Positions 1 to 64,000 of a stretch of DNA of 64,000 nt are shown piece by piece. The position numbers and the translations under genes were made by a program. The DNA is from Nocardioides jishulii (lineage in GTDB: Bacteria > Actinomycetota > Actinomycetes > Propionibacteriales > Nocardioidaceae). The notes below the pieces were generated by a model. That model was not told the DNA's origin. It worked only from the letters and a program-made list of their open reading frames with translations, and did no database searches. How positions within the stretch are numbered: position 1 is the first letter of the stretch; the number at the start of each line of letters is the position of its first letter. The DNA lies in contig NZ_CP040748.1 of the NCBI RefSeq assembly GCF_006007965.1, positions 2,728,001 to 2,792,000 of the forward strand. Reading direction: 5' to 3'.

Positions 1-842
<842 letters not shown>

Positions 843-882
843 GGTGCCAGCGACTCCTTGTCGGATGGGTCCAGACGGATTG

Positions 883-894
883 CTTGATATCAAG
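883..894. promoter_or_regulatory. 12-bp palindrome CTTGATATCAAG in the icd/aquaporin divergent promoter
   Basis: The 12-mer is its own reverse complement; read toward icd it extends to TATCTTGATATCAAG. It sits 41 nt upstream of the icd ATG and 56 nt upstream of the aquaporin ATG. The shape (CTTGA-TCAAG dyad) resembles operators of MarR-family regulators in actinobacteria, which is an inference; no regulator gene is adjacent. Confidence 0.4.
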
Positions 895-949
895 ATACCT
901 GACCGGAAATGGGTCTGGCCCCTCGCCCGTCACCGTGGGAAGGTGAAAC

Positions 950-1750
950 ATGGCGAGCAAATCCCAGACTGGCTCCATCAACGCACAGCCCACGACCGGG
1001 CACAAGATTGCGGCCGAGTTCATCGGCACCTTCGCCCTGGTCCTGTTCGGTGTCGGCGCTGCCCTCATGAGCGGCGGCAACTACGTCGCGACCGGTTTCT
1101 CCTTCGGCCTGGTCGTGATGGTCATGGCCGCCGCGATGTCCCACATCTCCGGTGGCCACTTCAACCCGGCGGTCTCCTTCGGCGCCGCCGTCGGCGGACG
1201 CCTGCCCTGGCCGCAGGTGCCGATCTACTGGGCCTCGCAGCTCCTCGGAGGAATCCTCGCGGGCGCGACGCTCTACTTCCTGATGCAGGGCTTCCCGGGC
1301 TACGACGTGGCCAGGGGCGGCCTCGGCCAGAACGGCTACGGCGACCAGTCGGTCAACGGCTACGAGGTCGGCCAGGCCTTCGTGCTCGAGACCCTCATGA
1401 CGCTGATGTTCCTGTGGGTCATCCTCGCGGTCACCGACCGCCGCGCCCGAGCCACCGGCCTCTTCGCCCCCACGGCCATCGGCATGGCCCTGACCATCAT
1501 CCACTTCGCCTCCATGGGCGCCACGGGCACCTCGGTCAACCCGGCGCGCTCGATCGGCCCGGCGCTCTTCGTCGGGGTCGACGCGATCGAACAGCTCTGG
1601 CTGTTCGTCTGCGCCCCGCTCCTGGGGGCCGCGATCGCCGGCGTCACCTACGCCCTGCTCTTCGGCAGGGAGCCGCTGGACGAGGCCGACGAGCCAGAGG
1701 AGGTCGACGAGGTGGTCGAGGTCTACGAGGTCGAGGACCGCGACCAGTGA
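950..1750 (+). CDS. aqpZ: Aquaporin Z-like water channel
   Basis: Six-helix MIP-family channel of 266 aa. Both NPA boxes are present: NPAV at 72-75 (in SGGHFNPAVS) and NPAR at 197-200 (in TSVNPARS). The selectivity-filter residues expected of a water-selective aquaporin can be read as Phe52 (SFGLVVM), His185 (TIIHF), Thr before the second NPA, and Arg200, so this is an AqpZ-type rather than a glycerol facilitator. The C-terminal 35 residues form an unusual, strongly acidic tail (EADEPEEVDEVVEVYEVEDRDQ pattern). Start ATG at 950 is preceded by GGGAAGGTG. It is divergent from icd and ends only 3 bp before a convergent gene, with no terminator between. Confidence 0.92.
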   Translation: MASKSQTGSINAQPTTGHKIAAEFIGTFALVLFGVGAALMSGGNYVATGFSFGLVVMVMAAAMSHISGGHFNPAVSFGAAVGGRLPWPQVPIYWASQLLGGILAGATLYFLMQGFPGYDVARGGLGQNGYGDQSVNGYEVGQAFVLETLMTLMFLWVILAVTDRRARATGLFAPTAIGMALTIIHFASMGATGTSVNPARSIGPALFVGVDAIEQLWLFVCAPLLGAAIAGVTYALLFGREPLDEADEPEEVDEVVEVYEVEDRDQ

Positions 1751-1753
1751 GGC

Positions 1754-2506
1754 TCACCGCCCCGGCTGCCACTCCTCCAGCTCGAGGCGGACGTCCGGTC
1801 CGACCGCGCGGACCACACCCACATCCCGGACCACCGTGACCTCGGTGACGCGCTCCTCCCCACGGCTGGCCCCGTTGCGCAGCAGGAGCCGCACCCCGTC
1901 GTCGTAGCGTCCGGCCGGCACGGCGACGTCGTCGACCGACTCCCCCACCTCGACCACCCAGCGCTCTTCACCGGCGAGGGGCTGCACGAGGTGGGCGTCG
2001 CCGCGGCGGGGAGCCGCGGCCAGGACCAGTCCGGCGGGCGTGCCGTCGGAGACGTCCCAGAGTCCTTCACGCCCCAGCAGCCAGAGGTTGCCGACCACGT
2101 CCTGGGCGACCCAGTGCTCCACGGTCGAGGCCTCACCCTCGCGCTCCACGACGGTGCGCACGGCGGTCGCCCCGATGCCGTCGACGTCGACCGGGTCGCC
2201 CAGCACCGTGACCCTCACGGTCGCTGCCTCCCCGTCGACCTCACCGGCGTACGCCCAGCTCGCGCCGGGCGCCAGCGGGAGCCACGGATGGTCGACCTCG
2301 GCCACGAACTCGGTCGGCGGGCCGGTGATCTCGTCGACGCCGGTGGGCGCGATGCGGCGCGGGGAGCCGATCTCGACCGCGACCACGACAGCCACCAGCA
2401 GCGCCAGCGCGAGCACCCAGAGCAGCGTGCGACGTACGCCGCCCCGTCGGCGCAGGGACGGACGTGTGGGGTCGACGTCGTGGCGGGGGGCACGAGCAGA
2501 CTCCAT
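1754..2506 (-). CDS. Membrane-anchored hypothetical protein
   Basis: Protein of 250 aa starting at ATG 2506 (an upstream in-frame ATG at 2530 adds eight residues and has no better ribosome site). A basic N-terminus (about 25 aa, ending RRRGGVRR) precedes one hydrophobic helix (TLLWVLALALLVAVVVAVEIG), then an extracytoplasmic domain. That domain begins with VDHPWLPLAPGASWAYAG, a pattern I associate with secreted actinobacterial proteins of unknown function that share the N-P-W-x-P-L-x-P-G-x-x-W-x-Y motif. No catalytic motif is visible. It is divergent from mdh, and convergent with the aquaporin gene. Confidence 0.75.
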   Translation of the reverse strand: MESARAPRHDVDPTRPSLRRRGGVRRTLLWVLALALLVAVVVAVEIGSPRRIAPTGVDEITGPPTEFVAEVDHPWLPLAPGASWAYAGEVDGEAATVRVTVLGDPVDVDGIGATAVRTVVEREGEASTVEHWVAQDVVGNLWLLGREGLWDVSDGTPAGLVLAAAPRRGDAHLVQPLAGEERWVVEVGESVDDVAVPAGRYDDGVRLLLRNGASRGEERVTEVTVVRDVGVVRAVGPDVRLELEEWQPGR

Positions 2507-2606
2507 GGCTCCAGCATGCCAGCGCCTCAAGAGGAGGCGCCCGAGGCCTCCAGATGGCTAGAGTCGGTGCGAACTCGCTTTGTTCACCCATCTTTGAGGA
2601 GCCCTT

Positions 2607-3596
2607 GTGTCAACCTCTGCCCCACTCAAGGTGGCCGTGACCGGTGCCGCCGGTCAGATCGGCTACAGCCTGCTCTTCCGTCTTGCGTCCGGCGCCCTCG
2701 CCGCGGATCGCCAGATCCAGCTCCAGCTCCTGGAGATCGAGCCCGCGCTGAAGGCCCTCGAAGGTGTCGTCATGGAGCTCGACGACTGCGCCTTCCCGAA
2801 CCTGGCCGGTGTCGAGATCGGTTCGGACCCCGAGAAGATCTTCGACGGCGTCAACCTCGCGCTGCTGGTCGGCGCACGGCCGCGCGGTCCGGGCATGGAG
2901 CGCAGTGACCTGCTCTCGGCCAACGGCGCGATCTTCACGGCTCAGGGCAAGGCCCTCAACAAGGTGGCGGCCGACGACGTGCGCATCGGGGTGACCGGCA
3001 ACCCTGCCAACACCAACGCCCTCATCGCCATGACCAACGCGCCCGACATCCCTGACGAGCGCTTCTCGGCACTGACCCGCCTGGACCACAACCGGGCGAT
3101 CTCCCAGCTCGCCGCCAAGACCGGCGCCGCCGTCACCGACATCACCCACATGACCATCTGGGGCAACCACTCGGCCACCCAGTACCCCGACCTGTTCAAC
3201 GCCCAGGTCAAGGGGCAGAACGCCGCCGAGCTGGTCAACGACCAGGAGTGGCTCGAGTCGACCTTCATCCCGACCGTCGCCAAGCGTGGCGCAGCCATCA
3301 TCGAGGCGCGGGGCTCCTCCTCGGCCGCCTCCGCCGCCTCGGCGACCATCGACGCCGCCCGTGACTGGCTCTTCGGCACCCCCGAGGGCGACTGGGTCTC
3401 GATGGCCGTGAAGTCCAGCGGCGAGTACGGCGTGGCCGAGGGCCTGATCTCCTCGTTCCCCGTCACCACCTCGGGTGGCGACTGGACGATCGTCGAGGGC
3501 CTTGAGGTCAGTGACTTCTCGCGCGGCAAGATCGACGCCACGGTCGCCGAGCTCGCCGACGAGCGCAAGGCCGTCACGGAGCTGGGCCTCATCTGA
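2607..3596 (+). CDS. mdh: Malate dehydrogenase (NAD)
   Basis: TCA-cycle enzyme oxidising malate to oxaloacetate; 329 aa, the usual length for the actinobacterial MDH type. Visible: nucleotide-binding GAAGQIGYS (13-21), the arginine-rich active-site loop [11 protein letters not shown] (89-99), LDHNRA (159-164) with the substrate aspartate/arginine pair, and [11 protein letters not shown] with catalytic His188. The start is GTG at 2607 with GAGGAG ending 6 nt upstream. A -10-like TAGAGT lies at 2559-2564. It stands alone in its direction and is closed by a strong hairpin at 3606-3643. Confidence 0.96.
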
Positions 3597-3605
3597 GCCC
3601 TGACC

Positions 3606-3643
3606 AGGTCAGCGCTGGGGCGAGCACCGCCCAGCGCTGACCT
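3606..3643. terminator. Bidirectional hairpin between mdh and the DUF3017 gene
   Basis: Perfect 14-bp stem (AGGTCAGCGCTGGG at 3606-3619 with its complement at 3630-3643) and a 10-nt loop. It lies between convergent stop codons; no T-run follows, as is common in high-GC actinobacteria. Confidence 0.75.
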
Positions 3644-3658
3644 GTCAGTCGAGCGCGT

Positions 3659-4015
3659 TCAGACGGGTTGGTCCGGGATCACGCTGGCCAGCGTGGCGAG
3701 CGATGCCGCGACCACCAGGTAGAGACCCACGTCGACCGGCTTGGAGCGTACGGCCAGCATCCCGGCGTCCTGCTCCTTGAGCGCCAGCCGCAGGGCGGCA
3801 CCGGCGACCAGGGCGCCCGCGAAGATGCGGATGCCGACGCGCCACGACCCGAAGACCACCACGAGGATGCCGACGAGGACCACGGCGAGCATGGCCAGGT
3901 AGAGGGCGCCGCCGATTGTCGAGGGGTAGCGGCGCTCGACCGGCCCGTCCTCGACCTCGTAGGGGGGCTCAGGGGGTCGCTCCCCCTGAGGGACCACGCC
4001 GTCCTCCACCGTCAC
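3659..4015 (-). CDS. DUF3017 small membrane protein
   Basis: Protein of 118 aa from GTG 4015, two nucleotides after the folD stop, so almost certainly translationally coupled to folD. An acidic N-terminal 30 residues lead into three hydrophobic segments (about 34-57, 60-79 and 94-114). Position, size and topology match the DUF3017 family, which is regularly found directly after folD in actinobacteria; its function is unknown. A much longer open frame in the same register continues upstream through folD, but its composition is that of a shadow frame. It is the last gene of the purN-purH-folD unit. Confidence 0.8.
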   Translation of the reverse strand: MTVEDGVVPQGERPPEPPYEVEDGPVERRYPSTIGGALYLAMLAVVLVGILVVVFGSWRVGIRIFAGALVAGAALRLALKEQDAGMLAVRSKPVDVGLYLVVAASLATLASVIPDQPV

Positions 4016-4017
4016 CC

Positions 4018-4887
4018 TCAGGCCTTCGCGTCGCGCCGGGCCGCCTGGGCCTCGGCGATCGTGACGACGTTGGCGAGCAGCATCGCGCGGGTCATCGGCC
4101 CCACGCCACCGGGGTTGGGCGAGACCCACCCGGCGACGTCCCAGACGTCGGGGGCGAGGTCGCCGGCGATCTTGCCGTCGACGCGGGAGACGCCCACGTC
4201 GAGCAGGGCCGCACCGGGCTTCACCATGTCGGCGGTGATGATCCCGGGGACGCCTGCGGCCGCCACCACGATGTCGGCCTGGCGCACGTGCGAGGCCAGG
4301 TCGACGGTGCCGGTGTGGCACAGCGTCACGGTGGCGTTCTCCGAGCGACGGGTCAGCAGCAGACCCAGAGGGCGGCCGACCGTCACACCGCGTCCGACGA
4401 CGACCACCTCGGCGCCGTTGATCTGCACGTCGTGGCGACGCAGCAGCTCGACGATGCCGAACGGCGTGCACGGCAGGGGCGCCTCGGTCCCGAGCACCAG
4501 CCACCCGAGGTTGGTGGGGTGCAGGCCGTCGGCGTCCTTGGCCGGGTCGATCAACCCGAGGACCCTGTTCTCGTCGCGGCCCCGCGGCAACGGGAGCTGG
4601 ACGATGTAGCCGGTGCAGGCCGGGTCGTCGTTGAGCTGGCGGACGGCGTCCTCGATCTCCTCCTGGGAGGCGGTCTCGGGGAGGTCGATGCGGATCGAGG
4701 CGATGCCCACCTCGGCGCAGTCCTTGTGCTTGCCACCGACGTACCAGCGCGACCCGGGGTCGTCGCCGACCAGGATCGTGCCGAGACCGGGGGTGATGCC
4801 CTGCTCCGCGAGCGCGGCGACCCGGCCCCGGAGCTCCTCCTTGATCGCCGCAGCGGTGGCGGAGCCGTCGAGCTTGCGTGCAGTCAT
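4018..4887 (-). CDS. folD: Bifunctional methylenetetrahydrofolate dehydrogenase / cyclohydrolase
   Basis: Interconverts 5,10-methylene-, methenyl- and 10-formyl-tetrahydrofolate, the one-carbon donor used by PurN and PurH. Length 289 aa. Seen: YVGGKHKDC (49-57) with catalytic Tyr49 and Lys53, the QLPLPRG folate motif, [15 protein letters not shown] of the NADP site, and the C-terminal signature [18 protein letters not shown]. It lies 23 nt after purH on the same strand, and thus downstream of the ZTP riboswitch that controls purH. ZTP accumulates when 10-formyl-THF is short, so co-regulation of folD with purH fits its role. Confidence 0.96.
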
Positions 4888-4910
4888 TCGCGTGTGGTCC
4901 CTCTCGCGGA

Positions 4911-6572
4911 TCAGTGGAAGAAGTGGCGGGTGCCGGTGAAGTACATCGTCACGCCGGCCGCCTGGCAGGCCTCGATGGTCAGCGCGTCACGCACCGAGCC
5001 ACCGGGCTGGACGATCGCCTTGACGCCGGCCTCGATGAGGATCTGCGGGCCGTCCTCGAAGGGGAAGAAGGCGTCGGAGGCTGCGACGGCACCGCGAGCG
5101 CGCTCCTGGCCCTCGACGAGCGTGTTGGCGCGCTCGACGGCGAGGCGGCAGGAGTCGACGCGGTTGACCTGGCCCATGCCGATGCCGACCGAGCCGCCGT
5201 CCTTGGCCAGCAGGATCGCGTTGGACTTGGCCGAGCGGCAGGCCTTCCAGGCGAACGCGAGGTCGGCCAGGGTCGCCTCGTCGGCTGCCTCGCCCGTCGC
5301 CAGGGTCCAGCTGGTCGGGTCGTCGCCGCCACCCTCGACCACTGCGTCGACGTGGTCGACCGTCTGCACCAGCAGGCCGCCCGAGATCGGACGGGTCTCG
5401 ACCGGGGCACCACCGTCGACCGGAGCCACGAGGATGCGGATGTTCTTCTTGCGGGCGAGGATCTCCACGGCACCGTCCTCGTAGCCCGGAGCCACGATGA
5501 CCTCGGTGAAGACCTCGGCGACCTGCTCGGCCATCTCGACCGAGACGGGGCGGTTGGAGGCGATCACGCCACCGAAGGCGGAGACCGGGTCGCACTCGTG
5601 GGCCCGGCGGTGCGCCTGGGCGATGTCGGAGCCGACGGCCACGCCGCACGGGTTGGCGTGCTTGATGATCGCGACGGCAGGCTCTGCGAAGTCGCCTGCC
5701 GCTCGGCGCGCGGCATCGGTGTCCACGTAGTTGTTGTAGGACATCTCCTTGCCGTGCAGCTGCTCCGCCTGCGCGAGACCGGTCGCACCGGAGCCGTTGA
5801 CGTAGAGCGCCGCCTTCTGGTGCGGGTTCTCGCCGTAGCGGAGCACGGTGGACTTCTCGTAGGTGGCGCCGATCCACGCCGGGAAGCCGGTCGAGGTGCC
5901 CTCCTCGTCGACCGAGGAGTCGGTGAGCACCGACCCCATCCAGCTCGCGACCGCGACGTCGTAGGAGGCGGTGTGGACGAAGGCCGCGGCGGCGAGCTTC
6001 TTGCGCTCCGCGTAGGTGAAGCCACCGGCGGCCACGGCGGCCAGCACGGCGTCGTAGGCGGTCACGTCGGTGACGACGGCGACCGAGGGGTGGTTCTTGG
6101 CGGCGGCACGCACCATCGAGGGGCCGCCGATGTCGATCTGCTCGACGCACTCGTCCGGGGTGGCGCCGGAGGCCACCGTCTGGGTGAACGGGTAGAGGTT
6201 GACCACGACGAGGTCGAAGGGAGCGACGCCGAGCTCGTCGAGCTGGTCGACGTGGTCCTGGAGGCGGCGGTCGGCGAGGATGCCGGCGTGCACGCGGGGG
6301 TGCAGGGTCTTGACGCGGCCGTCGAGGCACTCGGGGAAGCCGGTGAGCTCCTCGACCTTCGTGACGGGCAGGCCGAGCTTCTCGATCAGGGCGGCGGAGC
6401 CACCGGTGGAGACGAGCTCGACACCGGCGTCGTGCAAGCCACGGACGAGGCCCTCGAGACCGGTCTTGTCGTAGACCGAGACCAGCGCCCGACGGATCGG
6501 GACCTGTCGGTCGGCGCTGTGCTGATGGGCGCCGGAGGCGTGGGGCTGGTGGGCGGTGGGCACGGAAGACAC
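4911..6572 (-). CDS. purH: Bifunctional AICAR transformylase / IMP cyclohydrolase
   Basis: Last two steps of purine synthesis: AICAR is formylated with 10-formyl-THF and cyclised to IMP. Length 553 aa. The N-terminal IMP-cyclohydrolase (MGS-like) domain starts at about residue 22 ([16 protein letters not shown]) and has [21 protein letters not shown]; the transformylase domain carries [39 protein letters not shown] and the C-terminal QPGGSVRD. The start is GTG at 6572, preceded at once by GAGGAGAAGCA; the open frame continues 55 codons upstream only because it crosses the riboswitch. AICAR itself is ZMP, so this gene consumes the precursor of the riboswitch ligand. Confidence 0.96.
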
Positions 6573-6608
6573 TGCTTCTCCTCGGTTTGTTGTCTCGTGG
6601 AGAGAGCA
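6573..6608 (-). promoter_or_regulatory. Predicted translational expression platform of the ZTP riboswitch
   Basis: TGCTCTCTCC (6608-6599) can pair with GGAGAAGCA (6581-6573), the purH ribosome-binding site next to its GTG, giving nine pairs with one bulged C. Its first five bases are the 3' strand of aptamer helix P3, so the two helices exclude each other. Ligand-stabilised P3 would free the ribosome site: an ON switch, the sign known for ZTP switches. The pairing is read from sequence; the mechanism is inferred. Confidence 0.65.
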
Positions 6609-6691
6609 CCCAGGCGGTCGATGCTCGTCAGTTCCCCTGCTGGGGCCACTCCCCGGTGGTTGCCCACCTTCGCCAGTCGTGTGCGCCCAGC
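6604..6691 (-). ncRNA. ZTP (pfl motif) riboswitch aptamer upstream of purH
   Basis: The minus-strand sequence fits the pfl/ZTP aptamer part by part. P1 is GCTGGG (6691-6686) with CCCAGC (6644-6639). The conserved ACGACTGGCG lies at 6680-6671. P2 is GGTGG (6668-6664) closed by a GCAA tetraloop with CCACC (6659-6655), then the invariant CGGGGAG. P3 is GAGCA (6626-6622) with TGCTC (6608-6604) and holds the hallmark loop CGACCGCCTGGG. GGCG (6674-6671) can form the pseudoknot with CGCC in that loop. ZTP riboswitches are known upstream of purH and folD, exactly the genes that follow. The aptamer begins 10 nt after the purN stop. Confidence 0.9.
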
Positions 6692-6700
6692 GTAGTCGAC

Positions 6701-7324
6701 TCAGCCGATGCGGACACGCCTGCCCTCGACGCTCCACCCCTCACGGCACATCCGTCCCACCGCGTCGACCAGCATCGCCCGCTCGGCCACCTTGATCCGC
6801 TCGTGGAGCGACTCGACGGTGTCGTCGTCGAGCACCTCGACGACGCTCTGCGCGATGATCTGGCCGGTGTCGACGCCGGCGTCGACGACGAAGAGCGTGC
6901 ACCCGGTGACCTTGACGCCGTACTCCAGGGCGTCGGCGGGGCCGCGTACGCCCGGGAAGGACGGCGACAGGGCGGGGTGCGTGTTGACCACCCGGTGCTC
7001 GAAAGCCTCGAGGAAGTCGGCGCTGACCAGCTTCATGAAGCCGGCGAGCACCACCAGGTCGGGCTCGAAGCCGGCGACCGCGCGGCGCAGCGCGAGGTCC
7101 CACGCGTCGCGGGAGTCGTGCTGGGAGAGCTGCTTGACGAAGGTGGGGATGCCGGCACGCTCGGCCCGAGCCAGTCCTTCGACGTCGAAGCGGTCGGCGC
7201 CCACGGCGACCACCTTCGCGCCGAACGCAGGGTCCTCGCACGCGTCGAGCAGCGCCTGCAGGTTGGTGCCCGATCCGGACACGAGGACGACGAGGCGAGC
7301 GGGGGTGTGGTCAACGGTGGGCAC
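6701..7324 (-). CDS. purN: Phosphoribosylglycinamide formyltransferase (10-formyl-THF dependent)
   Basis: Formylates GAR to FGAR in purine synthesis. Length 207 aa. Seen: the phosphate-binding loop [11 protein letters not shown] (16-26), [15 protein letters not shown], then [14 protein letters not shown] with the catalytic Asn/His, and [13 protein letters not shown] with the catalytic Asp. It follows the DUF6350 gene by 9 bp and precedes the ZTP riboswitch-purH-folD block on the same strand, so DUF6350-purN-purH-folD-DUF3017 is probably one transcription unit with the riboswitch placed internally after purN. Confidence 0.95.
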
Positions 7325-7333
7325 GCGGGGAGT

Positions 7334-8644
7334 CTAGGACTCCGGCTCGCCGACCGGCGTCGGCGGTTCCTCGACCACGACGTCCTCGAGGGGCACCGAC
7401 GTACGCCGCTGCCACCACGTGATCGCCAGGCCTCCGGCCAACGCGCCCAGGCCGAGCCAGACCACGGCGTGCAGCCCGACCTCGCCGGCCTGCGCCCCGA
7501 CCTCGCGGAGGCGACCGGGTCCGGCCGCTCCCCCGGCGACGGCCGTCAGCAGGGTCAGCAGGGCCGCCGCGACGAGGCCCGCGCCACAGCCGCGCAGCGC
7601 GCCCTCGTCCCAGCGCAGGGTCGGTCGCTCCCCCTGGTGGCGCCACGCGGCCCAGGCAGCGACGGCGACGGCCACGACAGCGCTGGCGCCCCACCAGGCC
7701 GACGGGGTGCCGGCCTCGGGCAGGGCAGCGAGCAACGGCAGCAGGGGCAGCGGTCCCAAGGTCACGACGGTCGGCGACACGACGGTCCCGACCCCGACCG
7801 CGAAGCCGGGTCCGAGCAGGAACGCACTCGTCATCAGGACGGCGTTGGGGGCGAAGCCGACGTTGAGCAGGACGAGCTGGAGCGCCTCGGCGCCGGAGAG
7901 GCCCAGGCTGTCGACCATCTCCAGGGCCTGCCCCAGGCCCAGTCCGAGCGCAGCGACCAGCACCACCAGGCAGACCACCAGCCACCACACCAGCACCCGG
8001 CGGGCGGCGACCACCGCGTGGCGCACCACGGGCGGCAGCTGCGAGACCCATCCCGCGGCGCGGCCCGACCCGGTGGCCACGCCAGGGGCGCCGACGCCCA
8101 GGACGAGGACGAGCGTCCAGAGCAGGACGCGACCGAGCAAGGGGTCGAAGGTGGGCCCGGAGGCCAGGTTGACCACGACCAGGAGGCTGGCGAGGTAGGC
8201 GACCCCGAAGCCGAGGAGGGCCGCGGGCACGGTCCAGTCGCGCTCACCGTCGGAGAGGCGGTGGACGTCAGGGCCGTGCGCCCACACCCGCTCCCCCAGG
8301 CCCAGCGCGCAGCGCCACACCCACCACGCCAGGCCGGCGGTCAGGAGCAGCGGCACGACGGTCACGGCGACGCCGTCGACCATGAAGCCGGAGCCGTGGC
8401 CGACCAGCCAGGCCATCGCCCCGTGGCGTACGCCGTCGGAGGCGCTGCCGTGCGCGCCGGCGTCGCTGAGGAACCAGGAGGCGACTCCCAGCACGCCCGC
8501 CAGCACCAGGGGGCCGGCGACCGCGAGGAGCCCGTGCACGATCCCCCACAGCAGGGCGGGACGAGGGCGGCCGGAGGTGGACGCCTCCTGCTCCTGGGGA
8601 GTGGGCGTCGAGACGGTCGAGGTGGGAGGAAGTGCGGGAGCCAT
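7334..8644 (-). CDS. DUF6350 polytopic membrane protein
   Basis: Membrane protein of 436 aa from ATG 8644 (upstream in-frame extension to 8758 would cross the divergent promoter). About ten to eleven hydrophobic helices fill the length, separated by short loops. Family DUF6350 is assigned from its place directly upstream of purN, its length and topology, as in other actinobacteria; the function is unknown. A central stretch LSGAEALQLVLLNVGFAPNAVLM and GPGFAVGVGTVVSPTVVTLGPLPLLPLLAALP are the best conserved-looking parts. It starts divergently from the sigma-like gene at 8757 with 112 bp between. Confidence 0.75.
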   Translation of the reverse strand: MAPALPPTSTVSTPTPQEQEASTSGRPRPALLWGIVHGLLAVAGPLVLAGVLGVASWFLSDAGAHGSASDGVRHGAMAWLVGHGSGFMVDGVAVTVVPLLLTAGLAWWVWRCALGLGERVWAHGPDVHRLSDGERDWTVPAALLGFGVAYLASLLVVVNLASGPTFDPLLGRVLLWTLVLVLGVGAPGVATGSGRAAGWVSQLPPVVRHAVVAARRVLVWWLVVCLVVLVAALGLGLGQALEMVDSLGLSGAEALQLVLLNVGFAPNAVLMTSAFLLGPGFAVGVGTVVSPTVVTLGPLPLLPLLAALPEAGTPSAWWGASAVVAVAVAAWAAWRHQGERPTLRWDEGALRGCGAGLVAAALLTLLTAVAGGAAGPGRLREVGAQAGEVGLHAVVWLGLGALAGGLAITWWQRRTSVPLEDVVVEEPPTPVGEPES

Positions 8645-8756
8645 GACCCGGCCATCATCGCGCGTCGACCCGGTCCAGTCCGGACAGCCACGCCGCCCGC
8701 CCACCCGGTACGTCGAAGTGCACGGCGCGGGTGTGCCGCGTACCGTGGTGTACGTC

Positions 8757-10598
8757 ATGGATCAGCCCGAAGAGTTCGACGCCCTCTACAAGGACGTCCG
8801 CGACCAACTCCTCGTCGAGGCCTACGCACTCACCGGAGACCTCGCCGTCTCGCGGACGGCTGTTCGCGACGCCTTCGCCGTGGCCTGGCACCACTGGAAC
8901 AAGGTGCAGCGGCAGGAGGACAAGATCGGGTGGTTGCGCCCCCACGTGTGGCGTCGGGCCCGCAACCGGCACACCGCCCGTCCGTGGCACCGCGAGCGCA
9001 ACCTGCCCGACGACGTCGCCGAGACGCTCGAGGCACTCAACGGGCTCTCCCTCCAGCAGCGCAAGGCGCTGGTGCTGACCCACCTCTCCCCCGTGCCGAT
9101 GGGTCAGCTGGCCCGCGAGATCGGGGTGACCGCCTCTGCCGCCGAGACCCTGGTGGCGAGTGCTGACACCGACTTCGCCCGGGCCCGCGGATGCACCACC
9201 GACGAGGTCGGCCTCCGGCTCGAGGGCCTGCGTGGCGTCGCGACAGGACGCTGGCCCCGCTCCACGATCGTGCGCCGCGCCGGAACGACCCGGCGTCGTA
9301 CGCACGCCATCGCCGGCGTGCTCGCCACCACGGCGCTCGTCGTGGCCAGCGGCACGGTGGTCGCGCAGGGCAGCGACGACGCCGCCGCCCTCTCCGACCA
9401 GGGGTTCAGCCGACGACCGCTGAAGGTCGACACCGTGGCCGAGGTCCCGACCCTGTCGGAGAGCTCCCTGCTCCAGGCCGGCCAGCTGGCGCGCGTCAAC
9501 CGGTCGCTCACGTGGTCGGCCGGCGAGACCCACGACAACACCACCGGCGACGGCCTCGTCCTGCCGTGCCAGAACGCCAGCTTCGCCGACCCTGACGGGC
9601 TCGGCGCCTACGTGCGGACGTTCTCGGGCAAGCCCAAGCCCAAGGCCAAGCGCAAGCCCGGCGCCTCCGCCGTGCAGATGGTCGAGCTCTCCCGGACCAC
9701 GGAGGAGGCCGAGGAGACCTACCGCACGGCGCTCGGCTGGTTCACCGCCTGCTCGACGCCCTGGACCCAGCTCGTCGCCGTGCACGCCCTGCCCGGCGTG
9801 GGTGACGAGGCCAGCATCGTGACGCTGCGCCGGTGGCGCGGCGCCACCCGCATCGCCCAGGTGGGCGTGGCGCGCACCGGTCAGGTCGTCACCACGACCA
9901 TGACCGAGGTGCGCGACGGGACGACCAACCCCGACAAGTCCGCCTCGGTCCTGGGAGCCTCCGTCAACGCCCTGTGCGGCAGGCCCGGCACCGGTGACTG
10001 CTCCGCTCCGCCCAAGCCGCGACGCGAGGTCGTCCCTGCGGCTGGCGAGGTCCCGGGGATGCTGGGCGAGTGGGACATGCCGCCCATCCGGGGGGCCGGC
10101 GAGCCGTGGGTGGGGACCACCCCCAAGGAAGTGAGCAAGAACGAGGCCGCGACGCGGTGCGACAACACCCAGTTCACGGGCAAGGCGATCAGCGTCCACC
10201 TCTCGCGCACCTTCCTCTTCCCCGAGGCTGCGAAGAAGAACCCGACCTTCGGCCTCACGCAGACGGCCGGGGTGGCACGCAACGCTGCGCAGACGCGTCG
10301 CTTCGTCGACCGCGTACGCACGAAGATGGCCCGCTGCTCCGACGAGGTCAGCACCGAGGTCACCCAGATCTTCAACCAGCGTGGCCGCAAGAGCGAGCTG
10401 ACGGCGTGGCGCGTGGAGTCCGAACTGCCGGGCAACCGGTCGCTGGAGGTCTACATGGCGATCATGCGCCACGGCAACACCGTCTCCCAGGTCGGCTTCG
10501 TGCCGGCCGGCAAGCTCCAGATCACCCGGGACGAGTTCATCACCCTGTCCAAGCGGGCCCTGGAACGCCTGCCGCGACTGCGCCTCGAGAAGAAGTGA
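8757..10598 (+). CDS. Sigma-factor-like domain fused to a membrane helix and an exported domain
   Basis: Protein of 613 aa from ATG 8757. Residues 1-150 look like a degenerate SigE-type ECF sigma factor: region 2 (EAYALTGDLAVSRTAVRDAFAVAWHHWNKVQRQEDKIGW pattern) and region 4 (LSLQQRKALVLTHLSPVPMGQLAREIGVTASAAETL). A single transmembrane helix follows (AGVLATTALVVASGTVVAQ, about 182-200). The remaining 400 residues face outside and contain two related segments, each with a Cys and ending near RxxxFVDRVRTKMARCSDEV or ALGWFTACSTPW. No separate anti-sigma gene is adjacent. Whether the N-domain acts in transcription or has only kept the fold is unknown. Confidence 0.7.
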   Translation: MDQPEEFDALYKDVRDQLLVEAYALTGDLAVSRTAVRDAFAVAWHHWNKVQRQEDKIGWLRPHVWRRARNRHTARPWHRERNLPDDVAETLEALNGLSLQQRKALVLTHLSPVPMGQLAREIGVTASAAETLVASADTDFARARGCTTDEVGLRLEGLRGVATGRWPRSTIVRRAGTTRRRTHAIAGVLATTALVVASGTVVAQGSDDAAALSDQGFSRRPLKVDTVAEVPTLSESSLLQAGQLARVNRSLTWSAGETHDNTTGDGLVLPCQNASFADPDGLGAYVRTFSGKPKPKAKRKPGASAVQMVELSRTTEEAEETYRTALGWFTACSTPWTQLVAVHALPGVGDEASIVTLRRWRGATRIAQVGVARTGQVVTTTMTEVRDGTTNPDKSASVLGASVNALCGRPGTGDCSAPPKPRREVVPAAGEVPGMLGEWDMPPIRGAGEPWVGTTPKEVSKNEAATRCDNTQFTGKAISVHLSRTFLFPEAAKKNPTFGLTQTAGVARNAAQTRRFVDRVRTKMARCSDEVSTEVTQIFNQRGRKSELTAWRVESELPGNRSLEVYMAIMRHGNTVSQVGFVPAGKLQITRDEFITLSKRALERLPRLRLEKK

Positions 10599-10629
10599 GC
10601 GCGGGCGGCCTGGCCGCCCAGAAATGCAG

Positions 10630-10656
10630 AACGCCCCGACCGATGGCCGGGGCGTT
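10630..10656. terminator. Bidirectional terminator hairpin
   Basis: Nine-bp stem AACGCCCCG (10630-10638) with CGGGGCGTT (10648-10656) and a 9-nt loop, between the convergent sigma-like gene and sucD. No clear T-run. Confidence 0.75.
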
Positions 10657-10669
10657 CGTACTCTGTGGA

Positions 10670-11551
10670 TCAGAGGTTCTGCATGATCTCGCGCATCAGG
10701 TCGGCGGTCTCGGACGGCGTCTTGCCGACCTTCACGCCAGCGGCCTCGAGGGCCTCCTTCTTCGCCTGCGCGGTGCCCGAGGAGCCGGAGACGATGGCGC
10801 CGGCGTGGCCCATGGTCTTGCCCTCCGGGGCGGTGAAGCCCGCGACGTAGCCGACGACCGGCTTGGTCACGTGCTCCTTGATGTAGGCCGCGGCGCGCTC
10901 CTCGGCGTCTCCACCGATCTCGCCGATCATCACGATCGCCTTGGTCTCCGGGTCGTTCTCGAAGGCCTCGAGGGCGTCGATGTGGGTCGTGCCGATGATC
11001 GGGTCTCCACCGATGCCGATGGCGGTGGTGAAGCCGAAGTCACGCAGCTCGTACATCATCTGGTAGGTCAGGGTGCCCGACTTGGAGACCAGGCCGATGG
11101 GGCCCTTGCCCGCGATGGTGTGCGGGGTGATGCCGGCGAGCGACTCTCCGGGCGAGATGATGCCCGGGCAGTTGGGGCCGATCATGCGGGTCTTCTTGCC
11201 CTGCAGGTACGCGAACACCTCGGCGGAGTCCTGGACCGGCACACCCTCGGTGATCACGACGAGCAGCGGCATCTCGGCGTCGATGGCCTCGATGCAGGCG
11301 GCCTTGGTGAAGGCCGGCGGCACGAAGGCGACCGAGACGTTGGCGCCGGTCTCCTTCATGGCCTCCTCGACGGTGCCGAAGACCGGGAGGGTCTCACCGT
11401 TGAGCTCGACCGTGGTGCCAGCCTTGCGGGCGTTGACACCACCGACGATGTTGGCGCCCGACTGGAGCATCAGGTCGGTGTGCTTGGAGCCCATCCCACC
11501 CGTGATGCCCTGGACGATGATCTTGGAGTCCTTGTTCAGGTAGATCGTCAT
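10670..11551 (-). CDS. sucD: Succinyl-CoA synthetase alpha subunit
   Basis: Binds CoA and carries the phosphohistidine in the TCA-cycle step succinyl-CoA to succinate. Length 293 aa. Seen: the CoA-binding Rossmann start [16 protein letters not shown], the YxLR-like [13 protein letters not shown] loop, [36 protein letters not shown] pattern, and the active-site histidine His249 in [12 protein letters not shown]. Start ATG 11551, 17 nt after sucC, with AAGGAG-like sequence in the gap, so the two form an operon. Confidence 0.96.
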
Positions 11552-11568
11552 TTCAAGTTCTCCTTGTC

Positions 11569-12735
11569 TCAGGCGTTCGCCAGCTCGGCGGCCTTGTCGG
11601 CCGCGCCATCCATCGTGTCGACCAGCGTCACCAGCGGGTGGTTCGCCTCGTTGAGGATGCGACGACCCTCCTCGACGTTGTTGCCGTCGAGACGCACGAC
11701 CAGCGGCTTGGTGGCCTCGTCGCCGAGGATGTCGAGCGCGCCGACGATGCCGCTGGCGACCTCGTCACAGGCGGTGATGCCACCGAAGACGTTGACGAAG
11801 ACGCTCTTGACCTGCGGGTCGTGGAGGATCACGTCGAGGCCGTCGGCCATGACCTGGGCGTTGGCGCCGCCACCGATGTCGAGGAAGTTGGCGGGCTTGA
11901 CGCCGCCGTGGGCCTCGCCGGCGTAGGCGACGACGTCGAGGGTCGACATGACCAGACCCGCGCCGTTGCCGATGATGCCGACCTGGCCGTCGAGCTTGAC
12001 GTAGTTGAGGCCCTTGTCCTTGGCCTTCGCCTCGAGCGGGTCAGCCTCCTCGCGGATCTCGAAGGCCGCGTGGTCGGGGTGACGGAACTCCGAGGCGTTG
12101 TCGTCCAGCGACACCTTGCCGTCCAGGGCCTCCAGCTTGTCGCCCTCGAGGCGAGCCAGCGGGTTGACCTCGACGAGGGTGGCGTCCTCCTCGACGTACA
12201 CCTTCCACAGCGCCTGGACCATCTCGATGGCCTGGTCGCGCAGCTCGGCCGGGAACTTGGCCTCGTCGACGATCGCAGCGGCCTTCTCGGGGGTCACACC
12301 TTCGAGCGCGTCGATGCGGATCTGGCGCACGGCCTCGGGGTTGGTCTTGGCGACCTCCTCGATCTCCACACCACCCTCGACGGACGCGATGCACAGGTGG
12401 CCGCGGTTGGCACGGTCGAGCAGGAAGGAGAAGTAGTACTCCTCCACCGGCGGGGTGGCGGGCGTGACGAGCACGCGGTTGACCGTGAGGCCCTTGATCT
12501 CCATGCCGAGGATCGCCTTGGCGTACTCGTACGCCTCGTCCGCGGTCTTGGCGATCTTGACGCCTCCGGCCTTGCCTCGGCCACCGGCCTTGACCTGCGC
12601 CTTGATCACGGTGACACCACCGATCTCCTCGGCTGCAGCCTTGGCGTCCTCGGCGGTCTCGACGACCTTTCCGAGAGTGGTGGCCACTCCATGCTTGGCG
12701 AAGAGCTCCTTCGCCTGGTACTCCATCAGGTCCAC
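11569..12735 (-). CDS. sucC: Succinyl-CoA synthetase beta subunit
   Basis: ATP-grasp subunit that supplies nucleotide to the SucCD complex. Length 388 aa, the usual size. The GTG start at 12735 gives [17 protein letters not shown], the standard N-terminus; the internal ATG three codons on would lose it. Seen: [14 protein letters not shown] of the ATP-grasp fold, EINPLA-equivalent LVEVNPLA (metal site), [12 protein letters not shown] and [15 protein letters not shown] (CoA/phosphate contact). First gene of sucCD; its promoter lies in the 389-bp region shared with the divergent M23 gene. Confidence 0.96.
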
Positions 12736-13124
12736 GATCCACTCAATCCTTTAAGTTCGCGTGCGCGCGGGCCGCCCCGAACGAAGTCCAGGGGAGCGCG
12801 TTCCAACTTATGCACACTAAACCGCGCTCGCCCCGCGGCGCGATTCTGAGACACCGCGGCGGCCTTCGTGTGACCGGCCTCACCCGTTGTCAGGCGCTCC
12901 GAATACCCGAATCGGCATACCTAAATCGTGAGATGAACCACCGGTTGACGCCTGAGAACCCTTGGGGGTCGGGCGATTTGACCAGTTCACCTGCGGACGC
13001 GTCGATCTCTGTCCCAAAATCGGAGACCTGAGGATTACATCCGGGTCAACCGTTCCACTACAGTCGCTCCGGTCGCCCTTACCCGGGCAACAGTCCATCG
13101 TCCCCGACCCACAAGGTGCTAAAC
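12736..13124. other. Non-coding divergent promoter region between sucC and the M23 peptidase gene
   Basis: 389 bp, markedly less GC-rich than its flanks in places, with no credible gene on either strand. It must hold the sucCD promoter (minus strand; an AT-rich stretch GTGTGCATAAGTTGG lies around 12800-12815) and the M23 promoter. I looked for a c-di-AMP (ydaO) riboswitch, which often precedes actinobacterial cell-wall hydrolases, and could not align its conserved GGGGUGAAUC or CCGUCAGCUAACC elements. Confidence 0.6.
13035..13064 (+). promoter_or_regulatory. Candidate promoter of the M23 peptidase gene
   Basis: TTACAT (13035-13040), an 18-bp spacer and TACAGT (13059-13064) are the best -35/-10 pair upstream, implying a leader of about 55 nt. 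Weak consensus; low confidence. Confidence 0.3.
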
Positions 13125-14180
13125 ATGGGAAACCATCGAGCTGAACGCGGCTCCGGCCGTACAGCCTCGGCGGAACGTGCCCGCAAGCCCCTCCTGACCC
13201 GGAACGCCCCCCAGGGCGGCGCCCGCAAGGCGCCCGCCGCGGCGAGCCGGGTCTCTCGCGTTTCCGGAGATCCTCTCGTCGAGGCCACCGAGTCCACCAC
13301 CCGCGTCGAGTCCCCTGCGGTCGAGCCGACCGCGGCCGACGTGGCCGTGCCCGCCCGACTTCCCGCGATCTCCTCCGTCGACCTTCCTTCCACGCCGAGC
13401 GCCTCCGGCGCCGGCCGGCGCCGCGCGGCCACCCGTGCCGGCAGCCGTGGCCCGCTCTTCAAGGGCCTCCCGTCCCTCCCGGTGCTCGCGGGTGCCGCGG
13501 CACTGGCCGTCTCCATCGGTGGCGCCGCGCTCGGCCCCAACGACGGCTCCGACCGCGTGACCTCCGCCGAGGTCAGCGCCAGCAACGCCCTGACCAGCGC
13601 GGCCTCCGCTGCCCTCGCCGACCGAGACGGCGTGGTCAGTCGCGACTCTCGTCGCGAGGCCAAGGTCGAGGAGTCCGAGGCCAAGCTGCTCGCGGCCGCC
13701 GAAGCAGCCGCTGACGCGCGCAGCAAGACGCTGCAGACCCTCCACGCCCAGGCCAACAAGCAGGCGGCGATCGTCGAGGCCAACCTGTGGCACATGCCGG
13801 TCAGCGGCTACCGCCTCACGGCCACGTTCGGTCTCTCCAGCCACCTGTGGTCCACGGTCCACACGGGCCTCGACTTCGCCGGCGCCAGCGGCACCCCGCT
13901 CAAGGCGGTCGCCAACGGCACCATCACCGAGGTCGGCAGCGCTGGCTCGTACGGCTACCGCACCATCCTCACCCTCGAGGACGGCACGGAGGTCTGGTAC
14001 TGCCACCAGTCGTCCTACAACGTGAGCGTCGGCGACAAGGTCTCGGGCGGCGACGTCATCGGCGCCCTCGGCAGCACGGGCAACTCCACCGGCCCCCACC
14101 TCCACCTGGAGATCCGTCCCGGCGGCGGCGACCCGGTCGACCCCTACAGCACCCTGCTGGCCCACGGCCTCCAGCCGTGA
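13125..14180 (+). CDS. M23 family metallopeptidase (cell-wall endopeptidase), membrane-anchored
   Basis: Protein of 351 aa. ATG 13125 has AAGGTG 8 nt upstream. A long, basic, Pro/Ala/Ser-rich cytoplasmic part (1-110) precedes one transmembrane helix (about 115-137), an alpha-helical coiled-coil-like stretch (about 165-215, rich in E/A/K), then a LytM/M23 domain. Zinc ligands are visible: His246 and Asp250 in HTGLDFAG, and the HxH His325/His327 in GPHLHLEI. It likely cleaves peptidoglycan cross-links during growth. In this position between sucC and pcrA an M23 gene is conserved in related actinobacteria. Closed by a strong hairpin. Confidence 0.9.
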   Translation: MGNHRAERGSGRTASAERARKPLLTRNAPQGGARKAPAAASRVSRVSGDPLVEATESTTRVESPAVEPTAADVAVPARLPAISSVDLPSTPSASGAGRRRAATRAGSRGPLFKGLPSLPVLAGAAALAVSIGGAALGPNDGSDRVTSAEVSASNALTSAASAALADRDGVVSRDSRREAKVEESEAKLLAAAEAAADARSKTLQTLHAQANKQAAIVEANLWHMPVSGYRLTATFGLSSHLWSTVHTGLDFAGASGTPLKAVANGTITEVGSAGSYGYRTILTLEDGTEVWYCHQSSYNVSVGDKVSGGDVIGALGSTGNSTGPHLHLEIRPGGGDPVDPYSTLLAHGLQP

Positions 14181-14207
14181 CCTGAGGTCACACCTCCTGC
14201 AGAACTG

Positions 14208-14240
14208 ACGAGAGCCCCGGCCACCGGCCGGGGCTCTCGT
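14208..14240. terminator. Bidirectional terminator hairpin
   Basis: Perfect 15-bp stem, ACGAGAGCCCCGGCC (14208-14222) with its complement (14226-14240), loop ACC, between the convergent M23 and pcrA genes. Confidence 0.85.
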
Positions 14241-14258
14241 GCGTTCGTCGGGTGGAAG

Positions 14259-16724
14259 TCAGAGCTTCTCGAGCGGCGCGTAGCGCAGCAGCAGCCGCTT
14301 GACCCCGGCCGAGCCGAAGTCGACCGAGGCGACGGCCTTCTCGGCCATCCCTTCGAGCGCCACGACGGTCCCCATCCCGAAGGAGTCGTGCACGACCCGG
14401 TCACCGGGCGCCAGGGACGGGATGTCACGAGCTGACTTGGCCTTGGAGGCGGCGTCCATCCGCGCGGCCGCCGAGGAGAAGTTGCGGCGACCTGCGTCCG
14501 TGGGGGCACCCGTGCGCGTACTCGTGTTGGCGAAGGCGTCGGAGCGTCCCCACCGCGGCGCCTGGTCAGCGGTGCGCTTCCAGTCGACGAGGTCGACGGG
14601 GAACTCGTCGATGAAGCGCGAGGCGGGATTGTGCGACGGCGCACCCCAGGCCGAGCGGACGACCGCACGGGAGACGTACAGCCGCTCACGGGCGCGGGTG
14701 ATGCCCACGTAGGCGAGGCGTCGCTCCTCCTCCAGCTCGGTGGGGTCTCCGAGGGCGCGCTGGTGCGGGAAGATCCCGTCCTCGAGGCCGGTGAGGAAGA
14801 CGACGGGGAACTCCAGCCCCTTGGCCGTGTGCAGGGTCATCAGGGTCACCACGCCCGCGTCGCCGTCGTCGTCGGGGATCTGGTCGCTGTCGGCCACCAG
14901 GGCGACCCGCTCCAGGAAGTCCGCGAGACCGGGGGCGACCGTGCCCGCCTCGACGTCGGCAGGGTCGGCCGAGGGACCGGCCTGCGGGTCCTCGGAGAAC
15001 TCCCGGGCCACCGCCACGAGCTCGGCGAGGTTCTCCACGCGCGTCCCGTCCTGCGGGTCGTCGGAGGCCTCGAGCTCGGCCAGGTAGCCGGACCGGTCGA
15101 GGATCGACTCCAGCACGACGTCGGGGCGCTCGTCGGCCTCCACCATCTGCTGGACCTCGGTCATCACCTCCACGAAGCCCTGGATGTTCTTCAACGACCG
15201 GGTCGCGATGCCGGGCGCCTGGTCGGCCTGGGTGAGTGCCTCGAAGAACGTGATCCGCTCGCGCTCGGCGTAGGCCGCGACGCACGCCTCGGCCCGGTCG
15301 CCGATCCCGCGCTTGGGGGTGTTGAGGATGCGCCGCAGCGAGATCTCGTCGGCCGGGTTGACCAGCACGCGCAGGTAGGCCAGCGCGTCACGGACCTCCT
15401 TGCGCTCGTAGAACCGGACGCCGCCCACGACCTTGTAGGGCTGGCCGGTGCGCATGAAGATCTCCTCGAAGACCCGCGACTGGGCGTTGGTGCGGTAGAA
15501 GACCGCCATGTCGCCCGGGCGGTGGCCGGCGTCGACCAACCGGTCGATCTCGTCCGAGACGAAGCGCGCCTCGGCGTGCTCGTCGTCGGCCACCCACCCG
15601 ACGATCTTCTCGCCGTCACCGGAGTCGGTCCACAGTCGCTTGGGCTTGCGGCCCTTGTTGTGGGAGATGACCTGGTTGGCGGTGGCCAGGATCGTCTGCG
15701 TGGAGCGGTAGTTCTGCTCCAGCAGGATCGAGGTGGCGTCGGCAAAGTCCTTCTCGAAGTCGAGGATGTTGCGGATGTTGGCGCCGCGGAAGGCGTAGAT
15801 CGACTGGTCGGCGTCACCGACCACCATCAGCTCGGCCGGGGGGACGCGCTCGGCGCGCCCGTCGGTGGCGCCAGCCTCGGGGGCGTCGGCGCAGAGCTGG
15901 TGGATCAACGCGTACTGCGCGTGGTTGGTGTCCTGGTACTCGTCGACGAGCACGTGGCGGAAGCGACGGCGGTAGGTCTCGCGGACGTCCGGGAAGGCCA
16001 TGAAGAGGTGGACGGTCGACATGATCAGGTCGTCGAAGTCCATGGCGTTGGCCTCGGCCAGGCGCCGCTGGTAGGCGCGGTAGGCCGACACGTACGCCTC
16101 CTCGAAGGCGTTCTTGGCGTCCTTGGCCGCGGTGTCGACGTCGACGAGCTCGTTCTTGCGGTCGGAGATCCAGTTGAGCACGGCCTTGGGCTGGTACTTC
16201 TTCGGGTCGAGCTCGAGGTCCTTCAGCACGAGGCCCATCAGCCGCTTGGAGTCGGCGCTGTCGTAGATCGAGAAGCTGGACTTGTAGCCCAGCTTGTCGG
16301 CCTCCTTGCGCAGGATGCGCACGCAGGCCGAGTGGAAGGTGGAGACCCACATCAACCGCGCCCGCTTGCCCACCAGCTCCTCCACGCGCTCCTTCATCTC
16401 GGCCGCGGCCTTGTTGGTGAAGGTGATCGCGAGGATCGAGCCGGGGTGGGCACCGCGCTCGGCCACCAGCCAGGCGATCCGGCGGGTGAGCACCCGGGTC
16501 TTGCCGGAGCCGGCGCCAGCGACCACCAGCAGCGGCGTCCCCTGGTGGACGACGGCCGCGCGCTGCGGGTCGTTGAGTCCCTCGAGCAACGCCTCACGCG
16601 ACGGACCACGGCGGGCCGGGGCCCCCGTACCGGCCCCAGCGGCGGAGGGCCCGGAGGACCGCTCGCGGCCGGCCCGGGAGGTCTGCAGGTGCTCGAGTCC
16701 GGGGAGGGTGAAGGGGCTTTCCAT
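14259..16724 (-). CDS. pcrA: ATP-dependent DNA helicase PcrA/UvrD
   Basis: SF1A 3'-5' helicase for repair and rolling-circle or transcription-replication conflicts. Length 821 aa from ATG 16724 (upstream frame extension to 16829 is shadow). Motifs: Q-motif LNDPQRAAV (50-58), Walker A GAGSGKT (70-76), Ia ITFTNKAAAEM, II VDEYQDTNHAQY, III GDADQSIYAFRGA, IV QNYRST, V TLHTAKGLEFPVVFL, VI EEERRLAYVGITRA. The C-terminus VVHDSFGMGTVVALEG is the Tudor-like domain of PcrA that contacts RNA polymerase. The N-terminal 45 residues are a variable, Gly/Ala-rich extension. Confidence 0.95.
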   Translation of the reverse strand: MESPFTLPGLEHLQTSRAGRERSSGPSAAGAGTGAPARRGPSREALLEGLNDPQRAAVVHQGTPLLVVAGAGSGKTRVLTRRIAWLVAERGAHPGSILAITFTNKAAAEMKERVEELVGKRARLMWVSTFHSACVRILRKEADKLGYKSSFSIYDSADSKRLMGLVLKDLELDPKKYQPKAVLNWISDRKNELVDVDTAAKDAKNAFEEAYVSAYRAYQRRLAEANAMDFDDLIMSTVHLFMAFPDVRETYRRRFRHVLVDEYQDTNHAQYALIHQLCADAPEAGATDGRAERVPPAELMVVGDADQSIYAFRGANIRNILDFEKDFADATSILLEQNYRSTQTILATANQVISHNKGRKPKRLWTDSGDGEKIVGWVADDEHAEARFVSDEIDRLVDAGHRPGDMAVFYRTNAQSRVFEEIFMRTGQPYKVVGGVRFYERKEVRDALAYLRVLVNPADEISLRRILNTPKRGIGDRAEACVAAYAERERITFFEALTQADQAPGIATRSLKNIQGFVEVMTEVQQMVEADERPDVVLESILDRSGYLAELEASDDPQDGTRVENLAELVAVAREFSEDPQAGPSADPADVEAGTVAPGLADFLERVALVADSDQIPDDDGDAGVVTLMTLHTAKGLEFPVVFLTGLEDGIFPHQRALGDPTELEEERRLAYVGITRARERLYVSRAVVRSAWGAPSHNPASRFIDEFPVDLVDWKRTADQAPRWGRSDAFANTSTRTGAPTDAGRRNFSSAAARMDAASKAKSARDIPSLAPGDRVVHDSFGMGTVVALEGMAEKAVASVDFGSAGVKRLLLRYAPLEKL

Positions 16725-16832
16725 GGTGTCCCCAACCCTACGGCCCCACGCCGACCGTCCTGGTCTCTCCTCGCCCGGGCCCCTCAGCCCTGTTGCGCGG
16801 CCCACTCCTCCCCGCCGGACGCGGCGCACGGA

Positions 16833-16838
16833 TAGGCT
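16833..16838 (+). promoter_or_regulatory. -10 box of a probably leaderless ABC-transporter operon
   Basis: TAGGCT ends 6 nt before the GTG at 16845 and no ribosome site is seen, so transcription should start at or next to the start codon. Confidence 0.5.
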
Positions 16839-16844
16839 GCCCGT

Positions 16845-17801
16845 GTGACGTCAGACCATCCCGAGCACCCTCCCGAGGCCCCCGTCATCACCACGACGGG
16901 GCTGTCCATGGACTTCGGTCGCGTGATGGCCCTGCACGAGCTGACGTTGTCGATCGGCCCGGGCGTGACCGGCCTGGTCGGCGCCAACGGCGCCGGCAAG
17001 TCGACGCTCATCAAGATCCTGCTGGGCCTGCAGACCCCCACGGCGGGCACCGCGACGGTGCTCGGCCACGACGTCGCCCGTGAGGCGGACCGGATCCGCG
17101 CCCTGGTCGGCTACATGCCCGAGCACGACTGCCTCCCGCCCGACGTGACGGCCAGCGAGTTCGTCGTCCACCTGGCACGGATGTCCGGCCTGCCCGCTGC
17201 TCCCGCTCGGGAGCGCGCCGCCGACACCCTGCGCATCGTCGGCCTCGACGAGGAGCGCTACCGGCTTCTCGGCGGCTACTCGACCGGCATGAAGCAGCGG
17301 GCCAAGCTGGCCCAGGCGCTGGTGCACCACCCGAGCCTGGTCTTCCTCGACGAGCCCACCAACGGCCTCGACCCGGCGTCGCGCCTCGACATGCTCCGGC
17401 TCGTACGCCGGATCAGCACGGACTTCAAGATTCCGGTGCTCGTCACCTCCCACCTGCTCGGCGAGCTGGAGCGCGTCAGCGACCACGTCGTCGTGCTCGA
17501 CGCGGGGGTGCTGCTGCGCTCCTCGGCCACGAGCCAGTTCCTGGAGGGCACCGGCGCCACCATCGTCGAGGTGCTGGGCGGCACGGTCGAGCGCGACCAG
17601 CTCGGCAACGCCCTGGCCGCCACGGGTCTGAGGTGCCATCCGCGCGGCACCAAGGTGCGGATCGACACGCCCCCTCCCGGCGTCGACGTGCACCGCCTCG
17701 TACGCGACACGGTCACCGACCTCGACCTGGCGCTGGTCAGGATCGAGCCCGACCACGGCCACCTCGAGGACGTCTTCACGCAAGGAGCGCACCGTGTCTG
17801 A
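16845..17801 (+). CDS. ABC transporter ATP-binding protein (pair 1)
   Basis: Nucleotide-binding subunit of 318 aa. Walker A GANGAGKST (46-54), Q-loop near GYMPEHD, a divergent signature GGYSTGMKQR in place of LSGGQ, Walker B LVFLDEPTNGLDP and H-loop VTSHLL. The C-terminal 90 residues after the ABC fold are typical of CcmA/NatA-like ATPases that pair with ABC-2 permeases. The next gene starts 8 nt before this one stops. Four genes in a row (ATPase, permease, ATPase, permease) all overlap, which suggests one heteromeric exporter or two coupled ones; the substrate cannot be read from sequence. Confidence 0.9.
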   Translation: MTSDHPEHPPEAPVITTTGLSMDFGRVMALHELTLSIGPGVTGLVGANGAGKSTLIKILLGLQTPTAGTATVLGHDVAREADRIRALVGYMPEHDCLPPDVTASEFVVHLARMSGLPAAPARERAADTLRIVGLDEERYRLLGGYSTGMKQRAKLAQALVHHPSLVFLDEPTNGLDPASRLDMLRLVRRISTDFKIPVLVTSHLLGELERVSDHVVVLDAGVLLRSSATSQFLEGTGATIVEVLGGTVERDQLGNALAATGLRCHPRGTKVRIDTPPPGVDVHRLVRDTVTDLDLALVRIEPDHGHLEDVFTQGAHRV

Positions 17802-18690
17802 CCCGGCCACTCCCGCGGCTCCTCCCGGCGGCGTCATCCACGACATCGGCTACCGGGCCTACGACGGTCCCCGGGAGTCCAACGGGCGCATCGCCCTCTC
17901 CCTCTTCGTCACCTCGCTGCGCCACGCGTACGGCCTGGGTCGCTCCGGGCGCTCGAAGGTGCTGCCCGTGCTGCTCGGGGTGCTGACGCTGCTGCCGGCC
18001 GCGATCATGGTCGGCGTGGTCGCCATCGTCGGCTTCGACTCCCAGGTGATGAGCTACACCGCCTACACCTCGACGCTGCAGGTGCCGATCAGCGTCTTCG
18101 CCGCGGCGCAGGCCCCGGTGATCTTCTCCCGCGACCTGCGCTCCCGCTCGATCGTGCTCTACCTGGCCCGCCCGTTGAGTGCAGCGGCCTTCACCCTGAC
18201 CCGCTGGGCCGCCTGGGTGACGGCGCTGCTGATCTTCATCCTGGCGCCGCACGTGGTGCTCTTCGGCGGGGCCCTGCTCAACGGCCTGGACGTCAGCGAC
18301 GAGCTCGAGCTGCTCGGCAAGTCGCTGCCCCTGTCGCTGCTGCTCGCGCTGCTGCTGGGCTCGATCAGCGCCCTGGTCTCCAGCATCGCCCTGCGCCGCG
18401 GCTTCGGGGTCGTCGGCACGATCCTGGTCGTCCTGGTCAGCAACCTGGCCGTGCAGATGGTGCAGGGCGTCGCCTACACCACCGACCACCCACGGGTCGG
18501 GGAGCTCGCGGCGATGTTCTCGCCGTGGTCGCTGGTCAACGGGCTGGGTGCCTACATGGACGCCGGCAACAACGTGATCACACCGCCCGACGGCGCCGGC
18601 ACGGTCACCCTGCTCGTCGTCGTGGCCCTCGTGGTCGTCGCACTGCTGGTCCTCGGTCTGGTCCGGCGCTTCAGGAAGGCAGGCCGCTGA
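17794..18690 (+). CDS. ABC-2 type permease (pair 1)
   Basis: Membrane subunit of 298 aa, GTG start inside the end of the preceding ATPase gene. Cytoplasmic N-terminus of about 60 residues with VIHDIGYRAYDGPRESNGR, a sequence type seen in ABC-2 permeases of actinobacteria, then six predicted helices (starting at KVLPVLLGVLTLLPAAIMVGVVAIVGF). The last helix (TLLVVVALVVVALLVLGLV) is followed by a short basic tail. The stop TGA overlaps the ATG of the next gene. Confidence 0.85.
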   Translation: MSDPATPAAPPGGVIHDIGYRAYDGPRESNGRIALSLFVTSLRHAYGLGRSGRSKVLPVLLGVLTLLPAAIMVGVVAIVGFDSQVMSYTAYTSTLQVPISVFAAAQAPVIFSRDLRSRSIVLYLARPLSAAAFTLTRWAAWVTALLIFILAPHVVLFGGALLNGLDVSDELELLGKSLPLSLLLALLLGSISALVSSIALRRGFGVVGTILVVLVSNLAVQMVQGVAYTTDHPRVGELAAMFSPWSLVNGLGAYMDAGNNVITPPDGAGTVTLLVVVALVVVALLVLGLVRRFRKAGR

Positions 18691-19601
18691 TGACCGAGCT
18701 CGTTCTGGACAAGGTCTCGCGGTGGTTCGGCAACGTGGTGGCGGTCAACGACGTCACCATGCGGATCGGCCCCGGCGTGACCGGCCTGCTCGGCCCCAAC
18801 GGCGCGGGCAAGACCACGCTGATGGCGATGATGTCCGGCTTCCTCGCTCCCTCCGCCGGGACGGTGACCCTCGACGGCGAGCCGGTGTGGCGGAACACCG
18901 ACGCCTACCGCCTCCTGGGCCTGGTCCCCGAACGCGAGATCAGCTTCGGCTACCTCACCGGCCGCCAGTTCGTCCGGGCCAACGCCGACCTGCACTCGAT
19001 GCCCGACGCGGCCGCGGCCACGGAGCGCGCGCTCGAACGGGTCGCGATGGTGGAGCCCGCCGGCCGCAAGATCGACACCTACTCCAAGGGCATGCGCCAG
19101 CGGGTCAAGATCGCGGCGGCGCTGGTGCACGACCCGGCCGTGCTGATGCTCGACGAGCCGTTCAACGGCGTCGACCCGCGCCAGCGCATGGAGCTGATGG
19201 AGCTGCTGCGCCAGATGGGCGAGGACGGGCACACCATCCTCTTCAGCTCCCACATCCTCGAGGAGGTCGAGCGGCTCGCCCGCCACATCGAGGTCGTGGT
19301 CTCCGGGCGGCACGCCGCCTCCGGCGACTTCGGGGCGATCCGCCGGCTGATGACCGACCGCCCGGTCCAGTACTTCCTCCGCTCCGACGACGACCGGGCC
19401 CTGGCGACCCTGATGGTGGCCCAGCCCTCGGTGCGGGCCGTCCGCTTCACCGAGGCCGGCATCGACGTCGAGGTCTCCGACCTCGGTCGGTTCGCCCACG
19501 GACTCCCCCGCTGGGCGCGTGAACGCGACATCGCGCTGCTGGAGGTCTCGCCCAGCGACGAGTCCCTCGAGAGCGTCTTCTCCTACCTGGTGGCCCGATG
19601 A
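18690..19601 (+). CDS. ABC transporter ATP-binding protein (pair 2)
   Basis: 303 aa; ATG 18690 overlaps the permease stop as ATGA. Walker A GPNGAGKTT (31-39), signature YSKGMRQR, Walker B VLMLDEPFNGVDP, H-loop SSHILEEV. As in the first ATPase the canonical LSGGQ is replaced by a Y-S-x-G-M-x-Q-R form. Same family as the first ATPase (shared VNDVTMRIGPGVTGLLGPNGAGK-like start) and probably an old duplication of the ATPase-permease unit. Confidence 0.9.
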   Translation: MTELVLDKVSRWFGNVVAVNDVTMRIGPGVTGLLGPNGAGKTTLMAMMSGFLAPSAGTVTLDGEPVWRNTDAYRLLGLVPEREISFGYLTGRQFVRANADLHSMPDAAAATERALERVAMVEPAGRKIDTYSKGMRQRVKIAAALVHDPAVLMLDEPFNGVDPRQRMELMELLRQMGEDGHTILFSSHILEEVERLARHIEVVVSGRHAASGDFGAIRRLMTDRPVQYFLRSDDDRALATLMVAQPSVRAVRFTEAGIDVEVSDLGRFAHGLPRWARERDIALLEVSPSDESLESVFSYLVAR

Positions 19602-20308
19602 ATCCGACGATCCTGCGACTCGCCCTGGCCGCCCTGGCCGGCCGCAAGCGCTTCATCATTCTCCTGCTCTTCCCGGCGGCCCTGGTCGGACTGACCATCC
19701 TGGTGCGGATGCTCACCGACGAGCCGGCTGCCGCCACGGACACGTTGTTCGGGCTCGGGCTCTCGGTGGTCCTGCCGTTGCTCGCACTCGTCGGCGCCAG
19801 CGCGGTGATGGGGCCGGAGGTCGACGACGGGTCGATCGTCTACCTGCTCGCCAAGCCGATCAGCCGCCACTCCGTGGCGACCAGCAAGTACGCGGTCGCG
19901 CTCGGTGCCGTCCTGCTCCTGGGACCCGTGCTGATGCTGGTCACCGGACTCGCCGTCAACCCGGACGACTCCTCGACCCTCGTGGCGCGCACGGTGGGTG
20001 CGGCGCTGAGCGCGGCGGCGTACGCAGCGTTCTTCCTGACGCTGAGCACGGTCTGGAAGCACGCCGTGGTGGCAGGGCTGCTCTTCGTGCTGCTGTGGGA
20101 GGGCACGCTGGCCAACGTCTTCTCCGGAGTGGCGTGGCTCAGCATCTACCAGTGGGGCAACCGCGTGGCCGCGGCGCTCAGCGACGACGTGTCAGGACCC
20201 GACATCGCCCTGTGGTGGGCGGTGGCGGCGCTGCTGGTGGTGATCGTGGGCGGGGTCTGGTTCACCGGCGACCGGCTGCGGTCCTTCTCCCTCAAGGGCG
20301 ACGACTGA
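19598..20308 (+). CDS. ABC-2 type permease (pair 2)
   Basis: 236 aa, start ATG overlapping the ATPase stop by 4 nt. Six hydrophobic helices, beginning FIILLLFPAALVGLTILV; the fourth/fifth pair is LSAAAYAAFFLTLSTVW and VVAGLLFVLLWEG. No N-terminal extension, unlike the first permease. Last gene of the operon, followed by a terminator hairpin at 20364-20393. Confidence 0.83.
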   Translation: MNPTILRLALAALAGRKRFIILLLFPAALVGLTILVRMLTDEPAAATDTLFGLGLSVVLPLLALVGASAVMGPEVDDGSIVYLLAKPISRHSVATSKYAVALGAVLLLGPVLMLVTGLAVNPDDSSTLVARTVGAALSAAAYAAFFLTLSTVWKHAVVAGLLFVLLWEGTLANVFSGVAWLSIYQWGNRVAAALSDDVSGPDIALWWAVAALLVVIVGGVWFTGDRLRSFSLKGDD

Positions 20309-20363
20309 CCAACCACGGGGCGCACGACGAAGGCCCGACATGGCGTACCCCCCGACATGGCGA

Positions 20364-20393
20364 ACGGCCGCCGCCCCGAGGGGCGGCGGCCGT
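20364..20393. terminator. Terminator hairpin after the ABC operon
   Basis: Fourteen-bp complementary arms, ACGGCCGCCGCCCC (20364-20377) and its complement (20380-20393), between convergent genes. Just upstream CCGACATGGCG occurs twice. Confidence 0.8.
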
Positions 20394-20422
20394 CTGCGTG
20401 AGGACGTGGGTGGAGCCAGGGA

Positions 20423-20782
20423 TCAGTAGCCGTGCTTGGCGTTCCAGAAGAGCGCCAGCACGATGTTGAGGACGGTCATGGCCAGCAGGGCCCAGTAGAG
20501 ACCGTTGGGGATGCGCGGCTTGCGCAGGTTCATCATGATCAGCACCAGCAGCACGAGCGTGATGGCGAACTTCACGCCGATCTTGTCGTGGGCAACGGCG
20601 CTGTCGCCGGCCTCGAGGACGCCGACCAGGCCGATGCCGGCGACGAAGGCCGTGCCGACGCCGTCACGCATGAGCGCGTTGACCTTCTTCTCGGGATCAC
20701 GCACCTGGACCAGGAGGCCACCGAGGAGCGCGGAGAAGCCGAGGACGTGCACGAGCAGCAGGACGAGACCCAGGGTGTTCAT
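20423..20782 (-). CDS. Small four-helix membrane protein
   Basis: 119 aa from ATG 20782 (the frame extends 30 codons further upstream without a ribosome site). Four hydrophobic segments: TLGLVLLLVHVLGFSALLGGLLV, GTAFVAGIGLVGVL, IGVKFAITLVLLVLIMMNL and YWALLAMTVLNIVLALFW. The HVLGFSALLGG plus conserved lysine/acid in the loops resemble small actinobacterial membrane proteins without known role. It lies 62 nt downstream of the response-regulator gene on the same strand and may be cotranscribed. Confidence 0.7.
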   Translation of the reverse strand: MNTLGLVLLLVHVLGFSALLGGLLVQVRDPEKKVNALMRDGVGTAFVAGIGLVGVLEAGDSAVAHDKIGVKFAITLVLLVLIMMNLRKPRIPNGLYWALLAMTVLNIVLALFWNAKHGY

Positions 20783-20844
20783 GGGCGTCAGGGTACCCAG
20801 TACCGACAAGGTGTCGGAAAAGGCCGCCGCCCCCTTGGGTGCGC

Positions 20845-21510
20845 TCAGAGCAGGCGGCGGTCCGAGGCCCACTTGGTGAGCTCGTGACGCGAGCTCAGCT
20901 GGAGCTTGCGCAGCACCGACGACATGTGGGTCTCCACGGTCTTGGTCGAGATGAAGAGCTCCTTGGCCACCTCCTTGTAGGCGTAGCCGCGGGCGATCAG
21001 GCGCATCACCTCCCGCTCACGCTCGGTGAGGCGGTCGAGGTCCTCGTCGACGGCAGCCACCTGGATGGAGCCGGCGAAGGCGTCGAGCACGAATCCGGCG
21101 AGGCGCGGAGAGAAGACGGCGTCGCCGTCGGCCACCCGCCTGATCGCGTCGACCAGCTCAGGGCCCGTGATCGTCTTGGTCACGTAGCCCCGGGCACCAC
21201 CGCGGATGGTGCCGATGACGTCCTCGGCCGCATCGCTCACGCTGAGCGCCAGGAACCGGGGTGCGCCGCCGGGCATGGCGGCGTGGACGCGGCGCATCAC
21301 CTCGACGCCCCCGCCCCCGGGCAGGTGCACGTCGAGCAGGACCACGTCGGGTGCCGTCTCCGCGATGCGTGCCACCGCCTCGTCGACGTCGGCCGCCTCA
21401 GCGACCACGTCCACGACGGCTCCGGCCGCCGCCGACTGCAGCTCCGCCTTGACACCCACCCGGAACATCGCGTGGTCGTCGACCACCAGCACCTTCACCG
21501 GATCACCCAT
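20845..21510 (-). CDS. LuxR/NarL-family response regulator
   Basis: 221 aa. Receiver domain with acidic pair DD (11-12), phosphoacceptor Asp60 in [12 protein letters not shown], and the switch Thr/Lys in YVTKTITG; C-terminal LuxR HTH (LTEREREVMRLIARGYAYKEVAKEL ... KTVETHMSSVLRKL). It starts 6 nt after the stop of the PspC-histidine kinase, so the two form a two-component system, probably for envelope stress. Confidence 0.93.
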   Translation of the reverse strand: MGDPVKVLVVDDHAMFRVGVKAELQSAAAGAVVDVVAEAADVDEAVARIAETAPDVVLLDVHLPGGGGVEVMRRVHAAMPGGAPRFLALSVSDAAEDVIGTIRGGARGYVTKTITGPELVDAIRRVADGDAVFSPRLAGFVLDAFAGSIQVAAVDEDLDRLTEREREVMRLIARGYAYKEVAKELFISTKTVETHMSSVLRKLQLSSRHELTKWASDRRLL

Positions 21511-21516
21511 GCGTCC

Positions 21517-22827
21517 TCATGCCTCCTCGCCGACCGGCATGCTCAGCCGGACCTCCGTGCCTTCGCCGGGGGCCGAGCGCACCTGCGCCGTGCCACCGTG
21601 TCGGGTCATCCTGTTGATGATGCTGTGCCGCACACCGTGGCGATCCTCCCCCACGCTCCCGGGGTCGAAGCCGACGCCCCGGTCACGCACGAAGACCTCG
21701 ACGCCGTGCTCCGTGGTCTCGGCGAAGACGTCGACCCTGGCGGTCCCGGCATGCTTGGCCGAGTTGACCATCGCCTCACGGGTCGCCTGGACGAGGGGAC
21801 GCATCGACTCGTCCATGGCGCGGTCGCCGACGGTCACGAGGTCCACGACGACGGCGTGCTCGTCCTCCACGCGACCGGCGACCTCCCGCAGTGCACCCGC
21901 CACGGTCGCCGCGTCGGCGGCCTCGCCGGTGTAGAGCCAGGCGCGCAGCTCACGCTCCTGCCCGCGCGCCAGACGAGCGACGAGCGTGGGGTCGGAGGCG
22001 TTGCGTTGGATCAGCGCCAACGTCTGCAGCACCGAGTCGTGCAGGTGCGCGGCCATGTCGGCACGCTCCTGGGTGCGGATGCGTTCAGCACGCTCGGCCC
22101 CGAGGTCGGACGCGAGCCGGACCACCCACGGCCCCACCACCACCGCCAGCCCGGCGATGCCGAGCAGCGTGGCCAGCCAGACGTCGCGCGCCACCTCGAC
22201 CCGGCCCCCGGTGACGGCGAAGAGAGCAGTGGCGACGACCACGAGGCCGGCGCCCGCGGCGAGACGGACGTACGACGCCGTCGTGCCAGCACCGAAGATG
22301 GCCCGGAAGGGGTCGACGCGGCCACTGGAGTCGAGCCACCGCTCTCGCTGCGCCTCGTCAGCCTGTCGCCAGAGCAGGGCCACGCCGACCCCGGCGATCA
22401 GCACCGGGAAGACGATGGCACCGCGCCCCAGCACCGTCTCCACCATGAGCACCAGACCGATGCCCAGGACGCCCAGCGCGAGGGCCTGGCCCATGTCGCC
22501 GAGGCGGTGGCCGAGGCCGGGACGCTTGCCGGTGCGGGTGGCGCTCTCCAGGCCGGGCGCCGACTCCTCGAACCGGGCGTCGGTGGGGAGGAAGAGCCAC
22601 AGCGCGGCGTAGAGCACGGTGCCGAGACCACTCAGCGCGGTGGCCGCGAGGAAGCCCAGCCGGATCCACAGCACCGGGAGGCCGAGGTGCTCGGCCAGGC
22701 CTGAGGCGACGCCGCCGACCAACGGGTCGGTGGAGTTGCGCGTGGCACGGCGCCACTGCGGTGCAGCCAGAGGCTGCTCCGTGGCGTGCGCGTGTGCCGT
22801 CGGTGCGGCGGGATCGGGGGCGTTCAT
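21517..22827 (-). CDS. PspC-domain sensor histidine kinase
   Basis: 436 aa. N-terminal PspC domain (about 26-85: LVGGVASGLAEHLGLPVLWIRLGFL ... GTVLYAALWLFLP), then further membrane helices (about 115-155 and 190-235), a HisKA_3-type dimerisation helix with His263 in AAHLHDSVLQTL, and an HATPase domain (VNSAKHAGTARV, DRGVGFDPGSVGEDRHG, GEGTEVRLSMP). This is the actinobacterial PspC-kinase architecture thought to sense envelope stress. Its cognate regulator follows, and a second PspC protein is encoded divergently 144 bp away. Confidence 0.92.
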   Translation of the reverse strand: MNAPDPAAPTAHAHATEQPLAAPQWRRATRNSTDPLVGGVASGLAEHLGLPVLWIRLGFLAATALSGLGTVLYAALWLFLPTDARFEESAPGLESATRTGKRPGLGHRLGDMGQALALGVLGIGLVLMVETVLGRGAIVFPVLIAGVGVALLWRQADEAQRERWLDSSGRVDPFRAIFGAGTTASYVRLAAGAGLVVVATALFAVTGGRVEVARDVWLATLLGIAGLAVVVGPWVVRLASDLGAERAERIRTQERADMAAHLHDSVLQTLALIQRNASDPTLVARLARGQERELRAWLYTGEAADAATVAGALREVAGRVEDEHAVVVDLVTVGDRAMDESMRPLVQATREAMVNSAKHAGTARVDVFAETTEHGVEVFVRDRGVGFDPGSVGEDRHGVRHSIINRMTRHGGTAQVRSAPGEGTEVRLSMPVGEEA

Positions 22828-22885
22828 CGTGGCTCCATCGTGTCAGGCGGAGCGGTGCGCGACCATGAGGGCTGACCCCGAGCCG

Positions 22886-22926
22886 ACCCTGAGGTGCCCC
22901 GGCATGCCCCGGTGCACGTTCAGGGT
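22886..22926. promoter_or_regulatory. Inverted repeat in the PspC kinase / PspC protein divergent promoter
   Basis: ACCCTGA (22886-22892) and TCAGGGT (22920-22926) are complementary arms; between them TGCCCCGG occurs twice as a direct repeat. Candidate binding site for the adjacent LuxR-type regulator, by position only. Confidence 0.35.
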
Positions 22927-22971
22927 TCTTCCCGATGGCGCGCAGCGGAGTCGACGACGAGGCTTGGAGAC

Positions 22972-24279
22972 ATGGACCAGACGACAGACCCGACTCCCGG
23001 GCAGCCCGGCGCCGCCGGAGCCGACGCAGCACCCGGTGGCCCCATGCCGCAGGACGGCCCCCACGTGGACTGGGAGCACGTCAAGGACGTGAACCGCATG
23101 CACCGACCGGCCGACCGCATGGTCGCCGGTGTGGCCTCAGGCCTGGCTCGTCACTTCAACCTCGATCCGCTCGTGCTGCGGGTGGCCTTCGGCGTGCTGG
23201 CGCTCTTCGGCGGCGCCGGGATCCTGCTCTACGCGGCGTTGTGGCTGCTCCTGCCCGAGGACGGAAGGACGGACGCCACCATCCCCCTCGACGAGCGGAA
23301 CCGCAGCGTCGCCCTGGCCGTCGTCGCCGCCCTGGCCTGCCTGGCGCTCGTGGGTGACTCGTGGGGCCTCTACTGGTTCCCGTGGCCGCTCGCGGTGGTC
23401 GCGGTCGTCGGCTGGTTCCTCTACTCGCGCCGCGCACCGCACCAACGAGCCGCCACCCCACCGCCCGGCACGCCGGGAGGCATGGCGTACGCCGCTGGGG
23501 CCCCGGCGGACCCGACTCCGGCACCGGCTCAGGCCGCACCGGCGCGGGCACCGGTCGCAGCATCGCCAGGTGCACCGGGAGCGCCCCCGACGGGGCCGGG
23601 CCCCACAACGTACGCGTGGACTCCCACGCCCCCACCCGCCCCGCGGCCCCCGCTGGCCCGTCCGCGCGACCCACGACGGCGTGGTCCGGTGCTCTTCTGG
23701 TTCACGCTCGCCCTGGTCGCGCTGGCGATGGGCGTGCTAGGCACCGTCGACCTGGCTGGCGTGGCCGTGCCCGCCAGCGCCTACCCGGCGTTGGCGATGA
23801 CGATCTGCGCGGCGATGCTCGTCCTCGGCGCCTTCTGGGGCCGGGCCGGGGGCATCATCGCCCTCGGGCTGGTCGCTGCGGTCGCCACCGCGGGCGCCCT
23901 GACCGCGGAGCGCTGGGACGACCAGGCCGGTCGCGAGGTCAACGCGCCCACGGCGGCCAGCGAGGTCCGTGACCACTACGACTTCCGTCGCGGCGAGCTG
24001 AGGCTCGACCTCACCGACGTCACCGACCTCGAGGCCCTGGACGGTCGCGACGTCCTCGTCGAGGCGGGGGCGGGCCGCATCGTGCTCGTGCTGCCCGAGG
24101 AGCTGCGCGTCGACCTGCGCGCCGAGGTCGGCGGTCCGGGCGCCATCATGCTCCCGGACGGGCAGGAGCGCGGCGGCATCGCCGTCAGCACCCAGACCTC
24201 GGTCGGCCCCGACGAGGGCCCACGCATGGAGATCACCGCCGAGCTCGGCGTGGGCGAGATCGAGGTGGTGCAGCGATGA
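22972..24279 (+). CDS. PspC-domain membrane protein with C-terminal LiaF-like adhesin domain
   Basis: 435 aa from ATG 22972. A Pro/Gly-rich start leads into a PspC domain (about 45-105: RMVAGVASGLARHFNLDPLVLRVAFGVLALFGG ... LWLLLPEDGR), two more helices, a long low-complexity linker of Pro/Ala/Thr (about 150-225), further helices, and a C-terminal beta-rich domain (DVTDLEALDGRDVLVEAGAGRIVLVLPEELRVDLRAEVG) like the toastrack/LiaF-type domains of stress proteins. It shares its promoter region with the PspC kinase and overlaps the next gene by 4 nt. Confidence 0.85.
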   Translation: MDQTTDPTPGQPGAAGADAAPGGPMPQDGPHVDWEHVKDVNRMHRPADRMVAGVASGLARHFNLDPLVLRVAFGVLALFGGAGILLYAALWLLLPEDGRTDATIPLDERNRSVALAVVAALACLALVGDSWGLYWFPWPLAVVAVVGWFLYSRRAPHQRAATPPPGTPGGMAYAAGAPADPTPAPAQAAPARAPVAASPGAPGAPPTGPGPTTYAWTPTPPPAPRPPLARPRDPRRRGPVLFWFTLALVALAMGVLGTVDLAGVAVPASAYPALAMTICAAMLVLGAFWGRAGGIIALGLVAAVATAGALTAERWDDQAGREVNAPTAASEVRDHYDFRRGELRLDLTDVTDLEALDGRDVLVEAGAGRIVLVLPEELRVDLRAEVGGPGAIMLPDGQERGGIAVSTQTSVGPDEGPRMEITAELGVGEIEVVQR

Positions 24280-24623
24280 GCACCGACGGACCCGGCGCAC
24301 AGGAGGAGTGGACGATGGAGACGAACGACGTGACCGTCCCGGTCGAGGTCGGCACGACGAGCCGTGGGGGCCGCCACCCCGTCAACCTCACCCACCTGAT
24401 CATGGGCGTGGCCTTCGCCGCCTTCGCGCTGATCTGGGTCGCGGTCACCGCGGAGTGGTTGCCTGTCGACGACCTGCGGTGGGTGCTGCCGCTCCCGTGG
24501 CTGCTCGCCGGTTCCGCGGGTCTGCTCGCCGCGACCTTGGGCGGCCGGCGCAGCGAACGCGGCCCGGAGCTCGGGGGCGACGCCGGGGTGGTCGGGGACC
24601 ACCGCGTCGACCCGCGCCCGTAG
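24276..24623 (+). CDS. Small two-helix membrane protein coupled to the PspC gene
   Basis: 115 aa; start ATG overlaps the PspC-gene stop (ATGA). Two hydrophobic helices, LTHLIMGVAFAAFALIWVAVTAEW and WVLPLPWLLAGSAGLLAATLG, joined by a charged loop; the short tail is Gly/Asp-rich. No known domain recognised. A role in the same envelope-stress module is suggested only by translational coupling. Confidence 0.75.
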   Translation: MSTDGPGAQEEWTMETNDVTVPVEVGTTSRGGRHPVNLTHLIMGVAFAAFALIWVAVTAEWLPVDDLRWVLPLPWLLAGSAGLLAATLGGRRSERGPELGGDAGVVGDHRVDPRP

Positions 24624-24661
24624 GAAGGCCCCGCCCCGGACGAGGTCGCCCGGTGGCGACT

Positions 24662-24679
24662 TGTGCAACAAGTTGCACA
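24662..24679. promoter_or_regulatory. Perfect dyad TGTGCAAC-AA-GTTGCACA upstream of the luciferase-like gene
   Basis: Two complementary 8-mers around AA. A second dyad, TGACAG/CTGTCA (24705-24721, 5-nt loop), lies between it and the GTG at 24789. The first looks like a repressor operator; the regulator is not in the window. Confidence 0.5.
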
Positions 24680-24788
24680 CACCTGCTCGAAACCCTTGCC
24701 ATCGTGACAGTGGCTCTGTCAGAGTCCGGGGTGGGCGCCTGTCCGTCGGGCCGCCCACGACCGCAGACGCAGCCAGAATGAGGTGCCC

Positions 24789-25829
24789 GTGAAGCTCGCC
24801 ACCATGCTCATGTACGACGGCAATCCCCGCAGCGCGGCGGACACCGTCAGCTCCTACGAGAAGGCCGGTCTCGACACGGTCTGGGTGGCCGAGGCCTACG
24901 GCTTCGACTCCCCCACCCTGATGGGCTACCTGGCCGCGAAGACCGAGACCATCGAGATCGGCTCGGCCATCCTCAACATCTACTCGCGTACGCCCGGTGC
25001 CCTGCTGCAGACCGCCGCCGGCCTCGACAACGTCTCCGGGGGTCGTGCGATCCTGGGCCTCGGCGCCTCCGGCCCGCAGGTCATCGAGGGCTTCCACGGC
25101 GTGCCCTACCGCAAGCCGCTGGCCCGCACGGCCGAGATCATCGACCTCGTCCGCCGCGGACTCAAGCGCGAGGTGCTCACCAACGACGGCGAGTTCCAGC
25201 TGCCGCTGACCAAGGAGCGCGGCGCCGTCACCGGGCTGGGCAAGCCACTGAAGCTGCTCACCCGCCCCGAGCGCGACACCATCCCGATCTACATCGCTGC
25301 CCTCGGCGCCAAGAGCGTCGAGCAGGCCGCCACCATTGCCGACGGCTGGATCCCCCACCTCTTCCACCCCGGCAAGGCCGATCTCGTCTGGGGCGACGCC
25401 CTGGCCGCCGGCGCGGCGAAGCGCCAGGAGGGTCTGGCGCCGCTGGAGATCGTCGCCAACGTGATGGTCGCCATCGGCGACGGCCCGGAGACGAAGCAGA
25501 TGCTCGACTTCGCGCGTCCGCTCTTCGCCCTCTACGTCGGCGGCATGGGCGCCAAGGGCAAGAACTTCTACAACGACATCGCCAAGGCCTACGGCTACGA
25601 GAAGGAGGCCGAGGAGATCCAGGAGCTCTACCTCTCGGGCAAGAAGCGCGAGGCCGAGGCCGCCGTGCCGCTGGAGTGGCTCGAGGCCGCCAACCTCGTC
25701 GGCCCGGAGTCCTACGTCAAGGAGCGCATCGCCGCCTTCCGGGAGGCCGGCGTGACCAACCTGTCGGTCACCCCCGCCACCGCCGACCCGGTGGCCACGA
25801 TCGAGCAGATGAAGGGGCTCGTCTCCTGA
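24789..25829 (+). CDS. LLM-class F420-dependent oxidoreductase
   Basis: 346 aa from GTG 24789, chosen because TGAGG sits 6 nt upstream; a GTG two codons earlier would overlap that site. Luciferase-like TIM barrel: MLMYDGNPRSAADTVSSYEKAGLDTVWVAEAYGFDSPTLMGYLA-type N-terminus, IGSAILNIYSRTP, NVSGGRAILGLGASGPQVIEGFHG, and PIYIAALGAKSVEQAATIADGWIPH, all standard for the F420-using branch. Substrate unknown; such enzymes often reduce or oxidise lipids and xenobiotics. Followed by an intrinsic terminator and then the acyl-CoA synthetase gene in the same direction. Confidence 0.9.
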   Translation: MKLATMLMYDGNPRSAADTVSSYEKAGLDTVWVAEAYGFDSPTLMGYLAAKTETIEIGSAILNIYSRTPGALLQTAAGLDNVSGGRAILGLGASGPQVIEGFHGVPYRKPLARTAEIIDLVRRGLKREVLTNDGEFQLPLTKERGAVTGLGKPLKLLTRPERDTIPIYIAALGAKSVEQAATIADGWIPHLFHPGKADLVWGDALAAGAAKRQEGLAPLEIVANVMVAIGDGPETKQMLDFARPLFALYVGGMGAKGKNFYNDIAKAYGYEKEAEEIQELYLSGKKREAEAAVPLEWLEAANLVGPESYVKERIAAFREAGVTNLSVTPATADPVATIEQMKGLVS

Positions 25830-25853
25830 CGTCAGCCAGCACGACAGCCCGCG

Positions 25854-25889
25854 CGGCCCGGACCGACCGGTCCGGGCCGCCGTGCTTTT
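25854..25889 (+). terminator. Rho-independent terminator
   Basis: Eleven-bp stem CGGCCCGGACC (25854-25864) with its complement (25869-25879), 4-nt loop, followed by GTGCTTTT: one of the few in the window with a T-run. Confidence 0.85.
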
Positions 25890-25988
25890 CTCGGGCTTCC
25901 CCTCGAAATTGTCGCCCGCTTCAGTGAGACTCACCTGACACCGTCTCGTGACGCAGGTCACAGGCTGATATCCATGGAGGGAAATCTG

Positions 25989-27905
25989 ATGACGGACGTA
26001 CTCACCGAGAGAGCGCGTGTCGAACGAATCCTGGGCGGACACACCCTGGTCGACCACCTGGCCTCCACCGCCTCGCAGTTCCCCGACGAACCCGCCTACT
26101 CCGACCGGCACGAGGTCAGCGAGGGCTGGCGGACGCTCTCGTGGACCCAGACCCGCGAAGCTGCCCTCGACGTGGCCGCCGGTCTCATCGCACTGGGGGT
26201 CGAGCCCGGCCAGCCCGTGGCGATCATGGCGACCAACCGCATCGAGCACGTGCTCGCCGACATGGGCGCGGTGCACGCCGCCGCCATCCCGATGTCGATC
26301 TACAACACCCTCTCCCCCGACCAGGTGGCCTACATCGCCGACCACTCGGGCACCCGTCACGTCATCGTCGAGAGCGCCGACCACCTCGCCCGCTGGTCCG
26401 GGGCGCTGGTCGACGCACCCGACACCACCGTGGTGGTCATCGACGAGGCGGCCATGCCCGAGGGCGACCACTTCCTCTCGTGGTCCCAGCTCGTGGCGGC
26501 CGGCGCCGCACTCCGCCGCGACCGCGCCGGAGCACTCGAGGCACGCGCCGAGGCCGTCACGCCCAGCACACCGGCCACGATCCTCTACACGTCGGGCACC
26601 ACCGGAAACCCCAAGGGCGTGGTGCTGACCCACCACAACGTGCTGTGCGAGGCACAGACCACCATCGAGGCCGCCGGACTCATGGGGCAGCGCCAGGTCC
26701 AGATCAGCTACCTGCCGCTCGCCCACATCGCCGAACGCGTCCTGGGCGTCTACGGCCCCACTCTCCAGGGGAGCCACCAGTACTGCATCGGTGATCCGGC
26801 CCAGCTCGTCGCGACCCTGGGCGAGGTGCATCCCACGGCCTTCTTCGGCGTCCCGCGCGTGTGGGAGAAGATCCAGACCGGAATCTCGGCCAAGCTCGCC
26901 GCCGACCCCAACCCCGACAACGTCACGCTGGTGCAGGAGTCGATGGCAGCCGGCCTCGCCTGGGTGCAGGCGCAGGAGACCGGCGGCACCATGACGCCGG
27001 AGATCGAGGAGAACTACCGCAAGGCGGACGAGGCGATCCTGGGCTTCCTCAAGCTCCTCCTGGGGCTCGACCAGGCCCGCTGGTGCGCGTCGGCCTCCGC
27101 GCCGATGCCCGTCGAGACCACGAAGTTCATGGCAGGACTCGGCCTGCGGGTGTACGACGTCTACGGCATGACCGAGACCTGCGGGGCGGTGACGGTCAAC
27201 GGTCCTGACCACTTCCGCATCGGCAGCGTCGGCGTCCCGACACCGGGCATGGAGGTCATGCTGGCCGACGACGGCGAGATCCTGGTCCGCGGCCCGGTCA
27301 ACACGCCGGGCTACTACCGCCAGGACGAGGCGACACGGCAGCTGATCGACTCCCAGGGGTGGCTGCACACCGGCGACATCGGCACCCAGGACGAGGACGG
27401 CTTCTTCTACGTCGTCGACCGCAAGAAGGAGCTGATCATCACCTCGGCGGGCAAGAACATCGCGCCCTCCAACATCGAGAACCATCTCAAGGAGTCGCCG
27501 TTGATCGGCCACGCCATGGCGATCGGGGACAACCGCCCCTACGTGGTGGCCGTGCTGACGCTCGACGGCGAGGTCGCCCCGGTCGTCGCGGAGCGGATGG
27601 GCCTGGAGTTCACCTCCCTGGCCGACCTGTCGGCCAAGGCCGAGATCCGTGCCCTCGTCCAGGCCGCTGTCGACAAGGCCAACGAACGCCTCTCGCGCCC
27701 CGAGCAGGTCAAGGCCTTCGCCCTCCTGGCCCACGAGTGGACCGCCGAGTCCGAGGAGCTCACCCCTTCGCTCAAGCTGAAGCGCCGGGTCGTGCACCGC
27801 AAGTACGCGGACGTGGTGGACGAGCTCTACGCCGAGGGCGATCGAGGCGGCACCGGCAAGGAGAGCGTCCCCGACGCCGCAGTCGAGTCCTCGATAAGCG
27901 AGTAA
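25989..27905 (+). CDS. Long-chain acyl-CoA synthetase (AMP-forming)
   Basis: 638 aa. ATG 25989 has GGAGGG 7 nt upstream; an ATG at 25974 overlaps that site and is less likely. Adenylate-forming family: P-loop ILYTSGTTGNPKGVVLTH (about residue 196), A5 YGMTETCG, A7/A8 GWLHTGDIG and VDRKKELIITSAGKNIAPSNIEN, C-terminal KLKRRVVHRKYADVVDELYAEG. Length and the LSRPEQVKAFALL tail are those of FadD15-like fatty acyl-CoA ligases. It precedes the SDR-monooxygenase-transporter-epimerase operon, separated by a large hairpin, and may supply CoA activation for the same pathway. Confidence 0.9.
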   Translation: MTDVLTERARVERILGGHTLVDHLASTASQFPDEPAYSDRHEVSEGWRTLSWTQTREAALDVAAGLIALGVEPGQPVAIMATNRIEHVLADMGAVHAAAIPMSIYNTLSPDQVAYIADHSGTRHVIVESADHLARWSGALVDAPDTTVVVIDEAAMPEGDHFLSWSQLVAAGAALRRDRAGALEARAEAVTPSTPATILYTSGTTGNPKGVVLTHHNVLCEAQTTIEAAGLMGQRQVQISYLPLAHIAERVLGVYGPTLQGSHQYCIGDPAQLVATLGEVHPTAFFGVPRVWEKIQTGISAKLAADPNPDNVTLVQESMAAGLAWVQAQETGGTMTPEIEENYRKADEAILGFLKLLLGLDQARWCASASAPMPVETTKFMAGLGLRVYDVYGMTETCGAVTVNGPDHFRIGSVGVPTPGMEVMLADDGEILVRGPVNTPGYYRQDEATRQLIDSQGWLHTGDIGTQDEDGFFYVVDRKKELIITSAGKNIAPSNIENHLKESPLIGHAMAIGDNRPYVVAVLTLDGEVAPVVAERMGLEFTSLADLSAKAEIRALVQAAVDKANERLSRPEQVKAFALLAHEWTAESEELTPSLKLKRRVVHRKYADVVDELYAEGDRGGTGKESVPDAAVESSISE

Positions 27906-27943
27906 TTCACTTTACTTACTCATTTCAAGGTAGGTTCCCGCGA

Positions 27944-27976
27944 GATGCGCACCCCGTCGACGACGGGGTGCGCATC
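27944..27976. terminator. Large perfect palindrome between acyl-CoA synthetase and SDR genes
   Basis: Sixteen-bp arms (GATGCGCACCCCGTCG at 27944-27959 and its complement at 27961-27976) around a single A. As RNA it is a very strong hairpin and could terminate or attenuate between the two genes; as DNA it could be an operator. AT-rich sequence with TTTACTTACTCATTT precedes it (27911-27925), possibly a promoter for the downstream operon. Confidence 0.6.
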
Positions 27977-28028
27977 GCCGCCCGAGGCGGCCACGTCGTG
28001 GCAGCCACTCACGCCCACAGGAGGACAG

Positions 28029-28793
28029 GTGCCCAGGACAAGCCCTGGCAGGGACCGCCCGGTGGCGGTGATCACCGGAGGCTCCGGCGCCATCGGCACC
28101 GCTCTGGCCCACCGCCTCGACGAGGCCGGTTGGAGCGTCGTCTGCATCGACCTCGGTGCCGACCAAGGCCCTGACGACCCCACCTTCCTGGCGTGCGACA
28201 TCACCGACGACGCGGCCGTACGCAGCACCTTCGCCGCCGTCGAACAGCGCTACGGCCGGCTCGACCTGCTGGTCAACAACGCCGGCATCTCTGCCATCGG
28301 GCGTTTCACCGACCACGACGTCACCACCCACGCGAAGGTGATGGCGGTCAACTACCTGGGCGCCGTCTCCTGCACCCAGGCGGCGCTGCCGGCCCTGACA
28401 CGCAGTCACGGCAGGGTTGTCGTCACCAGCTCGGTCACCGGGTTCGCCCCGGTGCTCGGCAGGCCGGCGTACGTCGCCGCGAAGCACGCAGTGACCGGCC
28501 TCTTCACGGCCCTGCGGCCCGAGCTCGCCGCCTCGGGCGTCGGCGTGACGCTCGTGCACCCGACGTTCGTCACCGGCGGGATGTCCGAGGCCGCCGGGCG
28601 TGCCGACGGGACCGAGCGCAGCACCACCGGGGGCGAGATCACGCCCGACGACGTCGCCCGCGCGATCGTCGACGCCGTCACCCGCGGGACCGACCAGGTG
28701 TTCGTCGGGCGCTCTGCCCGCGCCGCGTGGCACCTGTGGCGGCTCGCACCCCGCACCTACGTCCGCACCATGACCAGGAGGTTGTCCCAGTGA
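28029..28793 (+). CDS. Short-chain dehydrogenase/reductase
   Basis: 254 aa from GTG 28029 with AGGAGG 4 nt upstream. Classical SDR: cofactor loop TGGSGAIGTALA (about 18), DxD-type CIDLGAD, CDITDDAA, NNAGISAIG, catalytic Ser in VVTSSVTGFAP and YVAAK (Tyr/Lys). The C-terminus HLWRLAPRTYVRTMTRRL is hydrophobic/basic and may touch membrane. First gene of a four-gene operon in which each start overlaps the preceding stop (GTGA, ATGA, ATGA). Substrate unknown; probably an alcohol/ketone in a degradation pathway. Confidence 0.88.
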   Translation: MPRTSPGRDRPVAVITGGSGAIGTALAHRLDEAGWSVVCIDLGADQGPDDPTFLACDITDDAAVRSTFAAVEQRYGRLDLLVNNAGISAIGRFTDHDVTTHAKVMAVNYLGAVSCTQAALPALTRSHGRVVVTSSVTGFAPVLGRPAYVAAKHAVTGLFTALRPELAASGVGVTLVHPTFVTGGMSEAAGRADGTERSTTGGEITPDDVARAIVDAVTRGTDQVFVGRSARAAWHLWRLAPRTYVRTMTRRLSQ

Positions 28794-30130
28794 GCCCCAC
28801 CGACCAGTTGACCTGGGCCGTCATCGGCGCCGGTCCCACCGGCCTCGCCGCGGCCCGTGCCCTCCAACGGCACGAGCTGCCGTGGGCAGGCTACGAGGCC
28901 GCCAGCGGCGTCGGAGGGCTCTGGGACATCTCCTCCCCACGCAGCACGGTCTACGAGTCGGCCCACCTGATCTCGTCGCGCACGACCACGGAGTTCGCCG
29001 AGTTCCCGATGGAGACCTCGGTCGCGGACTACCCCGACCACCGCGCCCTCAAGCGCTACTTCGACGCCTACGCCGACCACTTCGGCCTGCGTACGGGCTT
29101 CGCCTTCGACACCGAGGTGACACGGGTCGAGCCCTCGGGCACCGAGTGGCTGGTCACCAGCACCGGGCCGGAGGGCACGACCACCCGCCGCCATGCCGGC
29201 GTGCTGATCGCCAACGGCACGCTCGCCGAGCCCGCCGTGCCGACCTTCGAGGGCAGCTTCGACGGCGAGGTGCTGCACACGAGCCGCTACAAGAGTGCGC
29301 GCACCTTCGCCGACCAGCGGGTCCTGATCATCGGGGCCGGCAACTCCGGCTGCGACATCGCGGTCGACGCCGTGCACCACGCCGCCTCGGTCGACCTGAG
29401 CGTGCGGCGCGGCTACTACTTCGTGCCCAAGTACATGCTCGGCAAGCCGTCCGACACCCTCAACCAGGGCAAGCCGATGCCCCGGCGCATCAAGCAGGCC
29501 CTCGACAGCCGGTTGCTCCGACTCTTCACCGGCGACCCGGTGAAGTTCGGCTTCCCGAAGCCGGACTACAAGATCTACGAGTCGCACCCGGTGGTGAACT
29601 CCCTCGTCCTGCACCACGTCGGCCACGGCGACATCGACGTACGCGGTGACGTGGCGCGCTTCGAGGGCCACGACGTGCTCTTCAAGGACGGCACCCGCGG
29701 CACCTACGACACCGTGGTGCTGGCCACCGGCTACCACCTGCACTACCCGTTCGTGGACCCCGCGCACCTCAACTGGACCGGTCCCGGGAGCGGCACCTCC
29801 CCCGACCTGCACCTCAACATCTTCCCGGGCGTACGAGGCCACGAGGCCACCCGCAACCTCTTCGTCCTCGGCATGGTCGAGGCCTCGGGCCTCGGCTGGC
29901 AGGGGCGCTACGAACAGGCCGAGCTGGTCGCCGGCTACCTCGCCGCCCGCGGTGAGGCACCCGAGCGGGCCGAGGCCCTCGACGCCGCCATCGCAGGGCC
30001 ACGTCCCGACCTGACGGCCGGCTACCGCTACCTGGGGCTCGAGCGGATGAGCTACTACGTCAACAAGGACGCCTACCGCACCGCCGTGCGCGAGGCGTCC
30101 GCAGCGCTGCGGACGGAGGTCACCGCATGA
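28790..30130 (+). CDS. Flavin-containing monooxygenase
   Basis: 446 aa from GTG 28790, overlapping the SDR stop. FAD motif GAGPTG (13-18), FMO identifier FDGEVLHTSRYK (the F-x-G-x-x-x-H-x-x-x-Y-K/R pattern), NADPH motif IIGAGNSGCDIA, and a C-terminal VLATGYHLHYPF, the ATGY motif. FMO rather than Baeyer-Villiger type by the identifier sequence, though class-B enzymes of this kind can oxidise ketones as well as N/S atoms. It is in an operon with an SDR, a BASS transporter and an epimerase-like dehydrogenase. Confidence 0.9.
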   Translation: MSPTDQLTWAVIGAGPTGLAAARALQRHELPWAGYEAASGVGGLWDISSPRSTVYESAHLISSRTTTEFAEFPMETSVADYPDHRALKRYFDAYADHFGLRTGFAFDTEVTRVEPSGTEWLVTSTGPEGTTTRRHAGVLIANGTLAEPAVPTFEGSFDGEVLHTSRYKSARTFADQRVLIIGAGNSGCDIAVDAVHHAASVDLSVRRGYYFVPKYMLGKPSDTLNQGKPMPRRIKQALDSRLLRLFTGDPVKFGFPKPDYKIYESHPVVNSLVLHHVGHGDIDVRGDVARFEGHDVLFKDGTRGTYDTVVLATGYHLHYPFVDPAHLNWTGPGSGTSPDLHLNIFPGVRGHEATRNLFVLGMVEASGLGWQGRYEQAELVAGYLAARGEAPERAEALDAAIAGPRPDLTAGYRYLGLERMSYYVNKDAYRTAVREASAALRTEVTA

Positions 30131-31059
30131 TGCTCCTGGCAGCCGACGACGTCGACGGCATCCGGATCGCCTTCGAGGAGGGGTCGCTGACGACCCTCAA
30201 GATCGTGATCGGCGCGATCCTCTTCGGCATCGCGCTCGACACCAAGGTCGAGGACTTCAAGCTCGCGCTCAGGCGCCCCGGCACGATCGCCATCGGCGTG
30301 GTGGCGCAGTTCCTGCTGCTCCCGGCGCTGACGTTCCTGCTGACGCTGCTGCTCGACGTCCGGGGCTCCGTGGCGCTCGGCATGATCCTGGTGGCGTGCT
30401 GCCCGCCCGGCAACGTCTCCAACATCCTCACGCACCGCGCCCGCGGCGACGTGGCACTGTCAGTCTCGATGACGGCCGTCGGCAACGTGCTGGCGATCTT
30501 CCTGATGCCCCTCAACGTGGCCTTCTGGGGCGCACTGCACCCGACCGGGCGCAAGGTGCTCGAGGACATCGAGCTCTCCGCCTTCGACATGCTCGTCGAG
30601 GTCGGGCTGGTCATCGGCGTCCCCTTCGTCGCCGGCATCACGATCGCCCACTTCTGGCCGCGCTTCGCGCAGCGGGCCGGCCGCCTCGTGGGTCCGGTCG
30701 CCTTCCTCGGCCTGGGAGCGGTGATCGTCGTGGGCGTCGCCAACAACTGGTCGATCTTCGTCGACCACATCGGGGTCGTCCTGGTCGCCGTTTTCCTCCA
30801 CGACGCACTGGCGCTGGCGCTCGGGTGGGCCATTGCCCGAATGACGCGCCTGCCCGAGGCGAGCACCAAGGCGATGACGTTCGAGGTCGGCATCCGCAAC
30901 GCCGGCCTCGGTCTGCTGCTCGTCTTCACCTACTTCGACGGCCTCGGCGGCATGGCGCTCGTGGCGGCCTGGTGGGGCATCTGGGACATCATCGCGGGAC
31001 TCGCGCTCGCCCAGTGGTGGGGCGTCCGCAGCCGCACGAAGGTCGAGGTCGTCGCATGA
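30127..31059 (+). CDS. Bile acid:sodium symporter family transporter
   Basis: 310 aa, ATG overlapping the FMO stop. About nine helices; family traits are VAQFLLLPALTFLL, the conserved CCPPGNVSNILTHRARGDVALSVSMTAVGN segment (the discontinuous helix that binds Na+ in BASS/ASBT proteins) and the late TFEVGIRNAGLGLLLVF segment. Likely imports an organic anion with sodium. Its place between a monooxygenase and a 3beta-HSD-like dehydrogenase suggests it brings in the pathway substrate. Confidence 0.87.
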   Translation: MMLLAADDVDGIRIAFEEGSLTTLKIVIGAILFGIALDTKVEDFKLALRRPGTIAIGVVAQFLLLPALTFLLTLLLDVRGSVALGMILVACCPPGNVSNILTHRARGDVALSVSMTAVGNVLAIFLMPLNVAFWGALHPTGRKVLEDIELSAFDMLVEVGLVIGVPFVAGITIAHFWPRFAQRAGRLVGPVAFLGLGAVIVVGVANNWSIFVDHIGVVLVAVFLHDALALALGWAIARMTRLPEASTKAMTFEVGIRNAGLGLLLVFTYFDGLGGMALVAAWWGIWDIIAGLALAQWWGVRSRTKVEVVA

Positions 31060-32012
31060 GCCTCACGGTGCTGGTGACCGGCGGCAGCGGCTTCCTCGGC
31101 ACCTCCGTGGTCCGCGGTCTCGCCAGGCGCGGCCACGCCGTGCTCTCGGCGGACCTGCGCCACCGCGGCGAGGCGCCGGCCGGTGTCGAGCAGCTGACGA
31201 TGGACGTCACGGACGCGGACGCCGTCGAGGCGGCGTTCGCCCACCACGACGTCGACGTCGTCGTCCACCTGGCCTCCATCGTGACGCCGGGCCAGGACTC
31301 GGACGTCGACCTGGAGTACGCGGTCGACGTCACCGGCACCCGCCACGTGCTCGACGCCTGCCTGCGCCACGGCGTACGCCGCGTGGTCGTCTCGTCGTCG
31401 GGTGCGGCGTACGGCTACCACCCCGACAACGGCGCCGCCCACGGCGGCTGGCTCACCGAGGACGACCCGGTCCGGGGCAACCACGAGTTCGTCTACAGCC
31501 GCCACAAGCGGCTCGTCGAGGAGATGCTGGCCGAGCTGCGCACCACCCACCCCGAGCTGGAGCAGGTCGTCCTGCGCATCGGCACGATCCTCGGCGAGTC
31601 GGTCGACAACCAGATCACCGCGCTCTTCGAGAAGCAGCGGTTGCTCAAGATCCGCGGGGCCGAGTCACCCTTCGTCTTCATCTGGGACACCGACGTGGTC
31701 GGCGCGATCGAGCGGGCCGTCACGGGCGAGGTGACCGGCATCTTCAACGTGGCCGGCGACGGAGCCCTGACGATCGACGAGATCGCCGCCCGTCTGGGCC
31801 GCGGCACGATCGCCGTTCCCGAGCCGCTCATGAAGGTCGTGCTGGGCGTCGGTCGGCGCCTCGGGGTGAGCCGCTACGGCCCGGAGCAGACCGTCTTCCT
31901 GGCCCACCGTCCGGTGCTCGACAACACCCGCCTCCGCACGGTCCTGGGCTACGTGCCGGAGAAGTCCAGCGCCGAGGCGTTCGACGCCTGGCGAGTGGCG
32001 CGGGGCCTCTGA
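31056..32012 (+). CDS. NAD-dependent epimerase / 3beta-hydroxysteroid dehydrogenase-like protein
   Basis: 318 aa, ATG 31056 overlapping the transporter stop. Extended SDR: TGGSGFLGTSVVRGL (9-23), VVHLASIVTPGQD, SSSGAAYGYHP with catalytic Ser, and YSRHKRLVEEML with the YxxxK pair. The C-terminal third (VFLAHRPVLDNTRLRTVLGYVPEKSSAEAFDAW) is typical of the NAD(P)-dependent epimerase/3beta-HSD group. Last gene of the operon. The exact substrate, sugar nucleotide or steroid-like alcohol, is not decidable; the neighbours favour the latter. Confidence 0.87.
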   Translation: MSLTVLVTGGSGFLGTSVVRGLARRGHAVLSADLRHRGEAPAGVEQLTMDVTDADAVEAAFAHHDVDVVVHLASIVTPGQDSDVDLEYAVDVTGTRHVLDACLRHGVRRVVVSSSGAAYGYHPDNGAAHGGWLTEDDPVRGNHEFVYSRHKRLVEEMLAELRTTHPELEQVVLRIGTILGESVDNQITALFEKQRLLKIRGAESPFVFIWDTDVVGAIERAVTGEVTGIFNVAGDGALTIDEIAARLGRGTIAVPEPLMKVVLGVGRRLGVSRYGPEQTVFLAHRPVLDNTRLRTVLGYVPEKSSAEAFDAWRVARGL

Positions 32013-32034
32013 GGTCTCCTGGCGGCAGGACCTC
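32011..32034. terminator. Imperfect hairpin between convergent genes
   Basis: GAGGTC..CCTG pairs with CAGG.ACCTC across a GCGG loop; two bases are bulged. Placed at the convergence of the epimerase gene and the binding-protein pseudogene. Confidence 0.4.
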
Positions 32035-32043
32035 GCGTGACCC

Positions 32044-33073
32044 TCAGCGGAGGGCGAGCTCCTCGCAGGACTTCAGGAGATTCTTCGGGCAGAGCTGGTC
32101 GAGGGTGTAGACGCCGTCACGCAGGACCGTCTGGGCTACGGTGTCGCGGGTGACGACGACCGGCTCCACCAGCAGCGCGGGGACGCCGTCGTACTCGGTG
32201 GTGTCCTCGGGCTCCTCGTCGAGCATCAGGTCGATCGCGAGGTCGGCCGCTCGCTGGGCCATCGTCTTGATCTGCTTGTAGACCGTGAGCCCCTGGGTCC
32301 CGGCGATCACGCGCTCCACCGCCGACAGCTCGGCGTCCTGTCCGGTGACGAAGGGATAGTTCTTGCCCCGGACCTTCAGCTCGGAAAGGGCCTCGACCAC
32401 GCCTGCGGCCTGGGTGTCGTTGCCCGCGAGGATCCCGTCGACCCGGCCGATGCGACCCTTCTGGTCCAGCACGAACTTCTTGGCGGCGTCCGCGCTCCAG
32501 GTGTCGGGCGAGGCCTGGGCCAGGACCTTCACGCGGTGGCGCTTGAAGACCCCGAGGGCGGCCTCCCTGATCGCCGCGGCGTTGGCGTCACCGGCAGCGC
32601 CGTTGACCATGAGCACGCGGGAGCGGCGACCCTTCGCGTCGACGATGCCCTGCGCCATCATGCGACCGATGACCGCCGGGTCGGCGGAGACGAAGTAGTC
32701 GGCGCCCGGCAGGAACCGGTCGTAGGCGACCACCGGCACGTCACCGGCCTCCTCGACCAGCTGGCCTGCCGCCTCACTGTCGACCGCGTTGAGCACGATC
32801 ACGTCCGCGCCGTCGTCCAGCGCCTCACGGAACTGCTCCGCCTGTCGGTCGGCGTCACGATCCGCGTAGGAGACGTAGTCGCACCCCTGGCAGGCGTCCC
32901 TCGACGTGCTGGGAGAAGACGGGCTCGTCGATCTCGGTCCACCGGCTCGCCTGCGACGAGGCGAGCAGCAGAGCCACCACGGCCTTGTCGGGCTTGACGC
33001 AGCCAGTCAGGCCGACCGCGCACATCGCGCACGCGGCGGCGAGAAGGAAACGCAACCACAACTTGTTGCCCAT
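32044..33073 (-). pseudogene. Xylose-type ABC substrate-binding lipoprotein, frameshifted
   Basis: Two frames make one XylF/periplasmic-binding protein. The first (33073 to about 32900) gives a lipoprotein signal with lipobox VGLTGC and [29 protein letters not shown]. The second, one base out of register, continues [45 protein letters not shown], then VPVVAYDRFLPGADYFVSADPAVIGRMMAQGI and a full C-terminus to 32044. Removing one G from the GGG run at 32898-32900 restores a single 342-aa protein. No permease or ATPase gene is adjacent. It is either a true mutation or a base-calling error; a downstream GTG could still express a signal-less fragment. Confidence 0.8.
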
Positions 33074-33121
33074 GACCCACCATCTTGTCAGAGAGGGGAA
33101 GAAGTGGCCCTGCCCCCGGGG

Positions 33122-33652
33122 TCAGCTCACCCCGAGCCCGACCCGCACCACGTGCACCGCGTCGGCCATGATGCGCCGTACGGCCTTGAACTCGGCCGGA
33201 GTCCACTGCAGCTTGTAGGTGTCAAGCCCGTAGACGCTCGGGATCGTGGCCTTGGTGAGCTTCTCGTAGCACTCGTCGGCCAGGCGCCCCTTGTCGTGGA
33301 AGGGGATGTCGAGGGTGTGGGAGACGTCGGTGGCGAAGTTCCACAGGAACATCGCCGACTCGGGGGCGACGGGCGCACGCTCGCTCTCCAGTCGCCGCTG
33401 GGCGCCGCTGAAGTCCATGAGGGTGGACTGGTCGGAGGTGATGCCGGCATCCCAGTCGATCTCCCACCCGGCCTCCTCGGCGTGGGCGACGGCCGCCTCG
33501 ACGGACTCCCAGGTCATGAGCCGCCCGTCATGCGCTGCGAGCACCTCCCTGTCGCCCTCTCCCTTGCCCCACCAGAGCACGACGTCGCGGCCGTCGAAAC
33601 GGATCACGACCGCCTGACCCGGGTCGGGGACGACGAGGGTGGGGCTCTTCAC
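33122..33652 (-). CDS. Hypothetical protein coupled to guaA
   Basis: 176 aa if started at GTG 33652, which overlaps the guaA stop as GTGA; a GTG at 33658 adds two residues. Soluble, with no signal or membrane segment. Visible: [24 protein letters not shown], a segment [19 protein letters not shown], and a helical C-terminus ([25 protein letters not shown] ... [13 protein letters not shown]). I do not recognise the family. Tight coupling to guaA implies cotranscription, not necessarily related function. Confidence 0.7.
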
Positions 33653-35223
33653 TCCCACTCGATCGTGCCCGGGGGCTTCGAGGTGATGTCGATGGTGACG
33701 CGGTTGATCTCCGCGACCTCGTTGGTGATCCGGGTGGAGATCTTCTCCATGACCTCGTAGGGGAGGCGCGCCCAGTCGGCGGTCATGGCGTCCTCGGAGG
33801 TGACCGGGCGCAGCACGACAGGGTGGCCGTAGGTACGTCCGTCGCCCTGGACGCCGACCGAGCGGACCTCGGCCAGCAGCACGACCGGCATCTGCCAGAT
33901 CTCACGGTCGAGGCCGGCCTTGGTCAGCTCCTCGCGTGCGATGGCGTCGGCCTGACGGAGCGTGTCGAGACGGTCCTTGGTGACCTCGCCGATGATCCGG
34001 ATGCCCAGGCCGGGGCCGGGGAACGGCTGGCGCCACACCATGCGCTCGGGCAGGCCCAGCTGCTCACCGACCGCACGTACCTCGTCCTTGAAGAGGGCAC
34101 GCAGCGGCTCGACGAGCGCGAAGTTGAGGTCGTCGGGGAGTCCGCCGACGTTGTGGTGCGACTTGATCGTGGAGGTGCCGGCGCCACCACCGGACTCGAC
34201 GACGTCGGGGTAGAGGGTGCCCTGCACCAGGTAGGCAGTGGCCTCGCCCTCCCCCTCCGTCACAGCGTCGCCGAAGACACGCACCTGGGCGGCCTCGAAG
34301 GTCCGGATGAACTCGTGGCCGATGATCTTGCGCTTGGTCTCCGGCTCGGTGACCCCCGCCAGTGCGGTGAGGAACTGCTCCTCGGCGTCGACCACGTCGA
34401 GGGAGTCGAAGACCTCCTCGAAGTCGCGGCGGACCTGCTCGGTCTCGCCCTGGCGCATCATCCCGTGGTCGACGTAGACGCAGGTGAGGCGGTCACCGAT
34501 CGCGCGCTGCACCAGGGCCGCGGCCACCGCGGAGTCCACGCCGCCCGAGAGCGCGCAGATGGCGCGGCCCTCACCGACCTGCTCGCGGATCTTCTCGACC
34601 TGCTCCTCGACGACGTTGAGCATCGTCCAGGTCTGGCGACAGCCCGCGATGTCGTGGAGGAAGTGCTCCAGCACGCGCTGGCCGTGCTCGGAGTGCAGGA
34701 CCTCGGGGTGCCACTGCACGCCTGCCATGCGGCGCTCGAGGTCTTCGAAGGCGGCCACCGGGGTGACCTCCGTCGACGCCAGGACGGAGAAGCCGGTGGG
34801 CGCCTGGGTGACGGTGTCACCGTGGCTCATCCACACGTTGTGCTGGACGGGCAGCTCGGCGAGCAGGGTGCCGGGCTGGCTGATCGTCACGGGCGTACGT
34901 CCGTACTCGCGCGTCCCGGTCGAGGCGACCTCGCCGCCGAGGCCCTGGGCCATGAGCTGGAAGCCGTAGCACATGCCGAAGACCGGCACGCCCGAGGCGA
35001 AGAGGGCCGGGTCGAGGGCCGGGGCACCCGCTGCGTAGACGCTGGAGGGACCACCCGACAGGATGATCGCGGCGGGGTTGCGAGCCAGCATGTCCTCGAC
35101 GGTCGTGCCGTGCGGCACGATCTCGGAGTAGACCCTGGCCTCGCGGACGCGACGGGCGATCAGCTGGGCGTACTGCGCCCCGAAGTCGACCACCAGGACA
35201 AGATCGTGTTCAGGCGCAGTCAT
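33649..35223 (-). CDS. guaA: GMP synthase (glutamine-hydrolysing)
   Basis: Converts XMP to GMP with glutamine and ATP. 524 aa from ATG 35223. Glutaminase domain: [26 protein letters not shown], nucleophile Cys in GMCYGFQLM, His/Glu in [13 protein letters not shown]. Synthetase domain: P-loop [23 protein letters not shown], then C-terminal dimerisation part [18 protein letters not shown] and [10 protein letters not shown] -10 box TAGGAT (35231-35236) ends 7 nt before ATG, so it may be leaderless. Part of the guanine-nucleotide set with guaB2 and guaB3 14 kb away. Confidence 0.96.
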
Positions 35224-35230
35224 ACCCCCG

Positions 35231-35236
35231 ATCCTA
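35231..35236 (-). promoter_or_regulatory. -10 box of guaA, probably leaderless
   Basis: TAGGAT on the minus strand, 7 nt from the ATG at 35223; G-rich spacer could also act weakly as a ribosome site. Confidence 0.5.
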
Positions 35237-35296
35237 TCCGGCCGACGTAGCTCACGAGCCGCTGAGGTCGCCACGGCGACCTTCCCGGAAATGCAC

Positions 35297-35332
35297 CAGG
35301 GCCCGACCGGGAGGGAGGGTGGCCGGGCCCTG
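35297..35332 (-). terminator. Hairpin downstream of the GMC oxidoreductase gene
   Basis: CAGGGCCCG (35297-35305) with CGGGCCCTG (35324-35332) and extra CC/GG pairs. It lies about 155 bp after the oxidoreductase stop; the AT-rich stretch 35440-35475 between them holds no gene that I can support. Confidence 0.55.
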
Positions 35333-35487
35333 ACTGCCCACCAGGTCAAGGACCGGCTGGGCACGACCCGCGCATCAAAGGGAGGGAGAGATGTAGCGGG
35401 CCTGCAGGGCAATCATGACCCAGACCCCGTGTCGTCAGGCCAAATTCAGCAAAACCTCAACTTTTTTCTTGACATGTAGGACACCCG

Positions 35488-37197
35488 TCAGGTGATGGAC
35501 ACCACAGGCAGTCGCAGCGCAGCCGGGGCCGCTTCCGGCACCGCGGGTCGCCGCGGAGCGACGGGACGGATCGGCCGGTAGGCCTCCCCCAACGCCGGCC
35601 GCGCGTCAGGCTCTCCCTTGTTGGGCCAGTACGCCATCGCGCGCTCCGCCTGGGCCGTGATCGTGAGCGACGGGTTGACCCCCAGGTTGGCGGAGATCGC
35701 CGAGCCGTCGACGACGTGGATCCCGGGGTGCCCGAAGGCCCGCTGGTAGGGATCCACCACACCGTTGTCCGGACTGTCGCCGATGGTGCAACCACCGATG
35801 AAGTGGGCGGTGAGGGGTCGGTTGAAGGGCTCACCGATGGAACCGCCGGGCGTCCCGCCGAGAAGGTCGGACATCCGCCGCGTCGCCTCGTACGCCACCT
35901 TGATGTAGGTGGGGTTCGGCTCGCCGTGACCCTGGACGCTCGACATGCGCCAGCCGAACGGCGTCTTCGCCGGCACGGTGGTGATCGAGTTGTCCTTGGT
36001 CTGCATCACGAGCGCGATGATCGCCCGCTCCGACCAGTGCTTGAGGTCGTAGAGGTCGAAGACCTCCGCGCGCTTCGCCCACATCTCCTTGACCCAGTTG
36101 AGCGCCCGGTTCTGGCCCGGGACGTCGTCGACGAGCACGGTCTGGAGCAGCGACATCACGTTGCTGCCGTGGCCGTAGCGGACCGGCTCGATGTGGGTCT
36201 CCGCGTCGGGGTGGATCGAGGAGGAGATGGCCACGCCGTAGCTGTAGTCGACGCTGCGGTCGGGAGCGATCGCCCCGAGGATGGCCTCGGAGTTGGTGCG
36301 GGTGAGCACGCCGAGACGGTCGGAGATGTGCGGCAGGTCGCCGCTGCTCTTGAGCCGGTGCAGCAGCTTCTGGGTGCCCAGCGCGGCGGCCGAGAAGATC
36401 ACCTGGTCACACGTGAAGCTCTTCACCGCCGTACGCCGCGAGAGCTTCGCCTTCGTCCAGCGCGCGGTCACCTCGTACCCACCCTCGGCGCGGGGTCGCA
36501 CCCGGGTGACGGTGGTGAGCGGGTGCACGACGGCGCCCATCTGCTCGGCCAGGTGGAGGTAGTTCTTGACCAGCGTGTTCTTGGCGTTGTGACGACACCC
36601 CGTCATGCACTCGCCGCAGTTGAGGCACGTCCGCCGGGACGGGCCGACGCCGCCGAAGAACGGGTCCGCGACCTCGCTGCCCTCGTCCTGTCCGGGACCA
36701 CCGAAGAAGACCCCGACCGGGGTGGGGTGGAAGGAGTCCGCCACGCCCATCTCCTCGGCAACCTTCTCCATCACGTCGTCCGAGGGCGTACGCACGGGGT
36801 TGGTCACCACGCCGAGCATCCGCTTGGCCTGGTCGTAGTAGGGCGCCAGCTCCGACTTCCAGTCGGTGATGTGGGCCCATGACGGGTCGGAGTAGAAGGG
36901 GTCGAGCGGTTCGTAGAGCGTGTTGGCGTAGACGAGCGAGCCGCCGCCGACGCCGGCTCCTGCCAGGATCATGCAGTCACGCACCATGTCGATGCGCTGG
37001 ATCCCGTAGAGGCCGGCCGCCGGCGCGAAGAGGTAGCGCTTCAGGTCGAACGACGTGCGCGGGAAGTCCTCGTCGGAGAAGCGGGCGCCCGCCTCCAGGA
37101 CGGCGACGGAGTAGCCCTTCTCGCTCAGGCGCAGCGCGCTGACCGAGCCGCCGAACCCTGAGCCGATGATGACGACGTCGTAGTGCGGCACGACCAT
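35488..37197 (-). CDS. GMC-family oxidoreductase, ChoD (cholesterol oxidase)-like
   Basis: 569 aa FAD enzyme. FAD motif VVIIGSGFGGSVSALRLSE (8-26), GAGVGGGSLVYANTLY (flavin contact), a Cys-rich CLNCGECMTGCRHNAKNTLVKNYL, and the C-terminal GMC signature HFIGGCTIG ... GIHVVDGSAISANLGVNPSLTITAQAERA. Block-by-block it agrees with what I recall of mycobacterial ChoD (Rv3409c), which also lies in a guaA-guaB3 neighbourhood. The true substrate is uncertain even in mycobacteria. No signal peptide, so cytoplasmic. It shares one base (TGATG) with the aldehyde dehydrogenase stop, indicating an operon. Confidence 0.9.
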   Translation of the reverse strand: MVVPHYDVVIIGSGFGGSVSALRLSEKGYSVAVLEAGARFSDEDFPRTSFDLKRYLFAPAAGLYGIQRIDMVRDCMILAGAGVGGGSLVYANTLYEPLDPFYSDPSWAHITDWKSELAPYYDQAKRMLGVVTNPVRTPSDDVMEKVAEEMGVADSFHPTPVGVFFGGPGQDEGSEVADPFFGGVGPSRRTCLNCGECMTGCRHNAKNTLVKNYLHLAEQMGAVVHPLTTVTRVRPRAEGGYEVTARWTKAKLSRRTAVKSFTCDQVIFSAAALGTQKLLHRLKSSGDLPHISDRLGVLTRTNSEAILGAIAPDRSVDYSYGVAISSSIHPDAETHIEPVRYGHGSNVMSLLQTVLVDDVPGQNRALNWVKEMWAKRAEVFDLYDLKHWSERAIIALVMQTKDNSITTVPAKTPFGWRMSSVQGHGEPNPTYIKVAYEATRRMSDLLGGTPGGSIGEPFNRPLTAHFIGGCTIGDSPDNGVVDPYQRAFGHPGIHVVDGSAISANLGVNPSLTITAQAERAMAYWPNKGEPDARPALGEAYRPIRPVAPRRPAVPEAAPAALRLPVVSIT

Positions 37198-38813
37198 CAG
37201 GCGCGGCCGAGCTTCTTCAGCACCTTGAGGCTGCTGGTCATGATGGCCGCGTACCTCTCCTCGGAGATGCCGAACGGCGGCGCGATCGCCGGGCCGCGCT
37301 GCGTGCCGACCGACTGGGTCTCGGTGTAGCGCAGGATGCCCTCGGCACCCTGGCGACGACCCAGGCCCGACTCGCGCATGCCACCCATCGGGGCGGCCAG
37401 CGAGCCGAACGCGGCACCGTAGGGCTCGTTGACGTTGACCGTGCCCGCCTTGACCCGGCGAGCGGTGGCCCGGGCACGCTGGTGGTCACGGCTGTAGATC
37501 GAGGCGTTGAGGCCGTACGTCCCGTCGTTGGCCCGTTCGACGGCCTCGGACTCGTCGTGGAAGCGGTAGAGCGAGACGAGGGGACCGAAGGTCTCGGTGC
37601 CGAAGCAGGTCATGTCGGGCGTGACGCCCTCCAGGACCGTGGGCTCGTAGTAGTAGGGGCCGAGGTCGGGCCGGGCCTTGCCGCCGGTGAGCACGGTCGC
37701 TCCCTTGGCGACGGCGTCGGCCACGTGGGCCTCGACGGTGTCGAGCTGGGCCTGACTGATCAGCGTGCCCACGTCGACCTCCCAGCTGGTCGACGCGCCC
37801 AGGGTCATCGCCTCGGTGCGCGCCACGAACCGCTCCACGAACCGGTCGTAGACCTGGTCGGCCACGAAGATCCGCTCCATCGAGATGCAGAGCTGGCCCG
37901 AGTTGGAGAATGCTCCTCGCACTGCGCCTTCGGCGGCCCGTTCCACCGACGCGTCGCGCAGGACGAGCATCGGGTTCTTCCCACCCAGCTCCAGCGAGCA
38001 GCCGATGAGGCGCTCGGCGCACTGGCTCGCGATCAGCTTGCCGGTGCGGGTGGACCCGGTGAAGCAGATGTAGTCGGCCGCGGCGATCATCGGCGTACCG
38101 ACGTCGGCGCCCGCGCCGGAGACCACCTGCCACAGGTCGGCGGGGAAGCCCGCCTGGTCCATCAGCTCGGCGCCCAGCAGGCCGGTGAGGATGGTCTGCT
38201 GGTCAGGCTTCGCGACCACCGCGTTGCCGGCGGCCAGCGCCGGGATGCCGTCGCACAGCGCCAGGGTGAACGGGTAGTTCCACGGCGAGATGATGCCGAC
38301 GACGCCCTTGGGGATGCGGTTGACCTCGACGTGGGTCAGCACCGGGAACATGCCCGGGACCCGCGTGGTGGCCAGGTGCTGGGCGGCCGTACGCCCGTAG
38401 TAGCGCGCCGTCATCGCCAGGTGGGCGACCTCGAGGAAGGCGTCCTTGCGGGCCTTGCCCGACTCCAGGCAGATGAGCTCGCAGATCTCCTCGCGGCGCT
38501 CCAGGACGACGTCGTGCAGGCGCAGCAGGATCTCCTGACGCTCCGCCACGGGCACCAGCTCCCACGCACGCTGCGCAGCCCGGGCCCGGGCGAAGGCGCG
38601 CTCGACGTCGACGACCTCGCTCTGCGGGATCGCGCCGAGCGGCTGGCCCCCCAACGGCGAGACGTGCTCGACCGTGCGTCCGGACGAGCTCGGAATGCGT
38701 GCGGTCAGTCGTGCGACGTACGCCAGGTCCAGCGCGTAGGTCGCGTCAGTGTGGAGCTCGGGGTCGCGCGGGCCGTCGGTCACGGGGCCGCGGGAGGAGG
38801 GCGTGGCACTCAT
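37197..38813 (-). CDS. gabD2: Succinate-semialdehyde dehydrogenase (NADP), GabD2-like aldehyde dehydrogenase
   Basis: 538 aa. Seen: VVGIISPWNYPFTLALCDGIPALAAGNAVVAKPDQQT, catalytic Glu in SLELGGKNPM, catalytic Cys in NSGQLCISMERIF, and GTVNVNEPYGAAFGSLAAPMGGMRESGLGRRQG. These blocks resemble mycobacterial GabD2, though alternative long-chain aldehyde substrates cannot be excluded. A minus-strand TACTCT (38820-38825) ends 6 nt before the ATG, so it may be leaderless. Coupled to the ChoD-like oxidase by a one-base stop/start overlap. Confidence 0.85.
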   Translation of the reverse strand: MSATPSSRGPVTDGPRDPELHTDATYALDLAYVARLTARIPSSSGRTVEHVSPLGGQPLGAIPQSEVVDVERAFARARAAQRAWELVPVAERQEILLRLHDVVLERREEICELICLESGKARKDAFLEVAHLAMTARYYGRTAAQHLATTRVPGMFPVLTHVEVNRIPKGVVGIISPWNYPFTLALCDGIPALAAGNAVVAKPDQQTILTGLLGAELMDQAGFPADLWQVVSGAGADVGTPMIAAADYICFTGSTRTGKLIASQCAERLIGCSLELGGKNPMLVLRDASVERAAEGAVRGAFSNSGQLCISMERIFVADQVYDRFVERFVARTEAMTLGASTSWEVDVGTLISQAQLDTVEAHVADAVAKGATVLTGGKARPDLGPYYYEPTVLEGVTPDMTCFGTETFGPLVSLYRFHDESEAVERANDGTYGLNASIYSRDHQRARATARRVKAGTVNVNEPYGAAFGSLAAPMGGMRESGLGRRQGAEGILRYTETQSVGTQRGPAIAPPFGISEERYAAIMTSSLKVLKKLGRA

Positions 38814-38880
38814 GTCCCGAGAGTATGTGACCTGCGCCTCGCAAGGCTACCCCCGGGTACGGGTTGCCTGACGCCGGCAA

Positions 38881-40593
38881 TCAGAGGATCTCGGGCGCGG
38901 CCACCCGCGCCTCGTCGGCCTCGGTGTCGGTGGCCATCTGCTGGCTCTGGCGCTCCGCCTCCACCCGACGCAACCAGTGGTCCACCTCGCGGTCGACCGT
39001 GCCCTTGTCCCAGCCCAGCTCGGGTGCCATCAGCTCAGCCACCTCGCGGGCCGCCTTCACGCCGCGGTCGAAGGTCTCGATCGAGATCCTCGTGCGGCGC
39101 GCCAGCACGTCGTCGAGGTGGCGCGCACCCTCGTGGGTGACGGCGTAGACCACCTCGACGGCGAGGTACTCGTCGGCGTGCGCCAACGGCTTCGCCAGCT
39201 CGGGCCGCTCGTCCACCAGCGTCAGGACCTCGTCGACGAGCCCGCCGAAGCGCCCCAGCAGGTGGTCGATCCGCCCGATGCCGATCCCCGCGTCGCGCGA
39301 GAGCGCGACCCGCTGGTTGGTGCGGGTCTCGAACCCGTACGCCCCCACCAGCGGCACCCGGTCGGTGATCGAGGGGAGCACGTCGTCGAGCTCGGCCACC
39401 GCCAGGTCCACGGCGTCGCGCGCCATCACCCGGTAGGTGGTCAGCTTGCCGCCGGCGATGAGCACGAGGCCGGGGATCGGGCTGATGGTGGTGTGCTCCC
39501 GCGACAGCTTCGTCGTCTCCGCCTCGACGCCCGCCTTGCGCAACGGCTTGAGCAGCGGGCGGAGGCCGGCGTACACGCCCTCGACGTCGTCGTGGTCGAG
39601 CGGGACCTTGAGCAGCGCGTTGACCTGCTCGAGGAGGTAGTCGATGTCGGTGCGGCTGGCGGCGGGGTGGGCGAGGTCCAGGTCCCACGGGGTGTCCGTC
39701 GTGCCGATGATCCAGTGACGACCCCACGGAATCACGAAGAGGACCGAGTGGGGCGTCTTGGTGATGAAGCCGCACTCCGAACGGATGCGGTCGCGGGGCA
39801 CCACCAGGTGGATCCCCTTGGAGGCGTCGACGTCGAGGGCGCCCTGGCCGCCAATCATCTCCTGGATCTGGTCGGTCCAGACACCGGCGGCGTTGATGAC
39901 GGTGCGCGCCCGCACGGTGAAGTCGACGCCGTTCTCCAGGTCGCGGGCCTCCACGCCGACGATCCGCTCGCCCTCGCGCAGGAAGCCGACGACCTTCGTG
40001 CGGGTCGCGACATGGGCCCCGTTGTTGGCAGCCGTGCGGGCGATCGTCATGACCAGGCGCGCGTCGTCGACCTGGGCGTCGTAGTAGCGGATGGCTCCGT
40101 GCAGGGAGTCGGTGCGGATGTCGGGGGCCAGACGCGCCAGCTCCTTGCGGAACACGTGCTTGTGGCGAGGCACACCGGTCTCGTACTTGCCGGCCATCGC
40201 CATGGCGTCGTACAGCGCGACGCCCGCGCCGACGTAGGGGCGCTCGTACGTGTGCTCGAGCGGGTAGAGGAACGGCACCGGCCGCACCAGGTGCGGCGCG
40301 AGGCGGGTGAGCAGCAGCCCACGCTCCTCCAGCGCCTCCTTCACCAGGGCGAAGTCGAACATCTCCAGGTAGCGCAGGCCGCCGTGGACCAGCTTGGAGG
40401 AGCGTGACGACGTGCCGCTGGCGAGGTCGCGCTGCTCGATGAGGCCGACGCTCAGGCCCCGGGTCACGGCATCGAGCGCCGCGCCGACCCCGACCACTCC
40501 CCCGCCGACGACCAGCACGTCGAGGTCACCCGCAGCCATGGCTTCCAGTGCGGCGGCGCGGGAGTCAGGGTTCAGCGCGATGGGTCGGCTCAC
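38881..40593 (-). CDS. glpD: Aerobic glycerol-3-phosphate dehydrogenase
   Basis: 570 aa flavoprotein oxidising glycerol 3-phosphate to DHAP and passing electrons to quinone; peripheral membrane. GTG start. FAD motif DVLVVGGGVVGVGAALDAVTRG, GTSSRSSKLVHGGLRYLEMFDFALVKEAL (family signature), VINAAGVWTDQI, WGRHWIIGTTDTPWD, and GGKLTTYRVMARDAVDLA. The C-terminal alpha domain (LTLVDERPELAKPLAHADEYLAVEVVYAVTHEGARHLDDVLARRTRISIE) is complete. No glpK or glpF is beside it; upstream 186 bp to the metallophosphoesterase stop hold its promoter. Confidence 0.94.
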   Translation of the reverse strand: MSRPIALNPDSRAAALEAMAAGDLDVLVVGGGVVGVGAALDAVTRGLSVGLIEQRDLASGTSSRSSKLVHGGLRYLEMFDFALVKEALEERGLLLTRLAPHLVRPVPFLYPLEHTYERPYVGAGVALYDAMAMAGKYETGVPRHKHVFRKELARLAPDIRTDSLHGAIRYYDAQVDDARLVMTIARTAANNGAHVATRTKVVGFLREGERIVGVEARDLENGVDFTVRARTVINAAGVWTDQIQEMIGGQGALDVDASKGIHLVVPRDRIRSECGFITKTPHSVLFVIPWGRHWIIGTTDTPWDLDLAHPAASRTDIDYLLEQVNALLKVPLDHDDVEGVYAGLRPLLKPLRKAGVEAETTKLSREHTTISPIPGLVLIAGGKLTTYRVMARDAVDLAVAELDDVLPSITDRVPLVGAYGFETRTNQRVALSRDAGIGIGRIDHLLGRFGGLVDEVLTLVDERPELAKPLAHADEYLAVEVVYAVTHEGARHLDDVLARRTRISIETFDRGVKAAREVAELMAPELGWDKGTVDREVDHWLRRVEAERQSQQMATDTEADEARVAAPEIL

Positions 40594-40779
40594 CCGTCCA
40601 GTGTGTCAGGTGGGTGTGACCCGTCGGAGTCCGAGGACACCGGCACGAACCGTCGAGGCCTCTCTGGACGTCCGAGCATGCGGCCTTCGACTTCTGCGGT
40701 GCTCCACACGTCCGCCGTCCACCGGGAGAGCACCGCCCCGCCGCGCCGAGCAACGGGCGTGACGGGGCGGCATGCAGAA

Positions 40780-43746
40780 TCACTTCCGGACGGAGACCTT
40801 CTTAGTGGCTCGCGCCGCGGAGTGGTCGACGCCAGCAGGGGTCACCGCGACGGTGACGGCGGCCTTGCCCTTGCCCTTCCTGGGCAGCGTGCCCAGTCGG
40901 ACGACGACCGTCTTGCCGGCCTTGACCTTCACCATCTTGGTCAGGGTCTTGGCGCCGCGCTTGACATTCACCTCGGCCACGCCGTCGACGGAGCTACGCA
41001 GCGTCACGACGGCCTTCTTGCCCTGTCGGGCTCTCACCTTGGTGATCGCGACCGTCGCCGCCCGCTTGGTCACGACGACCGAGCTGGTCGCCGAGGTCGT
41101 GGTGTGCACACCGGCGCTCGCGACCACGCGGTAGTCCGCGTTGGTCCGCACCGACTCCAGGACGAGGGTCTCGCCCGTACGACCGCGCAGGTCGAGCCAC
41201 TCGCCGTTGACACGGCGCTGCCACTGCAGTCGCGCCGGCGTCGCGGCGTCCAGCTCCACCTGGAGGGTGACGTCGCTTCCGGAGGTGACCTTCACCTGCT
41301 CGGTCAGGTCGGAGACGAGCACCGGAGCGGCGGAACCGTCGGCCAGGACGGTCTCGGTCGAGGTGACGGCCCTGGTCCGGGTGGTGGCGACGACACGGTA
41401 GGCGGTGCCCAGGTCGTCGGAGGCCACACGGCCCAGCTTCAGCGTCGTGGAGGTCGCGCCCTCCACGTCGGTCCACTCGCCGTCGACCGGCTTGACCTGC
41501 CACTGGAGGCGCTCGGCACCCTCGACCTCGACGCTCAGCACGACGCGCTCACCCGGGAGGACCGGGGTCTCTGCGGCCAGGTCGCTGCGCACCACCGGGG
41601 CGGGGGTGAGGTCCTCGAACGCGGGAGCGTCCATCCCGGCCTCGACGACCGCCTTGCGGCCGTCGTCGGTCTTGTGGACGGTGAACTCGTCCCACAGGTC
41701 GCCGACCTTGAACTGCGACTTGTCCAGCTTCACGCCGTCGCGGAAGAGCTTCAGGTAGGAGTCGTTGATCTCGGCGATGTAGGACTTCACCGTGAGGGTG
41801 TCCTCGTCGACGTCGACGACCTGGTAGGTCGAGATGCCCTGGGCCTTCTGCACCTGGGTGGCGCCGTTGAGCGTCCAGACGTTCTTGGCGTCGGTCTCGA
41901 GGTTGTAGTGCTTGGCACCGGAGTTCGACACCATGTAGACCGGGCCGTCGGTCAGGCCGGGGGTCGCGGTGACGTCGTCGTTGTTGAAACCACGCGCGTA
42001 CGTGTGGTCGTGGCCCATCTGCACCAGGTCGATGTCGTGCTTCTGGAAGACCGGCACCCAGTGCTCGCGCAGGACGGGCTCGTTGCGGCCCGACGACGTC
42101 GAGTAGACCGGCTGGTGGAAGGTCACGACCTTCCACTTGGACTCGGAGGTGGCCAGCACGTGGTCGAGCCACGCGGCCTGGTAGCGGGTCCACAGGTCGG
42201 CGACGTCGCCCACGCAGTCCGCGCCCGAGCAGGACGGGATCACGTCGGGACGCAGGAACGTGCTGTCGCGGGTGGCGTTGACGGTGATGAACCGCACGCC
42301 CTGGTAGTCGGCGTAGTACACCGTCTCCTGGGCGAAGTCGGACCAGTGGTCGAAGTAGGCGCGGTGGTGCTTCGCGGCGTCCGAGTCACCCTCGGCCAGC
42401 CGGGCGAGCTCACCGATGGTCGAGTCGTTCGGGTTGTTCAGCGGGTATTCGAAGTGCGCCTTCCACGCCGTCATGAGCTTGTCGCCGGAGTACTCGTGGT
42501 TGCCCGGCGCAGCCATCACGTTCGTGGAGGCGGCGGAGTCCTTCATGCCGCTGAACCAGTTGCTCCACTGGGTGTCGTTCGACGAGGTGTCGATGAGGTC
42601 ACCCGCGTGCACCGAGCCGATCGAGTCGGGGACACGCGCCTCGGCCTGCGCGACGACGGAGGGCCAGGTCGAGTCCAGCCCGACCTGCGCGTCACCGTAG
42701 TAGAGGTAGGAGAACTCCTTCTCGTCACGATCGGCGGTCTCGAACTCGTGCCAGCCGCTCCAGACGTTGTTCGACGAGACGCGGTAGGTGTACTTCGTGG
42801 CCGGCTTCAGCCCGGTGATCGTGGCGGAGAAGTGTCCGAAGTCGTTGCTGACCGACATCGGCTGGAGCAGCGCCCGGACCGACTTGAGGTCTCCACCGGC
42901 ACTGGGGCGGATCTCCACCCGGCCGGTGGTGTGGGTCTTGACGGCGCCCTGGAAGGTGACGTTCTGGCTGGTGCAGGGGTCGTCCGTGGGGGTGAGGATG
43001 ACCCGGGTCGGCTTGGGCCGCAGCTCCTCGGCGGTGAGCGGGAGCAGGTCAGTCATCGCGAACCAGATGTCGGACGAGGACGCGCGGTCGTTGTGCACCT
43101 CGACCGCGACCACGTTGCGTCCGACCTTCAGGTCGTCCTTGAGCAGCGTGACGGGCAGCGACTCGAAGCCGGTGCCACCCACGTTGGCGTAGCTGAGGCC
43201 CTCCATGCCGGGGTCGACGTCCTGGCGGGCCACCTCCTTGCCGTTGAGGTAGACGATCGCGCCGTCGTCGAGGTTGACGGTGCCGCGCAGGGCGCCGAGG
43301 TCCTTGAGCTGCTCCACGGTCAGGTCGAAGGCGGTGCGGAAGAAGTAGGTACGCACCCGCTCACCCGTGGCGCCGTTCATCTCCAGCTGCACCGAGGCGG
43401 TGTGGGTGCTGCTGTAGGCAGGGCTCTGGGTGCCGCTGGAGATCTTGCCGCCGAAGGTGCCGGCACCGGTCTTCCAGGTGGCGTCGTCAAAGCCGTCCTT
43501 GGTCCATGACAGGGGGTCGGTGTGGCCCTCGGAGGGGAACGTGTCGTTCTCGAGGTAACGCCAGGTGGCGTTCTTGCTGACCACCGGCGTCGACGCGACG
43601 GAAGCCGCGGAGACGACCTGGGGCAGAGTCTGGGGGGAAGCGGCGGCCGGACCGACCAGGGTGGTGGTCAGACCGGCGAACAGGGCGGCAGCAGCCAGGC
43701 CGGCCGTGGCGCGGCGGCGACCTGTGGTCGTCGAGTGGGGTGACAT
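40780..43746 (-). CDS. Large secreted metallophosphoesterase with fibronectin-like and Ig-like domains
   Basis: 988 aa from ATG 43746 with GAGGAG upstream. Sec signal peptide (RRR, hydrophobic core, VGPAAAS cleavage near 36). Then a lectin/CBM-like region (about 50-250: TWRYLENDTFPSEG ... YLNGKEVARQDVD), a purple-acid-phosphatase N-domain/FnIII region (about 270-385), a calcineurin-like phosphoesterase with YGDAQVG, HAGDLID, PGNHEYSG, TFHQPVY and MGHDHTYARG, and about 350 C-terminal residues of Ig-like repeats ending in a Lys-rich tail. Likely a wall-associated phosphatase. GTTCAC motifs upstream hint at phosphate control. Confidence 0.9.
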   Translation of the reverse strand: MSPHSTTTGRRRATAGLAAAALFAGLTTTLVGPAAASPQTLPQVVSAASVASTPVVSKNATWRYLENDTFPSEGHTDPLSWTKDGFDDATWKTGAGTFGGKISSGTQSPAYSSTHTASVQLEMNGATGERVRTYFFRTAFDLTVEQLKDLGALRGTVNLDDGAIVYLNGKEVARQDVDPGMEGLSYANVGGTGFESLPVTLLKDDLKVGRNVVAVEVHNDRASSSDIWFAMTDLLPLTAEELRPKPTRVILTPTDDPCTSQNVTFQGAVKTHTTGRVEIRPSAGGDLKSVRALLQPMSVSNDFGHFSATITGLKPATKYTYRVSSNNVWSGWHEFETADRDEKEFSYLYYGDAQVGLDSTWPSVVAQAEARVPDSIGSVHAGDLIDTSSNDTQWSNWFSGMKDSAASTNVMAAPGNHEYSGDKLMTAWKAHFEYPLNNPNDSTIGELARLAEGDSDAAKHHRAYFDHWSDFAQETVYYADYQGVRFITVNATRDSTFLRPDVIPSCSGADCVGDVADLWTRYQAAWLDHVLATSESKWKVVTFHQPVYSTSSGRNEPVLREHWVPVFQKHDIDLVQMGHDHTYARGFNNDDVTATPGLTDGPVYMVSNSGAKHYNLETDAKNVWTLNGATQVQKAQGISTYQVVDVDEDTLTVKSYIAEINDSYLKLFRDGVKLDKSQFKVGDLWDEFTVHKTDDGRKAVVEAGMDAPAFEDLTPAPVVRSDLAAETPVLPGERVVLSVEVEGAERLQWQVKPVDGEWTDVEGATSTTLKLGRVASDDLGTAYRVVATTRTRAVTSTETVLADGSAAPVLVSDLTEQVKVTSGSDVTLQVELDAATPARLQWQRRVNGEWLDLRGRTGETLVLESVRTNADYRVVASAGVHTTTSATSSVVVTKRAATVAITKVRARQGKKAVVTLRSSVDGVAEVNVKRGAKTLTKMVKVKAGKTVVVRLGTLPRKGKGKAAVTVAVTPAGVDHSAARATKKVSVRK

Positions 43747-43801
43747 GAGGCTCCTCGGGAGTCTGGTTCGTCTGGTTGAGCCCCCACCACACCCCGGCCG
43801 C

Positions 43802-43871
43802 GTGAACCCGTCGGGGCCGTCCGGCGACACGGACGCGACTCGACGGAGAACAGTGAACGGGCCGGGTGAAC
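43802..43871 (-). promoter_or_regulatory. PHO-box-like GTTCAC repeats upstream of the metallophosphoesterase gene
   Basis: On the minus strand GTTCAC occurs at 43871-43866, 43858-43853 (13 bp apart) and 43807-43802. Actinobacterial PhoP boxes are direct repeats of GTTCACC at about 11 bp, so the match is partial. Confidence 0.35.
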
Positions 43872-43915
43872 ACCACGTGACGTCCATTCACCGCCCAGCC
43901 CTCGGATCGATCAGC

Positions 43916-44710
43916 TCACCGCCGGCGGCGCCGGATCCGCACGGCCCCACCCTGTCCGCGGCCGTTGTCGCCGCGCTCGACGTCGAAGTCCTCGGTCGCC
44001 TTGACCAGACCGATCAGCTTGGCGTAGCCCCAGTTGCGCGCGTCGAACTCCGGCGCCCGCTTGGCGATCGTCGACCCGACGTTGCCCAGGTTGGCCCACC
44101 CGTCGTCGTCGGAGCAGGCCGACACCGCATTGCGGAGCAGCTGCATCAGGTGGGCGTCACCCCTGAGCCGCTTCGTGGGCACCCGGTTGGCAGCCGCCTG
44201 CACCGAGGCTGCCGGGCCCGGGTCCTCGGTGGACTCCCGGTCGTCGTCGGACTCGTCCACCTCGTCCTCCACCCCGAGCACGTCGGCGTAGATGAACCGG
44301 TCGCACGCAGCGCGGAAGGCCTCCGGGGTCTTACGCTCACCGATGCCGTAGACGGTCTTGCCGGACTCGCGCAGCCGGGCGGCCAACCGGGTGAAGTCGG
44401 AGTCGGAGGACACCAGCACGAACCCGTCCAGGCGGTCGCCGTAGAGCAGGTCCATCGCGTCGATGATCAGTGCGCTGTCGGTCGCGTTCTTGCCGGTCGT
44501 GTAGGCGAACTGCTGGATCGGCTGGATGGCGTGCCGGTTGGAGGCGTTCTTCCAACCCGTCAGCTGAGGCGTGGTCCAGTCGCCGTAGACCCGCTTGACC
44601 GTCGCCACGCCGAAGGTGGCGATCTCGGCCATCAGGGCGTCGCAGAGCGCGGGCTGGGCGTTGTCGGCATCGATCAGGACCGCGAGGCGGTCGTCAGGGC
44701 GTCCGGGCAT
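43916..44710 (-). CDS. NYN-domain ribonuclease-like protein with OST-HTH/LOTUS domain
   Basis: 264 aa. N-terminal NYN (LabA/DUF88) PIN-like domain with acidic residues Asp14 and Asp16 in VLIDADNAQP, TDSALIIDAMDLLY, and SSDSDFTRLAARLRE. After an acidic linker (about 150-170) a LOTUS/OST-HTH domain follows (LMQLLRNAVSACSDDDGWANLGNVGSTIAKRAPEFDARNWGYAKLIGLVKATEDFDVE) and a basic tail RIRRRRR that should bind RNA. TAGGGT (44717-44722, minus) ends 6 nt before the ATG, so it is a leaderless candidate. Bacterial members are thought to act on RNA; target unknown. Confidence 0.88.
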   Translation of the reverse strand: MPGRPDDRLAVLIDADNAQPALCDALMAEIATFGVATVKRVYGDWTTPQLTGWKNASNRHAIQPIQQFAYTTGKNATDSALIIDAMDLLYGDRLDGFVLVSSDSDFTRLAARLRESGKTVYGIGERKTPEAFRAACDRFIYADVLGVEDEVDESDDDRESTEDPGPAASVQAAANRVPTKRLRGDAHLMQLLRNAVSACSDDDGWANLGNVGSTIAKRAPEFDARNWGYAKLIGLVKATEDFDVERGDNGRGQGGAVRIRRRRR

Positions 44711-44810
44711 GCCGCGACCCTACTGACGGCCTGGCGCCGAGCGCGCACGGACGCCCCACGTCGTGAGGCAGCCCGGGGGGCGGTTCAGCGCGACCGGGAC
44801 GACCCGGCCG

Positions 44811-45746
44811 TCATTCGGGCCGGCCGAGCGGGCCGATGTCCACCGACTGCACCACGTGGTCCGCGAGGATGTCCACGAGCATGAGGGTGACCATGAAGGC
44901 GCCCTCCGGCGTGTCGGCGAGAGTCGCGAGCAGCGCGTCGCCCATCGTGATGTGCAGTCCGTCGTTGAGCGGAAGGAGGCACTCCAGCACCACCGGGCCC
45001 GTGACGGTGTCACCGGGCATCACCCCGCCGAGCCACTGCCAGGACTCGAACTCCTGGACTTCTGTCGGCGCCGGAGCGCCGGGGGTGGTCGGCACGAACT
45101 CGACGCGCGCACGCAGTCGGTACTGGGTGGCCCAGTCCACGTTTCCCCTGAGGGAGACATCGGTGCCGTTGCCGACGAGGTAGAGGGTGCCACCGTCGTC
45201 CACCACCTCGAACCTGTCCGTGTGGGCGAAGGAGGCCGTGGAGACGACCGGGACCACGAAGAGCTCCGTGACCGACGTGAAGCCGTCCGCCATGAACTCC
45301 AGCTTCAGCGGGTAGCCCTGGTGGGGCTCATGGGCGCTGCGAACGAGGTAGCCGTCGAGCCGCGCCTGGTCCTCCGGGGAGAACGGCGTGCGGAAGGTGT
45401 ACGTCCCCTGGAAGTCGGACGTGACCTGCACGCCCCGCAACCAGCCCACGGGTGCCCCGGGCTCGAAGACCATCTCCTGGTCCGCCGTGGGGCCGGGCAT
45501 CGTGACGCGCATGGTGAGCTCGGCAGCCTCGACGTTGCCACGCTCCGACGTGACGTAGGCGTTCTTCAGGTCGAGGCGGAAGAACCCGTCACTCGGGTTC
45601 GCTCGGGCGAAGCCGGAGTCGCCCTTCTCGAACACGAGCTGAGGCCTGGCCAAGGAGGCCGCGAATGCCGGCGTGGCCGAGGCCACCGTGACGGCAGGAA
45701 CTGACCACACAGCAGTCCCGAGGACGGCACGACGCGAAGGAACCAT
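44811..45746 (-). CDS. Tat-exported protein of unknown function
   Basis: 311 aa from ATG 45746. The N-terminus SRRAVLGTAVW with a hydrophobic core and an AFAAS cleavage site is a twin-arginine signal peptide. The mature part is beta-rich with no lipobox, LPxTG or catalytic motif: segments such as FEKGDSGFARANPSDGFFRLDLKN, YTFRTPFSPEDQARLDGYL and HTDRFEVVDDGGTLYLVGNG. Similar Tat-leader surface proteins with an SRRAxLG start are common in Nocardioides-like genomes. Function unknown. It follows the nitrilase-family gene by 172 bp and probably has its own promoter. Confidence 0.78.
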   Translation of the reverse strand: MVPSRRAVLGTAVWSVPAVTVASATPAFAASLARPQLVFEKGDSGFARANPSDGFFRLDLKNAYVTSERGNVEAAELTMRVTMPGPTADQEMVFEPGAPVGWLRGVQVTSDFQGTYTFRTPFSPEDQARLDGYLVRSAHEPHQGYPLKLEFMADGFTSVTELFVVPVVSTASFAHTDRFEVVDDGGTLYLVGNGTDVSLRGNVDWATQYRLRARVEFVPTTPGAPAPTEVQEFESWQWLGGVMPGDTVTGPVVLECLLPLNDGLHITMGDALLATLADTPEGAFMVTLMLVDILADHVVQSVDIGPLGRPE

Positions 45747-45918
45747 AGATCCAGACACTCCACCCAAGACAAGTTGGACGAGGACCCGGACCTCGACAGA
45801 CGCTCAGAGGCTAGGTCGAACGACTCCCGGTCCGCTGGCGAACGAGCTGCTCTTTACCTTGCGGTCCACGATCTGGAACGACGAGTCTGCTGGCCGGGCC
45901 GCGGGCGGTGTCCTGCTC

Positions 45919-46722
45919 TCAGGAGCGGACCCGGGACCCCAACGACGTACGCCGCTCCGCGTGCATCGGGTGCGCGGCGCGGGTGGCGGCCATCAGGGCG
46001 GGGTCGAGGTCTGCGACGGCCAGACCGGCCTCGCGACCGAGCCGGGCGAGCGGACGTCCTTCAGGGTCGTAGACCGCGGAACCGCCCGCGAAGACCGTCC
46101 CGTCGTGGCTGCACTCCCCCGTCAGCCCGGAGAAGAGGGAGAAGATCCCGTTGTCGAGGGCACGCGCCGGGTAGTAGAGGTCGCGGCGGTGCTCACCCCC
46201 GACGAAGAAGGCGCCACTGTTGACGTAGAGGCGGGCACCGTCGACAGCGGCCGCGCAGGCATGCTCGGGGAAGGAACCGTCGTAGCAGACGGAGAGTGCC
46301 ACCTCCCACCCGTCGACCTCGATCGACGTGCCGTGCTGACCGGCCACGAACTGGCTCTGGTCCAGGTCGTCGGAGAGGTGCTGCTTGTCGTAGGGGGCGG
46401 TGACCGAGCCGTCAGGCTTCACCACGATGCTCGAGAGCGTCTTCGCCCCGCCACGGTCCAGGGGCGCTGAGAGCACCACCGTCACCCCGGAGCTCCGGGT
46501 CGTCTCCCGCAGAGGTGCGAGGAGCTCGGGCAGCCCCTCGACCGAGGGTGGGCGCGAGAAGGCCGCTGAGCAGTAGTTGGTCAGGAACGTCTCCGGCAGC
46601 ACCAACAGGCGTACGTCCTGTGCCGCGGCTTCACGGGTCAGGTCGACCGCCGCCGAGACGTTGGCCTCCGCAGAGAGGCACGCTGCGGGCGCCTGCCCAG
46701 CAGCGACCCGTAGCGTCCTCAT
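45919..46722 (-). CDS. Carbon-nitrogen hydrolase (nitrilase superfamily)
   Basis: 267 aa. The catalytic triad can be read directly: Glu44 in LVLPETFL, Lys113 in YDKQHL and Cys146 in LSVCYDGSFPE. It therefore hydrolyses an amide or nitrile C-N bond; the branch (amidase, carbamoylase, beta-ureidopropionase-like) cannot be told. It starts 20 nt after the guaB3 stop on the same strand and may be cotranscribed with guaB3. Confidence 0.88.
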   Translation of the reverse strand: MRTLRVAAGQAPAACLSAEANVSAAVDLTREAAAQDVRLLVLPETFLTNYCSAAFSRPPSVEGLPELLAPLRETTRSSGVTVVLSAPLDRGGAKTLSSIVVKPDGSVTAPYDKQHLSDDLDQSQFVAGQHGTSIEVDGWEVALSVCYDGSFPEHACAAAVDGARLYVNSGAFFVGGEHRRDLYYPARALDNGIFSLFSGLTGECSHDGTVFAGGSAVYDPEGRPLARLGREAGLAVADLDPALMAATRAAHPMHAERRTSLGSRVRS

Positions 46723-46742
46723 GCGCCCAGCCTGCCGGAGCG

Positions 46743-47849
46743 TCAGCCGACGACGACCTCGACGCGCTGGAACTCCTTGAGCTCGGTGTAGCCGGTGGTG
46801 GCCATCGAGCGCTTCAGGGCGCCGATCAGGTTCATGGTGCCGTCAGCGACGCGGGAGGGACCGAAGAGGATCTCCTCGAGCGTGCCGACCGGCTCGAACT
46901 CGACGCGCTGGCCACGCGGCAGCGCACCGTGGGTGGCCTCCGAGCCCCAGTGGAACCCGTGGCCCGGTGCGTTCGTGGCACGCGCCAGCGGGGAGCCGAC
47001 CATCACGGCGTCGGCGCCGCAGGCGATCGCCTTGGGGATGTCACCCGACCGGCCGATCGAGCCGTCGGCGATGACGTGGACGTAGCGGCCACCCGACTCG
47101 TCGAGGTAGTCGCGGCGGGCCGCGGCGACGTCGGAGACGGCCGAGGCCATCGGGACGGCAATGCCCAGCACCGAGCGGGTGGTGTGCGCGGCACCGCCAC
47201 CGAAGCCGACGAGGACGCCGGCGGCACCGGTGCGCATCAGGTGCAGCGCAGCCTGGTAGGTCGCGCAGCCACCGACGATGACCGGCACGTCGAGCTCGTA
47301 GATGAACTCCTTGAGGTTCAGCGGCTCGGCCTGGCTGGAGACGTGCTCGGCGGAGACGGTGGTGCCGCGGATGACGAACATGTCGACGCCGGCGTCGACG
47401 ACCGTCTTCGCGAACTCCTTGGTGTGCTGGGGCGACAACGAACCGGCCACGGTCACGCCCGCCTCACGCATCTGCTTGAGGCGCTCGGTGATCAGCTCGG
47501 CCTTGATCGGCTCGGTGTAGATCTCCTGCAGCCGACGCGTCGCGTCGACGCCGCGGAGGGCAGCGACCTCCTCCAGCAGGGGCATGGGGTCGGCGTACCG
47601 GGTCCAGAGCCCCTCGAGGTTGAGGACGCCCAGGCCGCCGAGGCGACCGAACTCGATCGCCGTGGCCGGGGACATCACCGAGTCCATCGGGGCGGCCAGC
47701 ACGGGGAGGTCGAAGCGGTAGGCATCGATCTGCCACGCGACGCTGACCTCCTCGGGGTCACGCGTACGACGTGACGGCACGATGGCCACGTCGTCGAAGG
47801 CGTAGGCCCGGCGGGCCCGCTTGTTCTTGCCGATCTCGATCTCGGTCAC
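46743..47849 (-). CDS. guaB3: GuaB3 family IMP dehydrogenase-like protein
   Basis: 368 aa, GTG start. IMPDH-fold barrel (RRARRAYAFDDVAIVPSRRTRDPEEVSV start, VLAAPMDSVMSPATAIEFGRLGGLGVLNLEGLW, RYVHVIADGSIGRSGDIPKAIACGADAVMVGSPLARA) but without the CBS domains. The catalytic loop reads VGFGGGAAHTTRSV: the cysteine that GuaB2 has in GPGSICTTR is missing, as in mycobacterial GuaB3. Its reaction is therefore uncertain; a role in purine balance is likely. It lies 132 bp after guaB2 with a hairpin between. Confidence 0.9.
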   Translation of the reverse strand: MTEIEIGKNKRARRAYAFDDVAIVPSRRTRDPEEVSVAWQIDAYRFDLPVLAAPMDSVMSPATAIEFGRLGGLGVLNLEGLWTRYADPMPLLEEVAALRGVDATRRLQEIYTEPIKAELITERLKQMREAGVTVAGSLSPQHTKEFAKTVVDAGVDMFVIRGTTVSAEHVSSQAEPLNLKEFIYELDVPVIVGGCATYQAALHLMRTGAAGVLVGFGGGAAHTTRSVLGIAVPMASAVSDVAAARRDYLDESGGRYVHVIADGSIGRSGDIPKAIACGADAVMVGSPLARATNAPGHGFHWGSEATHGALPRGQRVEFEPVGTLEEILFGPSRVADGTMNLIGALKRSMATTGYTELKEFQRVEVVVG

Positions 47850-47938
47850 GTGGTCACTCTCCCAGAACGTCTGCCCCGGAGCGATCCCGCTCCAGATGAA
47901 GGCTTCCCGCTGCGTCGAGCGGGAGGTGTGGATCTGTC

Positions 47939-47971
47939 GTCCAGACGCCCGGAGTCCCGGGTGCGCTGGAC
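47939..47971 (-). terminator. Imperfect hairpin between guaB2 and guaB3
   Basis: GTCCAG...CCCGG pairs with CCGGG...CTGGAC around a short loop; a second small hairpin GGAGCG/CGCTCC lies at about 47878-47893. These may attenuate guaB3 expression relative to guaB2. Confidence 0.4.
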
Positions 47972-47981
47972 GCCCGGCACG

Positions 47982-51151
<3,170 letters not shown>

Positions 51152-51154
51152 ACC

Positions 51155-51775
51155 TCAGGCGCCGAGCTGCGCCTTCTCGGCGCCCAGGGTCGTGTCCTGG
51201 CCGTGGCCGGTGTGCACCACCGTCTCGTCGGGCAGGGCGAAGAGCACCCGCCTGATCGAGTCGACGATGACGTCGGCGTCGCTGTAGGAACGGCCAGTGG
51301 CCCCCGGACCACCGTGGAACAACGTGTCGCCGGTGAAGACGACGCCGAGCTCGGGGACGTACAGGCAGACCGCGCCGGGGGCGTGCCCCGGCGTGTGCAG
51401 CACCCGTACCGTCACTCCGGCGACCGCGATCTCCTGGCCGTCGCGGAGGTCGACGTCCCACAGGTGGTCGGGGTGGACGAGCTCCCACAGCGGCTTGTCG
51501 TCGGGGTGCAGCAGGATCGGGGCGACCGTACGCTCGCGCAGCGCCGGCGCCACCCGCACGTGGTCGTCGTGGGCGTGGGTGCAGACGATGGCCCGGACGG
51601 TGCGGTCCCCCACCACCTCCATGATGGCGTCCACGGAGTGGGGGGCATCGATGACGATGACCTCGGTGTCGTCGCCGACCACCCAGATGTTGTTGTCGAC
51701 CTCGAAGGTCTCGCCGTCGAGCGAGAAGGTCCCGGAGACGACGGCGTGGTCGATGCGTGCGCTCATGGCGCTCAT
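51155..51775 (-). CDS. MBL-fold hydrolase coupled to mscR
   Basis: 206 aa. Metallo-beta-lactamase fold with THAHDDH (66-72), [23 protein letters not shown] and HTGHGQDT metal sites. The ATG overlaps the mscR stop as ATGA (51775). In mycobacteria a hydrolase of this type (Rv2260) likewise follows mscR. The likely job is cleavage of S-formylmycothiol made by MscR to formate and mycothiol, completing formaldehyde removal; this is inferred from family and coupling. Confidence 0.88.
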
Positions 51776-52884
51776 CCTTCCAGCACGACGACGGAGCGCA
51801 GGACGTCACCGTGGTGCATCTTGTCGAAGGCGGCCTCGACGTCGTCGATCCCGATCTCCTCACTGACGAACGCGTCGAGGTCGAGTCGACCCTGCAGGTA
51901 GAGGTCGGTCAGCATCGGGAAGTCCCGGCTGGGCAGGCAGTCGCCGTACCAGGACGACTTCAGCGACCCACCGCGTCCGAAGACGTCGATCAGCGGCAGG
52001 TCGGGGACCTTCATGTCCGGCGTCGGGACGCCGACGAGGACGACCGTGCCGGCCAGGTCGCGGGCGTAGAAGGCCTGCTTCCAGGTCTCGGGCCGCCCCA
52101 CCGCCTCGATCACGACGTCAGCACCCTCGGCCCCGTGGTCGGAGCAGATCGCCTTGATGCCCTCGACCGCGTCGACCTCGGCGGAGTTGACGGTGTGCGT
52201 GGCACCCATCGCGAGCGCCTGCTCGAGCTTGCGGGGGTCGATGTCGACCGCGACGACCTTGGACGCGCCCGCCAGGGCCGAGCCGGCGATGGCCGCCATG
52301 CCGACACCACCACAGCCGATGACGGCGACGGTCCTGCCGCGGGTCACGTTGCCGGTGTTGATGGCGGCGCCCAGTCCGGCCATCACGCCGCACCCGAGCA
52401 GACCGACGGCTGCCGGACGGGCCGCGGGGTCGACCTTGGTGCACTGACCTGCCGCGACCAGGGTCTTCTCCGCGAAGGCACCGATGCCCAGGGCGGGCGT
52501 GAGCTCCGTGCCCGCGTGCTCGCCCTCGGCAAGGGTCATCTTCTGGGTGGCGTTGTGGGTGGCGAAGCAGTACTGCGGCTCCCCCCGCTCGCACGCCCGG
52601 CACTCGCCGCAGACCGCACGCCAGTTGAGCACCACGAAGTCGCCCGGCGCGACCTGGGTGACGCCCTCGCCGACCGCTTCGACGACGCCGGCCGCCTCGT
52701 GGCCGAGCAGGAACGGGAACTCGTCGTTGATCCCACCCTGGCGGTAGTGCAGGTCGGTGTGGCAGACCCCGCAGGCCTGCACCTTGACCACGGCCTCACC
52801 CGGACCGGGGTCGGGGACGTTGATCGTGACCACCTCGACCGGGGCGTCCTTGCTCATCGCCACCACTGCCTTGACCTGTTGCAC
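51772..52884 (-). CDS. mscR: S-(hydroxymethyl)mycothiol dehydrogenase / nitrosomycothiol reductase
   Basis: 370 aa zinc alcohol dehydrogenase oxidising the formaldehyde-mycothiol adduct and reducing S-nitrosomycothiol. GTG 52884 with GGAGGTGG upstream. Catalytic zinc [12 protein letters not shown] and GHEAAG, structural zinc [30 protein letters not shown], cofactor loop [14 protein letters not shown], and the very specific [19 protein letters not shown] and [14 protein letters not shown] found in MscR. This gene indicates that the organism makes mycothiol. Cotranscribed with the MBL hydrolase. Confidence 0.93.
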
Positions 52885-52983
52885 TGGGCCACCTCCGCGT
52901 ACGTCGTCCATCCGGTGCGGCGAGCCGGTCCGGCCCGCCGACGCTTTGCAGCAAACGTACGTGTCCCTCCCCCGGTACGGCCA

Positions 52984-53015
52984 ACGGCCCGCCACCCCGA
53001 GGGGTGGCGGGCCGT
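52984..53015. terminator. Terminator hairpin after groEL1
   Basis: Fifteen-bp stem ACGGCCCGCCACCCC (52984-52998) with its complement (53001-53015); the loop is only GA, so the top pairs must open. Confidence 0.8.
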
Positions 53016-53037
53016 GGAGCCGTGTGGCTGGGGGCGA

Positions 53038-54742
<1,705 letters not shown>

Positions 54743-54834
54743 AATGGCGTCCGCCCGACGGGCGGGTGCGCCGACGTGCTTCGAACGAAGCGGTGTCAGG
54801 CACACCCAACGCCGCCGGGCGGGATGCCAGTTCG

Positions 54835-55131
54835 TCAGGAAACGATGGCGAGGACGTCGCGCGCCGAGAGGATCAGGAACTCGTCACCCGCGTACTTGAC
54901 CTCGGTGCCGCCGTACTTGGAGTAGATGACCTTGTCGCCGACGGCGACGTCGACCGGGACGCGGTCGGTGCCGTTCTCGGCGAAGCGGCCGGGGCCCACG
55001 GCCACGACCTCACCCTCCTGGGGCTTCTCCTTGGCGGTGTCCGGGATGACCAGGCCGGAAGCCGTGGTCTGCTCGGCCTCGAGGGGCTTGACGACGATGC
55101 GGTCCTCGAGGGGCTTGATGTTGACCGACAC
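54835..55131 (-). CDS. groES: Co-chaperonin GroES
   Basis: 98 aa from GTG 55131, which has GGAGGT 8 nt upstream and gives the usual [23 protein letters not shown] start; an ATG eight codons earlier is unlikely. Mobile loop [18 protein letters not shown], then [33 protein letters not shown]. Caps the GroEL ring. First gene of groES-groEL1 under two CIRCE elements, so heat-shock regulation by HrcA is expected; hrcA is not in this window. Confidence 0.96.
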
Positions 55132-55266
55132 GATGTCGACCTCCACTTTCTGCACGTGAGTCTGTGTGTCTGGACGGGGGTGCGGGGTGGTCCGGCCAGC
55201 CGGAGACCCGCGGGGTGCCGCCGTTCTCGACCGCGCCGTCGCGGGGGTCGTGGTCGTTCACGGCTG

Positions 55267-55293
55267 CTGGCATTCTCGACATGAGAGTGCCAA
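55267..55293. promoter_or_regulatory. CIRCE element 2 (HrcA operator), degenerate copy
   Basis: CTGGCATTC - 9 nt - GAGTGCCAA. Read toward groES: TTGGCACTC-N9-GAATGCCAG. Two mismatches from consensus TTAGCACTC-N9-GAGTGCTAA. Confidence 0.75.
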
Positions 55294-55301
55294 GCCAGAC
55301 G

Positions 55302-55328
55302 TTAGCACTCCCCGTCTGTGAGTGCCAG
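55302..55328. promoter_or_regulatory. CIRCE element 1 (HrcA operator)
   Basis: TTAGCACTC - 9 nt - GAGTGCCAG, near-perfect. On the minus strand TGGCAC-N17-TAACGT runs across it, so the operator overlaps a likely groES promoter. Confidence 0.88.
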
Positions 55329-55377
55329 CACAGGAGGAGCGGAGTCCGGCGGCTGGAACATGGGGGAGGATGCACGG

Positions 55378-56562
55378 GTGGACCTCGACACCTTCACCTG
55401 GCTGCTCACCCCCGACGGCCAGCGGCTGCTGGAGCAGGCGGCGCACCTGTACGCCGACCACGAAGGCAACCCCTTGGCCGCCGCCGCGGCGGTACGCAGG
55501 GTCGAGCCCGACCCCGAGCGGGCGGCCGCCGCGCTCACGCAGGTGCAGCTGCGAGTCAAGGGCGTCGCCAAGTTCGGCGAGGACGCGTTGCGCATGTACT
55601 TCACCCCTGACGGCCTGGAGCAGGCCACCCGCAGCCGCGTCGCGGCCCACCGGGCGGCTCGACTGGCGGCCGCGCGACCGAGCTCGGTGGTCGACCTCGG
55701 CTGCGGCATCGGCGGCGACCTGGTCGCCTTCGCCCGCGCCGGACTGACGGCTGCCGGCGTCGACCTTGACCCGGTCCGCGCCCGCGTCGCCCAGGCCAAC
55801 CTCGACGCGCTCGGACTGCCCGGCGCCACGATGGTGGCCGACTCCACCTCCCTGGACCTCGACGGCTTCGGTGCCGCCTTCGCCGACCCCGCGCGCCGGG
55901 GAGCTCGCGGCCGCGTCTTCGACGAGACCGGCTGGACCCCTCCGTGGTCGTTCGTGCTGGAGCTGCTGCGGCGTACGTCCGTGGTCAAGGTCGCGCCCGG
56001 CGTCGGCCACGACCTGGTGCCCGAGGGCGTCGAGGCCGAATGGGTGAGCGACCAGGGCGAGGTGAAGGAGGCCGCGCTATGGTCGCCCGGCCTGGCGACC
56101 GTACGCCGTCGCGCGACCGTCATCTCGGGCGACGGCCTGGTCAGCCTGACCGACGAGGACGATCCCTACCAGGGCCAGGACCGCCCCGTGGTCGACCTCG
56201 CCGAGCACCTCTACGAGCCCGACGGCGCGGTGATCCGGGCAGGACTCGTGACCGCCGTGGCGGCGGGCGTCGGCGGTGGCCTGCTCGACCCCCACATCGC
56301 CTACGTCACGAGCGACCAGTCGTTCCGCTCCCCCTTCATGAAGTCGTACTACGTCATCGAGGAGCTCCCCTACCGGGAGAAGCAGCTCAAGGCGGCGCTG
56401 GTGGAGCGCAACATCGGTCCCCTCACCATCAAGAAGCGTGGCGTCGACATCGTTCCCGAGCAGCTGCGCAAGCGTCTGGGGCTCACCGGCGACGTCGAGG
56501 CGACCATCGTGCTGACCCGCGTCGGCGGGGTCGGCCGCGTGCTTCACGTACGCCCGTTCTGA
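55378..56562 (+). CDS. Class I SAM-dependent methyltransferase with THUMP-like domain
   Basis: 394 aa from GTG 55378, preferred because GGGGGAGGA lies 7 nt upstream; an ATG at 55360 has no site. N-terminal helical part (1-95), SAM-binding VVDLGCGIGGDLVAFARAG, acidic loop AGVDLDPVRA, and ADPARRGARGRVFDETGWTPPW as a motif-IV region. The C-terminus (SDQSFRSPFMKSYYVIEELPYREKQLKAALVERNIGPLTIKKRGVDIVPEQLRKRLG) matches the THUMP-like domain that follows such methyltransferases. Probably RNA-directed. Its 5' region overlaps the groES CIRCE region, so heat shock could affect it. Confidence 0.85.
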   Translation: MDLDTFTWLLTPDGQRLLEQAAHLYADHEGNPLAAAAAVRRVEPDPERAAAALTQVQLRVKGVAKFGEDALRMYFTPDGLEQATRSRVAAHRAARLAAARPSSVVDLGCGIGGDLVAFARAGLTAAGVDLDPVRARVAQANLDALGLPGATMVADSTSLDLDGFGAAFADPARRGARGRVFDETGWTPPWSFVLELLRRTSVVKVAPGVGHDLVPEGVEAEWVSDQGEVKEAALWSPGLATVRRRATVISGDGLVSLTDEDDPYQGQDRPVVDLAEHLYEPDGAVIRAGLVTAVAAGVGGGLLDPHIAYVTSDQSFRSPFMKSYYVIEELPYREKQLKAALVERNIGPLTIKKRGVDIVPEQLRKRLGLTGDVEATIVLTRVGGVGRVLHVRPF

Positions 56563-56601
56563 CCCTCCCGCCCTCCCGACGTCTCGTACGTCCGGCCGCG
56601 C

Positions 56602-56622
56602 CGGCGCCACTGACCGGCGCCG
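56602..56622. terminator. Small hairpin after the methyltransferase gene
   Basis: CGGCGCC (56602-56608) pairs with GGCGCCG (56616-56622). CACTGAC occurs three times between 56607 and 56646. Confidence 0.4.
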
Positions 56623-56667
56623 ACGCGCACTGACGAGCACACTGACCGGCCGCCCAACATTATTTAC

Positions 56668-56697
56668 TGGACATTAGTGTGCGACGCACACTAATGT
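56668..56697 (+). promoter_or_regulatory. padR promoter with overlapping 13+1+13 palindromic operator
   Basis: TGGACA (56668-56673), 18-bp spacer, TAATGT (56692-56697), ending 7 nt before the padR ATG. A perfect inverted repeat fills this interval: ACATTAGTGTGCG (56671-56683), A, and the complementary CGCACACTAATGT (56685-56697). It spans -35 to -10, the expected place for autorepression by PadR. Confidence 0.85.
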
Positions 56698-56704
56698 CGC
56701 CGCC

Positions 56705-57028
56705 ATGAACGATGACGTCCTCGCCAGCCACCTCCAGGAGCTGCGCCGCGGCACCGTGGTGATGGCGGCGCTGGCCACCCTCACGCGCCCCACCTACGGC
56801 TACGCACTGCTGGAGGAGCTCGCCGCAGCCGGCTTCGCCGTCGACGGCAACACCCTCTACCCCCTGCTGCGGCGCCTGGAGAAGCAGGGCCTGCTGACCA
56901 GCGAGTGGAACACCGAGGAGTCCAGGCCCCGCAAGTTCTACCGCTGCACCCCCGAGGGCGAAGCCCTCCTGACGGCCCTGCTCGACGAGTGGCAGAGCCT
57001 GCACACGTCCATCGAGAGACTCAGGTGA
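56705..57028 (+). CDS. PadR-family transcriptional regulator
   Basis: 107 aa winged-helix repressor. HTH region LRRGTVVMAALATLTRPTYGYALLEEL with the PadR-specific Y-G-Y-x-L, wing GNTLYPLLRRLEKQGLLTSEWN and SRPRKFYRCTPEGEALL, short C-terminal dimer helix. No ribosome site; promoter spacing suggests a leaderless mRNA. It is followed 4 bp later by a HAAS-domain membrane protein, a pairing seen widely, and probably represses both genes through the palindrome at its promoter. Confidence 0.93.
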   Translation: MNDDVLASHLQELRRGTVVMAALATLTRPTYGYALLEELAAAGFAVDGNTLYPLLRRLEKQGLLTSEWNTEESRPRKFYRCTPEGEALLTALLDEWQSLHTSIERLR

Positions 57029-57032
57029 CGAG

Positions 57033-58028
57033 ATGACTGCCACGAAGCCCACCCTGACCGACCGCTACGTGCACGCCGCGACCCGGCGACTGGGCGAGGA
57101 CCAGCGCGACGACGTCGCCCTGGAGCTGCGAGCCGGGATCGCCGACCGCGTCGAGGCACTGCGCGCGGAGAACCCGATCCTCGACGAGGAGTCCGCGGAG
57201 CACGCAGCGCTCGTTGAGCTCGGCGACCCCGACGCGCTCTCCGCCTCGTACGCCGGCACTCCCCAGCAACTCATCGGCCCGGAGCTCTTCCCCGCGTGGT
57301 CCCGCGTGATGCGCGCCGTCCTGGTGACCGTGGTCCCGATCGTCACCGTCATCCTGATGGCGATCGACGCCTTCGCCGGCGAGAGCATCGGCAGCATCGC
57401 CGGGCACGGCGCGTGGATGGCGGTGGCCCTGGTGGTCCACATCAGCTTCTGGATCACCCTGAGCTTCGTGGTCGTCGAGCGGAGCAGCGAGGGCGGCCTC
57501 ACCCAGGAGAGCCTGGGGATCACACCCTGGAAGCCTGAGTCACTGCCCGAGCCTCCACTGGGGCCGCGCGGCTCACTCGGCGAGACCCTCACCAACATCG
57601 CCTGGCTGGCGATCCTCGGCATCTTGCTCATCTGGCAGCAGGTCGCGCCCACGGTCCGCATCGACGGCGAGCGCCTCCCCGTCATCGATCCCGACCTGTG
57701 GTCGTTCTGGATGCCGCTGGTGCTGGTGACCCTGGCGTGCGAGATCGCGTTCGAGGCAGCGAAGTACCGGGCGGGTGCCGGGTGGACGCCCGGCTTCGCC
57801 GCGCTCAACACCGTGACCGGTCTGCTCTTTGCCGCCCCGATCGCATGGTTGGCGAGCCAGGACCGCCTGCTCAACCCGGCGCTCGTGCAGGCACTGACCG
57901 AGGAGGGAGTCACGTTCGACGCCTCGATCGTGCATGCGGCGATCCTCGCGGCCGCCCTCGGGATCTGGATCTGGGACACGATCGACGGCTGGCGCAAGGT
58001 CGGGCGCGCCGGAGGCTTGCCGGCCTGA
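57033..58028 (+). CDS. HAAS-domain (PadR-associated) membrane protein
   Basis: 331 aa. N-terminal alpha-helical domain (about 1-85: DRYVHAATRRLGEDQRDDVALELRAGIADRVEAL ... HAALVELGDPDALSASYAG) is the HAAS/permease-prefix-type domain that accompanies PadR regulators. Seven or so helices follow (first VMRAVLVTVVPIVTVILMAIDAF). No transporter motif. It starts 4 bp after padR, so it is cotranscribed. Probably a sensor or modulator for the PadR circuit; mechanism unknown. Confidence 0.8.
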   Translation: MTATKPTLTDRYVHAATRRLGEDQRDDVALELRAGIADRVEALRAENPILDEESAEHAALVELGDPDALSASYAGTPQQLIGPELFPAWSRVMRAVLVTVVPIVTVILMAIDAFAGESIGSIAGHGAWMAVALVVHISFWITLSFVVVERSSEGGLTQESLGITPWKPESLPEPPLGPRGSLGETLTNIAWLAILGILLIWQQVAPTVRIDGERLPVIDPDLWSFWMPLVLVTLACEIAFEAAKYRAGAGWTPGFAALNTVTGLLFAAPIAWLASQDRLLNPALVQALTEEGVTFDASIVHAAILAAALGIWIWDTIDGWRKVGRAGGLPA

Positions 58029-58055
58029 CGCGCGAACGCCCCGGGCGTACGCAGC

Positions 58056-58090
58056 ACGAGACCCCCACGGTGTGACCGTGGGGGTCTCGT
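58056..58090. terminator. Bidirectional terminator hairpin
   Basis: Perfect 15-bp stem ACGAGACCCCCACGG (58056-58070) with its complement (58076-58090), 5-nt loop. Confidence 0.85.
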
Positions 58091-58153
58091 CGTCTGCGAG
58101 CCTGCTCCCGGGGTGGTCGGCCCGTCTTCACGGGCCGACCATTCCCGGGTGCG

Positions 58154-58786
58154 TCAGGCCTCCGCGCGAGCGACCTTGCGCGAGTGGGCGAGACCGAGGA
58201 CGCCCAGGATCAGGAAGAGCGCAGCTCCGACGAAGGCGCCGATGGCAGCGAAGCCGGCGATGGTGCCCATCGTGGCGAAGGCGTATCCGTAGAGGAGCAG
58301 GCCTCGCAGGGTGTTGCCCATGAAGAGCGACTCACGCTGACCCATCCAGGCCTCGGCGGCCGCAATCTGCTCCGGGGTGGCCTTGGCGCCAGCCTCGGCG
58401 ACCTCGGCGCTCAGCGCGCGACCGTAGCCGCTGGCCTCCTCGTAGGTGACCGGACCGGTCGCCGTACGCTCCACCGGGTGCTGCTCAAGGGTCTGCTCGC
58501 CCCCGGAGATCATGTGGGCCTTGATGTAGTGGTCGGCGTAGGCACGAGCCTTGGGGCCGTTGTCGAGCTTCTCGCCGGCGAAGGGCTCGAGGGCCTTGCG
58601 GTCAGCCTCGGGGAGACTCTCCAACGCGGGCCCCTCCGGCATCACGATGGCCTGGTCGGTGAACTGCTGGTCGACCTGGTCGGCGATGAAGACCGAGCCC
58701 CAGGTGAGGAGTCCTCCGGCGACAGCCAGGACGCCGGCCAGGATGAGGCCGGTCCAGGAGATGAGCTTGTCGAGTGTTGAACGCAT
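58154..58786 (-). CDS. Two-helix membrane protein with extracytoplasmic loop, unknown function
   Basis: 210 aa from ATG 58786 (AAAGGAG 6 nt upstream). One helix near the N-terminus (WTGLILAGVLAVAGGLLTWGSVFIA), an exported loop of about 120 residues (FTDQAIVMPEGPALESLPEADRKALEPFAGEKLDNGPKARAYADHYI ...), and two closely spaced helices at the C-terminus (LLLYGYAFATMGTIAGFAAIGAFVGAALFLILGVLGLA). I associate this layout with aromatic ring-opening dioxygenase-unrelated hypothetical proteins of actinobacteria, with no known role. Upstream lies a striking TACTAC/GTAGTA dyad array. Confidence 0.75.
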   Translation of the reverse strand: MRSTLDKLISWTGLILAGVLAVAGGLLTWGSVFIADQVDQQFTDQAIVMPEGPALESLPEADRKALEPFAGEKLDNGPKARAYADHYIKAHMISGGEQTLEQHPVERTATGPVTYEEASGYGRALSAEVAEAGAKATPEQIAAAEAWMGQRESLFMGNTLRGLLLYGYAFATMGTIAGFAAIGAFVGAALFLILGVLGLAHSRKVARAEA

Positions 58787-58833
58787 GTCGGGCTCCTTTG
58801 CCCTTGTGATGGTCGAGCCACTTCCGACCATCT

Positions 58834-58881
58834 GAACTACTACGGACAGTAGTAGATATCTACGACACTTCGTAGTAGTTC
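58834..58881. promoter_or_regulatory. Nested TACTAC/GTAGTA dyads, candidate BlaI/MecI-type operator
   Basis: GAACTACTACG (58834-58844) is complementary to CGTAGTAGTTC (58871-58881); inside, CTACTAC/GTAGTAG (58837-58855) and the perfect 12-bp palindrome GTAGATATCTAC (58852-58863). BlaI/MecI operators have TACTAC-n-GTAGTA form; spacing differs by one here. Confidence 0.55.
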
Positions 58882-59060
58882 GCGGATAGATGCAGTGCGA
58901 CGTGCATCACGTTGCACAACGACATGCAAGCACACGCATACGTCCGTTATGAGACTCGGGTTCGCCATGTGGACCAGTCCCTTCGACATCACCTGCAACC
59001 CGAGGCGGGGTGACGACGTCTGGGGGGAGAAGGCCCGCCCCGGGCCCCGGAGGAGACAGA

Positions 59061-59615
59061 ATGCAGACCACAGTGAGCACCACGGGGGTGACGATGACCA
59101 GCACGCCCGCGGTGACCCGCGACGCCGAGTTCGAGGCGTGGCTGCAGGTGCGCCAGCCCGCGCTCCACCGCACCGCCTGGGCGCTGACCGGCAATCCCCA
59201 CGACGCCGCCGACCTCCTGCAGACGGCCCTGGCCAAGGTCTACCTGAGCTGGGAGCGCGTCCGCGAGGCCAGCTCCGTCGACGCCTACGCCCGACGCATC
59301 CTCATCAACGAGCACACGTCGTTGTGGCGTCGCGCCTTCAAGCGGCGCGAGCACGCGACGTACGCCGTCCCGGAGACGCCGGTCAGCGACACCTACGACG
59401 ACGGCCGCAACCAGGCGCTGTGGACCTTCGTCCAGACCCTCTCCCCCAAGCAGCGCGCCGTCGTGGTGCTCCGCTACTACGAGGAGCTCAGCGAGGCCGA
59501 GACCGCCGCGGCGCTCGGCGTCTCCGTCGGGACGGTCAAGTCCCAGTGCAGCCGGGCCCTGGCCAGCCTGCGTGAGCGTGCCCCCCGTTCCCTCTCACCC
59601 GAGGAGTACCGATGA
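59061..59615 (+). CDS. SigE-family ECF RNA polymerase sigma factor
   Basis: 184 aa from ATG 59061 (GGAGGAG upstream). Region 2: FEAWLQVRQPALHRTAWALTGNPHDAADLLQTALAKVYLSWERV; region 4: LSPKQRAVVVLRYYEELSEAETAAALGVSVGTVKSQCSRALASLRE. This is the SigE/SACE-type ECF group of actinobacteria. Stop overlaps the ATG of a membrane partner that probably acts as its anti-sigma factor. The 274 bp upstream contain the dyad array and a CGTTG-CA-CAACG palindrome (58910-58921). Confidence 0.92.
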   Translation: MQTTVSTTGVTMTSTPAVTRDAEFEAWLQVRQPALHRTAWALTGNPHDAADLLQTALAKVYLSWERVREASSVDAYARRILINEHTSLWRRAFKRREHATYAVPETPVSDTYDDGRNQALWTFVQTLSPKQRAVVVLRYYEELSEAETAAALGVSVGTVKSQCSRALASLRERAPRSLSPEEYR

Positions 59616-60838
59616 ATGACGATCTGACCGGACAGCGTGTGGGCTCCGCCCTGCGCGACCACGTGCCCTCGACCCCGCAGGCACCCTTCGGGCTCGACGA
59701 CGTGAAGGGGCGGGCCGACAGCATCCGTCGTCGCCGTCGCGCGGGCGGGGCGGCACTGGCGGCGTTCGCGCTCATGGCCACCGGCCCCGTGGTCGTGACG
59801 ACCCTGACCGGCGCCCCGGAGGACCTGCCAGCGACCACCTCCCCGAGCCTCGCCCCGGCACTCACCCTGCCGAACAAGGTCGTCCTGGCCACCGACGCGC
59901 CGCTGGACGAGGGCACGGAGGGGGACTGGCTGATCGGCGACGGCGAGCTCAGCGGGGCGTTCCCGTTCCCGGCCGGCGCCCAGGACGGCCTCACGCGTGT
60001 CGGTGAGCGGTGGCTGGTGGAGTACGCGGTCGACGGCGAGCGGAAGGTGTACTCGATCGACCTCGCCGACGGTTCCGGCCGGTCGGTCGACATCCCCACA
60101 GCGGTCGCCGAGGCAACGACCCACGACCTCCACGACGTGGTCGCGGTCTCCGACGACTCCACCCTGGCGGTCTTCTCCACGCCCTCGGGCGAGCTCACCC
60201 TGATCGGCGCGGACGGGCGAACCAGGGTCGTGGCCACCCTTCCCTCCCCCGCCACCCCGGTCGACCTGGTCGGCGACGGCGCCTGCCTGGACGGCGGCGA
60301 CTGCGAGGTCGTGGTCTCGTACGGCGACGGCAGCGCCCCCGAGCTCGTCGCCGGCGACGGCACCCGGACGGTGATCGACGCCGACGCAGTGGCGGTGACG
60401 GCCGCCAACGACGACCTCGTCGTCACCCGTGACGCCGAGGCGTCACCCGGCGAGGACCCCTGCAGCACGGTGCGCGACCGGTCCACCCTCCAGGAGGTCT
60501 GGCGCAGCTGCGAGGTCGGCGTGGAGTCGTTCTCCCCGGACGGCACCCACGCCGTCGTGGTCGACGCCTACCAGTCCGGTTCGGGCGCCACCCGGATGGG
60601 ACTGGCGGACGCCCGGACCGGCACGCAGGTCACGTGGTTCCTCCCGGACGACGACCAAGGGATCGTCAAGGACCTCGCGTGGACCCCGCAGGGCGACATC
60701 GAGCTCACCAGCTTCACCTACGGCGACCAGACCTGGCACCTGCACCACGTGACCGTCGACGGCACGGTGTCCCGCCTCGTCGAAGGGCGCAGGGGTGAGG
60801 ACGTGGAGCCAGCCTTCATCCTCGCCACACGCCCCTGA
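59612..60838 (+). CDS. Membrane-anchored partner of the ECF sigma factor, beta-propeller-like
   Basis: 408 aa, ATG overlapping the sigma stop. Cytoplasmic 50 residues (RVGSALRDHVPSTPQAPFGLDDVKGRADSIRRRRR), one helix (AGGAALAAFALMATGPVVVTTL), then about 335 exported residues with repeated strands such as RWLVEYAVDGERKVYSIDLADG, DSTLAVFSTPSGELTLIGADG and SFSPDGTHAVVVDAYQSG, like a TolB-type propeller. Translational coupling to the sigma gene suggests an anti-sigma or sensor role; no ZAS zinc motif is visible. Confidence 0.8.
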   Translation: MNDDLTGQRVGSALRDHVPSTPQAPFGLDDVKGRADSIRRRRRAGGAALAAFALMATGPVVVTTLTGAPEDLPATTSPSLAPALTLPNKVVLATDAPLDEGTEGDWLIGDGELSGAFPFPAGAQDGLTRVGERWLVEYAVDGERKVYSIDLADGSGRSVDIPTAVAEATTHDLHDVVAVSDDSTLAVFSTPSGELTLIGADGRTRVVATLPSPATPVDLVGDGACLDGGDCEVVVSYGDGSAPELVAGDGTRTVIDADAVAVTAANDDLVVTRDAEASPGEDPCSTVRDRSTLQEVWRSCEVGVESFSPDGTHAVVVDAYQSGSGATRMGLADARTGTQVTWFLPDDDQGIVKDLAWTPQGDIELTSFTYGDQTWHLHHVTVDGTVSRLVEGRRGEDVEPAFILATRP

Positions 60839-60851
60839 CCCGCTCGCTCCG

Positions 60852-61931
60852 TCAGGCGACGACGGTGGTGATCGGCTGGCTGGAGTCGGCGGGCAGGTCC
60901 AGCGCCGAGGGCGTACGTCCCCGCGCGACGAGCTCGGCGCCCAGGGCGGCGACCATCGCGCCGTTGTCGGTGCACAGGCCCGGCCGGGGTACGCGGACCC
61001 GGATGCCCTTGGCGGCGGCCCGCTCGGTCGCCATGGCGCGCAGACGCGAGTTCGCTGCCACCCCGCCGCCGATCAGGATGTCCTCGATGCCGTGGGTCAC
61101 CGCGGCATCGAGGGCCTTGCGGGTCAGCACGTCGCAGACGGCCTCCTGGAAGGAGGCGGCGACGTCGGCCACGTCGATGCTCGCCCCCGCCCGCTGCTGC
61201 GCCTCGACCCAGCGAGCCACGGCCGTCTTCAGGCCGGAGAACGAGAAGTCGTAGCGGTGGCGCTCCAGGTCGCGCCGTGCGGTGAGACCCCGCGGGAAGG
61301 TGATGGCGACGCTGTTGCCGGAGGCGGCGGCGCGGTCGATGTGGGGCCCGCCCGGGAAGCCCAGGCCGAGCAGTCGGGCCACCTTGTCGAAGGCCTCCCC
61401 CGCGGCGTCGTCGATGGTCGCACCGAGGGGGTCCACGCCGACCGTCACGTCCTCCACCTTGAGCAGGCTGGAGTGGCCGCCCGAGACGAGCATGGCCAGG
61501 CAGGGCTCAGGCAGGGCGCCGTGCTCGAGCTGGTCGACGGCCACGTGCGCGGCGAGGTGGTTGACGCCGTAGATCGGCTTGCCCAGCCCCCAGGCGAGCG
61601 CCTTGGCGGCGCCGACGCCCACGAGCAGCGCGCCGGCCAGTCCGGGGCCGCTGGTCACGGCCACGGCGTCGATGTCGGAGAGCTTGACGCCGGCGGTCTC
61701 GCAGGCCCGCTCGATCGTGGGGACCATCGCCTCCAGGTGGGCGCGGCTGGCGACCTCGGGCACCACGCCGCCGAAGCGGGCGTGCTCCTCGACGCTGCTC
61801 GCGACCGCGTCGGCCAGCAGGGTGTGGCCGCGCACGATGCCGACGCCCGTCTCGTCGCACGAGGTCTCGATGCCGAGCACCAGGGGGCCGTCGTCCTGCG
61901 TCACTGCGTCAGTCGTCACTGCGTCGTTCAC
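60852..61931 (-). CDS. tsaD: tRNA N6-adenosine threonylcarbamoyltransferase
   Basis: 359 aa. Transfers the threonylcarbamoyl group to A37 of ANN-decoding tRNAs. Kae1/Qri7 family: [16 protein letters not shown] (18-33), metal-binding His125 and His129 in [42 protein letters not shown] and [12 protein letters not shown]. It overlaps rimI by 4 nt; tsaE, tsaB, rimI and tsaD are one operon. Confidence 0.96.
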
Positions 61932-62386
61932 GGGTCCATCCTCTCCGGGGCGGGCAACTCGCGCAGCATCACCAGTGCTGCGGAGCCGTCGCGGTAGTAG
62001 CCGGGGCGTCGGTCGATCTCGGTGAAGCCCCGGCGTCGGTAGAACGCCTGGGCCCCGGCATTGGCCTCGCTCACCTCGAGCAGCATCCGGTCGGCGCCGT
62101 CCGCGGCCGCGGCGAGCACAGCAGCGTCGACGAGCATCGAGGCGACGCCCTCGCGCCGGGCGCTGGCCGCTACCGCGATCCGGAGCAGGTCGGCGAAGTC
62201 GCCGGCCAGCGCGGTCAGCACGTAGCCGACGACCTCCCCGTCACGTTCTGCCACCAGCAGCCTGCGTCCCGCGGCCGAGACGAGCTCGCCCAGCGTCGCC
62301 GCGCTCCAGGCGTCGGCGCCGAACGCCTCCTCCTCCAGCGCGGCGAGGGCCGGCAGGTCCTCGTCGTGCCCCGGCCGCAGCGTCAC
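61928..62386 (-). CDS. rimI: Ribosomal protein bS18-alanine N-acetyltransferase (GNAT)
   Basis: 152 aa GNAT enzyme: [54 protein letters not shown] (acetyl-CoA pyrophosphate loop, slightly off the usual R/QxxGxG/A), [29 protein letters not shown] at the C-terminus typical of RimI. Overlaps tsaB and tsaD by 4 nt each. In this operon position RimI is conserved; the actual substrate may be wider than bS18. Confidence 0.9.
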
Positions 62387-63018
62387 GAGACCGGCTTGGG
62401 CGCGGCGTTGGCCACCGCGTCCGGGCGGCGCAGGTAGAGCGGCTCCGGGTCCAGCAGCTCGGCGCGCTCCTCGGCGACCACACGCGCCAGCCAGCCGGCC
62501 GAGGGGCGTGAGGGCCCGACGGGACGCGGGAAGTCGTCGGGGTAGAGCAACGCGCCCTCACCGACGACGGGACCCGAGGTCGCCGCCACGGCGGGCTTCA
62601 GGACCGCGGGCCCGTCCACGCGTACGCCGTCGAGGTAGGACGCGACGTAGACCTCCTTGCGGCGCGCGTCGGTGGCGACGAGGAACGCGCCGTCGACCGC
62701 ACCGCTGTCGTAGGCCTCGACCGCCAGGACGTCGAGGGTGCAGACCGCGTAGACCGGGATCTCCAGCGCCAACGCCAGGGTGCGCGCCGTCACCAGCCCC
62801 ACCCGCAGGCCGGTGAAGGGGCCGGGCCCGGCGCCGACGGCGATCGCGGTGAGGTCCTGACGGACGATCCCGGCGCTCCGGGTCACTGCGTCGATCAGCG
62901 GGGCCAGCTGCTCCCCGTGCTTCATCGGCCGCTCGGAGACCTGCTCGGCGACGACGTCGTTCCCGTCGTGCAGGGCGACCGTCACCAGCGGGGTCGCGGT
63001 GTCGAAGGCGAGGAGCAT
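62383..63018 (-). CDS. tsaB: tRNA threonylcarbamoyladenosine biosynthesis protein TsaB
   Basis: 211 aa ASKHA-fold partner of TsaD. LLAFDTATPLVTVALHDG start, MKHGEQLAPLIDAVTRSAGI, AIAVGAGPGPFTGLRVGLVTARTLALALEIPVYAVCTLDVLA are the family blocks. It starts 9 nt after the tsaE fusion gene and overlaps rimI. Confidence 0.94.
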   Translation of the reverse strand: MLLAFDTATPLVTVALHDGNDVVAEQVSERPMKHGEQLAPLIDAVTRSAGIVRQDLTAIAVGAGPGPFTGLRVGLVTARTLALALEIPVYAVCTLDVLAVEAYDSGAVDGAFLVATDARRKEVYVASYLDGVRVDGPAVLKPAVAATSGPVVGEGALLYPDDFPRPVGPSRPSAGWLARVVAEERAELLDPEPLYLRRPDAVANAAPKPVS

Positions 63019-63027
63019 TGTTCGAGG

Positions 63028-63939
63028 TTACTGCTCGCGCACCCAGCGCAGCTCGACCACCCGGGGGTCGTGGTCCTCCAGGGAGACCGGGGCCTCACCG
63101 CCTCCCAACGCACGGGTGACCCGCACCTCGAGGCGCCGGGTCGCCAGGCCCTCGGCCACGCCCGCGCCCCACTCGACGACCGTCACGGCCTCGTCCAGCG
63201 AGGTGTCGAGGTCGAGGTCGTCGAGCTCCTCGATGCCACCGAGGCGGTAGGCGTCGACGTGGACCAGGTCGGGGCCGTCGACCAGGGAGGGATGCACCCG
63301 GGCGATGACGAAGGTGGGCGAGGTGACGCCGCCCCGCACGCCGAGCCCCTCGCCGAGGCCCTGGGTGAAGGTGGTCTTGCCCGCGCCGAGCTCGCCGGAG
63401 AGGACGAGGACGTCGCCGGCCTCCAACAACCGGCCCACGCGTCGACCGAGCTCCTGCATCGCCGGACCGTCCTTCACCACGTGCTCGGTGGGCAGGTCGA
63501 GGAAGAGCTGGAGGTAGGGGCCGACGGTGACCTCGCGGCAGAAGCCCTTGGACCGCCAGAAGTCGACCGTGCGGGGCATCTCCGGGCGCGCGAGCACCGT
63601 CATCGTCTGCTGGGCCGGCGCGTGGGCGACTGCCGCTTCGAGCAGGGCCGAGGCAACACCCTTGCCCTGCGCCTCGGGGTGCACCCCGAAGCGGCGCAGG
63701 AAGACGGTGTCGTCGTGGGGGTCGAGCAGCACGGCGCCCACGGGCTGGCCACCGAGCCGCGCGAGCAGCCCCCGGCCACGCCCCAGCGCGGCAGCGATCG
63801 AGTCGGGTGTCTCCGCGAGGGCGTCCGCGGGCGGGTCGAGCGGCGGGCGGGCGCCGAAGGCGGCGCGCACGACGGCATGCACCTCGGCGGCAGCCTCGGC
63901 GCCGACGCTCGTCACCGTCAGGCCAGGTCGGTCATTCAT
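63028..63939 (-). CDS. tsaE: GNAT acetyltransferase-TsaE fusion protein
   Basis: 303 aa, about twice the usual TsaE length. Residues 1-150 form a GNAT domain (AAEVHAVVRAAFGA, LGGQPVGAVLLD, LRRFGVHPEAQGKGVASALLEAAVAHA with the acetyl-CoA loop QGKGVA, DFWRSKGF). Residues 155-303 are the TsaE ATPase: P-loop GELGAGKTTFTQGLGEGLG (182-200), GVTSPTFVIARVH, VHVDAYRLGGIEELDDLDLD, VTVVEWGAGVAEGL. TsaE drives the TsaB/TsaD cycle. The start overlaps the stop of the upstream gene (ATGA). No frameshift joins the halves; the fusion is in frame. Confidence 0.93.
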   Translation of the reverse strand: MNDRPGLTVTSVGAEAAAEVHAVVRAAFGARPPLDPPADALAETPDSIAAALGRGRGLLARLGGQPVGAVLLDPHDDTVFLRRFGVHPEAQGKGVASALLEAAVAHAPAQQTMTVLARPEMPRTVDFWRSKGFCREVTVGPYLQLFLDLPTEHVVKDGPAMQELGRRVGRLLEAGDVLVLSGELGAGKTTFTQGLGEGLGVRGGVTSPTFVIARVHPSLVDGPDLVHVDAYRLGGIEELDDLDLDTSLDEAVTVVEWGAGVAEGLATRRLEVRVTRALGGGEAPVSLEDHDPRVVELRWVREQ

Positions 63940-64000
63940 CCAGCGTGCTCCTGGGCCCAGGCGAGTGCTCGTTCGAAGAGGTGGTCCAATTCGGCGTTGA
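63936..64000 (-). CDS. C-terminal end of a gene running in from beyond the window
   Basis: Twenty codons and a stop are visible, ending AELDHLFERALAWAQEHAG, with TGA (63938-63936) overlapping the tsaE-fusion ATG. The overlap and downstream context make a real coding end likely. Too short to identify; in relatives alr or an alpha/beta hydrolase gene lies here. Confidence 0.6.
   Translation of the reverse strand, partial: NAELDHLFERALAWAQEHAG

Follow-up and report, generated by a model that had tools for sequence, protein, structure and literature searches.

A Conserved FMO–BASS–Epimerase Module in Nocardioides jishulii with an Altered Flavoprotein Active Site and a Possible Role in Carbon–Carbon Bond Cleavage

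Gene Organization of the Locus

In this study, the window was a 64,000-nucleotide stretch of Nocardioides jishulii DNA (NZ_CP040748.1, positions 2,728,001 to 2,792,000). The following features were located on it:

24783..25829, + strand, LLM-class F420-dependent oxidoreductase of the TIGR03559 (Rv3520c) subfamily (432 bits against a cut-off of 335)
25853..25880, + strand, terminator-like hairpin separating the F420-type gene from the CoA ligase gene (1 found against 1.0 expected in shuffles; weak alone)
25989..27905, + strand, AMP-binding long-chain acyl-CoA ligase, FadD type (ATG at 25989, or at 25974)
27944..27976, + strand, 15-bp perfect stem-loop between the ligase and SDR genes, with no T run after it
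28029..28793, + strand, classical SDR dehydrogenase (GTG start, AGGAGG ahead of it)
28790..30130, + strand, FMO-type flavoprotein of class B fold, in which Leu60-Ile61 replaces the X-Asn of FMOs (GTG start)
30127..31059, + strand, BASS-family transporter (PF01758)
31056..32012, + strand, extended SDR ("epimerase", NAD-dependent epimerase/dehydratase fold) with Gly motif, Ser, Tyr147, and Lys151 intact

The genes and family names in the first-pass annotation were all correct in position and family. The stop-to-start overlap it described for the four genes at 28029–32012 was a 4-base overlap at all three junctions (28790–28793, 30127–30130, and 31056–31059). The identical overlap was found at 44 of 59 measurable FMO/BASS junctions and 49 of 59 measurable BASS/epimerase junctions among 80 named loci, so the overlaps in the window are not due to chance. 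These counts kept one value that is a gene-call error (−1372, L047), and flank genes were called by codon-position G+C, not curated. The SDR, FMO, BASS, and epimerase genes look like one operon, for which we infer co-transcription. Rfam gave no match above the gathering score at 24000–33000.

The F420-type gene is probably outside the operon, and the CoA ligase gene is probably a separate transcript. Both were set apart because stem-loops lie between the units (the ligase–SDR gap, 27906–28028, had a fold z of −5.8) and neither gene recurs: across the 80 named loci, including 7 with less than 2 kb upstream, no match to either one exceeded 80 bits. The first-pass annotation had counted CoA activation and the F420-type oxidoreductase as partners of the operon, and on this evidence the partnership was dropped. 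A six-gene pathway including both enzymes agrees with the shared strand and tight spacing, and the closest relative (G028/L006) likewise has the ligase ahead of the FMO, but given the stem-loops and the lack of recurrence it is very improbable. In L006, a different inverted repeat was read by eye at the equivalent ligase–SDR site.

Recurrence of the Module

The FMO, BASS, and epimerase genes lay side by side in 65 of the 80 named loci, which were the best of 300 found. The order is thus not unique to the strain, the possibility that the first-pass annotation had proposed to check by a neighborhood search. The first-pass annotation knew of no described pathway with precisely this order, and a full-text literature search likewise gave no description of the operon. 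Within the genus, 37 genomes were searched; an FMO of at least 51% identity was present in 10, the window's included, and BASS and epimerase genes adjoined it in 10/10. Among 396 genomes across the phylum, the FMO was found in 7, the BASS protein in 9, and the epimerase in 8, with all three side by side in 5. The module is present in several actinobacterial families, and its substrate may therefore well be common. The FMO occurred without BASS and epimerase in 11 of the 80 named loci, all Microbacterium, and the SDR adjoined the FMO in only 4.

The flanks of FMO-type loci and of the ThDP-type loci described below gave little substrate clue, since only two families were seen twice among the 37 proteins scanned with Pfam. 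These were histidine phosphatase (L025 and L137) and luciferase-like PF00296 (L052 and the F420-type gene of the window).

Active Site of the FMO-Type Flavoprotein

Both GxGxxG motifs, for FAD and NADPH, were kept in the FMO (G13, G15, G18 and G182, G184, G187), and these and the ATGY motif were invariant in 18 aligned sequences. The flavin-dependent monooxygenase DiatB (PDB 8z12) was the nearest solved enzyme both by sequence (wild type E 2.5e-49) and by fold (Z 37.0 for the wild type, with an rmsd of 3.0 over 408 residues). However, identity was 28%, and Asn57 and Arg360 of DiatB, both mutated by the depositors, are replaced by Ile61 and Glu364. The nearest structures were DiatB and FMOs, N- and S-oxygenating FMOs among them, and BVMOs scored lower (Z about 24 against 37). 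The structural model of the FMO was moderate (mean pLDDT 76, below 50 at 207–230 and 242–269), so no pocket reading was drawn from it.

An Asn over flavin C4a in FMOs is thought to hold the oxygenating intermediate. In the window FMO, this second residue of the dyad is not Asn, Gln, or His but Ile61, which aligns with the Asn of ancestral FMO5 and that of DiatB. Ile occupied the site in 94 of 103 aligned sequences, namely every one of the 93 at or above 42% identity, the window's own among them, plus L015 (35%). Asn was retained in the other 9, which were outgroup rows of 31–37% identity. This alignment left out FMOs running off a contig end, those below 80% query coverage, and the window copies L003 and L005; six of its rows were tblastn pieces.

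The FMO motif FxGxxxHxxx(Y/F)(K/R), as defined in excerpts of PMC10682829, was found as F157-G159-H163-Y167-K168. In relatives, Lys168 was replaced by Thr or Arg in some, and Gly159 by Ser in L104. The type I BVMO motif FxGxxxHxxxW(P/D) was absent, with Tyr167-Lys168 in place of Trp-Pro/Asp. The first dyad residue, Leu60, fits the Leu/Ile that the same excerpts report for all FMOs performing Baeyer–Villiger chemistry. An mFMO mutated at the Asn was inactive (PMC10682829, in excerpt), and human FMO3 N61S lost trimethylamine oxygenation and was weakened on three other substrates (PMC5676948, in excerpt). A rice YUCCA likewise lacks the Asn, with His in its place, and a YUCCA with His at this site is active, according to the PMC10682829 excerpts. 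YUCCA-type FMOs resemble the window FMO in a motif ending in Tyr, Leu first in the dyad, and a missing Asn second (PMC10682829 and PMC7570161, both in excerpt). In these literature-derived residues, as opposed to a direct sequence comparison, rice YUCCA differs by having His where the FMO family of the window has Ile, so that the YUCCA-like Leu-then-His pair is kept at Leu60 only.

ThDP Enzyme at the FMO Position

In family f19, which belongs to another actinobacterial class, a ThDP enzyme gene lay directly upstream of BASS-epimerase in 5 of 8 BASS-carrying genomes. An SDR gene followed in four of the five (one a partial match), and the fifth ended with the contig. The junctions of the L134 module were 5814/5817, 6782/6785, and 7728/7735. 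The exceptions were G392 and G154, with BASS-SDR and no adjoining ThDP gene, and G466, where the contig breaks off. The module ThDP protein (E ≤ 1e-120) was found in 4 of the 396 genomes, all f19. A search with it of nine FMO-module genomes gave nothing above 35% identity, and the genome of the window held only a 27% relative.

ThDP enzymes of the acetolactate-synthase superfamily act beside a carbonyl. The module enzyme resembled them in three TPP_enzyme domains and the RHE and GDG motifs; it differed in that its gene sits with BASS and epimerase genes. BbmA was the nearest solved chain (E 4e-67). Model and structure matches included acetolactate synthase, an oxo-acid decarboxylase, and cyclohexane-1,2-dione hydrolase, and no NCBIfam cut-off was reached among the 25 families listed.

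G013, of the window's genus, carried FMO-BASS-epimerase-SDR, and in trees of a hand-picked subset of named loci its BASS and epimerase grouped with the ThDP type. An FMO relative (40–41%) occurred elsewhere in 6 of 9 f19 genomes searched, so the exchange of head enzyme concerns operon position and not presence in the genome. Two of these relatives were examined; both had Ile at the Asn site, and no module gene lay within the available flanks.

BASS Transporter and SDR-Type Dehydrogenases

The transporter scored 122.1 bits with PF01758 (Pfam cut-off 24.3), 173.3 bits with TIGR00841 (below the cut-off of 326.3), and 122 bits with the PanS pantoate transporter model NF047939 (below the cut-off of 400). 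The first-pass reading of the operon as an organic-anion transporter with oxidoreductases was supported by the family assignments. Gln61, Ser98, and Asn258 align with Gln77, Ser114, and Asn265 of ASBT_NM, whereas Arg257 replaces Gln264 and Asn96 replaces Thr112. Gln77, Glu260, and Gln264 of ASBT_NM are presumably sodium ligands. Across 70 BASS rows (proteins outside 290–350 residues left out, paralogue L004 included), the Gln264 site was Arg in 68, and the equivalent of the pantoate-binding Asn 265 was kept in 70/70. G013 and L134 have Gln at the Gln264 site. Ser was found at the Ser114 site in 69 rows and Ala in one; the Asn115 site was Gln in 38, Asn in 31, and Ala in 1. PMC10645422, in excerpt, gives Ser 114 and Asn 115 as ligands of the sodium site, and pantoate, pyruvate, glycolate, and chain-elongated 2-keto acids as the cargo of named BASS proteins. 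Given the conserved Asn 265 equivalent, the transporter may carry a central metabolite, for example pantoate, the alternative that the first-pass annotation itself had raised. The BASS proteins of the FMO and ThDP types were only 40–48% alike. Together with the difference at the Gln264 site, this suggests that the two types of module may serve different substrates.

The best family of the extended SDR was PF01370 (105.1 bits). 3Beta_HSD (PF01073) scored lower at 77.3 bits, above its cut-off of 22, and several other SDR-type families also matched. With the sterol SDR equivalog model SdmB, the score was 56.5 bits, below the cut-off of 600, and no curated NCBIfam cut-off was reached among the 25 families listed. 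The protein resembled UDP-glucose 4-epimerase-like extended SDRs in fold (best Z 30.4, 3.2 Å over 284 residues) and in the Ser/Tyr/Lys motif, but shared only 18–29% identity with them among the matches listed. A homologue of the classical SDR closed the module in G013 and likewise in the ThDP type; the G013 protein, at E 1.3e-38, scored above a background of 1.4e-31 or weaker.

Candidate Functions of the Module

With FMO and ThDP enzyme exchanged at the head of an otherwise conserved operon, the candidate chemistry shrinks to a short list of C–C cleavages next to a carbonyl. Such a list is directly assayable, in contrast to anything an FMO might do. Tentatively, the operon can be read as a stand-alone catabolic module in which a small alpha-oxygenated acid is imported and oxidized and a C–C bond beside a carbonyl is cleaved by the FMO or the ThDP enzyme; this is possible, though short of probable. 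The BASS protein would take in a small carboxylate with oxygen at the alpha position, for instance a 2-hydroxy- or 2-oxo-acid. Both dehydrogenases of the SDR type would oxidize alcohols to place a carbonyl next to the carboxyl group or a second carbonyl. The FMO would then cleave the C–C bond beside the carbonyl with NADPH and O2, and the ThDP enzyme of the other class would perform an equivalent cleavage without O2. The model for the FMO step is plant YUCCA, which cleaves indole-3-pyruvate with NADPH and O2. Several points speak against a cleavage module. The FMO relatives elsewhere in f19 genomes lower its odds a little, the two module types may differ in substrate, and the gene set is incomplete in the Microbacterium loci, in the many loci with no SDR beside the FMO, and in G392 and G154. 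SDR matches near 40% identity also have limited specificity, and Ile for Asn could mean poor or absent monooxygenase activity.

The last of these points leads to the reading that the Asn-less FMO is no longer a monooxygenase and acts as an NADPH oxidase or other flavin oxidoreductase. The family-wide Ile and the inactive mFMO mutant favor it, but the nucleotide-binding and ATGY motifs are invariant, the FMO motif is nearly so, and YUCCA with His at the site is active; this reading is rather unlikely. Somewhat less credence is given to heteroatom oxygenation or detoxification, with N- or S-oxygenation of a xenobiotic or metabolite by the FMO and export or import of the compound by BASS. The subclass motif, the fold, and the N- and S-oxygenating neighbors agree with it, but FMO3 N61S loses trimethylamine oxygenation and the FMO family of the window lacks that same Asn. 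An exchange of the FMO for a ThDP enzyme is likewise difficult to reconcile with this chemistry.

The first-pass annotation had raised the possibility of a steroid, cyclic terpenoid, or ketone as substrate, and had mentioned bile acids as BASS cargo. In such a catabolic route, a sterol-like acid would be imported, the SDRs would be hydroxysteroid dehydrogenases, and the FMO would be a Baeyer–Villiger enzyme. Bile-acid carriers occur among BASS relatives, the extended SDR exceeds the 3Beta_HSD cut-off, Leu60 is compatible with Baeyer–Villiger chemistry, and KstD-like proteins of 419–663 bits occur in 5 of the 10 module carriers. However, the FMO motif ends in Tyr and not the BVMO Trp, the nearest structures are not BVMOs, and the general epimerase family outscores 3Beta_HSD. 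KstD, one enzyme only as a steroid marker, reached the cut-off of model NF009479 (793 bits) in 0/10 module genomes. It was weak (at most 85.3 bits) in the host, G404, G435, G427, and G467, of which three are incomplete drafts; the host's best match, at 85.3 bits, was accompanied by another piece within one 522-residue frame. In the main text of an N. simplex steroid transcriptome paper (PMC7807495), "symporter", "bile acid", and "epimerase" did not occur. The steroid or cyclic-ketone assignment was accordingly given up as improbable. In addition, we know of no steroid route with room for a ThDP enzyme where the FMO stands.

The import-and-cleave reading has a more specific form, in which the module is of a kind not described before and the Asn-less FMO does the job of the ThDP enzyme, cleaving the imported alpha-oxygenated acid with O2 and NADPH. 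This form is doubtful. If true, bacteria would have a catabolic counterpart to plant YUCCA, and x-Ile-Ser-Ser would define a new class of active site. The family-wide loss of Asn also offers a natural test of the role of that residue.

The arsenic pair ACR3/ArsO was considered and rejected; the ArsO model gave 95.6 against 425 bits, and the transporter matched TIGR00841 and no ACR3 model. For plasmids, 5 of 17 FMO matches were fetched, and no useful neighbors were found for BASS and epimerase. The x-Ile-Ser-Ser active site was also seen in FMOs from other bacteria, and two of these FMOs lay in stretches resembling polyketide gene clusters.

Organization and conservation of the operon

The host genome is a single contig of 3.54 Mb, and the best named matches to its FMO were mostly from Nocardioides. 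Gene names of the operon were confirmed by Pfam and NCBIfam.

Features of the operon and adjoining genes
28029–28793, SDR, first of four overlapping genes
28790–30130, FMO, start overlapping the SDR end by 4 bases
30127–31059, BASS transporter, start overlapping the FMO end by 4 bases
30895–30897, codon of BASS residue 257
31056–32012, extended SDR ("epimerase"), start overlapping the BASS end by 4 bases
32044–32802 (−), sugar-binding-protein domain PF13407, directly behind the operon on the opposite strand
33649–35412 (−), putative guaA
35488–37197 (−), putative GMC-type oxidoreductase, adjoining guaA

As the first-pass annotation had stated, the four genes overlap stop to start, with 4 bases shared at each of their three junctions. 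The protein of 32044–32802 scored 138.6 bits against the xylF model, under the cut-off. The oxidoreductase beside guaA is presumably ChoD-like, and such a neighbourhood could tempt towards a sterol reading.

A scan of named genomes found 300 FMO relatives, and the best 80, from genera including Nocardioides, Mumia, Saccharomonospora, Ornithinimicrobium, Microbacterium, Agromyces, Leucobacter, and Isoptericola, were used for counts. BASS and epimerase genes lay directly behind the FMO at 65 of these 80 loci. Two loci (L050, L054) had BASS after the FMO and then the contig end; two (L099, L104) had the epimerase and no BASS. The remaining 11 had neither beside the FMO and were all Microbacterium (L056, L063, L064, L065, L079, L082, L084, L087 with just 2.3 kb of sequence remaining, L088, L089, and L103), a pattern in which the FMO would be the retained component. 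The 4-base overlap was present at 44 of 59 measured FMO/BASS junctions and 49 of 59 BASS/epimerase junctions. When 58 genomes of relatives were searched (37 of the same genus), an FMO of at least 51% identity occurred in 10 same-genus genomes, the host included, with BASS and epimerase in all 10. No family was seen twice among 20 proteins flanking 12 FMO loci. The FMO-BASS-epimerase unit appears to stand alone. One flank (L052) encoded a luciferase-like protein, and the F420-type gene of the window is also luciferase-like.

Across the phylum, 396 genomes were sampled at E ≤ 1e-85 (FMO), 1e-60 (BASS), and 1e-50 (epimerase), giving 7, 9, and 8 genomes, respectively. All three genes were side by side in five: G000, G325, G355, G400, and G404, the last of another class. 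G261 and G315, with FMO matches of 44–47%, had no BASS or epimerase within 5 kb. The remaining BASS/epimerase genomes all belonged to f19, an actinobacterial family of another class.

Upstream genes

The F420-type gene (24783–25829) and the CoA ligase (25989–27905) had been proposed as partners of the operon; the data pointed the other way, and both are probably separate from it. Neither was found at >80 bits in the 80 named loci, 7 of which had <2 kb upstream of the FMO. At 25853–25880, between the two genes, lies a hairpin that resembles a terminator and has a T-rich tail; over the length scanned, chance alone would give one such site. The ligase-SDR gap (27906–28028) holds a perfect 15-bp stem-loop at 27944–27976, and its fold surpassed that of shuffled sequences by 5.8 standard deviations, with none of 200 shuffles matching it. 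Since this stem-loop is without a T run, termination there is inferred. The nearest relative has another inverted repeat, read by eye, in the same place.

Active site of the FMO

Residues 60–61 of the window FMO are Leu-Ile. Ile61 aligns with an Asn in both DiatB and ancestral FMO5. Ile occupied this site in 94 of 103 aligned sequences. These comprised every sequence that was 42% or more identical to the window FMO (93, itself counted) plus L015 at 35%; Asn occupied the site in the other 9, of 31–37% identity. Because it is conserved, the change is a family feature and not decay. According to PMC10682829, most FMOs have Asn at this site and a few sequences have Thr, His, or Val; Asn or Gln there reportedly holds the C4a-intermediate, and mFMO lost its activity when the residue was mutated. 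The same paper gives the preceding residue as Leu or Ile in all Baeyer–Villiger-active enzymes and the dyad of a rice YUCCA as Leu and His, so that Leu comes first in both the rice YUCCA and the window FMO, whereas the second residue is His in the former and Ile in the latter. In human FMO3, N61S was described as losing trimethylamine oxygenation and binding NADP(H) poorly (PMC5676948).

Among 17 plasmid homologues found, the five examined (L111–L115; Agrobacterium, Burkholderia, Rhodococcus, Paraburkholderia, and Azospirillum) all carried H-x-I-S-S, with Ile-Ser-Ser replacing the Asn motif. Their partners differ from the module, being SDRs, a thioesterase, and polyketide-type genes, and two lie in stretches whose annotation resembles polyketide clusters. 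In L111, an amino-acid permease and, behind it, the FMO form a single protein of 966 residues.

Replacement of the head enzyme in family f19

In two f19 loci (L134, L135), a protein of 588/603 residues with three ThDP-enzyme domains was followed by BASS, epimerase, and then an SDR that shares about 40% identity with that of the window. With the f19 BASS as query, 8 carriers were found among 35 f19 genomes. ThDP enzyme, BASS, and epimerase were adjacent in five (L134, L135, L146, L148, L149). The module of G466 is cut at a contig end, its ThDP gene lying on a separate contig; G392 and G154 had a BASS-SDR arrangement, G154 also having ThDP-epimerase at another place. The SDR followed the epimerase in L134, L135, and L148; the L149 match covered the first 84 residues only, and the L146 sequence ends ahead of the SDR position. 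The ThDP protein kept its RHE and GDG motifs in four aligned sequences. At E ≤ 1e-120, it was found in 4 of the 396 genomes, each of which belongs to f19. As a query in nine FMO-module genomes, it gave no match above 35% identity. The head position of the operon is thus held by the FMO in one module type and by the ThDP enzyme in the other.

No FMO of at least 51% identity was found in the nine f19 genomes searched. At a laxer threshold, six held a relative of 40–41% identity, with a best E of 5e-76 or lower per genome. The swap is therefore one of operon position, the wider FMO class being present in ThDP genomes, and the odds of the proposal are slightly lowered. Two such FMOs (L167, L168) are of the Ile type, about 40% identical to that of the window, with no module gene within the flanks read (~1.5 kb). 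Around residue 364 they resemble the distant FMO of L110, and they represent a further Ile-type subfamily in genomes with the ThDP-type module.

Proposed reaction

YUCCA-type FMOs catalyze O2-dependent decarboxylation of 2-oxo-acids, and ThDP enzymes catalyze 2-oxo-acid decarboxylation or α-diketone cleavage; cyclohexane-1,2-dione hydrolase was among the listed matches of the f19 protein. Beyond the ability to cleave a C–C bond beside a carbonyl, an FMO has little in common with a ThDP enzyme of the acetolactate-synthase kind. Given this chemistry, a transporter family for hydroxy- and oxo-acids, and two carbonyl-forming dehydrogenases, the simplest common reading may be that BASS imports an α-oxygenated acid, the dehydrogenases create a carbonyl by oxidation, and either head enzyme cleaves the C–C bond beside it.

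The ThDP enzyme might instead join carbon chains rather than split them, or the substrates of the two module types might differ. G013, a genome of the window's genus, has FMO-BASS-epimerase-SDR in one direction, with an AraC-type regulator facing away. Its FMO is 51% identical to that of the window, and its BASS is nearer the f19 type (51.7% vs 45.9%). Its SDR scored E 1.3e-38 vs 1.4e-31 or weaker for background SDRs (39 relatives, the operon SDR of G016 excepted). BASS and epimerase of G013 clustered with the ThDP type in trees, at a node of support 0.65 only for BASS and in an unrooted tree for the epimerase. Closely related transporters and epimerases therefore accompany either head enzyme. 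A steroid substrate had been suggested in the annotation. This found little support from KstD, the one enzyme of the pathway examined: none of 10 carriers reached the curated cut-off of 793 bits. The best host match was 85.3 bits, and the 522-residue frame that holds it gave a second piece of 26 bits; G404, G435, G427, and G467 gave at most about 23 bits (the last three being drafts of 80–91% completeness), and five other carriers had a KstD-like protein of 419–663 bits.

Every protein of the module is a member of a known family. Full-text searches of open-licence literature found no description of the gene combination; as far as that literature reaches, neither this combination nor the exchange of head enzymes nor the Leu-Ile dyad appears to have been described.

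Transporter and epimerase

BASS Asn258 was kept in 70 of 70 rows. This position is common to ASBT_NM, in which mutation of the equivalent residue abolishes pantoate binding, and plant BASS cargo includes pyruvate, glycolate, pantoate, and 2-keto acids (PMC10645422). The neighboring Arg257, present in 68 of 70 rows, is Gln264 in ASBT_NM and Gln in L134 and G013. The site of ASBT_NM Asn115 was Gln in 38 of 70 rows. These two changes could alter sodium coupling.

The epimerase Gly motif, Ser, Tyr147, and Lys151 were kept in 65 of 65 sequences. Its model (pLDDT 92) matched NDP-sugar epimerases best (Z 30.4), and the predicted fold leaves the substrate type unspecified. In L138 (5215–7005), the epimerase as called carries a long, repeated N-terminal extension rich in Pro, Glu, and Asp.
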